Part shown: in pieces, positions 1 to 64,000 of the stretch | Layout: every line of letters starts with the position of its first letter | Position numbering within the stretch: the first letter of the stretch is position 1 | NCBI RefSeq assembly: GCF_001422405.1 | Contig: NZ_LMMV01000021.1 | Span: 62,858-126,857 of the forward strand | Length of the DNA: 64,000 nucleotides | From: Pseudorhodoferax sp. Leaf267 | GTDB lineage: Bacteria > Pseudomonadota > Gammaproteobacteria > Burkholderiales > Burkholderiaceae_C | Direction of reading: 5' to 3' | Position numbers and translations under genes: made by a program | The notes under the pieces: generated by a model | Database searches by the model: none | What the model was told of the DNA's origin: nothing | What the model saw: only the letters and a program-made list of their open reading frames with translations

Positions 1-377
1 ACCCCGCGGAAACGCGCGACTACGATGCGGCGCTGGCGATCTTCCGCAAGGGTGATTTCGCGGCGGCGCAGACAGCCTTCTCCGGGTTCATCAAGCGCTA
101 CCCGCAGAGCGGCTACAACGCTTCGTCGCTGTTCTGGCTGGGCAACGCCCAGTACGCCACGCGCGACTACAAGGAAGCCATCAACAACTTCCGCAGCATG
201 CTCACGGTGAACGCCGACCACCCTCGCGCTCCGGAGGCTGCGCTGTCGATCGCCAACTGCCAGTTGGAACTCAAGGAAGTGCGCGGCGCGCGCAAGACGC
301 TGGAAGACCTGATCAAGGTCTACCCGCAGTCCGAGGCCGCGTTGGCCGCCAAGGACCGCCTGTCCAAGATGCGCTGA
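1..377 (+). CDS. cpoB: Cell division coordinator CpoB / Tol-Pal protein YbgF, 3' part
   Basis: The open frame enters from the left edge (codons begin at base 3) and stops at 375-377, giving the last ~124 residues. They are tetratricopeptide-type repeats: DYDAALAIFRKGDFAAA, then YKEAINNFRSML, and the typical CpoB ending (LIKVYPQSEAALAAKDRL). In the family this periplasmic TPR domain coordinates Tol-Pal outer-membrane constriction with peptidoglycan synthesis. The signal peptide and N-terminal coiled coil lie outside the window. The tol-pal genes would be expected just upstream. Confidence 0.88.
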   Translation, partial: PAETRDYDAALAIFRKGDFAAAQTAFSGFIKRYPQSGYNASSLFWLGNAQYATRDYKEAINNFRSMLTVNADHPRAPEAALSIANCQLELKEVRGARKTLEDLIKVYPQSEAALAAKDRLSKMR

Positions 378-399
378 GCCGCTTCTTAGAATCGGGGGC

Positions 400-1515
400 A
401 TGCCAACCCCCGATGTCTCCTCGCTCACACAGCAAGTGTTGTGGGCCTCTTTTGTGCTCTCTGCAGTGTTCGGCGCCATCGCGCAGCGCACGCATTTCTG
501 CACCATGGGGGCCGTGAGCGACATCGTCAACATCGGCGACTGGACGCGCATGCGTCAGTGGGCGCTGGCGGCAGGCGTCGCCATGCTCGGCTTTGCCGGC
601 CTCGTGTTCGCGGGCTGGATCGACCCGGCCAAGACTCTCTATGCATCGCCGCGCTGGATCTGGTTGTCCGCGCTGGTAGGCGGTGCTCTGTTCGGCTTCG
701 GCATGGTGCTGGCATCGGGCTGCGGCAGCAAGACGCTGGTGCGCATCGGCGGCGGCAGCCTGAAGTCGGTGATCGTGTTCGTGGTGATGGGCGTGGCGGC
801 ATTCGCCACCCTCAAGGGCATCACCGCCGTGCTGCGCGTGGACACCGTCGACCGCGTGGCCGTGGAATTGGCGACCGTGGCGGCGCTGCCGCAGCTGCTG
901 GCACCGTCGCTGGGCCTGAGCCTCGGCCAGGCCAGCCTGGCCATCGCACTGCTCGTGGGCGGCCTGCTCGTGGTGTGGGCCTTGCGCGGGCCCGAGTTCG
1001 TGTGCCTGGACAACCTGCTGGCTGGCCTGGGCATCGGTGCAGTGGTGGTGGCGATGTGGTGGGTCAGCGGCCACCTGGGCCATGTGCCGGAGCATCCCGA
1101 CACGCTGCAGGAGGCCTTTCTCGCGACCAACTCCGGCCGCATCGAGGCCATGAGCTTCGTCTCGCCGGTCGCGTACACGCTGGACTGGCTGATGTTCTTC
1201 AGCGACAAGAGCAAGGTGCTGACCTTGGGCATCGTGTCGGTGTTCGGCGTGGTCGCCGGCTCGTTCGCCATCGCCGTCGTGACGCGCAGTTTCCGGTGGG
1301 AAAGCTTCGGCGGCACCGAGGACGTGGTTAACCACCTCGCTGGCGCCGTGCTGATGGGTGTGGGCGGCGTGACGAACATGGGCTGCACGATCGGGCAGGG
1401 CCTGTCGGGCCTGTCGACGCTGAGCCTGACCAGCATGGTGGCCCTCGCGGCCATCCTCATGGGCGCAGTGGCGGCGTTCAAATACCAGGGGTGGCGGCTG
1501 GACCGCATGCTGTGA
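400..1515 (+). CDS. YeeE/YedE family membrane permease (sulfur-compound transporter)
   Basis: A 371-residue, very hydrophobic protein with about nine or ten membrane segments. The family hallmarks are cysteine-glycine loops: RTHFCTMGA near residue 32, LASGCGSKTLVRIGGG near 107 and TNMGCTIGQGLSG near 329. In characterised relatives such cysteines line a path for thiosulfate uptake. It may therefore import thiosulfate or another reduced sulfur compound, but the substrate cannot be read from sequence alone. It starts 22 bases after cpoB, and its stop overlaps the tcdA start (TGATG), so the two are probably cotranscribed. Confidence 0.85.
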   Translation: MPTPDVSSLTQQVLWASFVLSAVFGAIAQRTHFCTMGAVSDIVNIGDWTRMRQWALAAGVAMLGFAGLVFAGWIDPAKTLYASPRWIWLSALVGGALFGFGMVLASGCGSKTLVRIGGGSLKSVIVFVVMGVAAFATLKGITAVLRVDTVDRVAVELATVAALPQLLAPSLGLSLGQASLAIALLVGGLLVVWALRGPEFVCLDNLLAGLGIGAVVVAMWWVSGHLGHVPEHPDTLQEAFLATNSGRIEAMSFVSPVAYTLDWLMFFSDKSKVLTLGIVSVFGVVAGSFAIAVVTRSFRWESFGGTEDVVNHLAGAVLMGVGGVTNMGCTIGQGLSGLSTLSLTSMVALAAILMGAVAAFKYQGWRLDRML

Positions 1516-2303
1516 TGGACCAGCTGCCGCAACCCATGGACGATGCGCCCGATCTGGCACGCCGCTTCGGCGGTCTGGAGCGGCTGTACGGCGTGGCTGG
1601 CGCTGCCGCCATCCGCGACGCACATGTGATGGTCGTCGGCATCGGCGGCGTCGGCTCCTGGGCCGTAGAGGCGCTGGCGCGCAGCGGCGTCGGTCGCCTG
1701 ACGCTCGTGGACCTGGACCATGTGTCCGAATCCAACATCAACCGCCAGATCCACGCGCTGAGCGCCACTGTCGGCCAGGCCAAGGTTCAGGCCATGCGTG
1801 AGCGCATCGCGCAGATCAACCCGTCCTGTGTCGTCGACGGCATTGAGGACTTCGTGACGCCGCAGAACTGGGCGGCGCTGGTGCCCGCGCCGCTCGATGC
1901 CGTCATCGATGCCTGCGACCAGCTGGCCGCCAAGACGGCAATGGCAAGCTGGGCGCGCGACACCAGGGCTCTGTTCCTGACCGTGGGCGCGGCCGGGGGC
2001 AAACGCCTGGCGCACCAGGTCGAGATCGATGACCTGTCGCGCGCCACGCACGACCCGCTGTTGGCCCAGTTGCGCCAGCGGCTGCGCAAGCACCACGACG
2101 CACCGCGCGACGGCAAGCGCATGCGGCTCGAGTGCGTCTTCAGCCGCGAGCCGGCGGCGCCCCCCGATCCATCCTGCGCGATCGAAGGCGACGGCTCACT
2201 GAACTGCCATGGCTACGGCTCGGTGGTCAGCGTGACAGCCACCTTCGGCCAATGCGCCGCGGGTTGGGTACTTGACCAACTGGCGCGGCCGAAACGGCCT
2301 TGA
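1515..2303 (+). CDS. tcdA: tRNA threonylcarbamoyladenosine dehydratase TcdA
   Basis: A ThiF/E1-like protein of 262 residues. It has the ATP-binding glycine motif (VVGIGGVGSWAVEALARSG), the acidic strand VDLDHVSESNINRQ and the downstream CDQLAAK segment. TcdA adenylates N6-threonylcarbamoyl-adenosine 37 of ANN-decoding tRNAs and cyclises it to ct6A. An in-frame ATG at 1491 exists, but 1515 is preferred because it overlaps the upstream stop, as is usual for coupled genes. Its neighbour downstream is tRNA-Lys(UUU), which happens to be a t6A/ct6A-bearing tRNA. Confidence 0.9.
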   Translation: MDQLPQPMDDAPDLARRFGGLERLYGVAGAAAIRDAHVMVVGIGGVGSWAVEALARSGVGRLTLVDLDHVSESNINRQIHALSATVGQAKVQAMRERIAQINPSCVVDGIEDFVTPQNWAALVPAPLDAVIDACDQLAAKTAMASWARDTRALFLTVGAAGGKRLAHQVEIDDLSRATHDPLLAQLRQRLRKHHDAPRDGKRMRLECVFSREPAAPPDPSCAIEGDGSLNCHGYGSVVSVTATFGQCAAGWVLDQLARPKRP

Positions 2304-2340
2304 TCGCGGGCTATAATCGCCGGCTTTGCTGCAAGGCAGT

Positions 2341-3952
<1,612 letters not shown>

Positions 3953-4000
3953 CGGCTGGCAGGCCGTTTCGGCCGCGGGCGCAATGGGATACTCGCCAGC

Positions 4001-5023
4001 GTGAACAAGCACATCTACATCTTTTCGCCGTCGGGCGCCGTGCGCGACAAGCTCGCCTTCAAACGCGGCGTAGAGCGGTTGCGCGCGCAGGGCCATCAGG
4101 TCGAGATCGACGAGGCTGCGCTCAAGAGCCACATGCGTTTTGCCGGGGATGACGACACACGCCTGGAGGCCATCCATCGCGCGGCCGCCAGCGGTGCCGA
4201 CCTGGCCATGATCTCGCGCGGTGGCTACGGACTGACGCGCATCCTCGACCGCATCCGGTATCCCGCCCTAGGGCGAGCCGTCGCGCGCGGCCTGCGATTC
4301 GTCGGCCACAGCGACTTCACGGCCCTGCAACTGGCACTGCTGGCCCGCACGGGCGCCGTCAGCTGGGCCGGGCCAGCGCTGACCGCCGACTTCGGTGGCG
4401 AGGAGGAGCCGGACGACATCATGCAGGCCTGCTTCGACGACCTGCTGCTTGGGCAGGGCGAGGGGACAGGATGGCGATTGGGCCGCGACGACCCGATGCC
4501 GACGCGGCGCGCGCGCGCTGGCGAAGCGGCCGAGCCCCTGCAGGCCTGGTCAGTGCGCGATGCCGTGCTGTGGGGTGGCAATCTCGCGGTGCTGTCGTCC
4601 ATGGTCGGCACGCCGTTCCTGCCCGATGTGCGCGGCGGCGTGCTGTTCGTCGAGGACGTGAACGAGCACCCCTACCGCGTCGAGCGCATGCTGACGCAGC
4701 TGCTGCACGCCGGCATCCTGGGGCGGCAGAAGGCGCTGGTGCTGGGCCAGTTCAGCAACTACACCTTGGTGCCGCACGACCGCAATTTCCGGCTGGCCAC
4801 CGTCGTCGCCTGGTTGCGTGCGCAGCTCAAGATCCCCGTTTTCACACAGCTGCCGTTCGGCCACGTGCCGACGAAGGTGCTCCTGCCGGTGGGCGCCAAG
4901 GTCCAATTCGCCGTGGAGAACCGGGAAGCCCTGCTGTTCTGGGGCCACATCGTGACCGGAGGGACGGAGCACCACCACCATGGCCATCCGCACGACGACC
5001 ACGACCACGACCACGCGCACTGA
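4001..5023 (+). CDS. ldcA: LD-carboxypeptidase (murein tetrapeptide carboxypeptidase, S66 family)
   Basis: A 340-residue cytoplasmic peptidase starting at GTG. Family features are ISRGGYGLTRILD near residue 68-80 and the nucleophile region FVGHSDFTALQL near 99-110, with S in HSD. Further on are the conserved WGGNLAVLSSM and FVEDVNEHPYRVERML segments, which hold the Glu of the Ser-Glu-His triad. It removes the terminal D-Ala from recycled muropeptides. Oddly, the C terminus carries a His/Asp-rich tail of about 20 residues (HHHHGHPHDDHDHDHAH) that could bind metal. Confidence 0.88.
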   Translation: MNKHIYIFSPSGAVRDKLAFKRGVERLRAQGHQVEIDEAALKSHMRFAGDDDTRLEAIHRAAASGADLAMISRGGYGLTRILDRIRYPALGRAVARGLRFVGHSDFTALQLALLARTGAVSWAGPALTADFGGEEEPDDIMQACFDDLLLGQGEGTGWRLGRDDPMPTRRARAGEAAEPLQAWSVRDAVLWGGNLAVLSSMVGTPFLPDVRGGVLFVEDVNEHPYRVERMLTQLLHAGILGRQKALVLGQFSNYTLVPHDRNFRLATVVAWLRAQLKIPVFTQLPFGHVPTKVLLPVGAKVQFAVENREALLFWGHIVTGGTEHHHHGHPHDDHDHDHAH

Positions 5024-5098
5024 GATTGGCGCGCGAAGCGAACGACTTCCCCTACACTTACCTGTCCCTTTTGCTCGCCACTCCACATCAGTACCAGC

Positions 5099-6022
5099 AT
5101 GGGTGTTCAGGCTACGGTCGTTTTTGCAGATCTCACCGACAGCACCGCCTTTTTCGAGGCACTGGGCAACGAGAAGGCGACGACGGCCATCACGCGGCTG
5201 ACGCAGTGGATCGGCGAAGTCTGCGAAGCGCACCACGGGCGTGTCGTCAAGAAGCTGGGTGACGGCGTGCTGGCCGTGTTCGACCGTGCCGTCGACGCCA
5301 CGGATGCCGTGATCCAGATGCAGCGTGGCCACCGCCTGCGACTGGAAAAGTGGCCGGCCGTGATTCGCATGGAAATCAAGGCCGGCGTCGCTCGCGGCGA
5401 TGTGGTGGTGGTGGATGGTGACTGCTATGGCGATGCCGTGAACGTGGCATCGCGGCTGAGCGACCTCTCCGGCGCCAACCAGATCTGGGTCACGGAATCC
5501 GTCGTCAGCGAGATCGACGACGGGCAGGGGCTGCGCTTTCGCAGCCTCGGGCCGGTCATGCTGCGCGGCAAGACCGAGCCGCTGCCGCTCTACAAGGTGG
5601 AGTGGGAGGACGACGTCGCATCGGACTTCCTCACGCAGCAGGCCGTGCTGTCGCGTGTGGAGCCTGACAACTCCTCCAGCAGCACCATCCGGCTCGAACA
5701 TCTGGACTTCCTGCTCAGCTTCGGCGCCGCCGAGATGCCCATCCACCTGGGCCGGGTCGACCATGCCGAGCTCATCGTGAACGACCCGCGGGTATCTCGC
5801 CTGCACGCCCGGATCGAATGGCGCAACGGCAGTTTCATGCTCGTCGACCTGAGCAGTTTCGGCACCTGGGTGCGGTTTGCCGGAAGCGATTCGGACATCG
5901 CCCTGCGCCGCGACGAATGCCAGTTGCACGGCTCAGGCGAGATCGCGATGGGCGTACCGTTCGGTGATCTCAGCGCGCCGACGGCATCATTCAGCATCTC
6001 CTCCGGCACCACGCAACCTTGA
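5099..6022 (+). CDS. Class III adenylate/guanylate cyclase with C-terminal FHA domain
   Basis: A 307-residue soluble protein. Residues 1-175 form a cyclase homology domain with both metal aspartates visible (VVFADLTDST; KKLGDGVLAVF), the base-contacting lysine before GDG, and the transition-state Asn/Arg pair in DAVNVASRLSDLSG, so it looks catalytically competent. Residues ~205-300 form an FHA fold (LGRVDHAELI, VSRLHARIEW, DLSSFGTWV) that should bind phosphothreonine peptides. The combination suggests cyclic-nucleotide synthesis gated by Ser/Thr phosphorylation. Its stop lies just before the acylase gene. Confidence 0.85.
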   Translation: MGVQATVVFADLTDSTAFFEALGNEKATTAITRLTQWIGEVCEAHHGRVVKKLGDGVLAVFDRAVDATDAVIQMQRGHRLRLEKWPAVIRMEIKAGVARGDVVVVDGDCYGDAVNVASRLSDLSGANQIWVTESVVSEIDDGQGLRFRSLGPVMLRGKTEPLPLYKVEWEDDVASDFLTQQAVLSRVEPDNSSSSTIRLEHLDFLLSFGAAEMPIHLGRVDHAELIVNDPRVSRLHARIEWRNGSFMLVDLSSFGTWVRFAGSDSDIALRRDECQLHGSGEIAMGVPFGDLSAPTASFSISSGTTQP

Positions 6023-6039
6023 GCATAGGGGGGCCAACC

Positions 6040-8514
6040 GTGATCTGGTGCAAGCGTCTCGGTTGGTTGCTGCTTGTCCTGCTGCTCGTGGCGGGTTGTG
6101 TTGCGGGCCTTTACCTGTGGCGCAGCCTCCCGGTCCTGGACGGCACACAGCGCGCGGCTGGCCTGCATGCGCCTGTGCGGGTGCAGCGCGATGCATCCGA
6201 TGTCACACACATCCAGGCGGCCACCCCGCGCGACGCCTGGTTCGCGCTCGGCTTCGTGCATGCCCAGGAACGTGGCTGGCAGTTGGAGTTCAACCGCCGT
6301 GTGATGCGCGGGACGCTGTCCGAGGTGCTGGGCGAAGCCACATTGGAGACCGACAAGCTGTTGCGCACGCTGGGCATCATGCAGGCGGCGCAGCGCCAGC
6401 TCGATCGCATGGCGCCCGAAGCCCGGGAGGCGCTGCAGGCCTACAGCGCGGGCATCCAATCCTTCTACGACGGGCGCACCCAGGCCTTGTCTCCAGAATT
6501 TCTGCTGCTCGGCGTGCGCCCGGGTGCCAGTGGCAACGCGTGGGAGGCGGTCGACAGCGTCGGCTGGTCGCTGATGATGGCCCTGGACCTGGGCGGGAAC
6601 TGGGGCACGGAGTTCGCTCGGCTGTCTTCCGCACAGGTCGTCGACACACAGCGCCTGTGGGAGTTGTTCCCGCCGTATCCGGGAGAGGCGCCAGCCTCCG
6701 ACGTCGATTTCGCCGCGCTGTACCGGCAACTGGGCGTGTACCGTACCCAGGCGTCCACGAAAACAACAGACCTCACGCCGGCCACCGGTGTGATCGACCG
6801 GGCCATGCTGCAATGGTCCGAAGCCTTCAGCCGCGACGCCGGCACGGTCGAGGGCAAGGGCAGCAATGCCTGGGTGGTCGCGGGCTCGCACACCACCACG
6901 GGAAAGCCCCTCCTTGCAAACGACCCGCACCTGGGGCTTAGCGCCCCGGCAATCTGGTACTTCGCCCGCCTGCAAGCGCCGGCACTCGATGTCATGGGTG
7001 CCACCTTGCCCGGCTTGCCATTCGTCGTGCTGGGCCGCACGCGTTCGGTTGCCTGGGGCTTCACGAACACGGGCCCGGACGTACAGGACCTGTACCTGGA
7101 GCAGATCAACCCGGCCAACCCCAAGGAGTACCGGCTGCCCGATGTAGCCGGCCAGCCTGCATGGGCCCCGTTCACGCTGCGCGAGGAGCGCATCCAGGTC
7201 AAGGGCAAGCCGGACGTGCCGTTCACGGTGCGCAGCACGCGGCATGGCCCGGTGCTGAGCGATGCACAACAAGCCCATGGCAACTTGCTGGACCTGAACC
7301 GCTACGTGCTGGCGCTGCGCTGGACAGCGCTGGACGCGGACAACGACACGGCGCTGGCCATGAAACGCGCCAACGAGGCCGGCAGCGTGGACGCGTTGCT
7401 GAGCGCATTGGCCGACTACCACTCTCCCATGCAGAACGTCCTCATGGCAGACACGAGCGGGCGCATCGCGTACAAGGCCGTTGGCCGCGTGCCGCTGCGC
7501 CGGCCGGACAACGACATCCGCGGCATTGCACCTGCGCCGGGCTGGGAGCCACGCTACGACTGGGCTGGCTGGGTGCCCTACGGGCAGACACCGCAGCAGG
7601 GTGTGGAGGAGGGCGACAGGCCGGCCTGGGTGGCCAACGCGAACCAGCGTGTCGCAGCCGCCGGATACGCGCATTTTCTCGGGCAGGATTGGGCAGTGCC
7701 TTACCGCTTCGATCGCATCGAGGCCTTGCTCGGCGCCACGCCGGAACACGACATCCCCAGCATGGCCAGGTTGCAGTCGGACCAGTTGTCGCTGGCGACG
7801 CGGCGACTGCTGCCGCATTTGAGGTCTGCGAACTCGGCGCATCCGCTGGCGCCTGCGGCGCAGCAGGCGCTGCAGGGTTATGCCGGCGACACCGCGGCTG
7901 GCAGTGCCGCAGCCCTGGTCTTTGCCGTCTGGGTGGATGAGCTGACGCGCGGGCTGCTCGTGCCCCGCCTGGGCGCAGAGAAATTTGCGGCCTTGTACGG
8001 AAAGCGCCATTTCCGCGGCACGGTCGAGTTCGCGCTCGAATCCGGCGATGCTTGGTGGTGCGCGCCGTCCGGTTGCGCGCAGCAGGCCGGCGACGCCCTG
8101 ACACGCGCGCTCACGCGCTTGCAGGCGCTGTATGGCGATGATGTCGGGCAGTGGCAATGGGGCGCTGCACATCCGGCATTGAGTGGGCACCGGCCGTTCG
8201 GCAACTTGGTGCTACTGGCGCGCTGGTTCGATGTGAAGGTGCCGACCGGCGGCGACACCTTCACGGTGAACGTGGGCCAGTACTGGCCCAACGATGCCAA
8301 GACACCTTTCGCCAACCGCCACGCAGCCTCTTTGCGTGCCATCTACGACCTGGACGACCTGGAACGCTCCCAGTTCATCTACCAGACCGGCCAAAGCGGG
8401 CTGGTCTTCTCGGGTCGGTACCGCGACATGGCGCAGGAATGGGCGCAGGTGCGGTATCGAGCTTTGCGTATGGATCCGGCAAATATTCGGCATACACTCA
8501 CACTTGCTCCATGA
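6040..8514 (+). CDS. Penicillin acylase family N-terminal-nucleophile hydrolase
   Basis: About 824 residues. The N-terminal hydrophobic stretch (LGWLLLVLLLVAGCVAGLYLW) is a signal or anchor, so the enzyme is periplasmic. The precursor is expected to be cut just before the Ser of EGKGSNAWVVAG (near residue 275), which becomes the catalytic N terminus of the beta chain, as in penicillin G and acyl-homoserine-lactone acylases. FALGFVHAQERGWQLEF marks the alpha chain, and NDPHLGLSAPAIWY and HGPVLSD follow in the beta chain. GTG 6040 is chosen because AGGGGGG lies just upstream; a TTG at 6019 is the alternative. The substrate is unknown. Confidence 0.87.
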   Translation: MIWCKRLGWLLLVLLLVAGCVAGLYLWRSLPVLDGTQRAAGLHAPVRVQRDASDVTHIQAATPRDAWFALGFVHAQERGWQLEFNRRVMRGTLSEVLGEATLETDKLLRTLGIMQAAQRQLDRMAPEAREALQAYSAGIQSFYDGRTQALSPEFLLLGVRPGASGNAWEAVDSVGWSLMMALDLGGNWGTEFARLSSAQVVDTQRLWELFPPYPGEAPASDVDFAALYRQLGVYRTQASTKTTDLTPATGVIDRAMLQWSEAFSRDAGTVEGKGSNAWVVAGSHTTTGKPLLANDPHLGLSAPAIWYFARLQAPALDVMGATLPGLPFVVLGRTRSVAWGFTNTGPDVQDLYLEQINPANPKEYRLPDVAGQPAWAPFTLREERIQVKGKPDVPFTVRSTRHGPVLSDAQQAHGNLLDLNRYVLALRWTALDADNDTALAMKRANEAGSVDALLSALADYHSPMQNVLMADTSGRIAYKAVGRVPLRRPDNDIRGIAPAPGWEPRYDWAGWVPYGQTPQQGVEEGDRPAWVANANQRVAAAGYAHFLGQDWAVPYRFDRIEALLGATPEHDIPSMARLQSDQLSLATRRLLPHLRSANSAHPLAPAAQQALQGYAGDTAAGSAAALVFAVWVDELTRGLLVPRLGAEKFAALYGKRHFRGTVEFALESGDAWWCAPSGCAQQAGDALTRALTRLQALYGDDVGQWQWGAAHPALSGHRPFGNLVLLARWFDVKVPTGGDTFTVNVGQYWPNDAKTPFANRHAASLRAIYDLDDLERSQFIYQTGQSGLVFSGRYRDMAQEWAQVRYRALRMDPANIRHTLTLAP

Positions 8515-8618
8515 TCCGGCCGAGAGCAGCGCTTCGAGCTGGCCGGTTTACGAGCAGATCACCACTTCCGAACCATCTGCCTTTGACCGGGTCCTAGACA
8601 CATCTTCCATTGACCAGC

Positions 8619-9314
8619 ATGAACAAAAAGACAAAGATCGACTTCGAGGACATGAACCTGCAGGTTGGCGTGCGCCTGCAGATCATGCTCAAGCAAGCGA
8701 CTGCGCCGACGGTGCAGTACACGTCTTTGATTGGTTTCGTCGCAAATGACTACCTGCTGCTGCAGATTCCGCAGCAAGATGGCCAGCCCGTGCAGATCCA
8801 GGAAGGCGCCGACGTGGCGCTGCGGGTGTTCTCCGGAGTCTCCGTTTTTACATTCGAAGCCCGAGTCGAGGCCGTGCTCGCGTCGCCCAGGGCGTTCCTG
8901 CTGCTGTCCTTCCCGGCCAACATCCAAAAGGTGGGCCTGCGCAAGGCTGTACGGGTGAAGGCCAACATCCCGGTGCGGATCGTCAACCCCGTCGACCGAG
9001 AAGTGATCAAGGAAGCCACGCTGTCCGACATCAGCCTGTCCGGCGCGCTGGTCTCGACTTCCAACCCTTTGGGGGTCGCGGGTGACACGATACAGATCGA
9101 GTTTTCTATCCTGGTTCAGTCCCAGAATGCCCAGGTTGCGATTTCGACCAGCGCATCTATCCGCAGCGTGCAACAGGCAGTAGGCACGGCGCCGGACGGG
9201 GGCTCTTTCTACACGGTCTATACCTACGGCATCAACTTTCTGGATATCGACGCAGCGCACCAGGCAATCTTGCAAAACTACGTTTACGAGACGCTGTTGA
9301 TCCATCGGAACTGA
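8619..9314 (+). CDS. YcgR-like PilZ domain protein (c-di-GMP-binding flagellar brake)
   Basis: A 231-residue protein. The N-terminal ~110 residues resemble the YcgR_N beta-barrel. The C-terminal PilZ domain shows the c-di-GMP-binding arginines in LRKAVRVKANIPVRI and the second motif DISLSGALVS. Such proteins bind c-di-GMP and slow flagellar rotation or regulate pilus/surface functions. ATG 8619 is preferred over an in-frame TTG at 8610. It is the last chromosomal gene before the repeat-rich junction at 9.3-10.2 kb. Confidence 0.83.
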   Translation: MNKKTKIDFEDMNLQVGVRLQIMLKQATAPTVQYTSLIGFVANDYLLLQIPQQDGQPVQIQEGADVALRVFSGVSVFTFEARVEAVLASPRAFLLLSFPANIQKVGLRKAVRVKANIPVRIVNPVDREVIKEATLSDISLSGALVSTSNPLGVAGDTIQIEFSILVQSQNAQVAISTSASIRSVQQAVGTAPDGGSFYTVYTYGINFLDIDAAHQAILQNYVYETLLIHRN

Positions 9315-9323
9315 GCAGAGAAA

Positions 9324-9905
9324 TTGTCGCCACCTGAAAATGTGGGTCATCCGGCGAAGTAAAAGTGTGCGACTTCCGTGCACGGTCTCCATCCAAATAA
9401 GGATGGTGGCGATCAACTTTTTTCCAGCCTTTTCAATGATTTAGCGATCCCTTGCAGCTCGAGGGGCGAGGAAGGGCGCATGCCTTCGTTTAACTTTACT
9501 TCGCGCTAAACGCGAAGTAAATGTGTGAAAGTACGGACGTGGAAGTAAAAGTGTGAATCTGTCTCCGGCAGGCCGGCCGCTTCTTAAAATTGGCGGATGA
9601 CGGCGGCAACTCATTGATTTTGCACGGAAATTTACTTCCGAAAAAATTGTTGGTAGCGGACGAATTTGTATGTTCGCGTACAGCCGCCTATAACCGGATG
9701 CGTGTCTAGCGAATCGACAACGCCGCGACCTCTACGACCGCCGTACTCTCAGCCGGCTGAGTCACGCAGACCCTACGGCTCTCATCGCTTTGACGTGAAG
9801 AGCTTGAAGGCAGGGCGGCGACGCGTTTCCTGCCCTACATTCACACATTTACTTCGCACTGATCGCACACATTTACTTCGCCGGATGTGGGTGGCGACCG
9901 ATCAA
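9324..9905. mobile_element. IS21-like terminal repeats without transposase (MITE-like remnant)
   Basis: The left edge reads TTGTCGCCACC (9324-9334). The right edge carries the inverted counterpart GGTGGCGAC (9890-9898) followed by CGATCAA, and a further inverted end GGTGGCGATCAA sits at 9405-9416. Inside are at least five copies of a motif like GCGAAGTAAAAGTGTG: direct at 9353-9370, 9512-9530 and 9541-9558, inverted at 9842-9857 and 9865-9881. Terminal CGCCACC ends plus several internal end repeats per side are the pattern I know from IS21-family elements. No istA/istB reading frame is present, so I read this as a non-autonomous or internally deleted element. The ~90-residue frame at 9666-9938 is not convincing. 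Confidence 0.5.
9495..9521. repeat. 11-bp inverted repeat inside the IS-like remnant
   Basis: TTTACTTCGCG (9495-9505) and CGCGAAGTAAA (9511-9521) are perfect inverted copies around a 5-base loop. They join two oppositely oriented copies of the internal end repeat, so this is probably two transposase-binding sites head to head rather than a terminator. Confidence 0.7.
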
Positions 9906-10176
9906 TCTAGAACTTGCTACTTTCTTATATTTACATAATACACATCGTATGAAGTAGCACCATCTAAAAAAGTGGGTCTATACCCACTCGATGCCACAGT
10001 CCGATGTGCATTCAGAAACCCTCCGCCGCCTACTTCTGAAGCAAACAATGATGAAAACCGCCGTTTGCTTCTGACGCTGACCCTGTACAAGCTTTCCAAC
10101 CCCTGCTGATGCACGGTTTGGACTCTATGTCAACGCATTCCCGGTGTCAACTGCGCCAATTGTGAGCAATTGCCAC
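9906..10176. other. AT-richer junction between remnant and relaxase gene, no gene seen
   Basis: This stretch is clearly lower in GC than either flank (for example TTTCTTATATTTACATAATA near 9920-9939) and holds no credible reading frame. A hairpin GAAGCAAAC / GTTTGCTTC (10038-10046 with 10063-10071) could end transcription from the leftward relaxase gene. CAATTG occurs twice near 10157-10172 just past the relaxase stop. This is where the left ICE boundary or attachment site would be expected, but I could not match a repeat at the other end inside the window. Confidence 0.45.
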
Positions 10177-12801
10177 CTACTCGACGCGTAGGACGGGATT
10201 GCTGGGTGGCACGGGCAGCACCCAGCGGCTGGGTTCTGTCAGCACGACGGCTGCCAGCTTGCCGACCACAGCACCACCTCGACCGAGCACGCCAAATTTG
10301 ATGATGTTGGTGCGGTTGGGTCCGGCCAGGTGCCAGCCAGCGCGGACCAGCTCGCGCTGGACCTGCATCGCGTAGTCGTTGATCGCATGCTCCGGCTTGC
10401 CACGGTCTTCCGCAAACAGGTTGAAAATCAATGGCGACACCAACGCCATGCCCTGGGGCACGAAATGCACCACGGCCCCGGTTTCGTTGTACTTGATGCG
10501 CCGCTCAACCAATGACGTCTGCACCCAGTGCATGAACTCCAGCGCCAACGGCGTTGCCTTCGCCGCGGCTTCGTGCTCACCGCGTACCGCTGGCAGCTTC
10601 GGCTGGAGCAACACTGCAGTCGGCCCGGTCTCGTCCGGTCCCGACTTGGCGACAGGATCTGCGGCATGCTCGTCCTGGACCGCAAGTGTCGGCCGGGGCG
10701 GCACCAGGAATGTCGTGGCCGGCTGTAGCAAGCTTGGTGGCGCTTGTCGGCTGGATTGCGACGCAACGAGTTTGGGCGTCGCGTCGCGTGCCGACTGAGT
10801 CGTCTTGGGCTGGCTTCTCGCACCACCGGCAACGGGTAACGGCGTGGCCAACGAGCGCCGCGCCCGTGCGCGGTCTGTCGCGTCGCGGTCCGTGCGGGCG
10901 ATCGTTGGCGCGGATTCCGCCGCATCCAGCAGGTAGTCGTCGTCCAGCTCCTCAAACACCCGCCGACGCACCATTGCTGCATCCTCGCCCTGGTCCGGAC
11001 GTTGCACCTGCATGGCCATCTCAGGATCGGCGGCCGGGCGCTGCTCGGCCGCCACTGCCGCAGCTTCCTGTCGCGGCTGATCCGCAGCGCCAGATTCCGC
11101 CTTGACGGACTTCGGCTTGTTGAAGGCGGGCGGCTTGATCTGCGGCTTCATCGCCGCTTTGGCCCGCTCCGACGACTGGCCAGCAGAGCGATTTGCACCA
11201 GATGCAACCGCTGCAGCAGCTTCACGCTTCTTGCCCTGGGTTGGCGCATCTTCCAGAGCAACACCATGTGCAGCAGTCTCCTGCCGAGCCACAGCAGCAT
11301 CTTCATGCAGCACTGGCTTGCCAGCCTGCACTGCAGCAACCTGAGCCTCTTGCGGATTCGCTGTCGCAACGTCGCTCACGCCGGAATCTGCCACAGCCTC
11401 GGCCGCACCGCGTCTGGACAGCACATCGATGCGCCCTTGCATCGGTGGCGGGTAATGGGCCGGGTCCGCAAAAACCTTCTTCAGCGGAAAACGCAGCACG
11501 CTCAGGCTGTGCTCGTAGCTTGCACTTTCACGACCTGGCTCAGCAGCACCGTCTGCCACAGGATCTGCACCTTGCCCACGCACCGTCACGTACCAGATGG
11601 CCTGCCCAGACTGCGGATTCGGCATGAGACAGCCGTATTCCTGCCACGTGTCGAACAGCCGATCGTTCTTGGCTTCCCCCGGCACGACCTCGTCCGGTGC
11701 CCGTGCCTTGATCCAGGCCCGCGTTGCATCGGCCAGGCGTTTGGCCACAAACCAGATCGAGCCGTCGTAGACCCATGCTGCAGCGCCGGACCGGTTGAGC
11801 GGCAGATCGGTGCCCACGCGCAACATGTCGCGCATGCCTTGCATCAGCAGATCCACCAACGGCACGGCCGACGCCGTGGCGAAGCGCGCTCGGTTGCCGC
11901 TCTGCAGTGCCCGCCTCGTGGACGCTTTGTCGGCCTCGCGCACGATCTGGGCCAGCAGGCTGTCCTTGTCATCTCCTGACAGGTAGCGGTTCATCGCCTC
12001 GAAAGCGGCAGGTTGCCGGGCCAGAAAGCTCAGCGCGGTCGTCGTGGCGATCTGCGGCAGCAGCAACATGGCCGTGCGCGAGTGCGCGCGGTAGTCGCGC
12101 TGCGACTTCGGCGCGAACTCCACCAGGTACTCGGCGCCGACCCGCCCCGTGGCCGCGCCGACCAGTGAGCCCGACATCGGCTGCCAACGGATGGGATCGG
12201 ACATGTCTTGCGAGCGCCATGACACCTGCAGGTCCGTGAGCGGCTTGGCGATATCGTGGAGCAGCGCGCAATAGAAGACGACCAGGGTCCATTCATCACG
12301 CTGCGCATCGATGACCTCGATCGGCGCGCCTTCGGGCAATAGGCGACCACTGCGCCACGTCAGCGCGGCCAGCAGCATCTCCACGGTGTGGGCCAGCAGT
12401 CCGCCGGCATGCGCGTGATGGTGCGCCTCGGAAGCCGGCAGCAACTGCACAAACTCGGCGTACCGGTGGATCGCGCTGAGGCAGTCGCGCTCCCAGACAG
12501 GCTGCGCCAGGCGCGTCCTGCGCATGATCTCGCGCAACGCCCTGTCCGCCTGGACCACCTGCAGCAGGTCCTGGGCCGCCAACACGCGCAGCCACCCCGC
12601 CCTACTCCCATGAAGCTGGATTGCAGCAGGGGGGGCACCAGTCTCCGGTGGCACCGGCGCCGCCGACGCCGAACGATGGGGTGGTTGCAGCCATGCAGAC
12701 CATCGCGCCAGTTGGAGGCGCAAGCCCTGGCTCAGGTTGGACAACAGCCCGGCTGGCGTGTCACCGCTGGGCCTGGTCATCGTCGTCGCGTCCGCGCACA
12801 T
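10177..12801 (-). CDS. traI: MobH-type relaxase TraI (ICE, PFGI-1 class; TIGR03760-like)
   Basis: 874 residues. The N-terminal TraI_2 domain has the HD-type metal motif of MobH relaxases: HHHAHAGGLLAHTVEM (~127-142) and ALLHDIAKPL (~179-188). A long low-complexity Ala/Gln/Pro linker (~450-730) follows, then the C-terminal TraI_2_C domain (LEFMHWVQTSLVERRIKYN). In this family the protein nicks oriT and leads the DNA into the coupling protein. The start at 12801 is uncertain; an internal ATG at 12780 is possible. It overlaps the upstream minus-strand gene by tens of bases. Unlike the usual ICE layout, no integrase gene lies beyond its 3' end. Confidence 0.9.
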   Translation of the reverse strand: MCADATTMTRPSGDTPAGLLSNLSQGLRLQLARWSAWLQPPHRSASAAPVPPETGAPPAAIQLHGSRAGWLRVLAAQDLLQVVQADRALREIMRRTRLAQPVWERDCLSAIHRYAEFVQLLPASEAHHHAHAGGLLAHTVEMLLAALTWRSGRLLPEGAPIEVIDAQRDEWTLVVFYCALLHDIAKPLTDLQVSWRSQDMSDPIRWQPMSGSLVGAATGRVGAEYLVEFAPKSQRDYRAHSRTAMLLLPQIATTTALSFLARQPAAFEAMNRYLSGDDKDSLLAQIVREADKASTRRALQSGNRARFATASAVPLVDLLMQGMRDMLRVGTDLPLNRSGAAAWVYDGSIWFVAKRLADATRAWIKARAPDEVVPGEAKNDRLFDTWQEYGCLMPNPQSGQAIWYVTVRGQGADPVADGAAEPGRESASYEHSLSVLRFPLKKVFADPAHYPPPMQGRIDVLSRRGAAEAVADSGVSDVATANPQEAQVAAVQAGKPVLHEDAAVARQETAAHGVALEDAPTQGKKREAAAAVASGANRSAGQSSERAKAAMKPQIKPPAFNKPKSVKAESGAADQPRQEAAAVAAEQRPAADPEMAMQVQRPDQGEDAAMVRRRVFEELDDDYLLDAAESAPTIARTDRDATDRARARRSLATPLPVAGGARSQPKTTQSARDATPKLVASQSSRQAPPSLLQPATTFLVPPRPTLAVQDEHAADPVAKSGPDETGPTAVLLQPKLPAVRGEHEAAAKATPLALEFMHWVQTSLVERRIKYNETGAVVHFVPQGMALVSPLIFNLFAEDRGKPEHAINDYAMQVQRELVRAGWHLAGPNRTNIIKFGVLGRGGAVVGKLAAVVLTEPSRWVLPVPPSNPVLRVE

Positions 12802-13339
12802 GCTCGGACGCGATTCCCATCAGCAACTCGTAGACCAGGTGCTGGTAGTGGGGATCGGCGTCGTCGCCCAGCCAGACTTCCACGCCTTTGCGCTCGTCGT
12901 ATTGCGAATCATCGTGGTGCGGTACGCGATCCAGGAATGCCATCCACGACTGCTCCAGTGGACACCACACCATGTCCTTGACCCCCACTGGCCCCCAATA
13001 TGCCTTGACGCGCAAAAAATCGAGCTGCAGCAGATCAAGCACGATGCGCAGCTGGCGTTCACGCAAGGTCTTGCGCGATGGCGATGGCGTCGTGCTGGGC
13101 GCGCCGCGTTGCATCACATGCCGCATGAGGAGATCGCGTGTGCAACGCGCAGGGTCTTCTTCGACATGCAGATACTCTTCCACGCCGTCGTAGCGACTCA
13201 ACCAACCGAGCAGCACGGATGCCCAGTGGCCGAGGTCCAGCTGCACGAGCAGCAACACGATGGCGTATGGCGCATGCGCATGGTCAAGCGAATCGCGTCC
13301 AAACCGCGGGTACTCTTTGCGTGGAGCTTCAGGTTCCAT
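12761..13339 (-). CDS. Conserved ICE protein upstream of the relaxase, unknown function
   Basis: 192 residues, rich in charged and aromatic residues, with no signal peptide or membrane segment. The C terminus ends in a run of acidic/Gln residues (GRDDDDQAQR). It overlaps the relaxase start by about 40 bases, so the two are translated from one message. Its position suggests an accessory role in DNA processing, but I recognise no motif. The distribution of buried hydrophobics (VLLLVQLDLGHWASVLLGWLSRY) is that of a folded soluble protein. Confidence 0.7.
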   Translation of the reverse strand: MEPEAPRKEYPRFGRDSLDHAHAPYAIVLLLVQLDLGHWASVLLGWLSRYDGVEEYLHVEEDPARCTRDLLMRHVMQRGAPSTTPSPSRKTLRERQLRIVLDLLQLDFLRVKAYWGPVGVKDMVWCPLEQSWMAFLDRVPHHDDSQYDERKGVEVWLGDDADPHYQHLVYELLMGIASEHVRGRDDDDQAQR

Positions 13340-13989
13340 GAGGGATAGGGCTCCCGAGGGGGTCCGGACAAGCGTGCATCAGGCGCGCACTCTACTGGCC
13401 CAGCAGCAGTCAGTCGTGCACGATTTCCAGATTGCCGCCAACAGATTTTCGCTTGCTGCACGACCTGCGTTGTGATATTTGCATCAAGCGAGAACGCGGC
13501 ATCTTCGTCGTGCGGATCGGTCGTCTGATCCTGGAGCAAGGCCCGACGCGCCGTGGACTGGCCCTGTGCCCTGCTGGCAGGACGCGCCCCAGCGCGGCCA
13601 GCCAGCACCCGTAGCGGGCCCGTAGTGCCTGCCCCCTACCCGTAAGCCCTTTGCGCCACCGACGAAGCCGAGGAGGTGGCGCGCCCTTTGGGTTGGGCCA
13701 TTAACCCCGTAGGTGCCTTTGCCCGTACGCCGCACTGCCCCAGGGCGGCAGCCGTTTGCCCTTCCGTTGCCGCAGACCATCGGCACCGGCTACCGAATCG
13801 CCATCCCTTTGTCAAGCGTAAACCGCCCGGAACATCGCAATGGGTTTCCGGTTGAGTACACGCACGCGTCGCATGAACACTGCATTCACTGGCGGCGCTT
13901 CGGCGTCACTTGGCCCGACCGGCACAGCAACTGGCAAGTCCAATCCGCTGCGCTGATGACGTCGGGTCCTTTCTATTCGGAGAACGCGG
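13340..13989. promoter_or_regulatory. Divergent intergenic region between relaxase and transfer operon (candidate oriT/promoters)
   Basis: 650 bases without a credible gene, lying between the leftward relaxase pair and the rightward transfer operon. A hairpin GCGCCACC / GGTGGCGC (13653-13660 with 13675-13682) is flanked on both sides by the direct repeat CCCTTTG (13647-13653 and 13684-13690 region) and related CCCGTA/CCGTAG repeats. Divergent promoters must lie here. The location beside a relaxase and the hairpin plus direct repeats make it the best oriT candidate in the window, but this is inference. The AGCAGTCAGTCGTGCACGA stretch near 13405 holds further short repeats. Confidence 0.4.
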
Positions 13990-14523
13990 ATGATGGAACG
14001 ACCCACGCCGGAGATGATCCGTGCGCTGCGGGGCATGGCCCTGGTGACGATGGCGATGGTGCCGGCGTCGTCGGCACTCGCAGGTCTGCCCAGCGATGAA
14101 ATCGTCCTGGGTCGCTACACCACGGCGGCGTCACGGCCACCCGCCGACCTCGGGCGCCCGCTCGATGTGGTGGTGTCCCTGAGCTTCCCCCGCTCGACCG
14201 TGTCCACGGTCGGCGACGCGTTGCAGCACACCTTGCTCCGCAGCGGTTACCGGCTGTCGCAGGCGGACATGGACAAGCTGGCGATCAACTTCCTGGCCTT
14301 GCCCCTGCCCGAATCACAGCGGCAGGTCGGCCCCTACGCGGTGCATGCCGTCCTCGGTCTTCTGGTTGGTCCCGTGTGGACCTGGCACAGCGATGACCAA
14401 CGACGGACGGTGTGGTTCAGCGCATCGGACGTCAATCCGTCCGTGGTCATGCTGCCCGACGCAGGCCCTGCGCAGGCCCAGGCGTTTCCTGTCACAGCTC
14501 CAAACGTGAAAGCGAAGGAGTGA
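13990..14523 (+). CDS. PilL-like ICE protein (TIGR03748-like), first gene of transfer operon
   Basis: 177 residues with an N-terminal signal-like stretch (MALVTMAMVPASSALAG). The body begins with the IVLGRYTTAAS motif typical of the PilL N-terminal domain, and includes FPRSTVSTVGDALQHTLLRSGYRL and the ALPLPESQRQVGPYAVHAVL segment near the end. Members sit at the head of PFGI-1/ICEclc transfer clusters and are thought to be secretin-related periplasmic/pilus proteins. GGAG (13978-13981) precedes the ATG by eight bases. Confidence 0.78.
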   Translation: MMERPTPEMIRALRGMALVTMAMVPASSALAGLPSDEIVLGRYTTAASRPPADLGRPLDVVVSLSFPRSTVSTVGDALQHTLLRSGYRLSQADMDKLAINFLALPLPESQRQVGPYAVHAVLGLLVGPVWTWHSDDQRRTVWFSASDVNPSVVMLPDAGPAQAQAFPVTAPNVKAKE

Positions 14524-14528
14524 CGGTG

Positions 14529-15659
14529 ATGCCGGAAGACAACTTCGACCAGGACCGCCATCTCGGGCAGGTCCGGGACCAAGAGCTGGCGCGGCAGACC
14601 GAGCAACGCCGACTGGAGCAGGAGCGGGAACGGCTGGAGCAGGAGCGGGAACAGCAGGACGAGGATGAACGACTCCGCACCGTGACGTCCAGCGGTTCGC
14701 GCCCTGGCGCTTCGGGCCGAGGCGGGCTGTCGAGCCACCCATCCAGGCAAGGCCCTTCCCTGCTGAGCCGCATCCGGCGCAGTCGCGCCGAGGCGGCACC
14801 ACCGGCCGCATCGCAGTCCGTTGCACAAGCGCCCGGTCACAGATCGTCGTCCTGGGTGTTCGCACTGTGTGCCCTGTTGGTGGGGGCGGCTGCGCTGGGT
14901 TACGGGACATGGCGCGGCACCTCGACGTTCGGTCAGTCACTGCGGCAGTGGATGGGCATGCCTGCAATCGACGCAGGCTTGCAGCAGCGAACCACCGAGC
15001 CCACGGGCGCACCCGAACAGGCGGAGGCCGCCCTCCCCGATCCGGTGTTGCCGTCGCCGATGGAACAAGGCCAGGCCACGGGTTCGACCCCGCAGCCGAA
15101 CGAGCCAGTGCCTGCGGCTGCCCCAGTGCAGGCCATTGCGGAGGTGCCTGCGCCTGCGCCAGTGGAACGCGCGCATATGGTGATTTCCCCGGTGGTGTCG
15201 ACGGTGGCGACGGAGGCCAATACCCCGCTCACGTCCGAGATCGCCCAGCGGCTCGGGTCCATCGAAGCAATGCTGGCCACGATCCAGGTCCAGTTGGCCC
15301 GCCATGAAGCCATGCGGCCCAGCGCAGCAGCACCCGCCGCTGCGGTCCCTTCACGCCATACGAGCGCGCCGCCGCGGCGCACCCAAGTCGCCTGCGCCCC
15401 GACCAGGTCGGCTCCAGGCCAGGCGGGCGAATCTGCGGCACGCCAGAGCGCTGGACAGTTGCTCGCTGTGGACGTCTGGGGAGGTGCTCCGTCTGTCGTG
15501 GTCGGAACCGGCGACGCGTCGGACCGGCGCATTCGTGTGCTGCGGCCGGGGGACACCCACAACGGGGTGTCGCTGTTGAAGGCCGATCCCGCAACCGGGC
15601 AGGCGACCTTCGGCGTCGGCACGACGACTTTCACGATGGCCGTGAAGGACGGGGGCTGA
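14529..15659 (+). CDS. ICE membrane protein with coiled coil and long Pro/Ala periplasmic region, unknown
   Basis: 376 residues. Residues ~10-55 form a highly charged helix (LEQERERLEQEREQQDEDE) predicted as a coiled coil in the cytoplasm. Residues ~112-135 form one membrane segment (WVFALCALLVGAAALGYG), followed by a Pro/Ala-rich periplasmic linker. The C-terminal ~65 residues are a small folded domain (LLAVDVWGGAPSVVVG to FGVGTTTFTMAV). ATG 14529 follows AAGGAG at 14515-14520. The architecture recalls TonB/VirB10-like spanning proteins, and its place between pilL-like and TIGR03759 genes fits a transfer-apparatus part, but I know no family for it. Confidence 0.7.
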   Translation: MPEDNFDQDRHLGQVRDQELARQTEQRRLEQERERLEQEREQQDEDERLRTVTSSGSRPGASGRGGLSSHPSRQGPSLLSRIRRSRAEAAPPAASQSVAQAPGHRSSSWVFALCALLVGAAALGYGTWRGTSTFGQSLRQWMGMPAIDAGLQQRTTEPTGAPEQAEAALPDPVLPSPMEQGQATGSTPQPNEPVPAAAPVQAIAEVPAPAPVERAHMVISPVVSTVATEANTPLTSEIAQRLGSIEAMLATIQVQLARHEAMRPSAAAPAAAVPSRHTSAPPRRTQVACAPTRSAPGQAGESAARQSAGQLLAVDVWGGAPSVVVGTGDASDRRIRVLRPGDTHNGVSLLKADPATGQATFGVGTTTFTMAVKDGG

Positions 15660-15660
15660 C

Positions 15661-16236
15661 ATGCGGTGCATCCCGTCGACCGCCCTGCTGCTGGCCATCG
15701 CATGCACCGCCGGAGTTGGTCCTGCCCAGGCCCAGACGCGCCTGAACCAGACCCGGATCGAGACGTCGCAGGCGCAGGCCGCGCGGGAAACCACGCTCCC
15801 GCTCGACCAACATGACCGCCTGGTCGCCGAAATCTGGGGCCTCACCGACGACGAGATGCGCCGCGCCAAGGTCCTGCTCCAAGGGCCCCGCGCCTCATTC
15901 TCGGTGCCCAACATTTCGCCGGTCGAGGCGCTGGGCATCCATGCCCGTGACGAAGCCGAACGGCAGCGCTACGCCGAGAAGTTCGCGCGGGTCGTGTTCG
16001 AGGACCTGAAGCGCACCTTGGCGTTCGGCCAGGCGTACCAGACCGCCATCACGCGCCTGACGGCCGGCACACCCATGGTGTCCTACGACGGCCTGCCCGG
16101 CGCTGTCGCGCCGATCGGTGCCGCCGACATCGGCAATGTGCCGCGATCGTTGGTGACCGAGCCCGGCAGCACCGGACCATCGTCACGGGCGCGCTTCGCA
16201 CCGGCACTGACAATCGGCCCGGGCGTGGCGCGCTGA
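15661..16236 (+). CDS. Integrating conjugative element protein, TIGR03759 (PFL_4693) family
   Basis: 191 residues with a cleavable signal peptide ending around ACTAGVGPAQAQ. The mature part contains the family-typical EIWGLTDDEMRRAKVLLQGPRASFSVPNISPVEALGIHARDEAERQ-type region, with WGLTDDE and EALGIHARD as key motifs, followed by a helical RYAEKFARVVFEDLKRTLAF. The role is unknown; it is a periplasmic component conserved in MPF-G mating systems. It lies one base after the previous gene. Confidence 0.85.
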   Translation: MRCIPSTALLLAIACTAGVGPAQAQTRLNQTRIETSQAQAARETTLPLDQHDRLVAEIWGLTDDEMRRAKVLLQGPRASFSVPNISPVEALGIHARDEAERQRYAEKFARVVFEDLKRTLAFGQAYQTAITRLTAGTPMVSYDGLPGAVAPIGAADIGNVPRSLVTEPGSTGPSSRARFAPALTIGPGVAR

Positions 16237-16239
16237 GCT

Positions 16240-17016
16240 ATGCCGGTCAACGCATTCCACACCACTGGCACAGGCGCGGCGAGCAGGCGCGCGCTGCTCC
16301 AAACCGGCGCAACTTGCGCTCTGGCAGGGTGCAGCATCGTGGCCAGAGCGACGACGGCCGGAGTGTCGCCACCATGGCACATCTACCCGGCATCCGAGAC
16401 CAAGGTGTTGATGCCTGTGGCGACCTCGGCGCCGGCTGCCGCTGCGGAGCGGACCTTGCCGGCATCCAAAGAGGTGCGGCGCAGCCGCACGGCCCCTGTC
16501 GACAAGCGGGGAGCGCGTCCACCGGCCGCCTTCGAGCAGGCAGCCGCACGCCATGGCATCCCTGCCTGGCTGGTGTACGGCGTGGCGCTGCAGGAGTCGC
16601 AGGTGACCATCGGCCGCACGGCCCTGCCCTACCCCTGGACCCTTTGCGTCAGCGGTCGCGGCGAGCGCTATGCGGACGTCCATGCGGCGCGCCGGGCGCT
16701 GCGCGGCTACCTGGATGTCGGCGTCACGAATGTCGACTGCGGACCGATGCAAGTGAATTGGCGCTGGCACCGCGACAAGCTGCAAAGCGTGGATCGTGCG
16801 CTCGACCCGTACGCGAACCTGGACGTGGGCGCCGGCATCCTGGCCGATCTGCGCCGCAGCACAGGCGACTGGCGGATGGCGGTGCAGCTGTACCACGCGG
16901 GTTCGCTGGACACGCTCGAACGCCGGACACGAGCCGCGCGCTACCTGGCATCGGTCCAGCGGGTGTTGGCACGGCACGGTCAGAGCTTCGCGGCCGAGGG
17001 AGGTCCGCATGGCTGA
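16240..17016 (+). CDS. Lytic transglycosylase, SLT domain, ICE type
   Basis: 258 residues. The N terminus has a weak signal or lipoprotein-like stretch (CALAGCSIVARA; the Cys of LAGC near residue 25 could be lipidated). The catalytic domain starts at HGIPAWLVYGVALQESQVTIGR, with the catalytic Glu in LQES. It continues with NVDCGPMQVNW (the GxMQ motif) and AVQLYHAGS (the family A-Y-x-G element). Such enzymes open the peptidoglycan for the conjugation channel. It overlaps the next gene by eight bases. Confidence 0.86.
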   Translation: MPVNAFHTTGTGAASRRALLQTGATCALAGCSIVARATTAGVSPPWHIYPASETKVLMPVATSAPAAAAERTLPASKEVRRSRTAPVDKRGARPPAAFEQAAARHGIPAWLVYGVALQESQVTIGRTALPYPWTLCVSGRGERYADVHAARRALRGYLDVGVTNVDCGPMQVNWRWHRDKLQSVDRALDPYANLDVGAGILADLRRSTGDWRMAVQLYHAGSLDTLERRTRAARYLASVQRVLARHGQSFAAEGGPHG

Positions 17017-17578
17017 GCAGAAAGGTCTCGCCCAGGCCATCTGGCTGGTGGTCATGTTGCTTGTGCTTGCCCTGGTGGGGTGGGCCACCGGGCCGGCATC
17101 TGCGCTGGAAACGGTGTACGACAGTGGCCGCTCGGTGCCGATCGCGCCCTATCTGGCAGTCCCGGGCAACAACCCGAACAACGGGCAGCAGGACGGAACG
17201 AAGTACCCGATCACCAGCACGCTGCGGCGCGGCGTGCTGCCGCAGGAAGTCCCGGTGTTCGATGCACATTGGTTGACCCATCCGCTGGTGGTCACCGGCA
17301 CCGACCGGCATTCGATGGCATGGCTGCTGATGCACAGGCAGCGGCTCGAAGACATGAACGCCAGGGTGCTGGTGGTGGAGGCGCACAAGGCCGAGCAGCT
17401 GGCGATGGCGCAATCGCTGGTGCCGCAGTTGCCGATGTGGCCCCGCGACGACAACTGGATCGAAGACCGGTTGCGCGCCGCAGGCGCCCGTGTCTACCCG
17501 CTCCTGATCGGCACGGATGGCATCGCGCGCCAGATCCTGCCGCTGCAACGTGGCGTGTCTTCGGGAGGTCTGCGGTGA
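17009..17578 (+). CDS. Integrating conjugative element protein, TIGR03765 (PFL_4695) family
   Basis: 189 residues with an N-terminal membrane or signal segment (AIWLVVMLLVLALVGWATG). The conserved body reads ETVYDSGRSVPIAPYL, then VFDAHWLTHPLVVTGTDRHSMAWLL and ends with YPLLIGTDGIARQIL. It is an envelope protein found just before traD in this ICE class, and its exact role is not established. ATG 17009 lies inside the end of the transglycosylase gene; the stop overlaps the traD GTG start. Confidence 0.83.
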   Translation: MAEQKGLAQAIWLVVMLLVLALVGWATGPASALETVYDSGRSVPIAPYLAVPGNNPNNGQQDGTKYPITSTLRRGVLPQEVPVFDAHWLTHPLVVTGTDRHSMAWLLMHRQRLEDMNARVLVVEAHKAEQLAMAQSLVPQLPMWPRDDNWIEDRLRAAGARVYPLLIGTDGIARQILPLQRGVSSGGLR

Positions 17579-19887
17579 GTTCGCATGCGGTCCTCGAAGC
17601 GCAGTTGCGCCCACCGATCGAACTGTGGAGCGCGGCCGTCGCGTGGGGCATCGCCGTGTTGGCGGTCACGGCCCCGTGGGCGCTGATGATGCCGCCCTTG
17701 TTGGGGCTCATCGCCGCTGTACTCGCAGCGGGCTTCGGATGGATCCGGTTTCGCCAGGCGCTGCAGGTGCTGCGCTACCAGCGGGGACTGAAGTTCAGCA
17801 AGATCACGCGGGTCGCCCCGTCCAAGCTGCCGGTCGACAAAAGCAAGCACCTGTACCTGGGCCAGGGCTTCGAGTGGACGCCGCAGCACACGCAACGCAA
17901 GCTGGATGCGGAGCGCAAGGACGCGGAGCCGTTCGTGCGCCCGTCCGGCCTGGAGTCGCGGCTGTCGGCGGTCGGCACGCGGATGCTGAACGCGGTGGCA
18001 GAGAACATCGCTGCGGCCGAGAACGCAGGCCTGCCGTTGTCGCGGCAAGCGCAATGGGCCCGGTTCATCACCGCCGTGGGCGGCCCGCTGAACCCGCTCT
18101 ACCCGAACGTGGACCTGGGTGGCTCACCGATCCTGCACGGTGTCGGCGCATTGGAGGAATGCCCTGTCGTGCTGCGCCAGACCGCCCGGGCCGGCCACCT
18201 GCTGGTGATGGGCACGACGCGCGTGGGCAAGACCCGGCTGCTGGAACTGCTGGCCACGCAGGACATCCATGCGGGCCACGTCACGATCGTGGTCGACCCG
18301 AAGGGCGATTCCGAGCTGATGTTGCGCCTGTACGCCGAGGCCTGCCGCACAGGCCGCCAGGACCAGTTCTACCTGTTCCATCTGGGCTTTCCGGAGATCA
18401 GCGCGCGCTACAACGGCATCGGCAATTTCTCGCGCATCACCGAGGTGGCCGCGCGCGCCACGAACGCCCTGCCCTCGGCGGGCAACAGCGCTGCATTCAA
18501 GGAGTTCAGCTGGCGGTTCACGAACATCGTGGCGCAGGCGCAAGTGGCGCTCGGGCGCATCCCGACCTACTCCACCCTGCTGCGCGACGTGACCGGCATC
18601 GAGCCGCTCTTCATGGAGTACGCGCACATGGTGTTCCGTACCCGTGCGGAGCGCGGCGAATACACCAACTACCAGCAACGGCTGGAGACGATCCAGGGCC
18701 TGGTGGAGACCAAGAAGATTGCCGTCGACCGGCCGATCTCCACGCGGACGCCCGACGTGGTGGCCATGATCCATTGGATCAAGGAATCGCGCATCGTTGA
18801 CAACGTGCTGCACGGCCTGGTCGGAGCCGTGAGCTACGACCGGTCCTTCTACGAAAAGATCATCGCCAGCTTGGGCCCGTTTCTGGAGAAGCTCACCAGC
18901 GGCGCCGTCGGCCAGTTGATCTCACCCGACTACTTCGACCCCGACGACGAGCGGCCGATCTTCGACTGGATGACGGTGATCCGCCAGGGCGGCATCGTGT
19001 ACGTCGGCCTGGACGCGCTGTCGGACGCCGTGGTGTCCGCCGCCGTGGGCAACTCGATGCTGGCCGACCTGGTCAGCGTGGGCGGCAAGCTCTACAAGAC
19101 CGGTCTGGATCCACACCGTGCCGACGGCAAGGTGATCTTGCCCACGGTCTGCTGCCACTTCGACGAAGTCAACGAGATCATGGGGCCGGAATTCGTGCCC
19201 ATGGTCAACAAGCTGGGCGGTGCCGGCTTCAGGATCTCGGCCTACACACAGTCGATGTTCGACATCGAGTCCAAGGTGGGCGACAAGGCCAAGGCGGGCC
19301 AGGTGCTGGACAACTTCAACCACCTGGTGATGCTGCGCGTGCGCAGCGTGGCCACGGCCAACCTCTTGGCCGAGCAAGTGCCGCAGGTCAACGTGCTGCA
19401 CCTGACGCCCATGTCCGGCGTGACGGACACGGCGGCGCAGGGCACCGGCGTGGACTTCACCTCGCGCAACGACGACATCGTCACCACGACCAAGGTGCCG
19501 CTGATCGAGGCCTCGGACATCCTGCAGCTGCCGCAGGGCCAGGCCTTCGCGCTGCTGGAAGGCAATCGACGTTTCCAGATTCGTATTCCGCTCGCCGATT
19601 CGACCAGCGATCCCTTCGTCCCCGAGTCGCTGCGCAAAGTCGCGCAGCAAATGAAGAAGCGCTACCGCACCAGCGAGCGCTGGGCCCAGGAAACGGACTG
19701 GCTGGGCCTGCACCCGCTGGGCGCCGCCGCGAGCGGGCTGATCGCCACTGACCTGGCCACCGCCGATCTGCTGCGCGACCAAGAGGAGGCCGACGAGGCC
19801 GATGTGGCCGTCTCAGCAACCTACGAGGACACCAGCGTGTTGTCGCAGAGCGCGGTGCTGGGCAACGTCATGGGGCATCAGCCATGA
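17575..19887 (+). CDS. traD: Conjugative coupling factor TraD, SXT/TOL subfamily
   Basis: 770 residues. Two N-terminal membrane segments (~18-55) anchor a VirD4-type ATPase: Walker A GTTRVGKT (~213-220), then VDPKGDSELM and the Walker B region CCHFDEVNEIMG. It links the relaxase-DNA complex to the secretion channel and pumps DNA. The GTG at 17575 overlaps the preceding stop and is preceded by GGGAGGT at 17563-17569. The longer open frame upstream is a shadow of the previous gene. Confidence 0.92.
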   Translation: MSSHAVLEAQLRPPIELWSAAVAWGIAVLAVTAPWALMMPPLLGLIAAVLAAGFGWIRFRQALQVLRYQRGLKFSKITRVAPSKLPVDKSKHLYLGQGFEWTPQHTQRKLDAERKDAEPFVRPSGLESRLSAVGTRMLNAVAENIAAAENAGLPLSRQAQWARFITAVGGPLNPLYPNVDLGGSPILHGVGALEECPVVLRQTARAGHLLVMGTTRVGKTRLLELLATQDIHAGHVTIVVDPKGDSELMLRLYAEACRTGRQDQFYLFHLGFPEISARYNGIGNFSRITEVAARATNALPSAGNSAAFKEFSWRFTNIVAQAQVALGRIPTYSTLLRDVTGIEPLFMEYAHMVFRTRAERGEYTNYQQRLETIQGLVETKKIAVDRPISTRTPDVVAMIHWIKESRIVDNVLHGLVGAVSYDRSFYEKIIASLGPFLEKLTSGAVGQLISPDYFDPDDERPIFDWMTVIRQGGIVYVGLDALSDAVVSAAVGNSMLADLVSVGGKLYKTGLDPHRADGKVILPTVCCHFDEVNEIMGPEFVPMVNKLGGAGFRISAYTQSMFDIESKVGDKAKAGQVLDNFNHLVMLRVRSVATANLLAEQVPQVNVLHLTPMSGVTDTAAQGTGVDFTSRNDDIVTTTKVPLIEASDILQLPQGQAFALLEGNRRFQIRIPLADSTSDPFVPESLRKVAQQMKKRYRTSERWAQETDWLGLHPLGAAASGLIATDLATADLLRDQEEADEADVAVSATYEDTSVLSQSAVLGNVMGHQP

Positions 19888-20651
19888 ACGCGCCCATGAA
19901 CCGTGGCCCGCTCAAGCCCGAGACGCGCGGGCCGGTGATGATGGTGTTCGAGATCTGCATGGGACTGGTGATGGTGGCCCTGTTCGCCTGGTTCACCGGC
20001 GTGGCGATCGAGGTGGTCGGGATCTACACGATCTGGAAGGATGAGGGCGAGGCGCACTCCAAGAGCCTCGTGGACCAAGACCTGGCCTACATCGCCGCTG
20101 CGCCACGCAGCCTGCTGATCGACGACACGGTGGGTTTCTCGCGCGAGGTCGTGCGGCGCGTCGCACAGCCCTACCACGCGCTGGGCCTCGTGCGCTGGTA
20201 CCAGCGGCACCACGGACCGCAAAGTGAGCAGATTGATCGAACCGCGGGCACCGATTCGAAGGCACTGGCACGCGGGCTGAACAACGGCACGGTCTATGCC
20301 AGCCGGACCATGAGCCAGATCGCGGTGATCTCCATGTTCGTCGCACAGGACGTGTTGCTGCGCATGTCCATTGCCCTGTTCGCACTGCCCGCATTCGCGC
20401 TGGCTTGCCTGCTGGGCGCCGTCGACGGGCTGGTGCGCCGCGACTTGCGGCGCTGGGGCGGCGGCCGCGAGTCCAGCTTCATCTACCACCACGCCAAGCG
20501 CTACACGCTGTGGTCGCTGACGGGCGGGTTCGGCCTCTATCTCGCCTGGCCCTTCGGCGGTTTCAACCCGGCCTACATGGTCCTGGTGTTCACGGTGCTG
20601 GTCGCCGCCACCCTGTCCACCACCCTGGCCGCCTTCAAGAAGTACGTCTGA
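19884..20651 (+). CDS. ICE membrane protein, TIGR03747 (PFL_4697) family
   Basis: 255 residues with about four membrane segments: MVFEICMGLVMVALFAWF, MSIALFALPAFALACLLG, SLTGGFGLYLAWPFGG and MVLVFTVLVAATLST. The soluble loop has the family sequence DDTVGFSREVVRRVAQPYHALGLVRWY. It starts four bases before the traD stop and ends on the next start (TGATG), so the three are tightly coupled. It probably works with TraD at the inner membrane. Confidence 0.86.
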   Translation: MNAPMNRGPLKPETRGPVMMVFEICMGLVMVALFAWFTGVAIEVVGIYTIWKDEGEAHSKSLVDQDLAYIAAAPRSLLIDDTVGFSREVVRRVAQPYHALGLVRWYQRHHGPQSEQIDRTAGTDSKALARGLNNGTVYASRTMSQIAVISMFVAQDVLLRMSIALFALPAFALACLLGAVDGLVRRDLRRWGGGRESSFIYHHAKRYTLWSLTGGFGLYLAWPFGGFNPAYMVLVFTVLVAATLSTTLAAFKKYV

Positions 20652-20995
20652 TGAAAGTCCTCTCCATGCCTGCTTCCACGCACCATCGTCACCCAGCGCT
20701 GCGCGTCGCAGCCCGCATCAGCTGCTGCCTGGGTCTCGCCGTCAGCCTGCTCGCGCACGCCGGGGACGAAGACATGGAGCGCGAGCAACTGGCGCGCATC
20801 GCGCACGAGATCGCGGAGTTGGAAGCCATGGTCGCCGCTGCCGCGCAGAACAAGCCCACGGGCCAGCGGGTGCGCTTTCGCTACGAGTGGCTCCAACGCG
20901 ACCTGCAGCTCGTGCGCGACGGCATCACGCAGCACGTCGACGCCCCCCGCCAGCCGCGTCCCGCACCGCCTCTGCGTGGCGACTACCGGCAATGA
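20651..20995 (+). CDS. RAQPRD family integrative conjugative element protein
   Basis: 114 residues with a signal peptide (ISCCLGLAVSLLAHAG). A short helical mature part carries RVRFRYEWLQRDLQLVRDGI, and the family ending is present as DAPRQPRPAPPLRGDYR, a variant of the RAQPRD-PPLRGDY signature. It is a small periplasmic protein of unknown role that is invariant in PFGI-1/TOL-type ICE clusters. Confidence 0.85.
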   Translation: MKVLSMPASTHHRHPALRVAARISCCLGLAVSLLAHAGDEDMEREQLARIAHEIAELEAMVAAAAQNKPTGQRVRFRYEWLQRDLQLVRDGITQHVDAPRQPRPAPPLRGDYRQ

Positions 20996-20998
20996 GCC

Positions 20999-21235
20999 AT
21001 GAACTCCGATCTCTCCAACGCCTTCGCGGCGGGCTCGGGTGTCGTCCCCGGCGACATGAAGGGCGTGATTGTGGCGATCTGCGGTGCGCTGGTGTTCATT
21101 GTCGCGCTGTGGCTGGTCGGTCGGCTGCTGGAGGACTACCGCAGCCGCGCCATCGAGGCGTCCGAAGTGTTGCATGGCATCGCTTACCTCGCGGTCCCCG
21201 TGGTCCTGCTGATCACCCTGCTGGCCTGGCTTTAG
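20999..21235 (+). CDS. ICE protein, TIGR03758 (PFL_4701) family, small membrane protein
   Basis: 78 residues, with two membrane helices (VIVAICGALVFIVALWLVGRLL and LAVPVVLLITLLAWL) linked by YRSRAIEASEVLHG. Its size and order directly before the TIGR03745 protein match the conserved cluster. It may be a pilin-like or channel subunit. A gap of 140 bases without a gene follows; an upstream promoter for the next genes could sit there, but none is clear. Confidence 0.85.
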   Translation: MNSDLSNAFAAGSGVVPGDMKGVIVAICGALVFIVALWLVGRLLEDYRSRAIEASEVLHGIAYLAVPVVLLITLLAWL

Positions 21236-21375
21236 TGCCCTTGCCGCCATGCGCATCGCACACCGTCTCTCTACTCGAACAGTACCTGGTTCCTGCCCGG
21301 GTATTGCAGTCTGCTGGCCGTCCTTGGTCCGCACGGCGCACTTTCATCTTGCAGGCGATTGACATGGAGTAAGCA

Positions 21376-21777
21376 ATGAAGACCAAGATCAAGCAACTCG
21401 TTGCCGCACCGTTGCGCGTTCAACAGCGATTGCGGCACGCGATGCTGTTGCCCATCGCAGCCTTGATGAGCCAGCCCTCGTTCGCGGCCCTGCCCACGAT
21501 CGTGACACCGCAGACCGGGGTCGGTGGTGCAGCCGTCCAACAGGGCGATTGGATCGGCACCATCGGCGCCGTTTTCGTGGCCGTCGTCGGCATCATCGTG
21601 CTCGTGCTCTGCGCATGGTTCTTCCTGCAAGGAATCATGGGCCTGATCACGAAGTGGAAGGACTACTCCGGTGGCCGGGCCACGATCGGCGACCTCAAGG
21701 AGTACTTCGTCATGGTGATCCTGTCGTCGGTGGTGGCGGTGCTGCTGGGCGGCTACGCGCTCACCACCATGAGCTGA
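21376..21777 (+). CDS. ICE membrane protein, TIGR03745 (PFL_4702) family, possible pilin
   Basis: 133 residues. A long signal-like N terminus ends around SQPSFAALP. Two hydrophobic helices follow (IGAVFVAVVGIIVLVLCAWFFLQG and EYFVMVILSSVVAVLLGGYAL) with WKDYSGGRATIGDLKEY between them. Its size, signal peptide and two-helix layout resemble TraA/VirB2-type pilins, so it is a reasonable pilin candidate. That assignment is inference from architecture. Confidence 0.85.
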   Translation: MKTKIKQLVAAPLRVQQRLRHAMLLPIAALMSQPSFAALPTIVTPQTGVGGAAVQQGDWIGTIGAVFVAVVGIIVLVLCAWFFLQGIMGLITKWKDYSGGRATIGDLKEYFVMVILSSVVAVLLGGYALTTMS

Positions 21778-21787
21778 TCGGGACGCC

Positions 21788-22285
21788 GTGAGCAACACGC
21801 CTCCGAGGAACGACGGCAGCGCTCGCGTGCCGTTGACCGACCGGGTGAACTCCGAACCGGCCATCCTGCACGGGATGACGTCGACCGAGGCCAGCTGGAT
21901 CGGGGGCGTGTCGTTCGCCGTCTACTTCACGCTGACCGGCATGGTCATCATGGCCACCGGTCTGTGGCAACTGATGTTGGCCCCGCTGATCGCAACGATC
22001 GCCACGCTTTGGTATGGCTCGATGGCCCTGCAGAGGGTCAAGCGCGATCGACCAGATGGCTACTACACCCATGTGTTGCAGCGGTGGATGTCGACGTATG
22101 GCCTGAGCAAGGCCCGATTTCTTCGGCACGCAGGCTACTGGAGCCTCGGCCGCACCAGTGAGATTTCTCTCACGAGTTCGTTGTCGCCTGATCTGGAACA
22201 CGAGGAGCAGCCAGCCGATGCCGCAGTGGCGACGCCCTCTCCTGACCAGGCGCTAGTTCCCATGGACAGCTACCAAGCATCATGA
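21788..22285 (+). CDS. ICE membrane protein, TIGR03750 (PFL_4703) family, TraL-like
   Basis: 165 residues starting with GTG. Two closely spaced membrane segments (WIGGVSFAVYFTLTGMVIMATG and LMLAPLIATIATLWYG) are followed by the cytoplasmic RVKRDRPDGYYTHVLQRWMS motif. This layout resembles TraL/VirB3 proteins that sit next to the pilin and assist the TraC ATPase. It overlaps the next gene by four bases. Confidence 0.82.
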   Translation: MSNTPPRNDGSARVPLTDRVNSEPAILHGMTSTEASWIGGVSFAVYFTLTGMVIMATGLWQLMLAPLIATIATLWYGSMALQRVKRDRPDGYYTHVLQRWMSTYGLSKARFLRHAGYWSLGRTSEISLTSSLSPDLEHEEQPADAAVATPSPDQALVPMDSYQAS

Positions 22286-23061
22286 GCGACTACCTCAATG
22301 CCCTGGCCGCGACGCGCCGGCACAACGTCCATCTACGCTGGATCATCGGCGCCGTGGCCGCCGTTGGCGCATTGGGCACCTACCAGGCGGCGCAGGTTCC
22401 CAAGCACCTAAACGTGCACTTGGTGCCCAACGTCACCGTTTCCAGCACCGTGCAGGTGCGCGACGGTGAGTCGGCGGTGCCACCACCAAACGTCTATGCG
22501 TTCGCCTACTACATCTGGCAGCAGGTCAACCGCTGGGCAACCGACGGTGCCACGGACTACGGCGCGCAGATCTTTCGGGTCCAGAACTTCATCACGCCGC
22601 GCTGCATCGCGCAGCTGCAGGGTGACCTGCAGGTCCGCGTGAAAGCCGGCGAGTTGCGGCAGCGGACGCGCCAGATGAGCGAGATTCCCGGTCTGGGCTT
22701 CGCGGCCAACCGCGTGATCGCCAATGACTCGGGCCTGGACTGGACGGTGTTCCTGGACATGCAGATCCAGGAGACGTTCCGGGGCCAGGCGGTCAAGGAT
22801 GTCTACATCCGCTACCCGATCCGGGTGGTGCGCTTCGACGTCGACCGCGAGCGCAATCCCTGGCAACTGGCAGTCGACTGCTATGGCAGTGACCGGCCCG
22901 CGCGCCTCGAGGACAGCCAGCTGCGCGCGGTGCAGGTCGTCAAGGCGGGCGAGCCACCGCCCACCCCGAAGGCGCCCGAGGTTCCCAGTCGTGTGGAGCC
23001 GGTCGATCTACCGCGCGCCGTCCCGCTGGACGGTGCCACCCGTGACGTCATACAGCCCTGA
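22282..23061 (+). CDS. ICE protein, TIGR03746 family, TraE/VirB8-like inner membrane protein
   Basis: 259 residues. One N-terminal membrane segment (LRWIIGAVAAVGALGTYQ) precedes a periplasmic domain with the family sequences NVYAFAYYIWQQVNRW and YPIRVVRFDVDRERNPWQLAVDCYG. The C terminus is Pro-rich. The VirB8 fold helps assemble the channel core. The stop is followed after seven bases by the TraK-like gene. Confidence 0.84.
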   Translation: MSDYLNALAATRRHNVHLRWIIGAVAAVGALGTYQAAQVPKHLNVHLVPNVTVSSTVQVRDGESAVPPPNVYAFAYYIWQQVNRWATDGATDYGAQIFRVQNFITPRCIAQLQGDLQVRVKAGELRQRTRQMSEIPGLGFAANRVIANDSGLDWTVFLDMQIQETFRGQAVKDVYIRYPIRVVRFDVDRERNPWQLAVDCYGSDRPARLEDSQLRAVQVVKAGEPPPTPKAPEVPSRVEPVDLPRAVPLDGATRDVIQP

Positions 23062-23068
23062 GAACGCC

Positions 23069-24157
23069 ATGCCCCAAGCCACCAGATTACCCGAGCGCCT
23101 CACTGTACGGTTCGCATGGTTCGCCTGTGCGGCCACACTCTGCTGCAGCGTGGCGACCGCCCAGCAGGTTCAGGAACTGAACATCAGAAGTGTGCCGCCC
23201 GACATGCTGCAGCCCTCCGACATGGCCGCCACGCCGACCGAGGTCCGGCCCAGACCGACGGCGGTCGACCTGGGAGAGCGCATCGCGGACACCGGACAGG
23301 CAGCTGAGCCGACTGGCGTGCGCCCGGTGGGCGCAGGCGCCCTGCCTCCCGCCCAGCGCGCTGCGCTTGCAGCGCGCGGTACGGGGGCCAAGGTCAGCGT
23401 CCCTGTCGTGCGCCGGGTCGCTCGCCCGGCTGCGGGCGTCGAACGCGCGGTTTTTCGGGCAGAGCCGATCCGGGTCGACCTGGCGGTTGGCGAAGAGCGC
23501 CTGGTGACACTGCCTGCGCCGGCGGCCCTCAGCGTGCCGACCGACATCGAGCACGTGGCCCGTATCGAGGTCATCGGGCCGACGATCTATGTGAAGGCGC
23601 TGACGCCTTTCCACCAGATCCGCATCGTGGCCGAGCTGGTCGACAGCGGCCAGCTGATTCCGATGGACTTCATTGCGAGTGCGGAGGGAAAGAGCCTGCC
23701 TGAACTGGAGGTGTCCGTGATGGCGCCGGCCGGGTCCGCCGGAGCACCGGATGAGCAGGCCAGGGATTCCAAGGACGGGCCTGCCGAGCAGACCGGCGCC
23801 GACATGGTCCAACTGACGCGGCACGCTGCACGCCAGTTGTACGCTCCCCGCCGCCTGGCATGGACCACGCCTGGAGTGCACCAGGTGGATGTGTCCATGA
23901 AGCCGGTGCCGGCCCTGATCCGGGGCATCAACGCGGAGGTGGTGCCGCTGGGACAGTGGAAGTCCGGCCCCTTGTACGTGATAGCGGTGCGCGTCACCAA
24001 CCGCGCCGCCGTCCCGCTGGAAATCCCGCTGGAGCAGTTGCGAGGCCGCTGGATCGCCGCCACGGCGCAGCATGGGCGCGTGGGTCGGGCCGGAACGGAA
24101 ACCGATACCACCGCCATCTACCTGGTCTGTGACCGGTCGTTTGAGGCCTGCCTGTAG
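23069..24157 (+). CDS. ICE protein, TIGR03749 (PFL_4704) family, TraK/VirB9-like
   Basis: 362 residues with a signal peptide ending near CCSVATAQQ. A Pro/Ala/Arg-rich segment follows, then a beta-rich domain (VFRAEPIRVDLAVGEERLVTLP, IYVKALTPFHQIRIVAELVDSG) as in TraK/secretin-like proteins. A C-terminal domain with LTRHAARQLYAPRRL and VIAVRVTNRAAVPLEI completes it. It is expected in the outer-membrane core with the TraV- and TraB-like proteins. The start at 23069 is chosen for the complete signal peptide. Confidence 0.83.
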   Translation: MPQATRLPERLTVRFAWFACAATLCCSVATAQQVQELNIRSVPPDMLQPSDMAATPTEVRPRPTAVDLGERIADTGQAAEPTGVRPVGAGALPPAQRAALAARGTGAKVSVPVVRRVARPAAGVERAVFRAEPIRVDLAVGEERLVTLPAPAALSVPTDIEHVARIEVIGPTIYVKALTPFHQIRIVAELVDSGQLIPMDFIASAEGKSLPELEVSVMAPAGSAGAPDEQARDSKDGPAEQTGADMVQLTRHAARQLYAPRRLAWTTPGVHQVDVSMKPVPALIRGINAEVVPLGQWKSGPLYVIAVRVTNRAAVPLEIPLEQLRGRWIAATAQHGRVGRAGTETDTTAIYLVCDRSFEACL

Positions 24158-24176
24158 CCAGGCATGAGGGAGCAAC

Positions 24177-25766
24177 ATGGCCACCAAACAGAACAAGCTG
24201 ATTCCGGTGCTGGGCATCGTCGCGGTAGCGATCGTGGGCACCATTGTCTGGAAGAACATGAGCGGGCCGACACGACCTGCAGCCGGCCCAGAGATGACCT
24301 CGGCCCCGAAGGCAGACCTCCCCCCGACGAAGGGCGCTGACCGCGACACGGCCACGGAGACATTGCAAACCGTCGTCGCCAGCAACCGGGAGGTGCGTGC
24401 GACGGCCGAGCAACTGATCCGGGACAACCAGGCGCTGCGCCGCGAACTTGAAGAGGAGCGCGCGCGCAGGGGCAACACGCAGCCCCCCGCGCAGCAGGTG
24501 ATCGTCACACCGCCAACTACCGCTGGCAGCGCCACGGATAAGAGCTCACCGGTCGAAACGCCTGCGTCGGGCGACAACACGAACCGGGGCGTGGTGGAGG
24601 TGTTCAGCCAGGCTTTCGATCGCGCCTCTGTCGCGGCCGGCAAGGTCGTGGAAGAATTGCCGAGCGGTGGCAGCCCACTGGCCCTCCGGGGGGGCACCTA
24701 TGCATCTGCTGTCGCAGGGCCTGCTACAGCAGGCGTGGGCACTGACCTGTCCGGCGCGCAGGACGCCCGCCAATGGACGGCGCCACCCGAAGGGATGGTC
24801 GCTTACAAGGTGATGCCGCCGATGGGCTATGCGCTGCAGGTGAGCCAGCAGGGCAGTCGCGGGGGCGCCGCGACGGGCTCGTATGTCCGCACAACGACAC
24901 CGACCGCCACGGTCGGTGCGACACCGCCGCAAGGGCCTGCGACACGCGCAGCCGAAGCCGCGGCCAAGGCAGCCGAGCCGGTGCCTTATTTCACGCTGCC
25001 GGAGAACGCCACGCTGGCCGGCGTGGTGTCCATGACCAGCCTGATCGGCCGAGTGCCGATCGATGGTCGCGTCACCGATCCCATGCAGTTCAAGGCGGTG
25101 ATCGGCCGCGACAACCTGGCCGCGAACGGCTTCGAGCTACCGGACGACCTGGCCGGCGTGATCGTCACCGGCATCGCGATCGGCGACATGGCCTTGTCCT
25201 GCACCGAGGGCAAGGTCCGCTCGATGACCTTCGTGTTCAACGACGGCACCATCAATACGGTGACGACGCGGCGTGGCGCGGGTGTCGGCATGCGCAATGC
25301 CAATGCACCGTCTGGTGGCGGGACCGGCGATCTGGGCTTCATCAGCGACCTGCATGGCAATCCCTGCATCGCCGGCAAGTTCGTCACCAACGCGCCGGCC
25401 TACCTGACGGACATCGTCGGGATGAAGACGCTGGAGGTCGCCGGCCAGGCCTATGCGGACGCCCAGCGGACGGTGACGCAGAGCAATGGAGCCTTCGGCG
25501 CGAGCACCAGCTCGTCCATCACGGGTTCCATGGGCAGCTACGTGCTGGGCCAGGCCGTCTCCGGCGCCTCCGACGAAGTGAGCAAGTGGCTCATGTCCAG
25601 GCTCAAGAACAGCTTCGACGCCGTGGTCACGCCATCCGGCCAGCGCCTGGTGGTGCATCTGGACGCCGAGGTCCGCATCGACAAGAACCCCCAAGGACGT
25701 CGGCTGGTACACCGCCAGCAGAACGCCTCGCTCATCTCCCGTGGAGGCCACCATGGCATGGAATGA
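24177..25766 (+). CDS. ICE protein, TIGR03752 (PFL_4705) family, TraB/VirB10-like
   Basis: 529 residues. A short cytoplasmic start and membrane segment (LIPVLGIVAVAIVGTIVW) are followed by a coiled coil (~55-100, ASNREVRATAEQLIRDNQALRRELEEE) and a Pro/Thr linker. The C-terminal beta-barrel-like domain starts near PYFTLPENATLAGVVSMTSLIGRVP. VirB10/TraB proteins span both membranes and gate the channel. GAGGGAGC lies nine bases before the ATG. It overlaps the lipoprotein gene by 14 bases. Confidence 0.87.
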   Translation: MATKQNKLIPVLGIVAVAIVGTIVWKNMSGPTRPAAGPEMTSAPKADLPPTKGADRDTATETLQTVVASNREVRATAEQLIRDNQALRRELEEERARRGNTQPPAQQVIVTPPTTAGSATDKSSPVETPASGDNTNRGVVEVFSQAFDRASVAAGKVVEELPSGGSPLALRGGTYASAVAGPATAGVGTDLSGAQDARQWTAPPEGMVAYKVMPPMGYALQVSQQGSRGGAATGSYVRTTTPTATVGATPPQGPATRAAEAAAKAAEPVPYFTLPENATLAGVVSMTSLIGRVPIDGRVTDPMQFKAVIGRDNLAANGFELPDDLAGVIVTGIAIGDMALSCTEGKVRSMTFVFNDGTINTVTTRRGAGVGMRNANAPSGGGTGDLGFISDLHGNPCIAGKFVTNAPAYLTDIVGMKTLEVAGQAYADAQRTVTQSNGAFGASTSSSITGSMGSYVLGQAVSGASDEVSKWLMSRLKNSFDAVVTPSGQRLVVHLDAEVRIDKNPQGRRLVHRQQNASLISRGGHHGME

Positions 25767-26265
25767 ACTCGTCACCGCCCGCGTTGGCGGCATGTCCGCA
25801 TGCCTGCTGGCCGCACTGCTGTCGGCCTGCTCGGTCAGCGGGCCACGCGAGTCGCCGATCAACGCGGTCACGCGCGGCAGCCCCACCGTGCTCGACATCT
25901 ACCGTGGCCAGGGCTCGGTGGTCGGTAGCCACGACAAGGCCGACGATGTGCCGCTGCGCCGCGCGACGGCGCGCGACCACCTGGTCGACCAGTCGGTGCC
26001 GCGACCTGTGCACGAAGCCGACGCCGATACGCAGCGCTACTGGTCCGCGCTGGAGCCCATGCGCAACCGCTTCGCCCGTGTGCCCAACCCGGACCTCGTG
26101 ATGGTGGTGTACCCGCACCTGTCGCGCGGCAAGTACCCCGTGCCCGGTTACGTCACGGTGTTTCCGATGTACGAACAGGCCGACCTGTACGCCTTGCCGG
26201 GAGAACTAGAGGCGGAACTGGTGCGCAGGCCACCTGGTGGCGCGGCAGGGGGAGGCAAGCCATGA
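25753..26265 (+). CDS. ICE lipoprotein, TIGR03751 family, TraV/VirB7-like
   Basis: 170 residues with a clear lipobox (LLAALLSAC, Cys near residue 23), so it is an outer-membrane lipoprotein. The mature part includes PNPDLVMVVYPHLSRGKYPVPGY and the ending FPMYEQADLYALPGE, which are family-typical. ATG 25753 follows GGAGG at 25743-25747. An in-frame GTG at 25741 would overlap that ribosome site. Its stop overlaps the TraC start (ATGA). Confidence 0.86.
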   Translation: MAWNELVTARVGGMSACLLAALLSACSVSGPRESPINAVTRGSPTVLDIYRGQGSVVGSHDKADDVPLRRATARDHLVDQSVPRPVHEADADTQRYWSALEPMRNRFARVPNPDLVMVVYPHLSRGKYPVPGYVTVFPMYEQADLYALPGELEAELVRRPPGGAAGGGKP

Positions 26266-29177
26266 ATGTGTTGGACCTGCTCGGCGTGTCGAGGCTGCTC
26301 CCGCTGGTTCAGGGTGGCAAGAGCGCGGTGTCTCCATATGGAGCCGCTTCCGGTTCACCGGCCCCGCCCAAAGGTGCCAAGCCCGGGCTGTCGCCGGTGT
26401 CGCAGCGCCGGGCGATGGCGATGCGGCCGCCGTCGTTCACCGACCTTCTGCCCTACGTGGCCTACCAGCGCGACCAGACGTTTTTCGAGATGAAGGACGG
26501 ACAGACGCTGGGCGTGCTGTTCGAACTGGACTGCATCCCGACCGAGGCCAAGACGCCGGCCGACCTGTCGCAATACTGCGCCAAGGTCACGGCGGCGCTG
26601 CAGGCGATCCCGGAATCGACATCATCGCCCTGGGTCGTCCAGTTCTTCGTGAACGATGACCATGACATCGCGCACCTGGCCGACTCCTGGGCCGACTACA
26701 TCGCGGACGTGCACAGGCTCGAACCAACCCGGCGCGACCAGATCGTGAACTCCGATCTGACCCGGGCGGTGCAACAGGACATTCGCAAGCACCTGGCACA
26801 GGTGTCCCAGATCGCGGGCTTGTTTCTGGACGAGGAAGTGACGGGCCAGCCCTGGGCCGGCCAGCTTCGTCGGGTCCGATGCTGCATCTACCGGCGCTTC
26901 GACGCCAACATGGCAGAGGATCCCCGCCCTGCCGATGTGCAGATGGAATCGATGGCCGGGACCTTGGAGAAGACACTGGGCGAGGCTGGCGTGCGCGCAC
27001 GCCGCTGTACCGGCAAGGACCTGTACGACTGGCTGGTGCCGTTCTTTAACCGCGACGTGCCCTGGGCCAGGGGTGCCGGTGAACTGCTGCGCATGGCACC
27101 CTATCCGGGCAATCCGGGAGTGCCCGAGGATGAGAGCCAAGCGCCGATCCTGGGAGCCGACCTTTCCGAAATCCTGAACTTCTCGGAGCCGCAGAGCGAT
27201 CCGGACACCGGGGTGTTCCTCTTCGACGGCAAGCCCGTGCGGGTCATGACGCTGCAGGCCTTGAATCGGCAACCGGAAGACGGCCACTTCACGGGAGAGC
27301 TGCAGAACGGCAACAAGTTCTTTGCGCGCTTCGACCGGATGCCACCGGGGACCATGCTGTCGTTCTCGATCACCATCCGCCCGCAGTACCTGCTGCAGCG
27401 CCACATCGAGAAGATGCAGCACGCGTCGCGGGCACAGACCGCTGCGGCGATGGAAACCCACGCCGAGTGTGTGCAGGTGCTCGACCGCATGCAGAAGCAC
27501 GACAAGCTGCTGCCGATGCTGCTCGTGGTGTACGTCGGTGGCCACGACTTGGAAGACCTGGAAAGCCGCGTCTCCAGCGTCAATGCGCTGCTGGTGCCCA
27601 CCGGCATGCGCTTCATCGAGCCCCGGCAGGATTTGGTACCGCTGGACACCTTCATGCGCGGCCTGCCGTTCAACTTCGACGCTGCGTTTGACGACCGGCT
27701 GCTGCGCCGCTCGCGTTTGACCTTCGCCTCGCAGATCGCGTCGATGCTGCCGGTGTATGGGCGCACGCGCGGCACGCCACATCCGGGTATGTGGTTCTGG
27801 AACCGCGGTGGCGAGCCGGTCTGGATCGACCCGCTCAATCCCCGGGACCGCAAGAAGAACGCGCACATGACCGTGTTCGGTCCGACGGGGGCCGGGAAGT
27901 CGGCGACGCTGTGCTACCTGTGCATCTCGGTGGCCGCGATCCACCGGCCGCGCCTGGTGATTGTGGACGCCGGCAAGTCCTTCGCTCTGCTGATGGAGTA
28001 TTTCAAGAGCATGGGCTTGAGCACGCACTACGTGAACCTCAGTGGCTCTGCGAAGACGTCGCTGCCGCCGTTCGTGCACGGGATCAAGCTGCTGGACGAT
28101 CCCGAGGTGATGGACGCTTACCGCGAGATCGAGGCCGGTGAAGAGTTTGTCAAGGTGGTGGTCGAGGCGACGGAAATCGATGACACCGGCCGGCCGAAGG
28201 AAGACGACGGCGATGACAACGAGACGGACGAGAAGCGCGACTACCTGGGAGAGATGCTGGTCGCAGCCATCCTGATGATCACGGGCGGTGAGAAGCGCGA
28301 AGAGGAGCGCATGTCGCGCGCCGACCGGTACCTGATCACACGCGCGCTGATCAAGGCAGCGATGCAGGCTCGGCAGGACAACCGCGCACACCCGCTCACG
28401 CAAGACGTGGCCTATGCCCTCATGGCCATGCACCAGGACACGACGTTGTCGCAGGGACGGCGCGAGCGCGCCGAAGAGATGGGCCAGTCGATGATGTCGT
28501 TCACGCAAGGCCTGCGCGGCTCGTTGTTCAACCGGGTGGGGTCAGACTGGCCCGACGTCGACGTGACGCTGGTCGAGATGGGCACGCTGACGCGCGATGG
28601 CTACGGCGACGCGCTGGCCGTGGCCTACACGTCGCTGATCGATGCGGTCCAGTCGCTGGGCGAGGCGAAGCAGTCCGAGGGCCGCCCTCTCGTCATGCTG
28701 ACGGACGAGGCCCACATGATCACGACCAGCGATCTGCTCGGGCCGAAGATCGCCAAGGGCACCAAGATGTGGCGCAAGCTCAACATGTGGTTCTGGCTGG
28801 CCTCGCAGAACGTGGACGACTATCCGGCGTCGATGGGACGCGTGCTGTCGATGTGCGAGTTCTGGATGCTGCTCACGATGGACAAGAAGGAGATCGACGA
28901 CGTCTCCCGCTTCAAGTCGCTCACGGCCGAACAACGCCAGTTGATGGAGTCGGCGCGCAAGGCCAAGCACCAGTACACCGAGGGCGTGCTGATCAGCGCC
29001 AATCGCCAGTTCTTGTTCCGCAACGTGCCTCCGGCCCTGCCGCTGGCACTGGCGATGACCGAGGGCGACGAGAAGGCACACCGGCGCCGCCTGATGGAAA
29101 GGCACCAGTGCACCGAACTGGAGGCGGCCATGCTGGTCGCCGAGGAAATCTCACGCAACCGGGGGATCAATGTCTGA
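26262..29177 (+). CDS. traC: Conjugative transfer ATPase TraC (VirB4 family, PFL_4706/TIGR03744)
   Basis: 971 residues. The N-terminal half is the VirB4/TraC assembly domain. The ATPase core has Walker A GPTGAGKS (~540-547), the motif VIVDAGKSFALLMEYF and Walker B RPLVMLTDEAHMIT (~805-818), followed by WLASQNVDDYP. It powers pilus assembly and substrate transfer. An acidic insert (KEDDGDDNETDEKRD) lies near residue 650. The end overlaps the TrbC-like gene by eight bases. Confidence 0.93.
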   Translation: MNVLDLLGVSRLLPLVQGGKSAVSPYGAASGSPAPPKGAKPGLSPVSQRRAMAMRPPSFTDLLPYVAYQRDQTFFEMKDGQTLGVLFELDCIPTEAKTPADLSQYCAKVTAALQAIPESTSSPWVVQFFVNDDHDIAHLADSWADYIADVHRLEPTRRDQIVNSDLTRAVQQDIRKHLAQVSQIAGLFLDEEVTGQPWAGQLRRVRCCIYRRFDANMAEDPRPADVQMESMAGTLEKTLGEAGVRARRCTGKDLYDWLVPFFNRDVPWARGAGELLRMAPYPGNPGVPEDESQAPILGADLSEILNFSEPQSDPDTGVFLFDGKPVRVMTLQALNRQPEDGHFTGELQNGNKFFARFDRMPPGTMLSFSITIRPQYLLQRHIEKMQHASRAQTAAAMETHAECVQVLDRMQKHDKLLPMLLVVYVGGHDLEDLESRVSSVNALLVPTGMRFIEPRQDLVPLDTFMRGLPFNFDAAFDDRLLRRSRLTFASQIASMLPVYGRTRGTPHPGMWFWNRGGEPVWIDPLNPRDRKKNAHMTVFGPTGAGKSATLCYLCISVAAIHRPRLVIVDAGKSFALLMEYFKSMGLSTHYVNLSGSAKTSLPPFVHGIKLLDDPEVMDAYREIEAGEEFVKVVVEATEIDDTGRPKEDDGDDNETDEKRDYLGEMLVAAILMITGGEKREEERMSRADRYLITRALIKAAMQARQDNRAHPLTQDVAYALMAMHQDTTLSQGRRERAEEMGQSMMSFTQGLRGSLFNRVGSDWPDVDVTLVEMGTLTRDGYGDALAVAYTSLIDAVQSLGEAKQSEGRPLVMLTDEAHMITTSDLLGPKIAKGTKMWRKLNMWFWLASQNVDDYPASMGRVLSMCEFWMLLTMDKKEIDDVSRFKSLTAEQRQLMESARKAKHQYTEGVLISANRQFLFRNVPPALPLALAMTEGDEKAHRRRLMERHQCTELEAAMLVAEEISRNRGINV

Positions 29178-29643
29178 CGTCGGCATGCACCGGGGATGTC
29201 GCGCCCGGGTGGCGATTGCGCTCTGTGTCCTCGCCTGCTGCATCGGGACCGCCACAGCGCAGCTTGTCGGTATCCCGTACATGACGGTGGAGGTGTTCGT
29301 GAACTCGGCCATGGCCGTGAACCTGCCTGCAGCGTCACTGGGCCTTCAGGTGTCCGTCCATCGCATGGACCAGCTCGACATGGCCACCCAAGCCATCGAC
29401 CAGCAGATCCCCCGTGGCAGCGAAGCCGAAGCGCGGCGCTGGGTCGAGGCCAACCAAGCACGCATCAGGCGCCAGGTGCAGCCTGCAGCGATCGCAACCG
29501 CCAATGCCATCAGCCTGGCCACCCATTACCGGATTGACCGGTTGCCCGCTGTGGTGATCAACAAGAAGACGGTGGTGTATGGGGTCACCGACGTGAACGT
29601 CGCACTCCAGCACTACCAGGCCTCCAGAGGGGGGCGTCCGTGA
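29170..29643 (+). CDS. ICE protein, TIGR03757 (PFL_4709) family, TrbC/thioredoxin-like
   Basis: 157 residues with a signal peptide (VAIALCVLACCIGTATAQ). The mature domain ends with RLPAVVINKKTVVYGVTDVNVALQHY, a cis-Pro thioredoxin-type element. No CxxC is present, so it is not an active oxidoreductase. F-type TrbC-like proteins act in pilus assembly in the periplasm. The stop overlaps the next start. Confidence 0.85.
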   Translation: MSDVGMHRGCRARVAIALCVLACCIGTATAQLVGIPYMTVEVFVNSAMAVNLPAASLGLQVSVHRMDQLDMATQAIDQQIPRGSEAEARRWVEANQARIRRQVQPAAIATANAISLATHYRIDRLPAVVINKKTVVYGVTDVNVALQHYQASRGGRP

Positions 29644-31031
29644 TGCCCACCCATTGCGCGGAGCCCGGGGTTCGTCCTACGCGGTCAGCGCGTGCTGCGC
29701 TGGCATGCCTGATGGCGGCGGCTGCACTGTCCATGGCAGCACCTGCCACGGCGCTGGTCGCCTCGACGAACACCAGCGCCATCATGGGCGCCACGATCTC
29801 GGCTCTGCCGAGTTGCCTGGCCTACCGCGTGACGGGTGTGTGCTTCTGGCTGCGGTGCACCATCTTCGGCTGTTCCGTGAAGACCTCGATCCGCGTCTCC
29901 CACTACGTCCCCGACGTCGTGGTCAGCACGTTCAATGCGCCGGAACAGCATCCCTGGGCCGACGTCGGCAAGCCGATCGCCGGCGTCATGACGGGCCTGG
30001 GATCCAGCTTCATGGGCTCGCTGCTGGACTCGTCGGCCGGCACCGCCCGCGAGGACAAGGAAGTCGTGACTTTCAAGAGCGTGGATGCGATCGGCAATCC
30101 GGTCGGGGCGCTGATGGGGGGCAACACCAACTTCGAGTTTCCCGACACGCAAGAGTTGATGAGGTTTCCGAGCCAGGAGCTGCCTCGCATCATGCAGATG
30201 TGGGCGTCGGCGCCGGCCGACCTGGCCAAAGGCGTGATGTCCGGTGCAGCGGAGACGATGACGAGTTTGACGCGGGAGCTGGGTGCCCTGTCCAGCCTTC
30301 CGGGCCAACTCGGCGGCGCCCTGGGATCGGTGCAAAGCCTGTCGCCAACCACCACGACCTTGCCTGATGGCGCCGACAGCTACACCGGTGGTGGCAGTGG
30401 CGGTGGTGGTGGCGGGGACGAGGGCGGAGGTCAGAACAGTCAGCCCACCGACTTCTCAAAAATGATGGATGAGATGAAGAAGGGCGTGCAAGCGGGCGGC
30501 GGCGGCAATTCTGATTACATCTGTCCAGGCGGCTCGGGGATGCTCTCGATCCAGTACCACTCCGAACTGGATTCGACCTTCTGGCGCGGCAAAATTCCGC
30601 TGGAACTGCTCTACCCCGGCAGCTGGATCCCTGGCATCGGCGAAGTCGGCAATAGCCTGATCAACACCTGGGGTGGCGGCTATCCGCGCACTGGCGAGCT
30701 GGTGCAGTCGCACCCGCGCAAGGCTTCGGCCGTGTTCGCCCACCGGGTCGGCTCCATCATCACGCGCGGCGCCCAGCCCCACATCTACAAGAAGCTCTCC
30801 GAAAAGGGCGGCGGCTTCCGGTATTTCGCCACCATGGCCGATCCCAAATGGCAGGCCGTCCACCCGCTGCCTGAGCCTGGCTGCATCACGTTCGGCTCGA
30901 ACGACTCGCTCGGCCTGGGCTCCTGGGGCGACTACAAGACATCGAGCAACGACGGCTACGTCTGGAACCTCTGGCTGCGCTACGAGTGCTGCAAGAAGGC
31001 GGCCGAGATCTTCCTGTTTGCCGTGCCCTGA
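29643..31031 (+). CDS. ICE protein, TIGR03756 (PFL_4710) family, TraU-like
   Basis: About 462 residues with a signal peptide (ALACLMAAAALSMAAPATA). TraU hallmarks are a cysteine-rich start of the mature protein (SCLAYRVTGVCFWLRCTIFGC) and VKTSIRVSHYVPDVVVSTFN. A Gly/Ser linker (~250-265) separates it from the C-terminal WRGKIPLELLYPGSW domain, and the protein ends with a YECCKK motif. It is periplasmic, needed for DNA transfer and depends on disulfides, which fits the DsbC-like gene at 41 kb. ATG 29643 (TGATG overlap) is chosen; GTG 29640 is possible. Confidence 0.85.
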   Translation: MPTHCAEPGVRPTRSARAALACLMAAAALSMAAPATALVASTNTSAIMGATISALPSCLAYRVTGVCFWLRCTIFGCSVKTSIRVSHYVPDVVVSTFNAPEQHPWADVGKPIAGVMTGLGSSFMGSLLDSSAGTAREDKEVVTFKSVDAIGNPVGALMGGNTNFEFPDTQELMRFPSQELPRIMQMWASAPADLAKGVMSGAAETMTSLTRELGALSSLPGQLGGALGSVQSLSPTTTTLPDGADSYTGGGSGGGGGGDEGGGQNSQPTDFSKMMDEMKKGVQAGGGGNSDYICPGGSGMLSIQYHSELDSTFWRGKIPLELLYPGSWIPGIGEVGNSLINTWGGGYPRTGELVQSHPRKASAVFAHRVGSIITRGAQPHIYKKLSEKGGGFRYFATMADPKWQAVHPLPEPGCITFGSNDSLGLGSWGDYKTSSNDGYVWNLWLRYECCKKAAEIFLFAVP

Positions 31032-31432
31032 TGAAAGCCTCCAGCATGCCGAAATCCTCGCCATCACGACCGGGCCAGCGGTTCGTGCAATGGGCCGTCG
31101 CTGTCGTCCTCGCCCTGGTGACCTGCGCAGCTGCACATGCACAAGCGACTGCAGCCACAGCCCGGTTGAGCTACCACGTCTACCAATGGATCTTCGGCCC
31201 GCACCCCGCTGCCAGCGCGGGCAACCGCATGGCGCCCCTTGCACCGGCGCACTCGGACTGCGCAGCGCTTGCCGCTCAGGCCGAGTCGATGGGTCACTGC
31301 AGCGGGCTGCAGGCCTCGTCGAGCGCAGGCCACCGCGCCGCGGTGCGGTGCACGCCTCCTGGCGACCGGCGCGGCCAGGCGGTCGCGTCCTCCCCTGCTG
31401 CATGCCTCCATCGATCAGGTCCCACACCATGA
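31031..31432 (+). CDS. Small secreted ICE protein, unknown function
   Basis: 133 residues. A signal peptide (FVQWAVAVVLALVTCAAAHAQ) is followed by YHVYQWIFGPHP and a region rich in Ala, Cys and Pro with five cysteines in the mature part. It starts inside the stop of the TraU-like gene and overlaps the next gene by four bases, so it is surely read as part of the operon. I recognise no family. Small proteins at this position exist in other ICEs, but the sequence is poorly conserved as far as I can judge. Confidence 0.6.
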   Translation: MKASSMPKSSPSRPGQRFVQWAVAVVLALVTCAAAHAQATAATARLSYHVYQWIFGPHPAASAGNRMAPLAPAHSDCAALAAQAESMGHCSGLQASSSAGHRAAVRCTPPGDRRGQAVASSPAACLHRSGPTP

Positions 31433-32781
31433 ACCTTACCCCACGCATCGCGTTCGGCGCCCTGGCATTGGCGCTGGCATGTCTTGGCACACCGGCCGTG
31501 CAGGCCCAGCCGGTGACGAACTCATCCCTGTACTACCGACTGGGTGGTGGCTCGCCCATGGGAGGTGCGGTGAACCGTGGGCAGACGTCGATGCGCCTGG
31601 GCTTCAACACGCGACTGAACTATTCCTGCGGCAAGTTCGACATGGGGCTGTCCTGGTCCAACGTGATGAACGGCTTGAGCAACCTGGGGGGCCAGATCAC
31701 CGGTGCCATCCAGGCCGGTATCGCGTCTTTGCCGTTGTACATCCTGCAGCGTGCCCAACCGGGTCTGTACCAGCTGTTCCAGAACTTCGCCCAGAAGGCC
31801 GACCTGTTGGTATCGGCTTCGCTCAAGACGTGCGAGGAGATGGAGGCGCAGATCAAGTCTGGCAAGGATCCCTATGAGGACTACGTGAACATGGCCAAGG
31901 GCGACCTCTGGAAGGTCAGAGCCAGCGCCAACGGTGATGTGGTGCAGACCAAATACGATGTGAACCGCAACGAGGACGCTCAGAAGCGTGGGATGGACTG
32001 GGTGCTCAAGGAGAAGGCCGGTGGGGTCGGGCACAAGCCGATCCGGCCGATCCGGGATCTGTCCGTTGCCGGCTTCAACGTGACCTTGAATCTGCCCACC
32101 AACACGCCACCGACGACCAACTACCGCAGCTCCGCCCACGCTGACTCGCGGCTGGTCCGTGCGTTCAAGTCGCCGGAAGACCTGGCGACATGGGCGGCCG
32201 AGGTACTCGGTGACAAGCAGCTCTACCTGTGCACGCAGGAGGTCGGCTGCCCGGACCCGACGACCACGAACACAGCGACTGGCCTGGGTCCGAAGCTGGA
32301 CAAGGAGTTGCAGGATGTTGCGCCTGTGCTCCAAGACGTGGTCGCGGGAACCGAAAACATCTCCCGATTGAAGGAGATTGGCACCCAGGGTTTTGGCGTG
32401 ACGCCGCAGCTGATCGAGTCCATCCGTGAGTTGCCGGCCAACTCGCGCGCTGTGGCCGTGGGGCGCGTCGCGCAGGAACTCGCCATGCACCGGGTCGTCG
32501 ACAAGGCGTTGGTCGCCAGGGCGGCGCTGCTGTCCGGCCTGTCGCTCCCCGAGGCCACGAAATCCGGCGTGATGCAGGAGGACGTTCAACGACAGATCGA
32601 CCGCCTCACGCAGCATGTCAACGACCTGATGTTCGAGTTCCGTATCCGCAAGGAGATGTCGTCGAATACGGCACTGACCATCATGGGTGACCAATTCTTC
32701 CGGGACAGCCAGGGTGCGCGCGTGCGCGATGGCCGCACGCCGGAGCGCCAACCTCTGGTCGATGGTCGGGTCGCGCCATGA
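31429..32781 (+). CDS. ICE protein, TIGR03755 (PFL_4711) family, TraH-like
   Basis: 450 residues with a signal peptide (IAFGALALALACLGTPAVQA). Family traits are YYRLGGGSPMGGAVNRGQTS near the N terminus, LNYSCGKFDMGLSW, and SLKTCEEMEAQIKSGKDPYEDYVNMAKGDLW. The C-terminal third is helical. The family acts in pilus assembly with TraU- and TraG-like proteins. The start at 31429 overlaps the previous stop region; the longer upstream frame is a shadow. Confidence 0.85.
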   Translation: MNLTPRIAFGALALALACLGTPAVQAQPVTNSSLYYRLGGGSPMGGAVNRGQTSMRLGFNTRLNYSCGKFDMGLSWSNVMNGLSNLGGQITGAIQAGIASLPLYILQRAQPGLYQLFQNFAQKADLLVSASLKTCEEMEAQIKSGKDPYEDYVNMAKGDLWKVRASANGDVVQTKYDVNRNEDAQKRGMDWVLKEKAGGVGHKPIRPIRDLSVAGFNVTLNLPTNTPPTTNYRSSAHADSRLVRAFKSPEDLATWAAEVLGDKQLYLCTQEVGCPDPTTTNTATGLGPKLDKELQDVAPVLQDVVAGTENISRLKEIGTQGFGVTPQLIESIRELPANSRAVAVGRVAQELAMHRVVDKALVARAALLSGLSLPEATKSGVMQEDVQRQIDRLTQHVNDLMFEFRIRKEMSSNTALTIMGDQFFRDSQGARVRDGRTPERQPLVDGRVAP

Positions 32782-33200
32782 GATTCGGTGCCAGAGCACC
32801 CGCCAGGGCTGTGCGCGGCCCTGAAGGCGCCCCGCCTCACGTGCGGCGCTGGGGCCGGTGGGTGGCGTGGACGGCTGTGGGCACCCTCCTCGCCATCGTG
32901 GCGGTGGCCGTGATGCTCATCCTGCTGCAGCAGCCCGTCTCCGAACTGGAGCACATCGTCGCGCAGGCGCGCCGTTTGAAGTTCATTGGCGCGGGACTTC
33001 AGGCACTGGCAGCGTTCTGGATCGTGTTGCGCTGGCCATTGGTCGCGGCCCGGGCCGCGCGCAAGGGGGTCATTCGCGAGCACGAGGTTGCCACCGTGGT
33101 CGCCGCCCGGCAGAAGGTCGCCGCCCTGCTGCTGGCCTACGTGCTGCTGGTAGCCATCGGTGCCGGCGAGCTGGGGCGGCTTGCCGCTGCGATCTTCTGA
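32778..33200 (+). CDS. ICE membrane protein between traH-like and traG-like genes, unknown
   Basis: 140 residues with three hydrophobic segments: WVAWTAVGTLLAIVAVAVMLILL, FIGAGLQALAAFWIVLRWPLVAA and AALLLAYVLLVAIGAGELG. A basic N terminus (RFGARAPARAVRG) lies in the cytoplasm. It overlaps the traH-like stop by four bases and ends ten bases before traG, so it is part of the operon. Comparable small membrane proteins occur here in related clusters. The function is unknown. Confidence 0.72.
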   Translation: MRFGARAPARAVRGPEGAPPHVRRWGRWVAWTAVGTLLAIVAVAVMLILLQQPVSELEHIVAQARRLKFIGAGLQALAAFWIVLRWPLVAARAARKGVIREHEVATVVAARQKVAALLLAYVLLVAIGAGELGRLAAAIF

Positions 33201-33209
33201 GGACGGGTC

Positions 33210-34901
33210 ATGGAACTGGACAGCTACCTGGAGATTTTTACGACGATGTACGGCTGGGCCTTCGCCAACATCATCGGGGAAGTTCTGACCGGCACCGGTC
33301 TGGTCGCCCTGCCCTTCGGGCTGATCGTGTTCTCGGTCTGGCGTGACGCCAAGGAGTCGGCCTCTGGCGGCGCTGGTGCGCAGGAACTCATCGATGCGGT
33401 GATGACGCGCATCCTGATTGCGCTGTTCGTCTACATCACCTGTTTCGCGGTGACGCCCTACACCTCACTGGTCAGCACCAACCTGCGCTACACGCCGCAG
33501 GCCTCGCTCACCAACCCGACGCCGACGGGTGGCTCGCTCAACCTGGGCACGGGATCATCCTTCGACACGGCGCTGCAGGATGCCCGCGATGGCACCATGA
33601 GCCCGACCGGTGGGCTCTCCTACGTGCCCGCCTGGTGGTTCACGGTCATGGCCGTCAGTTCGGGTATCAACAACGCGGTCCGCTCCGGGCTCAGCAGCGC
33701 ACGCAGCGACATCCGCATGGTCGAAGACATGGCGCGGACCGCGACGATTCAGAACCCGCAGCTGCTACACGAGATCCAGCGCTTCTACAGCGAGTGCTTC
33801 GTGCCGGCGCGCAGCCGATTTCTTCAAATGGACCGGTCCACGATCAGCGGCAACGGTGCCACCGTGATCGCCGAGACCAACACCGACTACGGGCCGACCG
33901 ACGTCGATTGGATGGGCAGCCAGCTTTTTAGGACGGAACCTGGGTTCTACGGGACCATGCGCTCCTACGATCCGGTCCCCGGGTTCCCGATCGACCCGAA
34001 CCGGGACACCGACTACACCGCGGGCGGTGCGCCAGGAACGCCCGAGGCAACGGACGTCAACCCCGCCTGGGGGCGCCCGACCTGCCTGGAGTGGTGGCTC
34101 GACGGCGCCACAGGCGTGCGGTCGCGGATGATCAGCCATGCGTCGACCTGGCAGACCCTGCTGCAGGGCATGCAGTCTGCGATGAACTGGAGCAGCGCGG
34201 ACCGGGCCGCTGATGCTCTGGCGATGCTCGCGCAGTCTCGTGCCAACCCGCAGTTCATGGATGCGTCCCGCATCATGGGCAACGACTACGACGGGATGAC
34301 CAACCTGGTGCGCGGGATCGGCGGCGCCGTGAGCACATTCGGTGTGGGAAAGAAGCTGATCGATGCCACCATCGAATTCATGCCGATGGTCACCGCGCTA
34401 CCGATGATCCAGTCGATGCTGCTGATGGGCATGTACATGTTCCTGCCCATGATCGTGATGCTCAGCGGCTACGACTTGAAGATCATGCTGCTGGGCGGCC
34501 TGGCCATCTTCACGGTCAAGTTCTGGTCGGTGATGTGGTTCATCGCCCAGTGGGTCGACGCCCGCTTGATCCAGGCCATGTACCCCGGTCTCAACGGCAA
34601 CATCGTGATGCAGGAATTCATCGCCATGGGGACGAATGCCGGCGACGGTTCGCTCTACAAGCGGATGATCCTGAACCTGGTGCTGATGAGCATGTTTGTC
34701 GGGTTGCCGCTGCTGTGGAGCGCGATGATGGCCTGGATAGGTTTGGGGGTCGGGCGCAGCATCGAGGGCTTCTCAAGAGGCTCGATGTCAGCCGCCAGCG
34801 CTGGCACCGGGTCGGGATCAGCAAGAAGCGCAGGTGGCATGCTAACCGGCGCAGGCAAGACTTTCACCAGCGGATATCGAAGCGGCCGAGGCAACCCTTG
34901 A
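33210..34901 (+). CDS. traG: Conjugal transfer protein TraG, N-terminal-domain type
   Basis: 563 residues. It begins with the TraG_N sequence YLEIFTTMYGWAFANIIGEVLTGTGLVALPF and has about six to seven membrane segments, including the C-terminal cluster FMPMVTALPMIQSMLLMGMYMFLPMIVMLSG. It ends in a Gly/Ser/Ala-rich tail. In the F-like systems TraG is the VirB6-type inner membrane channel and mating-pair stabiliser. It is the last gene of the plus-strand transfer operon; two bases later a convergent gene ends. Confidence 0.88.
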   Translation: MELDSYLEIFTTMYGWAFANIIGEVLTGTGLVALPFGLIVFSVWRDAKESASGGAGAQELIDAVMTRILIALFVYITCFAVTPYTSLVSTNLRYTPQASLTNPTPTGGSLNLGTGSSFDTALQDARDGTMSPTGGLSYVPAWWFTVMAVSSGINNAVRSGLSSARSDIRMVEDMARTATIQNPQLLHEIQRFYSECFVPARSRFLQMDRSTISGNGATVIAETNTDYGPTDVDWMGSQLFRTEPGFYGTMRSYDPVPGFPIDPNRDTDYTAGGAPGTPEATDVNPAWGRPTCLEWWLDGATGVRSRMISHASTWQTLLQGMQSAMNWSSADRAADALAMLAQSRANPQFMDASRIMGNDYDGMTNLVRGIGGAVSTFGVGKKLIDATIEFMPMVTALPMIQSMLLMGMYMFLPMIVMLSGYDLKIMLLGGLAIFTVKFWSVMWFIAQWVDARLIQAMYPGLNGNIVMQEFIAMGTNAGDGSLYKRMILNLVLMSMFVGLPLLWSAMMAWIGLGVGRSIEGFSRGSMSAASAGTGSGSARSAGGMLTGAGKTFTSGYRSGRGNP

Positions 34902-34903
34902 GG

Positions 34904-35215
34904 TCAGATCAATCCGTGGTTGTAGTCGTCCAACTCCTTCTCGGTAAGCGGTGAAAGCAACTCGCCATGTCCGTCGTAGACAAGGTCCCCGCGTACCTCG
35001 AACTCGTTGCTCCGGTCAGCTTCAGCTTCTCCGAACTCCTCTTCATCCCCGTTGCCCGATGCACCCAAAAGGGCCAAGGGCAGACCGAGGATTCCAATCT
35101 TGAGCAAGCCCGGGGTATGCCGAAGCAGCGACCCGCCAACACGCAGACCGAACTTGACGGATTCGCGCGCAAGCCTCTCGGCGTACGGAACTGGGCGCTT
35201 GGTGTTCGTTGTCAT
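34904..35215 (-). CDS. Small ICE protein, unknown function
   Basis: 103 residues. An N-terminal basic amphipathic part (YAERLARESVKFGLRVGGSLL) leads into a hydrophobic stretch (GLLKIGILGLPLALLGAS). The acidic C-terminal half has EEEFGEAEADRSNEFEVRGDLVYDGHGELLSPLTEKELDDYNHGLI as its composition, with LTEKELDDYN as a short recognisable tail. ATG 35215 is preferred over an upstream frame because AGCGAGG precedes it. It is convergent with traG. I recognise no family. Confidence 0.62.
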   Translation of the reverse strand: MTTNTKRPVPYAERLARESVKFGLRVGGSLLRHTPGLLKIGILGLPLALLGASGNGDEEEFGEAEADRSNEFEVRGDLVYDGHGELLSPLTEKELDDYNHGLI

Positions 35216-35344
35216 GGTGTCCTCGCTTTGTTGTTGGGCCTTCTGGTAGGCGATCTTTCCTGGTTCTATCGGATTTGAGTCGGTCGGGCCAGTGCTGATA
35301 CAGCTTGTCACGGCGCATCGCCCTGCCCGCCTTGTCCTCGACTC

Positions 35345-35653
35345 TCAGCCGGATGCGCCTGATTTCATCCTCGCATGCTTCACGCGCAGCACCTCGACCG
35401 CCTGGCTCTGGTCCTCGCCCGGCATCAACCGGTAGTACGCCAGGTAGTTCCGGTGCAGCACGAGCATCCGCATGTTGGTCGGCAAGCCTGGCCCGGCGGC
35501 ACGTCCGATCTCCGGATACTCAGCCAGCAGCGCCGCCTTCTCACGTAACTCGGCGACGAAGCTCGCCGCCCGCGCCGGGTTGTCTCGGGCGATGAAGCGT
35601 CGTATCGCCAGCAGGTCGTCCAGGGCCTGCGGCCGCCAGCGGACAGTGGCCAC
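35345..35653 (-). CDS. RelE/ParE family toxin
   Basis: 102 residues with a ParE-type fold: VRWRPQALDDLLAIRRFIA at the start, AELREKAALLAEYPEIGRAAG in the middle and the strand MLVLHRNYLAYYRLMPGEDQSQAVEVLRVKHARM at the end. The conserved Tyr/Arg and final VLRVKHAR are present, so it looks intact. ParE toxins poison gyrase, while RelE relatives cut mRNA; the sequence fits ParE better. The gene upstream on the same strand (nine bases away) is the likely antitoxin. Confidence 0.85.
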   Translation of the reverse strand: MATVRWRPQALDDLLAIRRFIARDNPARAASFVAELREKAALLAEYPEIGRAAGPGLPTNMRMLVLHRNYLAYYRLMPGEDQSQAVEVLRVKHARMKSGASG

Positions 35654-35662
35654 GGGCGCGAG

Positions 35663-36124
35663 TCAGCGGACCGAACCGCGCGATGCCGGCGTCGCATCGT
35701 TCAAGGCATCGGCCTCCAACGCCGCGAACATCTCATCCGTCGACAAGCTCGGCCGAGGGTCATCGATCGCCGCCTGCAGCTCTGCCGCCAGTTCTTTCTG
35801 ATGGGCGGCTGCCTGGTGTGCTTCGCGCATGGCCGAGGCGCGCCGGTCGCGGGCCTGCGGAGCGATGTCTCGCTGATCTGGATCCCACCGGCTGATCTCG
35901 ATCTGGGCAACACCGATGCCCAGATCTCGCATCACCATGATGGCAGTCGTCGGGTTCCCGAACTTGCGTGGCTCGGTCGACCGCGCCTTGGCCAAGACCG
36001 CATGGTGGCCGGCACGCGTGGCGATCTGCAGGTAGAAGCTGCCGCCCTGTGCGCTCAGGGTGACGCCCTTGACGCCGCCCGCCTCCACCGTGGCCCTCAG
36101 TTGATCCAGCGTGACAGTTTGCAT
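35663..36124 (-). CDS. Putative antitoxin or plasmid-stabilisation partner of the ParE-like toxin
   Basis: 153 residues. The N-terminal domain (LRATVEAGGVKGVTLSAQGGSFYLQIATRAG) precedes a Lys/Arg segment AKARSTEPRKFGNPTTAIMVMRDLGIGVAQIEI, a DNA-binding-like beta-helix pattern also seen in ParC-like ICE proteins. A long Ala/Glu/His helix follows, and an acidic tail (LSTDEMFAALEADAL) could wrap the toxin. Position (first gene, short gap to the toxin) supports the antitoxin call. The fold is not one of the common antitoxin families I know. Confidence 0.62.
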   Translation of the reverse strand: MQTVTLDQLRATVEAGGVKGVTLSAQGGSFYLQIATRAGHHAVLAKARSTEPRKFGNPTTAIMVMRDLGIGVAQIEISRWDPDQRDIAPQARDRRASAMREAHQAAAHQKELAAELQAAIDDPRPSLSTDEMFAALEADALNDATPASRGSVR

Positions 36125-36267
36125 GGTGCTCTCAAACGTTCCAACGGAATTGTGCGCGACCTATGGAATTCCTGCAACGCGCCGATTGGTTGGCGTCGCG
36201 TGCGGTCCGCAGGTTTCCTGGCTACTGCGGCATGTAGGACGACGTCGAGAATCGGTGTCAGACAATT

Positions 36268-36285
36268 TTGTATTGCGCAATACAA
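36268..36285. promoter_or_regulatory. Perfect 18-bp palindrome, candidate operator
   Basis: TTGTATTGCGCAATACAA reads the same on both strands. It lies 17 bases before the SprT-like ATG and about 145 bases before the divergent antitoxin gene. A symmetric, AT-edged palindrome in a divergent intergenic region is typical of a repressor-binding site. Candidate binders nearby are the putative antitoxin and the HTH protein at 37167. Confidence 0.6.
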
Positions 36286-36302
36286 ACACAACCGACAACA
36301 CG

Positions 36303-37076
36303 ATGCTTCAAGCTGCACGATCCGTCCCGACCCGGGAGACCTACGACGAGCTGCAGGTGGCCTACAGCCACTTCAATGCGCGGCTGTTCGATGGTGCGCT
36401 GCCAGACTGCCTCATCACGCTCCAGCGGGAGAAAAGCACCTGCGGCTATTTCTCGGCGAAGCGTTTTGCCCGGGCAGACGGCGAAACCACCGACGAGATC
36501 GCGTTGAACCCGTCGTACTTCGCTGCGGTGCCCCTGGTCGAGACGATGCAGACGCTGGTGCACGAGATGGTGCACCTATGGCAGCACCACTACGGCGCGC
36601 CCGGCCGCGTGCGGTACCACAACGAGGAATGGGCGGCCAAGATGGAAGGCATCGGCCTCATGCCCTCCTCCACCGGGCGGCCAGGCGGCAAGCGCACTGG
36701 CGACAAGATGTCCGACTACGCGGTGGAGGGCGGGCCGTTCCTGCTGGCCTGCGCCGAGCTGCTGACTTTGTCGTTCAACATCAGCTGGTACGACCGGTTT
36801 CCGGCGGTCGAGCATGTGCGCTTCGGCGAGTCGAGTCTCTCGGCCGCGCTGCCAGCCGCGGTTGGTGGTGGTGCTGCGCCGCTGGCCAGCCATGCCCTGC
36901 TCGCCGGCGTCATGCATGCGTCGGTGTCGGCTGCGCAGGACGGTGCAGCGGGCGTGGCTGCTGCCAACAAGTCGAATCGAACGAAGTACGTGTGTGGCTG
37001 CCGTAGTGCGGTGTGGGGAAAGCCGGGACTGGTCATACGCTGCGGGGTGTGTGACGAAGCGTTTGAACCGCAGTGA
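36303..37076 (+). CDS. SprT-like zinc metalloprotease domain protein
   Basis: 257 residues. The active-site motif is HEMVHLWQHH (~82-91) with HxxxH zinc ligands, preceded by YFSAKRFARADGETTDEIALNP as in SprT/SprT-like domains. The C terminus has a zinc-ribbon-like pair of cysteine clusters (YVCGCRSAVW and IRCGVCDEAF). SprT/Spartan relatives cleave DNA-bound proteins, so it could remove DNA-protein crosslinks or host proteins during transfer. That is inference. ATG 36303 is used because upstream in-frame codons run through the palindromic promoter region. Confidence 0.85.
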   Translation: MLQAARSVPTRETYDELQVAYSHFNARLFDGALPDCLITLQREKSTCGYFSAKRFARADGETTDEIALNPSYFAAVPLVETMQTLVHEMVHLWQHHYGAPGRVRYHNEEWAAKMEGIGLMPSSTGRPGGKRTGDKMSDYAVEGGPFLLACAELLTLSFNISWYDRFPAVEHVRFGESSLSAALPAAVGGGAAPLASHALLAGVMHASVSAAQDGAAGVAAANKSNRTKYVCGCRSAVWGKPGLVIRCGVCDEAFEPQ

Positions 37077-37130
37077 ATCTGTTGACCCACGCGGCCATGG
37101 CGCCCTGAGTGTCGTGCCGTACGAACAACG

Positions 37131-37165
37131 TTTGACCAAAGGAGCTATGCGTTTTAAAGTGCATA
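37131..37165 (+). promoter_or_regulatory. Promoter with overlapping palindromic operator for the HTH-DUF5131 operon
   Basis: -35 TTGACC (37132-37137) and -10 TAAAGT (37155-37160) are 17 bases apart. The -10 is embedded in the inverted repeat TATGC-N2-TTTAAA-N2-GCATA (37146-37165). The transcription start would fall at about 37166-37168, so the message for the HTH protein would be leaderless or nearly so. Autorepression by the HTH protein would explain the operator placement. Confidence 0.5.
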
Positions 37166-37166
37166 A

Positions 37167-37565
37167 ATGCTAAGAATCCAGCGCGCTCCAGGTGCGGACA
37201 TTTATCGCTATCGTCAAGATCTGAAGCAGTACCTGGTCCGAACGAAGACCACTGCGACGGCCCTGGCCCGAGACGTGGGCGTCAATCAATCGACGGTTCA
37301 GCGCTTCTTGGCAGGGGACACGAAGAACGTCACGCGCCGGATGCGAGGGGTCCTCCGTTATGCGGGTATCGATGTGGAAATCCGCATAGCTGAGGCGCCG
37401 CAGGCCGCGGCGGACCATCCGAGGATTCGCAAGGCCCTGGAGCGGGTCTGGGACGGGAGGCCGCAAAGCGCCGATGTCCTGGCCAGTCTGATCGAGGCCA
37501 TCGGGCCATTCGTACAGCAATCCTTCCCGACTGGGCCGGGAGCAAGCAAAGGAGAACGGACATGA
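37167..37565 (+). CDS. HTH-type transcriptional regulator
   Basis: 132 residues. A helix-turn-helix near residues 28-55 (TATALARDVGVNQSTVQRFLAGDTKN) is of Xre/bacteriophage type. The rest is helical (ALERVWDGRPQSADVLASLIEAIGPFV). It overlaps the DUF5131 gene by four bases (ATGA), so it likely regulates this cassette. There is no Shine-Dalgarno at usual spacing, and the ATG sits right at the predicted transcription start. Confidence 0.76.
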   Translation: MLRIQRAPGADIYRYRQDLKQYLVRTKTTATALARDVGVNQSTVQRFLAGDTKNVTRRMRGVLRYAGIDVEIRIAEAPQAAADHPRIRKALERVWDGRPQSADVLASLIEAIGPFVQQSFPTGPGASKGERT

Positions 37566-38311
37566 GCACGACCAGCAAAATCGAGTGGACGGAGCAGACA
37601 TGGAACCCCGCCGTGGGTTGTACGAAGATCTCGCCCGGCTGCAAGAACTGCTATGCCGAGACCATGGCGCGCCGTCTCCAGGCCATGGGCGCGCCCGGGT
37701 ATGAACGGGGGTTCGAGCTGCAGTTGCTGCCGCAGCGGCTCGATGAACCGGCCAAGCGCAAGAAGCCGACGACCTACTTCGTCAACTCCATGTCCGACCT
37801 GTTCCACGACCGGATTCCGGACGCGTACATCGAACAGGTGTTCGCCACCATCGCGCGCACACCGCAGCACACCTATCAGGTGCTGACGAAGCGCGCGGCC
37901 CGGCTGGCCAGGTTCTTCCGCACGCGTGCCGTGCCGCCGAACGCCTGGCTCGGCGTGTCGGTCGAAAACCGCAAGCACGGCGTGCCGCGGATCGACCACC
38001 TGCGCGAGGTGCCGGCGCGCATCCGGTTCCTGTCGGTGGAGCCCTTGATCGAGGACGTGGGCCAGTTGGACCTGACGGGCATCCACTGGGTCATCGTGGG
38101 CGGCGAATCTGGACCCAAGGCCAGGCCGATGAAGCTGGAGTGGCTGGAGTCCGTGCGGCTGCAGTGTGAGGCCCAGAAGTCGGCCTTCTTCTTCAAGCAA
38201 TGGGGCGGCTGGGGTGTTGATGGGAAGCGCCGCGCCAAGTCGGCCAATGGCCGCTTGCTCAACGGCCGCATCTGGGATGAGATGCCATCGTCGCTGGTCG
38301 ACGTCGCCTAG
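37562..38311 (+). CDS. DUF5131 (phage Gp37/Gp68) three-Cys-motif protein
   Basis: 249 residues. The N terminus has a cysteine motif GCTKISPGCKNCYAE (Cys 20, 27, 30; C-x6-C-x2-C) following EWTEQTWNPAVG. The rest includes VNSMSDLFHDRIPDAYI, LTKRAARLARFF, WLGVSVENRK, RFLSVEPLIEDVG and VIVGGESGPKARPM, all family-typical. The cysteines may hold an Fe-S cluster, giving a radical-SAM-like enzyme, but the spacing differs from the classic CX3CX2C. It is regularly found next to TcmP proteins, as here. The biological role is unproven; a defence role is suspected. Confidence 0.88.
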   Translation: MSTTSKIEWTEQTWNPAVGCTKISPGCKNCYAETMARRLQAMGAPGYERGFELQLLPQRLDEPAKRKKPTTYFVNSMSDLFHDRIPDAYIEQVFATIARTPQHTYQVLTKRAARLARFFRTRAVPPNAWLGVSVENRKHGVPRIDHLREVPARIRFLSVEPLIEDVGQLDLTGIHWVIVGGESGPKARPMKLEWLESVRLQCEAQKSAFFFKQWGGWGVDGKRRAKSANGRLLNGRIWDEMPSSLVDVA

Positions 38312-39522
38312 CGCTTGGCGCTTGCAAGCGGCAGCAACACGAGGCGCTCCCCATCCTTCTCATAGTGCAAATGTCGGGTACGGCGGGCCTTCTGCGCATC
38401 GAGATTCATCACATGGCCATCGGCGATCAAGCGACCCAGCGACGCCTGGTAGTCACTGGGCAGCCATCCTGTTGATTCCATGAAGTCTGCCATCTGGTCC
38501 TCGCCGACCTGAATGACTTTCTCTTGCAAGTAGGAGAGCCAGAAGGCATCGACGACACGCGGGTCCAGCGCGTCACCAGGTTGCTCGAAGCTCGCTTCCC
38601 CGAACAGATCCTCCATACCGCTTTCAGCTTCGCGCCTGGCGTTGCGCTTGGTGGCTCGCACGCGGCGTTGCACGATCTGCAAGCCCTCGGAGATCTCCAT
38701 GAACTCGACGATGCCCTTGGGATGGGTCGTGAGGTAGACCAGGTGGTATTTGGGCCTGTCCTTCGTGGGGTCCATCACGCGCACATGGGCCGTGCGAGCG
38801 CGGTGGTTTCCGCCCGAACCTGTGACGCGCTGCTTCATGCCCTCGCGGTACGCATGCACCAGCTTTTCTTCTCGCTCTCCGGGAGGTAGACCGTCCAGGC
38901 TGCGTACGGTCTCAACGTCGCAGCCCAGGAACTGGGCGATGTCTTCCTGCCATTGGCCCATGGCGGCCGTGCGATTGATGAAGTCGTACATGAAGTTGAC
39001 CAGAAACTCCGATCCCGGCCGCGTCAATAACGGTTGTAGGCACTCCACCCCGACCGACTTCCACCCCTTGGGATCGACGAAGAAGAATGTGAAGGCCCGC
39101 CGGCCGCACCAGCTGAGAATGGCCTCGCGTAGCTCCACGAAGTCGCCCTGCAAGCAGTCCGCCTGGACGCCGGCGGGACAGGCGCGGGCCAGGTAGGACT
39201 GCAGGCGGCCGAAAGCCTGAGGATCGCGTTCGATGTACAGCGCACGCATCGTCGCCTGCACTCGGAACCCTCGCAACACCTTGCGGCAGTTCGCCATCGT
39301 CTTGAGCGAGATGGCGATTGACGTGCCCTCCATGTCCTCGGTGCCGTCGCCCCACGGGCCTGCAAAGCAATCCACGTAGCAGATCTCGATCTCGCCACTG
39401 CGACGCCCTCCCATGCCGACGATCATGAGCAATCGTTCCAGGTAGCTGGCCAGCAATTGGTGCTTGATCCAGGCCTGCTCACGTCCGTCGTAACCATCAG
39501 GGATGGTGGGTGTTTGTCTCAT
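38308..39522 (-). CDS. tcmP: Three-Cys-motif partner protein TcmP
   Basis: 404 residues. The N-terminal domain has a Rossmann-like start (EICYVDCFAGPWGDG) and ALYIERDPQAFGRLQ, a pattern seen in SAM-dependent methyltransferases, with FTFFFVDPKGWKSVG as motif IV-like. A C-terminal winged-helix-like region follows (VIQVGEDQMADFMESTGWLPSDYQASLGRLIADG). TcmP is named for always accompanying the DUF5131 protein; the pair overlaps convergently by four bases. Its enzymatic activity is not known to me. It is not on the operon strand, so it needs its own promoter near 39530-39560. Confidence 0.87.
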   Translation of the reverse strand: MRQTPTIPDGYDGREQAWIKHQLLASYLERLLMIVGMGGRRSGEIEICYVDCFAGPWGDGTEDMEGTSIAISLKTMANCRKVLRGFRVQATMRALYIERDPQAFGRLQSYLARACPAGVQADCLQGDFVELREAILSWCGRRAFTFFFVDPKGWKSVGVECLQPLLTRPGSEFLVNFMYDFINRTAAMGQWQEDIAQFLGCDVETVRSLDGLPPGEREEKLVHAYREGMKQRVTGSGGNHRARTAHVRVMDPTKDRPKYHLVYLTTHPKGIVEFMEISEGLQIVQRRVRATKRNARREAESGMEDLFGEASFEQPGDALDPRVVDAFWLSYLQEKVIQVGEDQMADFMESTGWLPSDYQASLGRLIADGHVMNLDAQKARRTRHLHYEKDGERLVLLPLASAKR

Positions 39523-39642
39523 CGGCGGTCATGTTGTTCTTGTGTCAACTTTGCATTGTGTGACAACACCAGTACGCCGCTGACGCTCGATGTGCGCCAC
39601 GACCAACAGCAACCCGGCTGCTGGAAAAGGCCGCCCCGCGCA

Positions 39643-40707
39643 CTAGCCAGCGACGGGCACCTGGTTGTGCCACCGTCGGCGCGGCCCATCCGGCATGGCG
39701 AAAGCAGCGGCAGCAGCGAAGTGCACGCCGAGTGGGTGGTGCCGTTCCAGCAGTGCTTGCAGGGTCTCGCGCCGGCTCCGCAGGTAAATGGTCGTCGTCG
39801 ACAGGTTGGCGTGACCGAGCAGGATCTGGAGGGTGCGCAGGTCCATCCCTCGTTCCTGGAGGTGGGTTGCAAAGGCGTGCCGGAAGCCGTGGGGGGTCAT
39901 CATGGGCAACTCCGCCAGCGCCGCGTGCCGACGCACCAGCGCGCGCAAGTGGAAGTACTGCAGGCGCAGGATGGGGCTGGGGTTCACAAAGACGGCGTCG
40001 GTGGCATGGGCGTAGCCCATGGCCTGGTGGATCAGCACCGATCGCGCACCGGTGAGGTACCGCTCCAGCCAGGTGGACGCTTCCTCGCCGTAAATCACCA
40101 GCCGTTCCCGGGCCCCCTTGCCGATGATGTGGATCACGCGGTCGAGGCGTTCTACATGGTGCATGCGCAGAGCCACAAGTTCGGCAGCACGCATTCCGGT
40201 GGCGTAGAGCACCTCCATCACGGTGCGATCCCGCACGCCCAGCGCGGTTGTGGCGTTCGGGGTCGTCAGCAAGCGGTGCATTTGTTCCACGGTCGGAACG
40301 TAAGGAGGGGTGCTGCGTTGCGCTGTCCGAAACGGCGCAAAGTCCAGCGTTGGGTCATCGGCACGCAACTTCTCACGCCGAGCCCATCTGTAAAGTCGCT
40401 GGAGCATCCAGCGCCTCGCTACGACCGTCGAACTGGACGCGTTGACGAACGCTGCCAGGTAGTGGTGCAGATCCACACGCTGCGCCTCGCGCCAAGTGCG
40501 GTCGCGCTGTCGTGACAGCCAGTGGGCGTACTCCAGCAGCATGCGGTTGAGTTTGCCGATGCTCACGATCGCGAGCCCGTCCGCCTGCGTGTCCAGTATG
40601 AAGTTGCGCAGGTGCTGGTCAATGAGAGCGCCGCGCCCCGTACGCGGTGTTGGCAACAGGCGGCCAAGCACGGGGTAGCCCTTCCCGCGCGGCTCTTGGT
40701 AAGACAT
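39643..40707 (-). CDS. Tyrosine recombinase, XerC/XerD-like
   Basis: 354 residues. The catalytic set is visible: Arg in YATGMRAAELVAL, Lys in IGKGARERLV, HxxR in TPHGFRHAFATHLQ, His in ILLGHANLSTTTIYL and Tyr within the same IYL segment. The N-terminal SAM-like arm-binding domain (~30-130) is present. Size and motif order fit XerD-type recombinases. It is not beside an attachment site or relaxase, so it probably does not excise the ICE. It could resolve dimers of the circular form or belong to a resident cassette. Confidence 0.87.
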   Translation of the reverse strand: MSYQEPRGKGYPVLGRLLPTPRTGRGALIDQHLRNFILDTQADGLAIVSIGKLNRMLLEYAHWLSRQRDRTWREAQRVDLHHYLAAFVNASSSTVVARRWMLQRLYRWARREKLRADDPTLDFAPFRTAQRSTPPYVPTVEQMHRLLTTPNATTALGVRDRTVMEVLYATGMRAAELVALRMHHVERLDRVIHIIGKGARERLVIYGEEASTWLERYLTGARSVLIHQAMGYAHATDAVFVNPSPILRLQYFHLRALVRRHAALAELPMMTPHGFRHAFATHLQERGMDLRTLQILLGHANLSTTTIYLRSRRETLQALLERHHPLGVHFAAAAAFAMPDGPRRRWHNQVPVAG

Positions 40708-40744
40708 GACTTTTCCAATCCGTGGTTCATCAAACCGGGTGTGT

Positions 40745-40775
40745 CAAGCGTTTATCGCTTGCTACGTCCGGACGT
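40745..40775. promoter_or_regulatory. Two palindromes upstream of the recombinase gene
   Basis: CAAGCG-TTTAT-CGCTTG (40745-40761) forms a six-base hairpin, and ACGTCCGGACGT (40764-40775) is a perfect 12-bp palindrome. Both lie within 70 bases of the recombinase start. CGTTTAT recurs in each. They could be a recombinase core/arm site or an operator. Confidence 0.45.
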
Positions 40776-40992
40776 TTATTTGATGCACACGGTCTCCGCG
40801 ACCCCTAGATTAAGCGCATGTTGATCCCGTTCGCAAACAGAGGAAATCACCCACATGATTGATTCAATGCATACACAGAATCATCAAGCTTCAGACCGAA
40901 TACATCGTATGGGCCTTGTTATAGGGGAGATCGCATCGTCAGTCAGCCTGTCAACCCTGACAGAACTCGTGGCATGCAGCCTCTGCAAGACC

Positions 40993-41736
40993 GTGACGAC
41001 GACGCGATGGATGGTCGCGTCAGCAGCGACGTGCATGGCCGTGGGCGCCACCGCGCAGGCCCTGCCCAGCGAACAGGCCGAGGGCTTGCGCAAGAGCATC
41101 GCCACCCACAGCCAGGGCAAGGTGACGGCAGGCGCGATCACTCGCACTCCGGTGCCAGGCCTGTTCCAGGTGGTCTCCGACGGCGAGATCTTCTATGTCG
41201 ACGCAACTGGCCGCTACAGCTTCGTGGGCGGCTCGATGATAGACATGCAGCAACAGCGCGATCTGACCGCCGCCGAGCTGGACCGGCTGCACGCCATCCC
41301 TTTCGACCGTCTGCCGCTGCAGCACTCCATCAAGGAGGTGAAGGGCAAGGGCACGCGGCATGTGGCGGTCTTCGAAGATCCGAACTGCCCGATCTGCCGG
41401 GTGTTCACCAAGTTCCTGGACCAGATCGAGGACGTGACGATCTACCGGTTCATGTACCCGGTGATCGCGCCGCAGTCCGAGGCCTTGGCGCAAGCGGCCT
41501 GGTGCTCCCGGGACCGGGCTTCAGCCTGGAAGACCGTGATGGCCGGAGGGCAGCCGCCGCAGGCCGGGGCAGCGTGTGACACCAGCGGGCTGGCCAGCAT
41601 CATGAAGTTCGGCGAAACCAACCGGATCAACAACACCCCGACCGTGGTCCTTGCCAGCGGCAAAAGGCTGGTCGGTGCCACACCACCTGAACTGTTCATG
41701 CAGGAGCTGGAACAGGGCGGGCGACGCAGCAAGTGA
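40993..41736 (+). CDS. DsbC-family thiol:disulfide isomerase, ICE type
   Basis: About 247 residues from GTG 40993, which gives a normal signal peptide (TTTRWMVASAATCMAVGATAQA). An ATG at 40855 with GAGGAA upstream would add 46 residues and is an alternative start. The DsbC dimerisation domain precedes the thioredoxin domain with the active site CPIC (VFEDPNCPICRVF) and the cis-Pro loop NNTPTVVL. It likely isomerises disulfides in cysteine-rich transfer proteins such as the TraU-like protein. Confidence 0.85.
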   Translation: MTTTRWMVASAATCMAVGATAQALPSEQAEGLRKSIATHSQGKVTAGAITRTPVPGLFQVVSDGEIFYVDATGRYSFVGGSMIDMQQQRDLTAAELDRLHAIPFDRLPLQHSIKEVKGKGTRHVAVFEDPNCPICRVFTKFLDQIEDVTIYRFMYPVIAPQSEALAQAAWCSRDRASAWKTVMAGGQPPQAGAACDTSGLASIMKFGETNRINNTPTVVLASGKRLVGATPPELFMQELEQGGRRSK

Positions 41737-41759
41737 GCAACTCCTGGAGGACCATCACC

Positions 41760-42326
41760 ATGACGCGCACCCGTTTCTACCTGGCCCTGGCGGGCGTGCT
41801 GGCTGCTGCTGCGGCACAGGCCCAGCAGCCAGCGTTGCAGTGGCAGCCCATGCGCGAGGCCGCGTTCCACGCGCCGAGCGCGACGCCCACGGCTTCCGAT
41901 GACGAACACAAGTTGTTGGCCCGCATCTGGTCGCGCGAACTGGCCGGCGCGGGCGAAATGAGCCCCGGCACGCAGTTCCCCAGTGCCGCGCTCATCGGCA
42001 CCATCGACACGGGAGCCGCCCAGGTGGTGTTCAGCAGCTATGCCCGCGCCGGCTACGACAAATGCCAGCAGGCGGAGAACGGCGCCAAGGTGGAGTACAG
42101 CCACTGGGTGTGCCCGCTTCGCGTGGCGCGCACGGAGGCGGGCAAGGTCGTGGTCCAGGACTTCTCCGGCTACTGCATGCTCTGGGGCGACGACGAGGAT
42201 GCTCCCCGGTCCAGGAACCGGGTCGAGTACGCCTACGACGTCAAGTCGGCGACCCTCAAGCTCCGGACCATCGAGCACGGCAAGGTTGTGCCCCAGTGCA
42301 ACCGCAGCCTGCGCATGCAGGGATAG
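41760..42326 (+). CDS. Secreted ICE protein, unknown function
   Basis: 188 residues with a signal peptide (FYLALAGVLAAAAAQAQ). The mature protein carries four cysteines (YDKCQQAEN, WVCPLRVA, GYCMLWG, PQCNRSL), matching a DsbC substrate, and beta-rich sequences such as GKVVVQDFSGYC. ATG 41760 follows GGAGG (41746-41750). It lies 23 bases after dsbC and 2 bases before the next gene, so the group is an operon. I recognise no named family. Confidence 0.68.
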   Translation: MTRTRFYLALAGVLAAAAAQAQQPALQWQPMREAAFHAPSATPTASDDEHKLLARIWSRELAGAGEMSPGTQFPSAALIGTIDTGAAQVVFSSYARAGYDKCQQAENGAKVEYSHWVCPLRVARTEAGKVVVQDFSGYCMLWGDDEDAPRSRNRVEYAYDVKSATLKLRTIEHGKVVPQCNRSLRMQG

Positions 42327-42328
42327 CC

Positions 42329-43234
42329 ATGGCCTGGCCGCTGCACGCGATGCGTTCGCTGCGCGTGGTGCTCCTCGCGCTGCTGCTACCGGCTCTGGCA
42401 TGGGCCGTGACGGTCAGTGCCGCCCAGATCATCGCTGCAGTGCAGGCTGCACCCGGCGCTACCCCGTGGCTACGGGCGAACGCCGAGGCCGTGGCGAACC
42501 TGGCGATCCGCGTCGAGAGCGGTGGGAACACCGAGGCCTACAACGGCACCTGTTGCTTCGGCGTGCTGCAGATGAACCGCACGAACATCCGCGCGTACAC
42601 GAACCTGACGCCTGAGCAGTACCGCCAGGCCGACCTGCAGACTCAGATCAATGCGTGGGCCAGGCTGACTGCGGATGCGCTGCGGGCTCGCGCGCCCACC
42701 GCGCTGACCGGCATGGCCACCTTCGACGGGCGACCAGTGGATGGCAACCTGGTGCTGTCCTGTGTGCAACTGGGCATCGGGAACTGCCAGCGCATGATCA
42801 ACAGTGGAACGTGTTCCGGGTTCGCCGACCGCAACGGCACGACCATCTGCTCCATGGCCAACCGGCTCGCCGGCGGCGCACCACCACCCACCGGCCCAGG
42901 GCCGGGCACCCCTCCTGCCACACCTACCCCTGCCCCGGTGGCCACCCCGGTTTTTTCGCCGGCATGTCTGCAGGACGGTGCGGGCGCCTGCCTGCCGATC
43001 ACGCAGGCCGTCGAGCAAGGCTTCGCGCAGGGCTCTGGCGGCTCGATGACCGATTTGAAGCGCCTGATCTATGCCGTGGTGGCAGCCACCGTGACGCTGG
43101 TCCTGCTGTCGGCCAGCAGGGCGACCTGGAAGCACTACAGCAAGGGCCGACTGCCCACCGTCGGCCTGTTGGTCAGCATGAAAGGGGTGGCACTTGTGCT
43201 CACCATCGTGCTGACGACTTTGACGTTCTTGTGA
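42329..43234 (+). CDS. SLT-like secreted/membrane protein with C-terminal membrane anchor
   Basis: 301 residues. A signal peptide (VVLLALLLPALAWA) is followed by a lysozyme/SLT-like domain: NLAIRVESGGNTEAYNG with the candidate catalytic Glu, then TCCFGVLQMNRTN resembling the G-x-M-Q motif. A Pro/Thr linker (~195-220, PPPTGPGPGTPPATPTPAP) leads to two C-terminal hydrophobic segments (LIYAVVAATVTLVLLSA and LVSMKGVALVLTIVLTTLTFL). It may be a membrane-tethered peptidoglycan-cleaving enzyme, an unusual C-terminal addition. Catalysis is inferred only. Confidence 0.7.
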   Translation: MAWPLHAMRSLRVVLLALLLPALAWAVTVSAAQIIAAVQAAPGATPWLRANAEAVANLAIRVESGGNTEAYNGTCCFGVLQMNRTNIRAYTNLTPEQYRQADLQTQINAWARLTADALRARAPTALTGMATFDGRPVDGNLVLSCVQLGIGNCQRMINSGTCSGFADRNGTTICSMANRLAGGAPPPTGPGPGTPPATPTPAPVATPVFSPACLQDGAGACLPITQAVEQGFAQGSGGSMTDLKRLIYAVVAATVTLVLLSASRATWKHYSKGRLPTVGLLVSMKGVALVLTIVLTTLTFL

Positions 43235-43461
43235 TGGCCACAACCACCACCTTGCCGGACGTGGTGACCCTGGTCCAAATCCAGGCTGCACTGGAGCGCT
43301 GCATGCAAGCCCATCCACCGACCGACGTGGCGCGCGTCCTGCACCCGAAGGCAGACCGCATTGCCACGCTCTGGGCGACGCTGCACCTGTCCCGGGTGAC
43401 GCACATCGACACCGGACAGATCGACCAACGCCAGCTCGACGCGCTGCGAAGTTGGTTCTAG
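43234..43461 (+). CDS. DUF3717-like small protein
   Basis: 75 residues without signal peptide or membrane segment. The pattern VTLVQIQAALERCMQAHPPTD followed by LWATLHLSRVTHID and ALRSWF resembles DUF3717 proteins of Burkholderiales as I remember them. The start codon overlaps the previous stop (TGATG). The function is unknown. Confidence 0.55.
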   Translation: MATTTTLPDVVTLVQIQAALERCMQAHPPTDVARVLHPKADRIATLWATLHLSRVTHIDTGQIDQRQLDALRSWF

Positions 43462-43633
43462 CCGCAGCGCGGCAACTCCACGCCCGGGGAACCGGGCATC
43501 CATGAACGCAGTTCCTTGTGCGCTGTGTCGGCGCACGCCTGTCTCACGCTGGATCGAGGAGGCCATCACCCATCACCCATCACCGATCGAACGCAGCTTC
43601 GCTTCCTCAACTTCAACAACCATGGAAGTTCCC

Positions 43634-44836
43634 ATGAAAGCCTATCGCAATCTTCTTTCCATCGCCGCACTCGGCGTGTGTGGTGCGGCCTTTGCAGCCG
43701 TGCCCTTCGATCTCGACCGCGACGGCCTCGTCACGGCACGCGACATCAACCAAGCGGCCAGCATGCTGGCGATTCCCGTACAGCAAGGCGGGCTTCCATT
43801 GCCCGGCAGCACGGCCGTGGCGGTCGACTTCAATGGCGACCGCATCCTGAACCTTGCCGACTGGACGGCACTCACCGACTATGTCGCCGTGGTGAGAGGC
43901 CCGCGCATGCTGTTCGACACACGCGCCACCGGCACAGTGGATGCGCGTGCAAAACTGGAGATCGTGTCGGCCATCCGTACCGCCAGCACGAGTGGTTGCT
44001 GCTACCAGCTCCGCTACGATTTCAACGGGGACGGGGTCACGAACATCCATGACTGGAAAATCTTCGTGGACTACCTGCGCCTGAACCAGCGCAGTGTGCT
44101 GCTGGACTTCAATATCGACAATCAGGTGACCGGTGCCGACCTGGACATACTCGCCGGGTCGCTGGATCGACCCGGTTACGACCTGCAGTTCGACCTCAAC
44201 GCCGACGGGCGCCTGGATGCGGCCGATTGGACCGTCGCTGTCGGGCTGCTTGGGCAGGACACGGCGATGGCCAAAGCGGTGTTCGATGTGGATGCGGCCA
44301 TCCCTGCGCGGTTGAGCGTCGGCGACGGTCAGCGGATCAGCCAGGAATTGAGCGCGATGTTGACCGGGTGGAGGCCCTCCATTCGGTACGACCTCAACGG
44401 CGATGGCAAGGTCGACGCGAGCGATTGGTCCGCGTGGGTTCAGTTCGCGTTCTTCGGCCTGCGCACACCAGACCTGGTGCTCGACGTCGACGGCAGCGGC
44501 GCCGTGAACACTGTTGATCTGAGCCACCTGCAGGCTGGCCACCAAGCCCGGCCGACCGAGTTTCGATACGACCTCAACGGAGATCGCGTGACAGATGCGC
44601 GCGATGTGGCGTTGCTGCGCAGTCGCCTTGTCTACGGACCGCCCGTGTTCGCCGTGGGCGACGTCAATCGCGATGGGTGCGTCGACAGCTTCGACATCGC
44701 AATGATCCAGGCAGGTTCTGGCCGCGCGATGGGCATGCCTGGCTTCAACCCGGATCTCGATGTGGATCGGAACAACTACATCGATGTGAGCGACGTCTAC
44801 CGGGCCCAAGGGCTGGGATATGGCGCTTGCCAATGA
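43634..44836 (+). CDS. Secreted multi-repeat dockerin-type EF-hand protein
   Basis: 400 residues. After a signal peptide (NLLSIAALGVCGAAFA) the whole mature protein is about twelve Ca-binding loop-helix units. Examples are FDLDRDGLVTARDIN, YDFNGDGVTNIHDW, FDLNADGRLDAADW, YDLNGDGKVDASDW, LDVDGSGAVNTVDL, GDVNRDGCVDSFDI and LDVDRNNYIDVSDV. Some loops have lost ligands (for example FDTRATGTVDARAK). Dockerin I modules usually come as a single pair, so this ~6-pair array is unusual. It would fold on Ca2+ and might mediate adhesion or surface display. ATG 43634 follows GGAAG by seven bases. A strong terminator follows. Confidence 0.82.
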   Translation: MKAYRNLLSIAALGVCGAAFAAVPFDLDRDGLVTARDINQAASMLAIPVQQGGLPLPGSTAVAVDFNGDRILNLADWTALTDYVAVVRGPRMLFDTRATGTVDARAKLEIVSAIRTASTSGCCYQLRYDFNGDGVTNIHDWKIFVDYLRLNQRSVLLDFNIDNQVTGADLDILAGSLDRPGYDLQFDLNADGRLDAADWTVAVGLLGQDTAMAKAVFDVDAAIPARLSVGDGQRISQELSAMLTGWRPSIRYDLNGDGKVDASDWSAWVQFAFFGLRTPDLVLDVDGSGAVNTVDLSHLQAGHQARPTEFRYDLNGDRVTDARDVALLRSRLVYGPPVFAVGDVNRDGCVDSFDIAMIQAGSGRAMGMPGFNPDLDVDRNNYIDVSDVYRAQGLGYGACQ

Positions 44837-44865
44837 CTGCGCGCGCGCCGTAGCCCGACCAAGCA

Positions 44866-44906
44866 AAAGCCCCTGCCCCGGCGAACCGGAACAGGGGCTT
44901 TCTCAT
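44866..44906. terminator. Strong bidirectional rho-independent terminator
   Basis: AAAGCCCCTG (44866-44875) and CAGGGGCTTT (44892-44901) pair perfectly over ten bases around CCCCGGCGAACCGGAA, followed by TCTC on the plus side and preceded by an A-run for the minus strand. It separates the dockerin-repeat gene and the convergent helicase gene. Confidence 0.88.
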
Positions 44907-44917
44907 TGCAACGCTGC

Positions 44918-47335
44918 TCAGGCCGCAGCCAACAGCTCCTTGGCCAGGGCCACTTCCAGGCTGTCACCCTGGGACTCGTTCAGAACGTCCAGACCGGATT
45001 CGGGCATATCGCCCGAGGTGGACTGCGACACTGCGATCTTCTTGCCCATGAGCCTCAGGCAGTCCATCTGCGTGGTGCCGTGGTAGCCGAGATAGACCAC
45101 CCTGACCGGCTTGCGCTGCCCGATCCGCCAACTGCGCCTGGCGGCCTGCTGGACGGTGTAGACATTGAAGCCGGACTGCATGAACACGATGGTCGGAAAC
45201 TCCAGCAGGTCCAACCCTGTCTTGACGAGTTCCGGGTTGCAGATCACGACGTCGACACCGCGCTCGACCTGGTCGGCCACCCAATCCTCGCGCTTGGACG
45301 CGTCCACGGTTGCCCGCAGCACGGCCACCTTGAAGCCTCGGACCTCCAGCAGGTACTTGAGCCTGGCTGTCGTGTCGCGCGTACCCGAATAGATCGTGTA
45401 CGCCAACACGCGCCGGCCGGCCAGCTTCTCCTGTTGGCAGATCTCCACGAGTCGGGCCTCCTTGGGCATCATCGTGGTGTCATCGAACATGGCCGGCTGC
45501 AGGTGCAGCACGGACCGTGTGCGCGGATGCCTGACGGTCTCCGAGCGGAAGCAGCAGTCTGGCCAGGCCAGCAGCACGTTCATCACGACGCCCAGCAGCG
45601 CGCTGTCCTTCATGGCCAGCGCCTGCTTGAGGATGCTCACCAGCTTGCTTGCCATGACGGCGTAGGCCTGGCCCTGCTCCTCGGTCATCTGCACGGGCTC
45701 GAACGACTCATCGTAGGGAGGTAACGCCTTCGCGTCGATCTCCCGCAGCTTCAGGAAAACCGTCATCGGCAGTACGTATCGCAGGATGCCGACCGGTCCG
45801 AAGCCCGGCGCCTTGCTGGTCCGGACCGTCAGGCTCTTCGCGCGCGCCGTGCGGTGCGAGCTGGAGCCGGTCTCTTTGTACACGTCCTTGAGCACGCCAT
45901 GCTCGCGCATGAAGGCCATGTTGGCACCGTGGAACGAGCCGCGTTCGGTGGGCTTGAAGCCATCGGCCACCATGACGGCGGGGTTGAGCCTCCACAGCAG
46001 ATGGAACAGATCATCGGCATAGCCTCCCATCAGCGTGCCGGTCAGCAGCAGCGTCTTGCGACACTGGCTGGCCAGCACTCCCATCGCCTGGCCCTGCGCC
46101 GAACCCTCGTTCTTGTACTCATGGCCTTCGTCGACGACCAGCAGCCCGAAATAGTCCTTCGGCAGGTAGCGCTTGATGAACTCGGTGGCCTGGTAACCGC
46201 CCTGCCCGATCGAGAACTCGAATGTCGCCATCGACCGCTCCAGCCGCTTGGCCTGGCGGTCGCTGAACACCAGTTCGCCGTTCTCGTCCATCAAATTGAT
46301 GAACTCGTAGACGTTGTCCTCCAGCATGGTGCCCAGCAGCGATTCGCCGAACATGTCCAGCAGCCGCTTGGCTGCCACCGGGCCGATCGTCGGAAGCTTC
46401 TGCATCGCCGCGCCGACAAGGTCACGCAGCGAGTGCTGCGCGGTGCCCGGCCGCATCAGTGTCCACAGGGGGCTGCGGCACGATTTGACCTCGCACGATA
46501 GGCGCTGATCGCTCAGTGCTGCCGCAGCGAATTCGGCAGAGATCCACGAACGGTGCCCCTCCGAATCCTTACGCTCCAGCGGTGTCATGCACTGCGGGCA
46601 GCAGGCGACGCGCAAGGTCTGGCCATCTTCTCGCAGACGACGGGTCAGGAATGCAGGCTTCCAGTGGAAGCCCAGGCGCATGCGCACACGGCCGAGTACA
46701 AAGAACTCCGGCTGACGCGTTTTCAGCCCGAGCGAGGTGCGCAACTGCAGCAGCTTGCGCAATGTGTCGGGGCCATTGAGGACCCAGACCTTGGCACTGG
46801 GCACCGTCTCCATGATCTCCCGCCGCCACTTGTAGACCAGGTGCGGCGGACTGACGATCAAGGTGCGCGGATGGTGCTGCTGCACGACCGCTGCGGCGCA
46901 GATGGCCATCATGGTCTTGCCCGAGCCCATCTCGGCGTTCAGGACCACGGCCGGTTCGTTTCGGTCCAGCAGCAGCTTGCTGATCGCCTGGACGGCTTCG
47001 GACTGTGCCGGAAATGGCTTGCGTTTGAGAGCGGCCATGATGGCCTGTCGCCGGTGCCAGATCTCCAGCTGCTGGTCCTGCACGGTCAGGTAGACCGGCG
47101 GGTTGCTCGCCTTGACTTGTTCCAGCATGCTGGCCCCGAAAGACCGCATGAAGTCGCCCAGTGCGATGGTCTCGCCGATGACCCCATCCATGATGTCGGG
47201 GCTTTCGCCCAGGTCGGGTGCGGCCTGCAGATCCTCGGCCGTCACAGTGGTTTCCTCGCCGGCCGGCGCAGGCGTTGCCAGCGTGCCGCTGGCGTCGTTG
47301 CTGATGACCACCATGTGGTCGTGCTCGTTTTCCAT
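44918..47335 (-). CDS. SNF2-like DEAD/DEAH helicase, ICE type
   Basis: 805 residues. It has Walker A NAEMGSGKT (133-141) and the DEGH box (403-406, VVDEGHEYKN). The C-terminal helicase lobe carries GLDLLEFPTIVFMQSGFNVYTVQQAARRSWRIGQ, the SNF2 motif VI. A zinc-ribbon-like insert (CCPQC ~247-250, SCEVKSC ~281-287) lies between the motif-I and motif-II regions. SNF2-family proteins move or strip proteins on DNA, so it may help replication or establishment of the ICE, or displace host proteins. The gene is minus-strand, and its leader at 47336-47437 holds a GCCGGC-type hairpin. Confidence 0.84.
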   Translation of the reverse strand: MENEHDHMVVISNDASGTLATPAPAGEETTVTAEDLQAAPDLGESPDIMDGVIGETIALGDFMRSFGASMLEQVKASNPPVYLTVQDQQLEIWHRRQAIMAALKRKPFPAQSEAVQAISKLLLDRNEPAVVLNAEMGSGKTMMAICAAAVVQQHHPRTLIVSPPHLVYKWRREIMETVPSAKVWVLNGPDTLRKLLQLRTSLGLKTRQPEFFVLGRVRMRLGFHWKPAFLTRRLREDGQTLRVACCPQCMTPLERKDSEGHRSWISAEFAAAALSDQRLSCEVKSCRSPLWTLMRPGTAQHSLRDLVGAAMQKLPTIGPVAAKRLLDMFGESLLGTMLEDNVYEFINLMDENGELVFSDRQAKRLERSMATFEFSIGQGGYQATEFIKRYLPKDYFGLLVVDEGHEYKNEGSAQGQAMGVLASQCRKTLLLTGTLMGGYADDLFHLLWRLNPAVMVADGFKPTERGSFHGANMAFMREHGVLKDVYKETGSSSHRTARAKSLTVRTSKAPGFGPVGILRYVLPMTVFLKLREIDAKALPPYDESFEPVQMTEEQGQAYAVMASKLVSILKQALAMKDSALLGVVMNVLLAWPDCCFRSETVRHPRTRSVLHLQPAMFDDTTMMPKEARLVEICQQEKLAGRRVLAYTIYSGTRDTTARLKYLLEVRGFKVAVLRATVDASKREDWVADQVERGVDVVICNPELVKTGLDLLEFPTIVFMQSGFNVYTVQQAARRSWRIGQRKPVRVVYLGYHGTTQMDCLRLMGKKIAVSQSTSGDMPESGLDVLNESQGDSLEVALAKELLAAA

Positions 47336-47437
47336 GGAAAGCTCCTAGGTTTGAAAAGTGGAAATGAGGCGGCCCCATGGCGTGCCCCGTGGAGGGAGAT
47401 GTGCGGCGCCGGCGGGAGATGCCGGCGGCCGCGGGGG

Positions 47438-48061
47438 TCAGAGGACGAAGTTCTTCTGCTGGACCTGCGCACTCACGTAGCGCAGGAAGTGGTCTGAGAT
47501 GCTCACGCGCATGGCTTCGACCTGGCCCAGCGGTGGGTAGATGCCATCGTCCAGCCGCTGGTAGGCGCGCTTTTCGAGGCACCATCCCTGCAGGTCGACG
47601 CGCCAGGCGTCTTGCAAGGCGATGGGCGACAGCTTGCGGGTGAGATCCCAGGCCTGGTCCAGCAGACCGCCCAGGCGTTCCACCGGTCCCTGGCCAGGAC
47701 TGCCCCGATGCAATGCCCACCCGATGCGATTGGCCCGGTCAATGTCGGTCAAGGCCTTGTCGTACAGCCAGAGCTGCGACAGCGGCCCGAACACGTTCTG
47801 TCGTGGCAGGCGTCCGGAGTACTTGGTCAGGGCATCGACACTGCCAACTTCGACGGCATGCCGCGTGTTGTCGTCGCCGATGAGGTGAAAGCGCTTGACC
47901 CCGCCCTCCTTGTGCCCCAGTTGAAGCGCTGCCTCGAACTGCATCAGCGAGCCGTCGCGCCCATAGACCGAGAGGAACTTGAGCACACCGGCGCTGTCGC
48001 GCAGGCAGGCATCGGCAAAGACCTCCGGAAACTCTTGCACGCGATACAGGGGATTAGCCAT
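47438..48061 (-). CDS. Conserved ICE protein, unknown function
   Basis: 207 residues, soluble, with motifs such as MQFEAALQLGHKEGGVKRFHLIGD, LPRQNVFGPLSQLWLYDK and ISDHFLRYVSAQVQQ. ATG 48061 is chosen because GAGG precedes it by six bases and it overlaps the upstream gene by eight bases. There are no signal peptide or catalytic signatures I recognise. It sits in the maintenance block, in the same operon as the next small gene. Confidence 0.66.
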   Translation of the reverse strand: MANPLYRVQEFPEVFADACLRDSAGVLKFLSVYGRDGSLMQFEAALQLGHKEGGVKRFHLIGDDNTRHAVEVGSVDALTKYSGRLPRQNVFGPLSQLWLYDKALTDIDRANRIGWALHRGSPGQGPVERLGGLLDQAWDLTRKLSPIALQDAWRVDLQGWCLEKRAYQRLDDGIYPPLGQVEAMRVSISDHFLRYVSAQVQQKNFVL

Positions 48062-48335
48062 GCTCGGCCTCCTGCACATCGTCGTGCCGAACCATGACCC
48101 AGGCCCCGATCCAGTAGCCATCCTCCGCTTTCGCGGTCAATGGGTGGTCGCCAATGTCGAGGTTGCTGTCCGGTGTAAGGGCATCGTTGCGTGCCTTGGC
48201 GATGTAGCGCTGGCATGCCCGGCGCTCTGTGCGTAGATCCGCCAGTTCGGCCGCGAGTGCGCGGACAGCATCGGCCAGATGGCCGGTTTCCCATTGGTCT
48301 ACGACGTCTTGGGCGAGTCGTTCGAGTTCAAGCAT
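48054..48335 (-). CDS. Small ICE protein, unknown function
   Basis: 93 residues. An N-terminal coiled-coil-like helix (LERLAQDVVDQWETGHLADAVRALAAELADLRTERR) leads into a short C-terminal part (GYWIGAWVMVRHDD). AAGGAG lies seven bases before ATG 48335, and a repeated leader structure lies just upstream. I recognise no named family. Confidence 0.62.
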   Translation of the reverse strand: MLELERLAQDVVDQWETGHLADAVRALAAELADLRTERRACQRYIAKARNDALTPDSNLDIGDHPLTAKAEDGYWIGAWVMVRHDDVQEAEHG

Positions 48336-48515
48336 TGGAAGCTCCTTGTGATGAAGCGGCCCTCCCCTTGCGGAGACGGACCACAAGGGTTGAAGTGATG
48401 TGCCCGGCCACGTGAGTGGCCTATGCGCTCGGAGGGCTGAGCGCACTGGAAACCGTTGGATGTCGGTTGACGGTTTCCCGCTGCGTCCGGACATGGGCGC
48501 AGTGGGAAGCCGTCG
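48336..48515 (-). ncRNA. Structured 5' leader, copy 1
   Basis: Read on the minus strand, the pieces in order are: a CTGCG/CGCAG hairpin; GGAAACCGT/ACGGTTTCC (48449-48457 with 48470-48478); GCGCTCAGCCCTCCGAGCGC (48424-48443); GGCCACTCACGTGGCC (48406-48421); then CAACCC followed by a G/C-rich stem and the ribosome site. The same order recurs at five or more other places in 47-57 kb. It is like the Rfam radC RNA motif as I recall it. Confidence 0.55.
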
Positions 48516-48642
48516 CCACGATGGGAGGCGTGGCCGAGGGGGTGCGACACTTAGCGCATGGACCGAATCCCTGCACTCAAGCTGATCCAGGGCACTGCCT
48601 CGCAGCAGCCGGCCTGGACCGAGCTGCTGGAGGAGTTGGACG

Positions 48643-48927
48643 TCAGCGACGCCCTGCCGCGTTTGAGAGCGTTGGTGCGACAGCGCAAGGCTGCAGCAAA
48701 CTCCGCTCTCTCAGCAGTGCCACCAGCGGCGCCGGGAGGCGTGATTGCAGGTGCGGATGGGCAAAGCACGTCCGCACCAGTCTGAGCATCGAGCAGACCT
48801 CGCCTGGCGCGATCTCCGCGCGCAGGACCTCGACCTGATCGAACTCCACCTCATGCGCCGCCGATAGCCACTGCGCGATCGCGGCGTGGAACAGCCTGCG
48901 TTCCTCATCGCTCAAGTTATCCAACAT
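48643..48927 (-). CDS. Small ICE protein, unknown function
   Basis: 94 residues without membrane segment (LDNLSDEERRLFHAAIAQWLSAAHEVEFDQVEVLRAEIAPG-type sequence, with SDEERRLFHAA as start motif). ATG 48927 has CGGAG upstream. A plus-strand frame at 48558-48785 overlaps it, but this strand fits the neighbours' orientation. The upstream 48930-49030 stretch has GACGATCGTCCC repeats. The function is unknown. Confidence 0.5.
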   Translation of the reverse strand: MLDNLSDEERRLFHAAIAQWLSAAHEVEFDQVEVLRAEIAPGEVCSMLRLVRTCFAHPHLQSRLPAPLVALLRERSLLQPCAVAPTLSNAAGRR

Positions 48928-49078
48928 GGTCGTCTCCGGGTTGCGGGGACGATCGGCCCCAAGTGGGACGATCGTCCCCTGGGGGTCAATGAACTGCGTG
49001 CCTCCGCAGAGGCATGAGTGGCTGACCACAAGCACTGGCGTCGCGCGGTTGCGCTATGCCAGGGCCCGTGATGCCCCG

Positions 49079-49345
49079 TTACGCGCCGTCCGCCTTCTGC
49101 ACGACCATGTCGTCATCGACGTCGTACTGTTCGTACACCTTGGCCTTGATCTCCTGCGCCAAGCCGACCCACACAGCCCCGCTGAGGAACTCCGTGTCGA
49201 CGTCCGCAGGAGCTGCGGCGGCAACTTGATCCGCGTAGCGACGGATCGCCTCGATGACGAACACTTGGCACAACCCGCCGAAGCTGCTGAAGTTCATCAG
49301 GTCCGAGACGAACTCCTCGTTGGTCAAACGTGTGGCAGTGCTCAT
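49079..49345 (-). CDS. Small ICE protein, unknown function
   Basis: 88 residues, acidic (TNEEFVSDLMNFSSFGGLCQVFVIEAIRRYADQV is the core; LAQEIKAKVYEQYDVDDDM near the end). No signal peptide. It overlaps the next upstream gene by four bases (ATG at 49345). It resembles small ICE proteins of the PFGI-1 accessory block, but I cannot name a family. Confidence 0.62.
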   Translation of the reverse strand: MSTATRLTNEEFVSDLMNFSSFGGLCQVFVIEAIRRYADQVAAAAPADVDTEFLSGAVWVGLAQEIKAKVYEQYDVDDDMVVQKADGA

Positions 49346-49746
49346 GCAGCCACCTCGGCATTCGCCGGGATCGCTGCAGCAACGGCCTCGTGGCCGGCCT
49401 CGACCGCCGAATCGCGCGCCGCATAGTGCTGACGCACCAGATGCAGGATGCTCTCAGCCTGTGCCATGGCCGTCTCGTGTTGCAGTCGGATGGCTTTCTC
49501 CGTCGCACGTGGATGCCGCATCGACAGCACCGTCGCCGAAAAATCGCCACCAGACGAGCCGAAGCCCATGGCGTGCGACTTGAAGCCGCCCTCGACGCGA
49601 CTGACGATGGCCGAGGTGCGGACCACGCCGTTGGCATTGCGCGCTGTGCGGGTCGTCAGCTCGCGGTTGCTGCCGTCGACCATCGTGCTGGAGGTGGCCT
49701 CCCAGCGACCATTGGATTGGCAGACAGTGGTGGTGAACTCGTTCAT
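49342..49746 (-). CDS. ICE protein, unknown function
   Basis: 134 residues. A Thr-rich N-terminal half (ANGVVRTSAIVSRVEGGFKSHAMGFGSSGGDFS) is followed by a helical C-terminal half (RATEKAIRLQHETAMAQAESILHLVRQHYAARD). ATG 49746 is preceded by AGGAG. It is cotranscribed with the 49079 gene. A leader copy lies immediately upstream. No family recognised. Confidence 0.62.
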   Translation of the reverse strand: MNEFTTTVCQSNGRWEATSSTMVDGSNRELTTRTARNANGVVRTSAIVSRVEGGFKSHAMGFGSSGGDFSATVLSMRHPRATEKAIRLQHETAMAQAESILHLVRQHYAARDSAVEAGHEAVAAAIPANAEVAA

Positions 49747-49945
49747 GGATCTACTCCTGAAATGCACGAGGTGCCCCCTACGGGGACATGCCCCGCGCGG
49801 GTGGTTAAAAGGCACCGAGGTGCCGACTTGCCCAGCCACGCTAGTGGCCGGCGCGCTCTAAGGGCTGAGCGCGCCCTGGAAACCGTTGGATTGGTTGACG
49901 GTTTCCCGCTACGTCCGATGACCAGGCGCAGCGGGAAGCCGTCGC
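49747..49945 (-). ncRNA. Structured 5' leader, copy 2
   Basis: Same piece order as copy 1. GGAAACCGT...ACGGTTTCC lies at 49878-49907, GCGCTCAGCCCTTAGAGCGC near 49852-49873, and a GGCCACT/GTGGCT hairpin follows. An extra GGCACC-GA-GGTGCC hairpin (49811-49824) precedes the CCACCC variant of the last stem. It lies directly before the ribosome site of the 49342 gene. Loop bases of the central hairpin (TCAGCCCT) are kept while the stem sequence drifts. Confidence 0.55.
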
Positions 49946-49959
49946 TCCCCATGGTTCGT

Positions 49960-50289
49960 TCAGTACTCGGAAGGCAACAGCAACGTCGTCACGCTGCGGT
50001 CCCATTCGGTGATCACGTAGACCTTCAAGATCGGGCCGAGCTGGTACATCGAGAATATGCGCGAGCCGCCCCTCAGCGCGTGATCGTTGTTAGCCTTGTC
50101 GACGTCGGGGATGTCTCCCCAGTCGCCCGAGGCATGCCTGGTCAGGCACAACAACGGATCGACGTTGCCGGCCTGGACCAGCGCGTGCACGCCTTCGGTC
50201 ACCACCACGTGACCCAGCTCGAACTTGAGGTCCGGCAGGAACGACACGGTGTCAATATGGCTTTCCAGCGGGTTGGCGAGTTCGCTCAT
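49960..50289 (-). CDS. Plasmid/ICE-related small protein
   Basis: 109 residues. It has the stretch LCLTRHASGDWGDIPDVDKANNDHAL, a pattern I recall from small plasmid-related proteins (DWGD followed by NN and a strand ending VYVITEWDRSVTTLLLPSEY). ATG 50289 is chosen because GGAG lies six bases upstream; ATG 50295 abuts the GGAG. No enzymatic motif. The function is unknown. Confidence 0.6.
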   Translation of the reverse strand: MSELANPLESHIDTVSFLPDLKFELGHVVVTEGVHALVQAGNVDPLLCLTRHASGDWGDIPDVDKANNDHALRGGSRIFSMYQLGPILKVYVITEWDRSVTTLLLPSEY

Positions 50290-50298
50290 GAACATCTC

Positions 50299-50344
50299 CG
50301 GTGTGGAGCGTCATCCCCCTCGGGATGAACATCCCCAAGGGTTG
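50299..50344 (-). promoter_or_regulatory. Short leader stem (CAACCC type), copy 3
   Basis: On the minus strand it reads CAACCC-TTGGGGAT-GTT-CATCCCGAGGGG, a hairpin immediately upstream of the ribosome site of the 50289 start. Only the final stem of the full leader is present. Confidence 0.45.
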
Positions 50345-50376
50345 AAAGAATCGGCGGCGGGAGCTGCCGCCACACA

Positions 50377-50455
50377 GGCCTGGTCTTGCGATCAGGCGAC
50401 CTTCACGATCTGGCCCAGCCGGTGGTCCGGCGTTAACTCAATCGCATTGATCCAT
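50377..50455 (-). repeat. Degenerate duplicate of the 3' end of the DUF6094 gene
   Basis: The plus-strand segment TGGTCTTGCGATCAGGCGA to the CGCATTGATCC end matches 50829-50905 (inside the DUF6094 3' end and its downstream flank) with only a few changes, for example GACCTTCACGATCTGGCCC versus GATCTTCACGATCTGGCCG. It is a partial gene copy, about 75 bases, sitting between two small genes. It suggests unequal recombination or a past deletion. Confidence 0.75.
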
Positions 50456-50456
50456 G

Positions 50457-50732
50457 TCAGACGCGAACGCCGTCAATGGTGACCGTCACCACGCATCCGG
50501 CTACGCCGATGCGGCTCTTACCGACCATGCATTCCAGATCGGCGCGTGAATTGCATCGCACCCTCCACCAGTCATAGCCATTCGGGTAGCCCGAGTCGGT
50601 GGGGTCGTTCGTCTCCGTATAGCCCTCGAACGAGCCGTCCGGACGGGTGGTCAATGCATAGCGTTGATAGGTCGCCAAAGGGTCGGCATCGTCGTCATCA
50701 GGGGGTGGCGCGTCATGGGGATCGTCATGCAT
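50457..50732 (-). CDS. Small acidic ICE protein, unknown function
   Basis: 91 residues. The N terminus is an Asp/Pro-rich low-complexity patch (HDDPHDAPPPDDDDADP). The core is LATYQRYALTTRPDGSFEGYTE and YDWWRVRCNSRADLECMVGK. ATG 50732 is used because GGAG lies seven bases upstream; a second ATG at 50738 is too close to that ribosome site. No family recognised. Confidence 0.58.
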   Translation of the reverse strand: MHDDPHDAPPPDDDDADPLATYQRYALTTRPDGSFEGYTETNDPTDSGYPNGYDWWRVRCNSRADLECMVGKSRIGVAGCVVTVTIDGVRV

Positions 50733-50754
50733 GAACATGCTCCTTCATTGAAGT

Positions 50755-50800
50755 CGGAACGCCACCCTGCGGGGATGGACATCCCCACGGGGTTGAAATT
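50755..50800 (-). promoter_or_regulatory. Short leader stem (CAACCC type), copy 4
   Basis: Minus-strand CAACCCCGTGGGGATG-TC-CATCCCCGCAGGG, the same last stem as in the longer leaders, lies between the DUF6094 gene's stop side and the ribosome site of the 50732 start. Loop and stem bases vary but the pairing is kept. Confidence 0.45.
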
Positions 50801-50841
50801 GCCGGCAGCGGTGGCCGCAAGCACTGCACCTGGTCTTGCGA

Positions 50842-51981
50842 TCAGGCGATCTTCACGATCTGGCCGAGCCGGTGGTCCGGCGTGAACTCGATCGCATTGA
50901 TGACGGGCACGAAGCGGTCCAGCATGGTGATGACCTCGCTCGCCTCGCCCTTCTCGTTCACGTCCATCGTCACCGTGCGCTGCTTCTGCTTGTAGGTGTC
51001 ACCCTTGAGCAGGAACTCGCGTCCTTCGGCCGAGCGGAACCGTCCAGTGACCTGGCCAGCCGCAAGGGACAGCGCCAAGTGCCATGGGGTCAGCTCACGT
51101 AGCGGCGGCCTGCAGGCCGCCGTGGATCGACGAAAGTGCGTGCCGAAGTTCGACCACAGCAACTGCGCCCGATACCGCTCCAGCTCGTCGCCGAGTTGGG
51201 GGGCGTCGATGCGCACAGCGTGAAAGTTGAACTCCTGGTCCGTCGACGCCGGCACCACATAAGGGCTGGCCACCCACTCCTCCGGCAGCACCGGCACTGC
51301 GTCGTTGGCCTGGGCACGTGCGAGCACGTCCTGGACCTGTTTGCTGGCGTTGCCGGCCTTGCGGCGCCGCGCCACGACCACGCATTGCTTGAACTGCTGC
51401 TCGGGTGCCATGAACACCTGCAGGTCCTGGTAGTTGCGCGCCAGGTGGATCCTGATCTCGTCGTCCAGCGCGTAGTGCGGAACGATGAAGACCAGGACGC
51501 CGCCCTGCGCGATCAGCGGCGTGCACTTAAACAGGAAGGTGCGCTCCAGCCGCTCCGCTTTTCCCGCATCGACGCTGCCGGCGTTGCCGTTGGCGTGGTC
51601 AGAGACACCGTAGCCGTAGGGCGGGTTCAGGAACATCAGCCCGATGGAACGGGCTTTGACCACCACATCATGGAAGTCCGAGTGGATGACACGACTGAAA
51701 TAGCGCTTGGCATGCCATGCGCGTTCCTGATCGAACTCGATGCCCAAGGCCTCGATGTCGGGCGCCCGGCCAGGCGGATCTTCTTCGGCCGCGGCATCGA
51801 GCAGTCCTTGGCGGAGGTCCGCCAGTGCCGTGCCCTCACCGCAGCATGGGTCGAGGAAGCGATGTGGACCAGGACCGCTACAGCGCACCATCTGGATGAC
51901 GCGCCGCAGCGTTTCCTCGTCGGTCGGGAAGTACCCGTTCTTGATGAAGTTGCGCGCCAGGCGCGCGAACATGAGGGCCAT
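50842..51981 (-). CDS. DUF6094 class I SAM-dependent DNA methyltransferase-like protein
   Basis: 379 residues. The SAM-binding motif is FLDPCCGEGTALADL near residue 44-58, followed by the acidic motif EALGIEFDQ. The catalytic motif is NPPYGYG near 118-124, as in N6-adenine methyltransferases. It probably modifies ICE or host DNA and may protect it from restriction; the target is unknown. The stop lies at 50842, and its 3' end is duplicated at 50377. It starts just before the 51983 gene's stop. Confidence 0.84.
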   Translation of the reverse strand: MALMFARLARNFIKNGYFPTDEETLRRVIQMVRCSGPGPHRFLDPCCGEGTALADLRQGLLDAAAEEDPPGRAPDIEALGIEFDQERAWHAKRYFSRVIHSDFHDVVVKARSIGLMFLNPPYGYGVSDHANGNAGSVDAGKAERLERTFLFKCTPLIAQGGVLVFIVPHYALDDEIRIHLARNYQDLQVFMAPEQQFKQCVVVARRRKAGNASKQVQDVLARAQANDAVPVLPEEWVASPYVVPASTDQEFNFHAVRIDAPQLGDELERYRAQLLWSNFGTHFRRSTAACRPPLRELTPWHLALSLAAGQVTGRFRSAEGREFLLKGDTYKQKQRTVTMDVNEKGEASEVITMLDRFVPVINAIEFTPDHRLGQIVKIA

Positions 51982-51982
51982 G

Positions 51983-52282
51983 TCACACCTGCTTGGTCAA
52001 GGAGCGAATCTCTGCGCCGAAGGCCAGAGCGGGCTTCTCAGCGGACGGCTGGCCGTTCTGCTTGATCCACCAGTCTGGAGGATCCAGCGGGTACACCATG
52101 ACGCCCAGATAACCGTCTTGGACGCCGTAGCCCATGACCTTGGAGCGACCGACCCGGTTGATCCGGACATGCACCTCGTCACCTACGGCTGGCACCGGGT
52201 CGAGGCCTGACCAGATCGGCACATCCTTGCGTGACCGGTCCGTTGAATAGGCAGGCAAAGCCTGCAAACGATAGAAAGACAT
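51983..52282 (-). CDS. Small ICE protein, unknown function
   Basis: 99 residues. It contains FYRLQALPAYSTDRSRKDVPIWSG and VHVRINRVGRSKVMGYGVQDGYLGVMVYPLDPPDWWIKQ, the last a family-like small beta domain. It is a single base away from the methyltransferase gene and preceded by a leader copy. ATG 52282 is chosen over an upstream frame that runs through the leader. Confidence 0.6.
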   Translation of the reverse strand: MSFYRLQALPAYSTDRSRKDVPIWSGLDPVPAVGDEVHVRINRVGRSKVMGYGVQDGYLGVMVYPLDPPDWWIKQNGQPSAEKPALAFGAEIRSLTKQV

Positions 52283-52480
52283 GATGCTCTCCTGCATAGA
52301 TGGACAGGAGGCCACCTGGACAGGCGACGACCTGTCCGGGTTGATGACGATGAATGCCTCGACGATGGGACCGTCGGGCGCGCTCTCAAGGCTGAACGCG
52401 CCTGAAACCATCTTGATTGGCTCAATGGTTTCCTGCAGCCCCCTGTGGCACTGGGGCTGGAGGAACCCATCGGGTTCCTG
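52283..52480 (-). ncRNA. Structured 5' leader, copy 5
   Basis: The central hairpin reads GCGTTCAGCCTTGAGAGCGC on the minus strand. It is preceded by GGAAACCATTGAGCC...GATGGTTTC and followed by CGACGGTCCC-ATCGTCGAGG. The last stem is CAACCCGGACAGG-N-CCTGTCC. It sits immediately before the ribosome site GGAG of the 52282 start. Confidence 0.55.
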
Positions 52481-52485
52481 GGTGC

Positions 52486-52836
52486 TCAGCCTTGCGGCTG
52501 TTGCACCGGGTGCGCGAGCGCATCAGGGCTGTACTTGCGTTCGGCCTCTGACAGCTTCTGGCGCATGCGATCAGGGCCAACTTGCTTGGCGAGGTGCGCC
52601 AGGGCTTCCAGCGCGATCACCCGTTCGTCGCGGCGCGCGTGCATGGCGAAGGCGGCTTCGTAGGGAAGGTCGCAGACGCGGATGCCACTGGCGAAGTGCG
52701 AGATGGTCTTGGCCACCCTGCCCTGCACCTCGTGCACCGCGAACCAAAACGGCTGGCCATCGATCTCCGCGCGGATGCGCCTGCAGGTGGTCTCAACCGT
52801 CGATCCGTCGGCCATGCGCATGTGAAACAGTGCCAT
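52486..52836 (-). CDS. ICE protein downstream of radC, unknown function
   Basis: 116 residues. The N-terminal half looks like a small beta-sheet domain (FHMRMADGSTVETTCRRIRAEIDGQPFWFAVHEVQG). The C-terminal half is helical with ALAHLAKQVGPDRMRQKLSEAERKY. GGAGG lies six bases before ATG 52836. It lies ten bases after radC and is probably cotranscribed with it. Confidence 0.62.
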   Translation of the reverse strand: MALFHMRMADGSTVETTCRRIRAEIDGQPFWFAVHEVQGRVAKTISHFASGIRVCDLPYEAAFAMHARRDERVIALEALAHLAKQVGPDRMRQKLSEAERKYSPDALAHPVQQPQG

Positions 52837-52846
52837 GTCCGCCTCC

Positions 52847-53401
52847 TCAGATCAGGCCACGCTCAGCAAAGCTCAGCGTTTCGAGGTGGGACACGATCAC
52901 GTGATCTAGCACCCGGACGTCAACCAGGTTCAGCGCCGCGCGCAACGTGCTGGTGATCAGCTCGTCAGCCCTTGACGGCTCCACCAAGCCGCTCGGATGG
53001 TTGTGGTACAGGATCACTGAACTGCTGTTGCTGAGCAATGCCTCTTTCACGACCTCGCGTGGGTACACCGACGTCTGGGTTACCGTGCCCCGAAACAACT
53101 CTTCGACCTTGAGCACGCGGTGTTGGAAGTCGAGGTGGATCACGCCAAAGACTTCATGTTCCAGATGGCCGATCCTGACGCGGATGTAGTCCTTCACAAG
53201 TCGGATTTGATCCAGGGCATCGGTGCCGCGTACCTTGCTTTCAAGCACCGCTTGAGCAGCATGCAGGATCGCGTCGGGCCCGGCAGATTGGTAGCGGCCT
53301 TCGGTGTCCCGCACCACCAGTTGGTGGTCGCCGGGCAGCAGGCTGCTCAACAGTTGTGACGGCGTGGAACGCGCCTTGTGAGAGAAGATTGTGGCTTCCA
53401 T
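52847..53401 (-). CDS. radC: RadC family protein (JAB/MPN domain), ICE-borne
   Basis: 184 residues. The JAMM metal motif is visible: the Glu in HEVFGVIHLDFQHRVL and the HNHPSG-x9-D element (YHNHPSGLVEPSRADELI). The family is frequently ICE-borne and its DNA-repair role is disputed. It is shorter than chromosomal RadC (about 225 residues) because the N-terminal helix-hairpin-helix part is reduced. The leader upstream (53402-53540) is a divergent copy of the repeated structure. Confidence 0.86.
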   Translation of the reverse strand: MEATIFSHKARSTPSQLLSSLLPGDHQLVVRDTEGRYQSAGPDAILHAAQAVLESKVRGTDALDQIRLVKDYIRVRIGHLEHEVFGVIHLDFQHRVLKVEELFRGTVTQTSVYPREVVKEALLSNSSSVILYHNHPSGLVEPSRADELITSTLRAALNLVDVRVLDHVIVSHLETLSFAERGLI

Positions 53402-53540
53402 GGTGTTCTCCTATGTGATGGACAGGAGACACCACGACGGGTGTGTTCCCGTCCGGGTGGATGACGCGCGCGTTGGCGCGATGTGATGACGTTGGGTGTC
53501 TGCGTGGTGCAGGAGCTGGCTGGCTCCCGCACCCTCAATC
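53402..53540 (-). ncRNA. Divergent structured 5' leader of radC, copy 6
   Basis: On the minus strand there is GGAGCCAGCCAGCTCC (a hairpin near 53508-53526), a GCGCGCG-rich stretch, then CCACCCGGACGGG-AACACA-CCCGTCGTGGTG before the ribosome site AGGAG. The last stem matches the other leaders; the TCAGCC hairpin is missing. Confidence 0.45.
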
Positions 53541-53570
53541 GCCGGGCCTGGCGCTACTGGGCTATTGCGA

Positions 53571-53939
53571 TCAGAGCAGCTTCAGCGCTGCGATGGAGAT
53601 GCCGGCGATCGCCACGAGCGAGCCCACAAACCAGCGCGTCTGGTCCGCCATGGCTTTGTGCATATCGGCCTTGAGCATCCCGATGTCTGCCTTGATGCGC
53701 AGTTCGACCTGCGCGATGTCAGACTTCAGGCGCTGCTCGACATGCACGATGGCTGTATCCAGCTTCGCACCGTCGGCCTTCGTCATCACCTTGTCGAGTA
53801 CAGATGACTCGACATGGCTGTGCGAGTCGCGAAGCGCTGCTTCGAACTCGCGTTCCACGTTGCGCGCGGATTCGGGTTTGACGCCGATCTCGGTGAGCGC
53901 TTCGTAGATGTGGTGCACGGTGTACGCGGGCATGTTCAT
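53571..53939 (-). CDS. Coiled-coil protein with C-terminal membrane segment, DUF1640-like
   Basis: 122 residues. YEALTEIGVKPESARNVEREFEAALRD is followed by a long heptad region (AKLDTAIVHVEQRLKSDIAQVELRIKADIGMLKADMHKAMADQ). The end is a single hydrophobic segment (WFVGSLVAIAGISIAALKLL). The layout resembles DUF1640/Bdr-like tail-anchored proteins. The role is unknown. Confidence 0.65.
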   Translation of the reverse strand: MNMPAYTVHHIYEALTEIGVKPESARNVEREFEAALRDSHSHVESSVLDKVMTKADGAKLDTAIVHVEQRLKSDIAQVELRIKADIGMLKADMHKAMADQTRWFVGSLVAIAGISIAALKLL

Positions 53940-54145
53940 GAATCTACTCCATTTGATGCGCGGTCACCCAGGCCCTTGCGGGATCTGTGATCCCGCGCGG
54001 GTTGACGAAAAATGCCTCGACCGGAGGTCCGGTCGGGCGCGCTCTCAAGGCTGAACGCGCCTGAAACCATCGTGCATGGTGGATGATTTCCCACGCAGCC
54101 CTGCAGGCAAGGCCGCGTGGGAACCCATCGGGTTCCCGGTTTGGA
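53940..54145 (-). ncRNA. Structured 5' leader, copy 7
   Basis: Nearly the same central hairpin as copy 5 (GCGTTCAGCCTTGAGAGCGC on the minus strand). It is preceded by GGGAAATCATCC...GGTTTC and by a GGGAACCC/GGGTTCCC hairpin, and followed by GACCGGACCTCCGGTC. The last stem is CAACCCGCGCGGGATC-ACA-GATCCCGC before the ribosome site of ATG 53939. Confidence 0.55.
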
Positions 54146-54333
54146 AAGGCAATTTGACGCTACCCCTGGCTACAGGCCCGCGAGGGCTGCATGCCGGCCA
54201 CCGGCGCGGGGTCTAGGTGGCCAAGGAAAGGCGCGGGAGGTGTGGTGGGGCTTGGCTTTCGCCCTGGCACCCTCGATCGCAACGGCCGCGGCACATCAGG
54301 TTGCCGCCACCCAGGCTGAGAGGTAGCCGCGCT
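54146..54333. other. Gene-free stretch between leader copy 7 and the DUF3275 terminator
   Basis: 188 bases with no credible gene; the 69-residue plus-strand frame at 54217-54326 is a GC-rich shadow. I see no promoter or repeat here beyond GC-rich inverted stretches (for example GGCCACCGGCGCGGGG near 54197). Confidence 0.4.
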
Positions 54334-54388
54334 GCGGGCTGTTCGATGCGGCCGGCCCGGCCGCATCGAACAACCCGCGCGCGGGTTG
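54334..54388. terminator. Large GC-rich hairpin plus 18-bp palindrome after the DUF3275 gene
   Basis: GCGGGCTGTTCGATGCGGCC on the left pairs with GGCCGCATCGAACAACCCGC on the right (54334-54378) with one mismatch. CAACCCGCGCGCGGGTTG (54371-54388) is a perfect 18-bp palindrome overlapping it. It lies just past the DUF3275 stop, so a terminator role is likely, though there is no T-run. A protein-binding or recombination role is also possible. Confidence 0.6.
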
Positions 54389-54399
54389 TGGATGCTCGT

Positions 54400-55044
54400 T
54401 CAAGAGACGAGGTCGACGGGCATGAAGGTCTGCTCCATCGGGTTGAACTGGTAGTCGAGCGTGCTGAGCGTTCTGATCTGCTCGCGGAACCGGGCACGAT
54501 CAACGGTGGAATCCAGCTTCACGGGCTCACGACCCTGAATCCTGGACCACACTTCCTCGCCGAACAAGTCGACGAGTGCGTTCGCGGGCGCGGCCGATTC
54601 GACAGATGCAACGGCCTTCGATTTGCGACGGCCTACACCCTTCAGCTTGGCCTTGAGGGCCGAGATATCGACAGCTGCAGCGCTCTCCCGCTCCTCGGCC
54701 TGCGCCGTCTGGTTGTAGCCCACCCGCTCGGGGATGGTCTCGTCGATCGGGTCCGGCTCGATGGGCTCAGGTTCGCCCTCCAGTTCGGCCGCTGCCTCGA
54801 TCTGAACTTCGTGCAGCTGCGCGCGCAGTTCTGTCACGCCGCGGCCGTAGGCCACGTACTGCTTCAGGTAAATCTCTGAAATCCAGACGGTGGCCTGGTA
54901 CTCGCCTTCATCGAAAGCATCGAGCAGTTGGTCCTTCACCCGAAACTCGCCAATGTCGGTGCTCAGATCGGCGACCGTGAAAGGGCCGTTCCTGCTTTGG
55001 CGGATTTTGCGGACCCGCAACGTGGTGTTCTCGATTTTGATCAT
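54400..55044 (-). CDS. DUF3275 family ICE protein
   Basis: 214 residues. It begins IKIENTTLRVRKIRQSRNGPFTVADLSTDIGEFRVKD, the DUF3275 N-terminal pattern (PF11679-type), with a following OB-like region (YQATVWISEIYLKQYVAYGRG). A charged Glu/Pro linker is present, and the C-terminal tail has FREQIRTLSTLDYQFNPMEQTF. DUF3275 sits near ssb and topB in PFGI-1-type ICE replication modules. ATG 55044 is preferred because GGAG lies six bases upstream, over a TTG at 55056. Confidence 0.82.
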   Translation of the reverse strand: MIKIENTTLRVRKIRQSRNGPFTVADLSTDIGEFRVKDQLLDAFDEGEYQATVWISEIYLKQYVAYGRGVTELRAQLHEVQIEAAAELEGEPEPIEPDPIDETIPERVGYNQTAQAEERESAAAVDISALKAKLKGVGRRKSKAVASVESAAPANALVDLFGEEVWSRIQGREPVKLDSTVDRARFREQIRTLSTLDYQFNPMEQTFMPVDLVS

Positions 55045-55330
55045 GTCGTGCTCCAAGTTGGTGGGAGCACGTTCCGCGACGGGATGCGTGATCCCGTGGG
55101 AAGAATGCGGCGCCGGCGTGACCGTCGCTGCGGAATAAGTTGCGCCAACCAGCCGGAGCTGGTCGGACGCAATCGGCTCTGATGGACTGACGAGTTTCCG
55201 ACTCGTCAGAGCTAAGGCACCAAATCGAAGTGTGCATCAGCGGAGTGGTGCCCGCTACCTATGCCCCAACCTTGCGGCGTTCACGTTTCAAGGGCTGACG
55301 TGCTTGAACCGGCGAACCGGCTACTGGTTT
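55045..55330 (-). ncRNA. Structured 5' leader, copy 8 (expanded)
   Basis: The minus strand holds the central hairpin ACGTCAGCCCTTGAAACGT (55282-55302 region) with the conserved TCAGCCCTTGA. A hairpin CTGACGAGT/ACTCGTCAG (55187-55209) and ACCAGC/GCTGGT (55148-55163) follow. The last stem is CACGGGATCACGCATCCCGTC just before the ribosome site. It is the same element with extra stems inserted. Confidence 0.5.
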
Positions 55331-55529
55331 GAAAGTGATACCAGCAAACACTCGGAGAACGTGCGAAGGATACCTGTTGAAAATGCCGGGTCGAGCCGGA
55401 CAAACACGGATGAAGAATACCGGATTTCGCTCGATCTGTGTGGACAGTGCCGACCATCAATCGCTCAGTTTCAGACCGCATTGCATGAACTGAGCATGTC
55501 GCACCGTCGGAATGTGTGGGGATGAACAG
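55331..55529. other. Gene-free stretch
   Basis: 199 bases without a gene. The plus-strand frame spanning 55232-55525 has no ribosome site and no recognisable domain. It lies between the start of leader copy 8 and the terminator of the STY4534-type gene. Nothing else is evident. Confidence 0.4.
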
Positions 55530-55557
55530 CCCCCGAACTGCTGGTGCAGCCCGGGGG
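55530..55557 (-). terminator. Hairpin terminator after the STY4534-type gene
   Basis: CCCCCG (55530-55535) pairs with CGGGGG (55552-55557); the loop contains CTG...CAG pairing. It lies 17 bases beyond the gene's stop on the minus strand. No long T-run, so efficiency is uncertain. Confidence 0.6.
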
Positions 55558-55574
55558 TGGTTCATGGCATGACG

Positions 55575-56324
55575 TCAGTTGCGCGCGTACCGGGAGGTTC
55601 GCGCATCAGCAGGAGCGTCATCGCGTTGCGGGCGGCCTTGCGGTCGCACTGCAGGTTGCTGCTGGGAGCGCTGCCGCTGCGCGACAAAGTTCCGGCGGTG
55701 CTCAGGCGCGTCAGCCTGCTCACCGTCCTGCTGCCGACCTTGCGGACGAACAGCAGCTGGCTGCTGGGGACCTGGCCGGTGCTCGGCATCGTCCTGACGG
55801 GATGCAGGCGCGGGAGCCTGATCATCTTGCGGCAGAGAGGCGGCTTGCGCGCCATCTTCACCAGCGTCAACGCTGTCCCCGCCTTCCGGCAGTTCCTCGC
55901 GCTGATACACCAGTTCGCCATTCACTTTCGCCATCGTGATCTGGATCAGTCGGCCCTTGATGAGGGTCGCCAATTCAGTCTGATCCGTCTGGCGTCCGCT
56001 CTGATCGCGCTTGCGGCGTTCGTACGAATGGACGTAGATGTCCGCCGCCTTGAAAGCGACCAGCACCTTGCTCTGGCTGTTCGCCGCAGCCTCCAGATCT
56101 GCGATGACCTGGATCGCTTCTTCGCCGACTACTTTCATGTCGAAGTAGGTGTACTGCACATCGTCGGAACTGCCCCGGAGCGCGTTGATGGCGCAGCTCA
56201 GGAACGGTTCGGCGCGTCGTCCACCATTTCTCCTGCTCGCGTCGACCCAACGGACGCGGCTGAGATAGCCGATACCGCTGGTATGGAGGTTGAAAAATTG
56301 CTGTTCTTGAGACTGGGTAGCCAT
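55575..56324 (-). CDS. STY4534-family ICE replication protein (DUF3577-like)
   Basis: 249 residues. The N-terminal domain reads FFNLHTSGIGYLSRVRWVD and GRRAEPFLSCAINALRGSSDDVQYTYFDMKVVG, as in STY4534/DUF3577 proteins found near ssb in ICEs. Residues ~95-135 (VLVAFKAADIYVHSYERRKR) fit a DNA-binding OB-type fold. The C-terminal ~90 residues are Gln/Arg/Pro-rich and disordered. The start at 56324 is chosen for a clean leader and ribosome site upstream. Usual neighbours ssb and topB are not in the window. Confidence 0.82.
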   Translation of the reverse strand: MATQSQEQQFFNLHTSGIGYLSRVRWVDASRRNGGRRAEPFLSCAINALRGSSDDVQYTYFDMKVVGEEAIQVIADLEAAANSQSKVLVAFKAADIYVHSYERRKRDQSGRQTDQTELATLIKGRLIQITMAKVNGELVYQREELPEGGDSVDAGEDGAQAASLPQDDQAPAPASRQDDAEHRPGPQQPAAVRPQGRQQDGEQADAPEHRRNFVAQRQRSQQQPAVRPQGRPQRDDAPADARTSRYARN

Positions 56325-56546
56325 GATGATCTCCAAAAAATGGACAGGAGATCGGCGCGCCCAAGCCAAGACCGCAAGGTCTGGACAGGGTGGCAAATCA
56401 CCCCGTCCGGGTTGCAGTGGTAGAGGACTGTTCTAGGTCTGGCCTTGGGAGCCGGACCGTGCGCTTTTCAAGAACCGAAGCGCCTCTGTGTTGCCTTTCG
56501 GCTGTTCACGGGCCGCAATCTAGCGCCGTCGGCAACCCGGGTCAAA
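56325..56546 (-). promoter_or_regulatory. Promoter and structured leader, copy 9
   Basis: On the minus strand -35 TTTGAC (56541-56546 complement) and -10 TAGATT (56517-56522) are 18 bases apart, preceded by TGTCAACTCCA. Then come a GCGCTTCGGTTCTTGAAAAGCGC hairpin, a GGTCCGG...CCAGACC hairpin and CAACCCGGACGGGG before a ribosome site GGAG near 56333. It shares promoter and leader arrangement with copy 10. Confidence 0.6.
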
Positions 56547-56619
56547 TGGAGTTGACACGGGACGCACTGGTTGACCTGCGTGCCCTAGAAAAATGGCGCC
56601 CCGAAGGTCGCCGTAGTAG

Positions 56620-56856
56620 TCAATACCCCAGATGAACCTGCAGGTAGATCGTTGTCGATCTCCGCCCTTTCCTAGCCTCACACAGGTAGCCTTCATGGCG
56701 CAGGATCCGTCGGCACCATTCGGCGTCAACCGCGCTGTTCGAGCGCAGGATGATCCGCTTGTTGGTCTGCAGCACTGGTGTGGCGAGACCGTCTGCCAGC
56801 GCGCGCACGTCACGGTAACTGGAGGCTATCGACGGGTCATCGAAACTGAGGGACAT
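56620..56856 (-). CDS. Small ICE protein, unknown function
   Basis: 78 residues, with SLSFDDPSIASSYRDVRALADGLATPVLQTNKRIILRSN at the start and RRILRHEGYLCEARKGRRSTTIYLQVHLGY at the end. The pattern resembles a small DNA- or metal-binding fold (two Cys only). ATG 56856 has GGAG six bases upstream. It sits between two copies of the promoter-leader cassette, so it is its own transcription unit. No family recognised. Confidence 0.58.
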   Translation of the reverse strand: MSLSFDDPSIASSYRDVRALADGLATPVLQTNKRIILRSNSAVDAEWCRRILRHEGYLCEARKGRRSTTIYLQVHLGY

Positions 56857-57067
56857 CGCGTTCTCCAAAAGGACAGGAGATCGGCGCGCCCATTCAGGAC
56901 CGCGAGGCCTGGACGGGGTAGCTGATCGCCCCGTCCGGGTTGCAGTGGTGGAAATGCTCTGGGTTCACCCTTGGGAGGGAACCGGGCGTCGTTCGAGAGC
57001 TGAGACGCTTCGTGTGCCTTGCGGCGGTCACGTGATAAAGCTACCGCAGCGCAGCGCTCTCGTCAAA
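56857..57067 (-). promoter_or_regulatory. Promoter and structured leader, copy 10
   Basis: -35 TTTGAC (57062-57067) and -10 TAGCTT (57038-57043), spacing 18, preceded by TGTCAACTGAG; compare copy 9. The leader has GCGTCTCAGCTCTCGAACGACGC, GGTTCCC...GGGTGAACC and CAACCCGGACGGGG-CGATCAGCTA-CCCCGTCC before the ribosome site of the 56856 start. Confidence 0.6.
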
Positions 57068-57206
57068 CTCAGTTGACATCCTGAAAGCCTCGACGTTCGC
57101 TGTCTTGGCGCTTGGCTGGCCATCGCTGTAGGAGAAGCAACGGCCCGAGGTTTTGCGTTCACGGCTGCTGGCGGCCTACGGGATGTGGCACCGCGAAGGC
57201 GACGTG

Positions 57207-57428
57207 ATGAACCTCAACGAACACAAGCTGGCGGACCTCTGGCCACTGCTGGGGAACCTGGCCACGGCCAGCCGGGATTTCAGATCGGAGGCGACACATT
57301 GCGCCGGCGCTTCGCTGATGCAGGCAATGGCCGACCACGGTGTAAGCGCTGACGCGATGCGCGCGATGAGCGCGATGAGCGCGATGAGCGCGATGAGCGC
57401 GATGAGCGAAGCTTTGCATTGCAACTGA
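57207..57428 (+). CDS. Possible small protein with nine-base tandem repeat, uncertain
   Basis: 73 residues (NLNEHKLADLWPLLGNLATASRDFRSEATH at the start). The C-terminal part is an Ala-Met-Ser repeat coded by GCGATGAGC units (57367-57411). There is no good ribosome site (only GGCGACGTG before ATG 57207), so it may not be translated. Copy-number changes in the repeat would be in frame (multiples of nine bases). Confidence 0.3.
   Translation: MNLNEHKLADLWPLLGNLATASRDFRSEATHCAGASLMQAMADHGVSADAMRAMSAMSAMSAMSAMSEALHCN
57358..57412. repeat. Nine-base tandem repeat, about 6 copies
   Basis: GCGATGAGC repeated about five times after GCGATGCGC. Each unit codes Ala-Met-Ser on the plus strand. It is a simple microsatellite-like array and can vary by slippage. 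Confidence 0.85.
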
Positions 57429-57722
57429 ATGCTGCGGCACAAGCATTCGAATTTCCGGCCGTCACCACTCCGCAATTGGCCAAAGCGGGCCTGTGACGAC
57501 AGCCGTCTTCGGCTCCCACCGTTGGATCACAACCAGACCCTGCAGTTGGCCCGTCCATCGCGGGTACAACACCGTGACCGCGCCGCACCTCAGATTCAGT
57601 GCATGACGAAGTTGTCATCCGACTGATCGCTTCTCGGCGTACCCGGTTCCTACAGTGGGCGCAGCCGAAAGGCTTGCCCTCGGCGCACCGCCGAGACATC
57701 CCCCATCCGACTGGAGACCCCC
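57429..57722. other. Gene-free junction between ICE accessory block and metal/redox genes
   Basis: 294 bases without a gene. The short CATGACGAAGTTGTCATC inverted stretch (57601-57618) could be a hairpin. This may be an edge of the ICE or of an inserted cargo segment; I found no matching repeat of the left boundary here. Confidence 0.4.
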
Positions 57723-58079
57723 ATGCGCAATTCCCGCTTCGTCCTCATCGCCACCGCCACGCTCGCCCTCGCCGCCCCGACGCTGTCGCAGGCGGGCTCT
57801 GAGTACCACGACATGGGGGGCGAGGTCGGCGCCGTGTACCACGCCGGTCATGTGCAGGCCACGCAGTCGCGTGCGACCGTCTTGGCAGAGCTCGACAGTG
57901 CGAGCAAAGACGGCTCGTTGGTCCTGCTGCAGCGCTCGCTGCCGATGGCCGGCAAGAACGCCGGCCCCGGCAAGACGCGGGCCGAGGTCGAGGCCGAAGT
58001 GCTGGCTGCGCGCCGCGATGGCACGCTCGAACTCATGCAGCGCAACCTGCCACTGCCCGCCAAGGCCATGGCGCGCTGA
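57723..58079 (+). CDS. DUF4148-like periplasmic protein
   Basis: 118 residues. A signal peptide (FVLIATATLALAAPTLSQA) is followed by two repeated motifs, SRATVLAELDSASKDGSL and TRAEVEAEVLAARRDGTLELM, the DUF4148 pattern of Burkholderiales. GGAG precedes the ATG. The function is unknown; DUF4148 proteins are often stress- or metal-regulated, but that cannot be seen here. Confidence 0.75.
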   Translation: MRNSRFVLIATATLALAAPTLSQAGSEYHDMGGEVGAVYHAGHVQATQSRATVLAELDSASKDGSLVLLQRSLPMAGKNAGPGKTRAEVEAEVLAARRDGTLELMQRNLPLPAKAMAR

Positions 58080-58196
58080 CGCGCGCAAGCACCGCAGCGC
58101 CGCTCTGCCATTGCGCACTGCACATGGTCCGGGGCGGCGCCCTGGCCCGGCGGCCCCGCCAGCGTGGCGAGCCGAGGGCGCACGACAATTGCCGCC

Positions 58197-59249
58197 ATGA
58201 CCACCCACCCCGCCCTGCGCGGCGGCCTGCTGGCGTTGTTGGCCGCCGTGTTGTTTGGCTTGTCCACCCCGCTGCTGCAACGTCTGGGCGCCGGCCTGGG
58301 TCCGCTGACTGCCGCAGCATTGCTGTACGCCGGTGCCGCGCTGGTCGGCCTGTGGTCGCGCCAGCCGCACGGGCGCGAGGCACGGCTTGCCCGTGCCGAC
58401 CTGCCCCGCCTGGCGGCCATGGCTGCGCTGGGCGCCGGCATCGGCCCGGTGGCGCTGGCCTGGGGCCTGCAGCACACCAGCGGCACCAGCGCCTCGCTGA
58501 TGCTGACGCTGGAGGCCGTGTGCACCGCCCTGCTGGCACGTGCCCTGTATGGCGAAACCATGGACCGGCGTGTCTGGCTGGCGATGGCGCTGCTGCTGGC
58601 CGGTGGCGCGGCCGTCGTTCTCGACCAGAGCCGTGCCGGCGCGCCGCAGCTGTGGGGGCTGTTGGCGGTGCTGCTGGCCACGCTGGCCTGGGGCGCCGAC
58701 AACACGCTCTCGCGCCCGCTGGCCGAGCGCGATCCGGGCCAGGTGGTGCTGGCCAAGGCCCTGCTCGGCAGCGCCGCCACCGGGGCGCTGGCCTGGACCT
58801 TCGGCGAACCCCAACCCGGCGCCACGGCCGCGCTGGCACTGCTGGCCCTTGGCGCCACCGGCTACGGCCTGAGCCTGCGGCTGTACCTGCTGGCGCAACG
58901 CGCCTTCGGTGCCGCGCGCACCGGCTCGGTGTTCGCGTTCGCGCCCTTTATCGGTGCCGTCGCCGCGTTCGCACTGGGCGAGCGCGATGCCTCATGGGTG
59001 CTGCTGCTGGGCGGTGGGCTGATGGTCGCCGGCGTGCTGCTGCACCTGGCAGAAACGCACGGCCACCCGCACACGCACGAGGCGCTGGACCACGAGCACG
59101 CCCACCGGCACGACGATGGTCACCACGACCACGACCACAACCACACGCCCATGCTCGCCGGCCCGCACAGCCACCCTCACGTCCACACGCCGCGCACCCA
59201 CTCCCACCCGCATGTGCCGGATGCGCACCACCAGCATGGGCATGGCTGA
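58197..59249 (+). CDS. EamA/DMT transporter with C-terminal His-rich tail
   Basis: 350 residues with about ten membrane segments in two EamA repeats (ALRGGLLALLAAVLFGLSTPLL; ALGAGIGPVALAWGLQHTSGTSASLMLTLEAV; LLAVLLATLAWGADNTLSRPL; SVFAFAPFIGAVAAFALGE). The last ~65 residues (~285-350) are a cytoplasmic tail with about 27 histidines and many Asp/Pro, such as HEHAHRHDDGHHDHDHNH. Such tails bind Ni, Co, Zn or Cu, so a metal-linked exporter is likely. The position near a CusA-type pump supports that. ATG 58197 is chosen over 58164 because it starts the conserved sequence. Confidence 0.82.
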   Translation: MTTHPALRGGLLALLAAVLFGLSTPLLQRLGAGLGPLTAAALLYAGAALVGLWSRQPHGREARLARADLPRLAAMAALGAGIGPVALAWGLQHTSGTSASLMLTLEAVCTALLARALYGETMDRRVWLAMALLLAGGAAVVLDQSRAGAPQLWGLLAVLLATLAWGADNTLSRPLAERDPGQVVLAKALLGSAATGALAWTFGEPQPGATAALALLALGATGYGLSLRLYLLAQRAFGAARTGSVFAFAPFIGAVAAFALGERDASWVLLLGGGLMVAGVLLHLAETHGHPHTHEALDHEHAHRHDDGHHDHDHNHTPMLAGPHSHPHVHTPRTHSHPHVPDAHHQHGHG

Positions 59250-59350
59250 GCGGCGCCGAACCGGTTTGACTCTGCAGCCACTTCAAGGTTTATCGTCGCG
59301 CTCCACGCATCCGGCGCACGCATGCGCCTCCACACAAGCACCGCGACACC

Positions 59351-59845
59351 ATGGCCCATTCCGCCCCCCAGCCACCACCCCCCACCCAGCCCTGGCTGGC
59401 ATTGAAGTTGCCCCCGGTCGCGCTCGTCGTGATCGCTTGCACGCTCATGTGGGTGCTGCCGGCCTTTGTGCAGCTGCCGCTGGCCGACCCTTGGCGCATC
59501 GCAATCGGCACTCTGCTGGCCCTGGCCGGCGCGCTGGTGTGCGTGGCCGGCGTGCTGGCCTTTCGCCGTGCCCGCACGACGGTGGACCCGATGCACCCGG
59601 CCACCGCCAGCAGCCTGGTGGTGCGCGGCGTCTACCACCGCACGCGCAACCCCATGTACCTGGGTTTCGCGCTCGCCCTGCTGGGCTGGGCCGTGGTGCT
59701 GGCCAAGCTGTCGGCGCTGCTGGTGCTGCCGCTATTCGTGCTGTACTTGAACCGCTACCAGATCAGGCCCGAGGAGGCCGCGCTGCGCGCGCGCTTCGGC
59801 GCCGAATTCGACGCCTATGCATCGCGCGTGCGCCGCTGGGGATAA
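59351..59845 (+). CDS. Isoprenylcysteine carboxyl methyltransferase-like membrane protein
   Basis: 164 residues with four or so membrane segments. The conserved VVRGVYHRTRNPMYLGFALALLGWA and the C-terminal RYQIRPEEAALRARFGAEFDAYASRVRRW are the ICMT/PEMT signature (RNPMY, and E-E...F...Y...R). In bacteria it may methylate lipids or act in stress responses. There is no obvious link to a prenylated protein here. It is probably in one unit with the following dsb genes. Confidence 0.8.
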   Translation: MAHSAPQPPPPTQPWLALKLPPVALVVIACTLMWVLPAFVQLPLADPWRIAIGTLLALAGALVCVAGVLAFRRARTTVDPMHPATASSLVVRGVYHRTRNPMYLGFALALLGWAVVLAKLSALLVLPLFVLYLNRYQIRPEEAALRARFGAEFDAYASRVRRWG

Positions 59846-59873
59846 CGTTGCCGATCATCCCGCCAGACTGACC

Positions 59874-60314
59874 ATGACCGCAGCACACCCCTCTGCCTCC
59901 CGCGCCCGCTGGGGGCCCCTGTTCGCCGCCTGGCTGCTGGCGCTCGTCGCCACGCTGGCCGTGCTGTTCGTCGGCGAGGTGATGGGGCAGGTGCCCTGCA
60001 ACCTGTGCTGGTTCCAGCGCGCGTTCATGTTCCCGCTGGCCATCGTGCTGGGCGTGGCCTGCCTGCGCCAGGATGCGGCCGCCTGGGCCTACGCCCTGCC
60101 GCTGGCGCTGGGCGGCCTGGCGGTCGCGGGCTTTCACAGCCTGCTGGTCGCCGGGCTGATCCCCGAGCGCATCACGCCGTGCAGCCAGGGCGTGCCCTGC
60201 AGCGGCGCCGACATGACCATCCTGGGCGCCCTGCCGCTGCCCGTGCTGTCACTGGCCACCTTCGCCGCCATCGCCGTGCTGCTGTTCTTTTCACGCCCCA
60301 AGACCACCCCATGA
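59874..60314 (+). CDS. DsbB-family disulfide bond formation protein (DsbI/BdbC type)
   Basis: 146 residues with four membrane segments. The redox pairs are CNLCWFQR (CxxC, ~42-49) and CSQGVPCS in the second loop. It accepts electrons from a partner thiol oxidase and passes them to quinone. The stop overlaps the start of the DsbA-like gene by four bases, giving a dedicated oxidant pair. ATG 59874 is chosen over a longer frame. Confidence 0.85.
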   Translation: MTAAHPSASRARWGPLFAAWLLALVATLAVLFVGEVMGQVPCNLCWFQRAFMFPLAIVLGVACLRQDAAAWAYALPLALGGLAVAGFHSLLVAGLIPERITPCSQGVPCSGADMTILGALPLPVLSLATFAAIAVLLFFSRPKTTP

Positions 60315-60970
60315 CCCGACGCACCACCACCGTCCTGATCACCGCGATCGTCGCGCTGATCGCCTTCGCCGCCGCCGTGCTGCTCTACCAACGCCACACG
60401 CGCCAGCAGGCGGCCGAGCAGGCCGGTGCTCAGCAGAGCGTTATGGTGCGCGCCCATTCGCCGGTGCTGGGGCCGGCCAACGCGCCGGTCACCATCGTGG
60501 AGTTTTTCGACCCCGCCTGCGAGGCCTGCCGCGCCTTCCACCCCTACGTCAAGCAGATCCTGGCCGCGCACCCGCGCGACGTGCGCCTGGTGGTGCGCTA
60601 CACGCCGTTCCACCAGCAAGCCTCGGTCGTCGGCGTGCGCATCCTGGAGGCAGCGCGCGCGCAGGGCCGCTTCGAGCCGGTCCTGCAGGCGCTGATGGAC
60701 GGCCAGCCCGTCTGGGCGAACCACGGCACCCCCGACCCCGACCGCGCCTGGGAGTTCGCGCGCGCAGCCGGGCTGGACCTCGAACGCGCGCGCGCCCATG
60801 TCGCCACGGGGGCGGCCGACGCGCTGCTGCAGAAGGACATGGCCGATGTGCAGGCGGTCGGCGTGCGCGCCACGCCGACCTTCTTCGTCAATGGCGCACC
60901 ACTGCGCGAGGTCGATCCGCGCGTGCTGGCCGAACAGGTCAACGCGGCGGTGGCTGGCGTGCGCCGGTAG
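60311..60970 (+). CDS. DsbA-family thioredoxin-like oxidoreductase (BdbD type)
   Basis: 219 residues. An N-terminal membrane segment (VLITAIVALIAFAAAVLLY) keeps it at the inner membrane with the domain in the periplasm. The active site is CEAC (FFDPACEACRAFHP) and the cis-Pro loop is VRATPTFFVNG. This is a DsbA/BdbD-like partner of the DsbB protein just upstream. It may serve secreted or metal-related proteins of the island. Confidence 0.86.
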   Translation: MTRRTTTVLITAIVALIAFAAAVLLYQRHTRQQAAEQAGAQQSVMVRAHSPVLGPANAPVTIVEFFDPACEACRAFHPYVKQILAAHPRDVRLVVRYTPFHQQASVVGVRILEAARAQGRFEPVLQALMDGQPVWANHGTPDPDRAWEFARAAGLDLERARAHVATGAADALLQKDMADVQAVGVRATPTFFVNGAPLREVDPRVLAEQVNAAVAGVRR

Positions 60971-61057
60971 CACCCGCACAGGCAGCGCCACGCTGCGCTA
61001 CACCGGTACGGCAGCTAGCCACAGCGCCCGATCCAGCCATGCAAGCTGTCACCCCTC

Positions 61058-64000
61058 TCACGCCATGGCCCGCACACGGCGCCGGTGTACCAGATACCAC
61101 GCCGCCGGCACCACCAGCATGCTCAGCAAGGGGGCGCTCACCATGCCGCCTACCATCGGCGCGGCGATCCGCGTCATCACCTCCGACCCCGTGCCCTTCC
61201 CCAGCAGGATGGGCAGCAAGCCGGCCATGACCACGGCGACCGTCATGGCCTTGGGCCGCACACGCAGCACCGCACCTTCGCGAATGGCAGCCAGCAAGGT
61301 CTGCTCGTCGTCGCGCTCGCCGGCCGCCAACCGGTGCGCGTGGGCGTTCTTCAGATAAACCAGCATCACCACGCCGAACTCGGCCGCCAGACCCGCCAGC
61401 GCGATGAAGCCCACCGCCGTCGCGACGGAGACCGCATGGCCCAGCGCCCAGACCAGCCAGAAGCCGCCGACCAGCGAGAACGGTACGGCCGCCATTACCA
61501 GCAGCGCATCGCCGGCCGAGCGGAACAGTAAGTACAGCAGCGCGAAGATGAGCACCAGCGTGGCCGGCACGACGACGCGCATCCGCTCGGTGGCGCGCTC
61601 CAGATATTCGAACTGGCCGGACCACGACACCGCGTAGCCCGCCGGCATCGCCACCTCGCGGGCGACGACGGCCTGCATGCCGTGCACCACCGAGCGCAGG
61701 TCGCGCCCGCGCACATCGACATAGACCCAGCCCGACAGCCGGGCGTTCTCGCTGCGCAGCATCGGCGGCCCATCCTGGATGGAAATGCGCGCGACATCCT
61801 GCAACAGTACCGTGGCCCCCTTCTCGGTCACGAACGGCAGCTGGCGCAGACGTTCGAGCGAGTCGCGCACCTCCCTCGGGTAGCGCACGCTGATGGGGAA
61901 GCGCTCGCGGCCGGCCACGACTTCGCCGACGTTGTCTCCGCCGATGGCGGTCGACACCACGGCTTGCACGTCGGCCACCGACAGGCCCAAACGGGCCGCC
62001 GCGGCGCGGTCGACATCCACGTCGATGTAGCGCCCACCGGTGAGGCGCTCGGCCAGCGCGGACGAGACCCCGGGCACGCCCTTGACCGCTGATTCGATCT
62101 GCGCCGCGAGCCGGTCGATGGTGACCAGGTCCGCACCCGCCACCTTGATGCCGACAGGGCTCTTGATGCCGGTCGCCAGCATGTCGATGCGGTTGCGGAT
62201 CGGCGGCACCCACACGTTGGACAGGCCTGGCACCTGGACAACACGGTCCAGCTCCTCGACCAGCCTGTCCGGCGTCATGCCCGGTCGCCATTGGTCGCGC
62301 GGCTTGAACTGCACAGTCGTCTCAAACATTTCTAGCGGTGCCGGGTCGGTCGCCGTGTCGGCGCGGCCGGCCTTGCCGAAGACGCGTGCCACCTCCGGCA
62401 CGGTCTTGATCAACCGGTCGGTTTGTTGCAGCAATGCCGATGCCTTGGAGATCGAGAGGCCCGGCAGCGCCGACGGCATGTACAGCAGGTCGCCTTCGTC
62501 CAGCGGTGGCATGAACTCGCCGCCCAGGCGCGACAACGGAATAACCGTCACGGCCAGGACCAGCGTCGCTACCACCAGCGTCGCCTTGGGCCAGCGCAGC
62601 ACCGCTTCGAGCGCCGGCCGGTACAGAGCCATGAGGCCCCGGTTCACCGGGTTGGCGCTCTCCTTCGGAATGTGCCCTCGGATGAGGTAGCCCATCAGCA
62701 CTGGCACCAATGTGACCGACAAGCCGGCCGCTGCGGCCATGGCATAGGTCTTGGTGAACGCCAGGGGAGCGAACAGCCGGCCCTCCTGCGCCTCCAGCGT
62801 GAACACGGGAAGGAACGACAAGGTGATGACCAACAGCGAGAAGAACAGCGCCGGCCCCACTTCGACCGAGGCCTGCGTGATGAGCGTCCAGCGTTCGATC
62901 ACGTTTGGCGGCCTGCCGTGCAGGGCCTCGAAATGCTCCAGGTGCTTGTGCGCCGCCTCGACCAGCACGACGCTGGCATCGACCATGGCGCCCAGGGCGA
63001 TGGCGATGCCACCCAGGCTGAGGATGTTGGCGCTGATGCCCTGCCAGTGCATCACGGTGAAGGCGGTCAGCACCCCCACCGGCAGCGTCACCACCGCGAC
63101 CAGCGCGGAGCGCAGGTGGAACAGGAACACTGCGCACACCAGCGCCACCACGACGAACTCTTCCACCAGCTTCTCGCGCAGCGTGGTCACGGCCCGGTCG
63201 ATCAGCCTGGACCGGTCGTAGGTCTCCACCACCTCCACGCCGGGCGGCAGGCTGGCCTTCAACCCGGCCAGTTTGGCCTTGACGGCCTCGATGGTCGAGC
63301 GCGCGTTCTTGCCCGAGCGCATGACCACCACACCACCGGCAACCTCGCCCTCCCCGTCCAGCTCGGCAACGCCGCGCCGCATCTCCGGCCCCAGCTGCAC
63401 GAAGGCCACATCACGCAGCAGCACGGGCGTGGCGCCGCTGGCAGACAGCGGGATGGAGCGGAAGTCGTCCAGCGACTTCAGAAAGCCCTGCGAGCGCACC
63501 ATGTACTCGGTCTCGGCCATCTCGACGACGGAGCCGCCCGAGGCTTGATTCGCATTCTTCAGAGCCTCGACGACCATGCGCTGCGTCACCCCGAGCGCGC
63601 GCATCCTGTCCGCATCCAGCACCACCTGGTACTGGCGCACCATGCCGCCCACGCTGGCAACCTCGGCCACGTCCGGCACGGTCTTCAACTCGAACTTCAG
63701 GAACCAGTCGTTCAGCGCACGCAGCTGCCCCAGGTCGTTCTTGCCGGTGCGGTCGACCAGCGCGTACATGTAGACCCAGCCCACACCCGTCGCATCGGGC
63801 CCGAGCGCCGCCGTGGCCCCCGGCGGCAACCTGCCCTGCACCTGGTTCAGGTATTCGACAACGCGCGAGCGCGCCCAGTACGGATCGGTCTTGTCGTCGA
63901 ACAGGATGTAGACGAACGAGTCGCCGAAGAAGCTGTAGCCGCGCACCGTCTTGGCCCCTGGCACGCTCAGCATCGTCGTGGTCAGCGGGTAGGTGACCAG
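61058..64000 (-). CDS. cusA: Heavy-metal efflux RND transporter CusA/CzcA family, 3' part
   Basis: About 980 residues are present; the N terminus is outside the window (the open frame reaches base 64000). The conserved [26 protein letters not shown] region near the start of the fragment is typical of CusA/CzcA pumps. Membrane helices include [26 protein letters not shown] and the C-terminal [30 protein letters not shown] signature. It would pump Cu(I)/Ag(I) or Zn/Co/Cd from the periplasm or cytoplasm together with CusB/CusC-type partners, expected to the right. It is convergent with the DsbA-like gene. Confidence 0.9.

Follow-up and report, generated by a model that had tools for sequence, protein, structure and literature searches.

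The cassette lies within the 64-kb stretch of DNA that was analysed (the window) and consists of three open reading frames, ordered HTH, DUF5131 and TcmP, with a 4-nt overlap at either junction. Its features are the following.

37146–37165, plus strand: operator candidate TATGC-N10-GCATA, just 5′ of the HTH start, with a putative function
37167–37565, plus strand: HTH gene (Cro/C1-like), 132 aa, an open reading frame with weak, sub-cut-off HTH matches and 51% identity to the homologue in related locus L072
37562–37565, plus strand: ATGA overlap of the HTH stop and the DUF5131 start, read from the sequence
37562–38311, plus strand: DUF5131 (PF07505), 249 aa, predicted radical-SAM-like (PF07505 5e-109, PDC-M30B 4.1e-111, AF2, Foldseek)
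37619–37651, plus strand: Cys20, Cys27 and Cys30 of DUF5131 (C-x6-C-x2-C)
38308–38311, no strand assigned: CTAG tail-to-tail overlap with both TAG stops inside, read from the sequence
38308–39522, minus strand: TcmP (three-Cys-motif partner), 404 aa, predicted class I methyltransferase fold (TIGR04474, PDC-M30A, AF2, Foldseek)
39064–39075, minus strand: D150-P151-K-G153 motif of TcmP, where RlmJ has DPPY/DPSY

Cassette, regulator and mobile element

The sequence-only reading had placed the cassette at 37131–39522; its genes are confirmed, but its start is not, as the first HTH start codon is at 37167, 36 bases downstream of 37131. The overlaps it described, of HTH with DUF5131 and of the convergent DUF5131 and TcmP ends, are both present, and the first likely couples translation of HTH and DUF5131. 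An argument from foreign composition was rejected, as the GC content of the three genes (0.62–0.66) is like that of the surrounding element, though GC3 is lower in the HTH gene (0.68 versus 0.78–0.89 in its neighbours). A look for flanking repeats around the cassette gave only short, chance-like ones.

The surroundings are those of a conjugative element, in line with the ICE proposed earlier. Of ten window proteins scanned, five scored over the cut-off of a conjugation family (TraD, TraC, TIGR03746, TIGR03752 and TIGR03756, at 17–31 kb); by model number these are TIGR03754, TIGR03744, TIGR03746, TIGR03752 and TIGR03756, the transfer genes expected of an MPF_G-type ICE. A ParE-like pair is next door at 35345–36124. 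A SprT-like gene is close to the cassette both here and in L141, and in L166 it adjoins DUF5131. Among eight SprT-bearing stretches, L166 is the only one with DUF5131 beside SprT, TcmP was detected in none, and none proved to be a close ICE relative with an empty site. The XerD-like recombinase at 39643–40707 was rejected as mobiliser of the cassette, having weak matches in two of 80 related loci (L088 and L124; 25–28% identity).

The HTH protein reaches no Pfam or NCBIfam family cut-off, showing weak HTH matches only, and has no PADLOC match. The element TATGC-N10-GCATA occurs once in the window and in none of 100 shuffles, and the same element is immediately 5′ of the HTH homologue in L072 (14403–14422). 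The element, which is new here, lies at the HTH start; this makes it a likely operator and supports the earlier suggestion of an autorepressor, such that the HTH protein probably represses its own promoter. No E. coli-type SOS box was found at ≤1 mismatch near the HTH or TcmP starts of the window. The idea that the HTH gene is a constant component of the system was not supported, since among 80 relatives a whole and adjacent homologue is present in L072 only, with a 40-residue match in L074 and a third match in L089, away from the pair.

Two predicted enzymes

Membership of DUF5131 is clear, with a PF07505 score of 363.9 bits against a gathering cut-off of 28.9. The C-x6-C-x2-C motif pointed out earlier is present in the translation, and Cys20, Cys27 and Cys30 are invariant in all 53 aligned proteins, the window's included, making them probable Fe-S ligands. 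The canonical radical-SAM motif, C-x3-C-x2-C, is absent. In the AF2 model (pLDDT 86.7), Foldseek ranks 1–6 are held by TigE, four entries of spore photoproduct lyase and lipoyl synthase (probability 0.93–0.99), while other TIM-barrel proteins follow from rank 7 on; the best E-value is 0.0065. Spore photoproduct lyase makes up five of the first 11 matches (probability 0.96–0.99), and DUF5131 differs from it by the C-x6-C-x2-C spacing and by having no sequence match among solved structures (subfamily profile, E ≤ 1). In the modelling that had been proposed as a check, radical-SAM folds lead the DUF5131 matches and TcmP matches a methyltransferase core. DUF5131 has no match to the radical-SAM profile PF04055 at E 0.1, and it falls short of the TIGR04471 cut-off (95 of 355 bits). 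DUF5131 is predicted to be a radical-SAM-like enzyme that carries a C-x6-C-x2-C cluster.

TcmP scores 102 bits with TIGR04474 (cut-off 53), so that both families of the three-Cys-motif pair described by NCBIfam and Pfam are over cut-off, with no difference at the family level. The AF2 model (pLDDT 90.6) matches 24 PDB chains at E ≤ 0.001, including COMT, Trm1 and the 23S rRNA m6A methyltransferase RlmJ (6qdx, 7p9o, 7p9i). These matches cover the core only, with a query TM ≤ 0.37 among the matches listed, and COMT-type enzymes outrank RlmJ and Trm1. When the family-wide TcmP profile is aligned with RlmJ, DxFAG versus DTHAG, the Ser of GSP and the Asp-Pro of motif IV line up. The RlmJ alignment itself comprises 12 of 13 RlmJ-like weak matches, L016 being left out for a wrongly chosen frame. 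RlmJ has DPPY/DPSY at motif IV, whereas the window's TcmP has DPKGW and an extra C-terminal part; D, P and G of DPxG are found in 54 of 54 proteins, the window's included, and not the DPPY type of RlmJ and N6-adenine methyltransferases. The likeness to RlmJ is detected only with a family-wide TcmP profile (probability 87.7, E 3.4e-6), and the profile of the window's own subfamily gives no match to RlmJ (probability 0.3) nor, at E ≤ 1, to any solved-structure sequence. Against solved structures, twenty diverse TcmP proteins gave only weak matches, the best of them (E 0.016) with a winged helix in the C-terminal part of MCM4. Judged by eye, the C-terminal part of the TcmP model looks like a nucleic-acid-binding winged helix. 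Taken together, TcmP is predicted to be an RlmJ-related, SAM-dependent class I methyltransferase with a DPxG active-site motif. The radical-SAM-like fold of DUF5131 and the RlmJ-related TcmP with DPxG for DPPY are new predictions here.

A conserved pair and its relatives

TcmP is nearly always beside DUF5131, and the two form a conserved pair. Across a sample of 369 genomes, the cassette's own included, DUF5131 adjoins TcmP in all 20 TcmP-positive genomes (20 of 21 TcmP matches), a count that is new here; it is also adjacent in 76 of 80 loci from genome contigs, the other four having contig ends near the match. The order varies over the 20 loci (convergent in 6, DUF5131 first in 5, TcmP first in 9). 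Among 36 convergent pairs, part of them hand-picked, 18 have the exact 4-nt tail-to-tail overlap, and the overlap was found again in phages and plasmids. The pair is carried on ICEs, plasmids and integrase-bearing phages, which, with the pairing and the two putative SAM enzymes, agrees with the earlier idea of a self-contained unit on mobile DNA. DUF5131 occurs in 161 of 50,697 phage records and is without TcmP within 1.5 kb in 41 of the best 80 viral loci; viral contigs hold no close relative of the window's TcmP subfamily.

A whole second TcmP gene is present in 38 of the 80 relatives' loci, with a further one cut by a contig end (L076) and an 82-residue remnant in L094. An S24/LexA-like repressor gene, found in 36 of the 80, is the commonest regulator found in the window's subfamily; the copy in L072 matches Pfam Peptidase_S24 at 3.9e-25. 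The self-cleavage residues are conserved (Ala-Gly in 25 of 26, Ser in 26 of 26, Lys in 26 of 26), pointing to DNA damage or infection as the inducing event. A palindrome, G[AT]AC-N4-GT[AT]C, is found in 12 of 36 upstream regions versus ∼0.3 expected, each time 20–28 bp before the start of the S24 protein match. An S24 gene was seen at one locus of the 20 in the class sample (1.5-kb flanks) and at 2 of 39 paired viral loci, and the link is, as far as seen, confined to the window's subfamily.

The window cassette has neither the second TcmP nor the S24 repressor. In the tree of the first TcmP, it clusters (99/97) with three rows, each with a second TcmP, within a larger group of 17 rows. Of the 16 others there, 15 have a second TcmP (L094 has the remnant) and 13 the S24 gene. 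Because it is nested among such relatives, the window copy looks reduced and has probably lost the two genes; the presence of this second TcmP and repressor in relatives, and their absence here, is a further new point.

It could be asked whether the module serves DNA repair or damage tolerance, with DUF5131 repairing lesions like spore photoproduct lyase, TcmP assisting and the LexA-like repressor inducing both. The frequency of spore photoproduct lyase among the fold matches, the repressor with its LexA-type palindromes and the nearby SprT-like gene would all fit. However, TcmP looks like a relative of RNA methyltransferases, the pair is mobile and scattered in its distribution (20 of 369 genomes), the S24 link does not, as far as seen, reach beyond one subfamily, and the type III restriction loci and phage immunity regions described below fit defence better. 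We consider a repair role unlikely.

Defence context and proposed mechanism

In PADLOC, a defence database of the kind proposed as a check, DUF5131 matches PDC-M30B (PDLC04569; 4.1e-111, 368 bits) and TcmP matches PDC-M30A (PDLC04567; 1.4e-14, a modest 51.9 bits). The assignment to PDC-M30 rests on these E-values and on the adjacency of the A and B genes. PDC-M30, like PDC-M41, is a phage-defence candidate from guilt-by-embedding. The window cassette has its two-gene plan of TcmP and DUF5131, but its TcmP is of a divergent subfamily and it adds its own HTH gene; in L072, the second TcmP also matches PDC-M30A, while the S24 repressor matches no PADLOC model. The cassette thus looks like an already catalogued phage-defence candidate, in a stripped-down copy. 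We found no experiment on the DUF5131/TcmP pair in the papers searched, and the phage data seen there are correlational: one study gives PDC-M30 in 32 of 100 P. aeruginosa strains and resistance in 68.8% of these, as a correlation only (PMC10855318).

The neighbourhood of the pair gives further support to the defence link drawn in the sequence-only reading. Seven of 80 loci have a type III mod gene no more than ∼4 kb from the pair, and six of the 80 have res (blastp clusters, identified by Pfam on the L103 copies and, for mod, by PADLOC). The seven mod genes fall in 1.37 Mb of related loci, against 62 PF01555 matches in ∼172 Mb from 33 host genomes, two samples that differ in kind. In three Gordonia phages (Easley, ThankyouJordi and Fairfaxidum) the pair is directly beside the immunity repressor, an observation that is new here, as is the recurrence of the overlap in phages and plasmids. 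A PADLOC scan of neighbours, read by families, gave no clear enrichment: 93 families were matched by 130 case proteins and 50 by 121 control proteins. Case proteins were a random draw from 200 (80 loci, ≤3 per locus, within 5 kb, 150–1400 aa, leaving out TcmP, DUF5131 and S24), and controls were drawn from 165 in 20 fixed 15-kb stretches. Among the case matches listed (25 of 93) are four type III methylases, two DrmD/Snf2-like and two PDC-S02; among the control matches listed (25 of 50) are Cas5/Cas7, one type II methylase, one RtcR and two DndA/SspA, taken for IscS-like proteins. Scanned against Pfam, these 130 case proteins have N6_N4_Mtase first (four members), among housekeeping families.

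A self-marking part of restriction-modification, which modifies bases for neighbouring restriction enzymes or shields the mobile element against host restriction, would explain the place of the pair in L103 and L112, immediately 5′ of genes for type III mod, a YhcG-like protein and res. It would likewise suit the type IIG enzyme between two TcmP genes in L086 (by cluster also in L087 and L092), the N-6 methylase and Eco57I-type genes adjoining the pair on plasmid pRphaN671a, and the occurrence of DUF5131 in phages. Against this, the mod cluster is limited to the seven loci, the window cassette has no restriction gene, and TcmP lacks DPPY and has its nearest nucleic-acid kin acting on RNA; we find such a role quite unlikely. 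A toxin-antitoxin or addiction module whose sole role is to stabilise the mobile element is highly improbable: the cassette is compact and overlapping, with its own regulator, and is found on plasmids and ICEs, but the two proteins have the size of enzymes and conserved residues of catalytic type, the order of the genes is free to vary, a ParE-like pair is next door, DUF5131 often stands without TcmP in viral loci, and no toxin-antitoxin family of Pfam or NCBIfam is over cut-off for HTH, DUF5131 or TcmP.

Defence by nucleic-acid modification is, we infer, the best reading. Both enzymes would act on the same nucleic acid, with RNA rather more likely than DNA because of TcmP's kin; one would make a radical-based change and the other methylate the product, with the effect of blocking phage growth or of marking self as distinct from foreign nucleic acid. 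In relatives, the S24/LexA-like repressor would allow induction upon DNA damage or infection, while in the window the small HTH protein, coupled to DUF5131, would repress its own promoter. The whole account, of a mobile, two-enzyme, PDC-M30-type module for nucleic-acid-modifying defence, reduced and HTH-repressed in the window, strikes us as evenly poised. A more detailed version is distinctly unlikely in all its parts: as a new kind of immune chemistry, the radical-SAM enzyme and methyltransferase may together produce a hypermodified nucleoside, probably one of tRNA or rRNA, once the LexA-like repressor is cut during infection, with the tail-to-tail overlap kept for mutual transcript control and the window copy a minimal form no longer controlled by DNA damage.

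If the defence reading is true, radical-SAM and methyl chemistry acting together on nucleic acid would be among the means of defence. The pair, carried on ICEs, plasmids and phages, is a listed defence candidate for which we found no published chemistry, and these results give it two putative enzyme assignments and, in one subfamily, a probable inducing signal. At an easily cloned 2.4 kb, the window copy is a natural minimal form.

Layout, pairing and catalogue status of the cassette

The cassette consists of three genes, with a candidate regulatory site in front:

37146-37165: TATGC-N10-GCATA, the single match in the 64-kb window (0 in 100 shuffles)
37167-37565, forward strand: HTH gene, open reading frame in the window sequence
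37562-38311, forward strand: DUF5131 gene, open reading frame in the window sequence
38308-39522, reverse strand: TcmP gene, open reading frame in the window sequence

This three-gene arrangement, proposed in the sequence-only reading, is borne out by the coordinates and by the overlaps in the window sequence: ATGA is common to the HTH and DUF5131 genes, and CTAG, which contains both TAG stops, to the DUF5131 and TcmP genes. The HTH gene itself also stands, but not its proposed start at 37131, as the first start codon of the frame lies 36 bases later. Cys20, Cys27 and Cys30 of DUF5131 are present as claimed and do not vary among the 53 proteins aligned, the window's included. The proposed location within a conjugative element agrees with over-cut-off matches to TraD, TraC, TIGR03746, TIGR03752 and TIGR03756 around the cassette.

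Other genes lie close by. A SprT-like metalloprotease gene precedes the cassette (36111-37076, forward strand); translation probably begins further downstream than 36111, because homology begins at about residue 64-72 in most relatives, and SprT-like homologues are also found near DUF5131 in L141 and L166. At 35345-36124 on the reverse strand, a ParE-like toxin gene (PF05016, 4.5e-19) is accompanied by a gene weakly like RelB/PaaA2 antitoxins.

The cassette belongs to an already known candidate kind. DUF5131 matches the PADLOC phage-defence candidate models PDC-M30B (4.1e-111) and PDC-M41B (3.3e-110), while the best hit of TcmP to PDC-M30A is at 1.4e-14, with a weak one to PDC-M41A (0.0091). 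The relevant passages of PMC10855318 present PDC systems as candidates from guilt-by-embedding without experimental validation, and report PDC-M30 in 32 of 100 Pseudomonas aeruginosa strains, 68.8% of the 32 being phage resistant. Strain PA14 carries two PDC-M30 systems, according to an excerpt of PMC11878078. In Sinorhizobium meliloti, TcmP is among the prophage genes in part of PMC12429752, whose PADLOC table lacks PDC-M30. An expression table in PMC12445080 gives SMa2243, a TcmP gene, as the neighbour of SMa2245, the defence gene hna. No experiment on the pair was found in the open-licence papers searched, an absence that is weak evidence.

Within a class sample of 369 genomes (the window's own included), TcmP occurs in 20, with DUF5131 adjoining in all 20 (20 of 21 TcmP matches), and DUF5131 occurs in 29. 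A genome_contigs scan gave 223 relatives of the window TcmP subfamily; of the best 80, which were retained as loci, 76 contain DUF5131, and contig ends lie near the match in the other four. On viral contigs, TcmP lies within 1.5 kb of DUF5131 in 39 of the 80 best loci, and DUF5131 is more often alone. The pair is near-obligate on the TcmP side, and gene order is free: the 20 class-sample pairs are convergent (6), DUF5131 first (5) or TcmP first (9). In a P. aeruginosa plasmid (L151, NZ_CP124633.1), a DUF5131 gene at 10415-11139 of the locus lies between two TcmP genes; this copy may be broken, since it is spread over two reading frames and is absent from the gene table.

Where the genes converge, they commonly overlap. 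All 19 convergent pairs among the 39 paired viral loci overlap by 4-89 nt (9 by exactly 4), as do all 14 convergent pairs in 18 further hand-picked loci, window included (9 by exactly 4 nt); the latter set contains the six convergent class-sample pairs (6/6 overlapping, 3 by 4 nt). By the same measure, three of the 76 genome_contigs loci (from the best 80 of 223) are convergent, and none of the three overlaps. Two Gordonia phages, Easley and ThankyouJordi, show an identical 4-nt overlap, as do plasmids of Rhizobium, Agrobacterium and Sinorhizobium, although the TcmP proteins of these phages and plasmids are only ~25-27% identical to the window TcmP over the matched part. Common descent and compaction can explain this recurrence, and mutual antisense control through the overlap is possible.

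Predicted enzymes and their likely role

The DUF5131 AF2 model (pLDDT 86.7, pTM 0.86) has TigE, spore photoproduct lyase and lipoyl synthase at its top Foldseek ranks (probability up to 0.99; best E 0.0065), with other TIM barrels from rank 7 onwards. A profile search gave no PF04055 match for the window protein, and TIGR04471, "radical SAM mobile pair protein A", scored 95 bits where 355 are needed. Given the weak fold E-value and these profile results, we call DUF5131 radical-SAM-like, but not proven, on the basis of predicted fold and cysteines.

For TcmP, the predicted model (pLDDT 90.6, pTM 0.90) retrieved 24 chains of methyltransferases at E ≤ 0.001; COMT ranks highest, and Trm1 (3axs) and the 23S rRNA m6A methyltransferase RlmJ are also included. 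The match is restricted to the core, as query TM is ≤0.37 among the matches listed. The TcmP family HMM weakly matches RlmJ-like genes of relatives, one of which (L009) is PF04378, and 12 such proteins align as one family. When 20 diverse TcmP proteins were combined into a profile, it matched the RlmJ profile (probability 87.7, E 3.4e-6), whereas the window-subfamily profile alone did not (probability 0.3), and the equivalent of motif IV reads DPxG in 54 of 54 proteins rather than DPPY.

The cassette is most likely a defence module, for which we infer the target, product and defence role: two SAM enzymes, DUF5131 and TcmP, would both work on nucleic acid, with the window copy as a minimal form under HTH control. 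Genes on the integrase side of a phage immunity repressor are usually expressed in the prophage, and in all three Gordonia phages examined the pair directly adjoins the repressor on this side. Among the best 80 of 223 loci, a blastp cluster places type III mod within ~4 kb of DUF5131 in seven and res in six; L103 and L112 read TcmP-DUF5131-mod-YhcG-res in one direction. As a rough base rate from a different sample, 33 host genomes with long contigs (~172 Mb) gave 62 PF01555 matches, versus 7 mod in 1.37 Mb of loci. Four of the seven mod loci (L103, L104, L109, L112) fall in one five-row group of the TcmP1 tree (99/95; TcmP1 being the counterpart of the window TcmP) and three (L110, L111, L131) elsewhere, all seven still being related. 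A type IIG enzyme lies between TcmP genes in L086 and, by cluster, in L087 and L092. Scanned with the PADLOC models, 130 proteins from the neighbourhoods showed no clear enrichment over 121 control proteins.

The strongest rival is a role in DNA repair, ranked so because the predicted DUF5131 fold resembles spore photoproduct lyase and relatives carry a LexA-like regulator. A further lead is Rv2735c of Mycobacterium tuberculosis, presumably a member of this family. Its gene is co-transcribed with recA and recX, as an excerpt of PMC3062782 states.

Regulators, and probable reduction of the window copy

Of the best 80 of 223 loci, 36 have an S24/LexA-like gene no more than 1.5 kb away, one being a weak match. 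The S24 proteins keep an Ala-Gly pair (25/26), which we take to be the LexA cleavage site, and Ser and Lys (26/26 each), presumably the catalytic dyad. Upstream, G[AT]AC-N4-GT[AT]C occurs in 12 of 36 regions from 35 loci (~0.3 expected from its density in all loci), the rows including close relatives and so not being independent; the sites lie 20-28 bp before the start of the protein match, a point that in most cases coincides with the start codon. In at least 12 other regions, TGATTT-N7-AAATCA touches the start codon. The GAACGATCGTTC palindrome, or a near variant, directly follows TTGACT in L085, L096, L101 and others, where TTGACT looks like a -35 box; such palindromes resemble LexA boxes of the CGAAC-N4-GTTCG type. 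As far as seen, the S24 association is limited to the window's TcmP subfamily: an S24 gene accompanies only 1 of the 20 loci in the class sample and 2 of the 39 viral loci with a pair. In L077, L080-L084, L086 and others, the S24 protein has a different N-terminus, possibly ribbon-helix-helix, and a palindrome like TGATTTCGTCACGAAATCA touches its start codon.

The suggestion that the HTH protein may be an autorepressor gains support from TATGC-N10-GCATA before the window gene and its homologue in L072; across 194 loci, copies of the window aside, only L121 has a further match. The HTH does not usually accompany the pair: L072 alone has a complete homologue next to it, L074 has a match of just 40 residues, and in L089 the homologue stands apart from the pair.

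A whole second TcmP (TcmP2) is present in 38 of the best 80 loci; L076, in addition, has one cut by the contig end. The closest relatives, L071-L075, have TcmP2 between DUF5131 and TcmP1, and L072 shows the full plan of HTH, S24 gene, DUF5131, TcmP2, then convergent TcmP1. A search of the window detected neither an S24 gene nor a second TcmP. In the TcmP1 tree, built from 53 of the 80 loci and the window, the window groups with L071, L073 and L074 (99/97), all with TcmP2; in the surrounding group of 17 rows, TcmP2 occurs in 15 of the 16 besides the window, and 13 carry both it and the S24 gene. The simplest history suggested by the tree is that both were lost from the window's lineage. The exception, L094, keeps an 82-residue TcmP2 remnant (9638-9883) between DUF5131 and TcmP1 that shares 88% identity with the TcmP2 of L080, which shows that TcmP2 loss is possible in another lineage too. 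We found neither the second-TcmP form nor the LexA-type control described in the literature searched.

Elsewhere in the window, a Snf2-type helicase (44918-47335, reverse strand) is 62% identical to a protein of plasmid NZ_CP124633.1, which has its own TcmP genes at a different place in the element. One blastp cluster, taken for TnsB-like transposases, falls within L071, L091, L095, L115, L120 and L123, so some TcmP/DUF5131 modules may be Tn7-type cargo; in L071 the TnsB-like gene stands, by eye, beside a TnsA-like gene and two further Tns-like genes.
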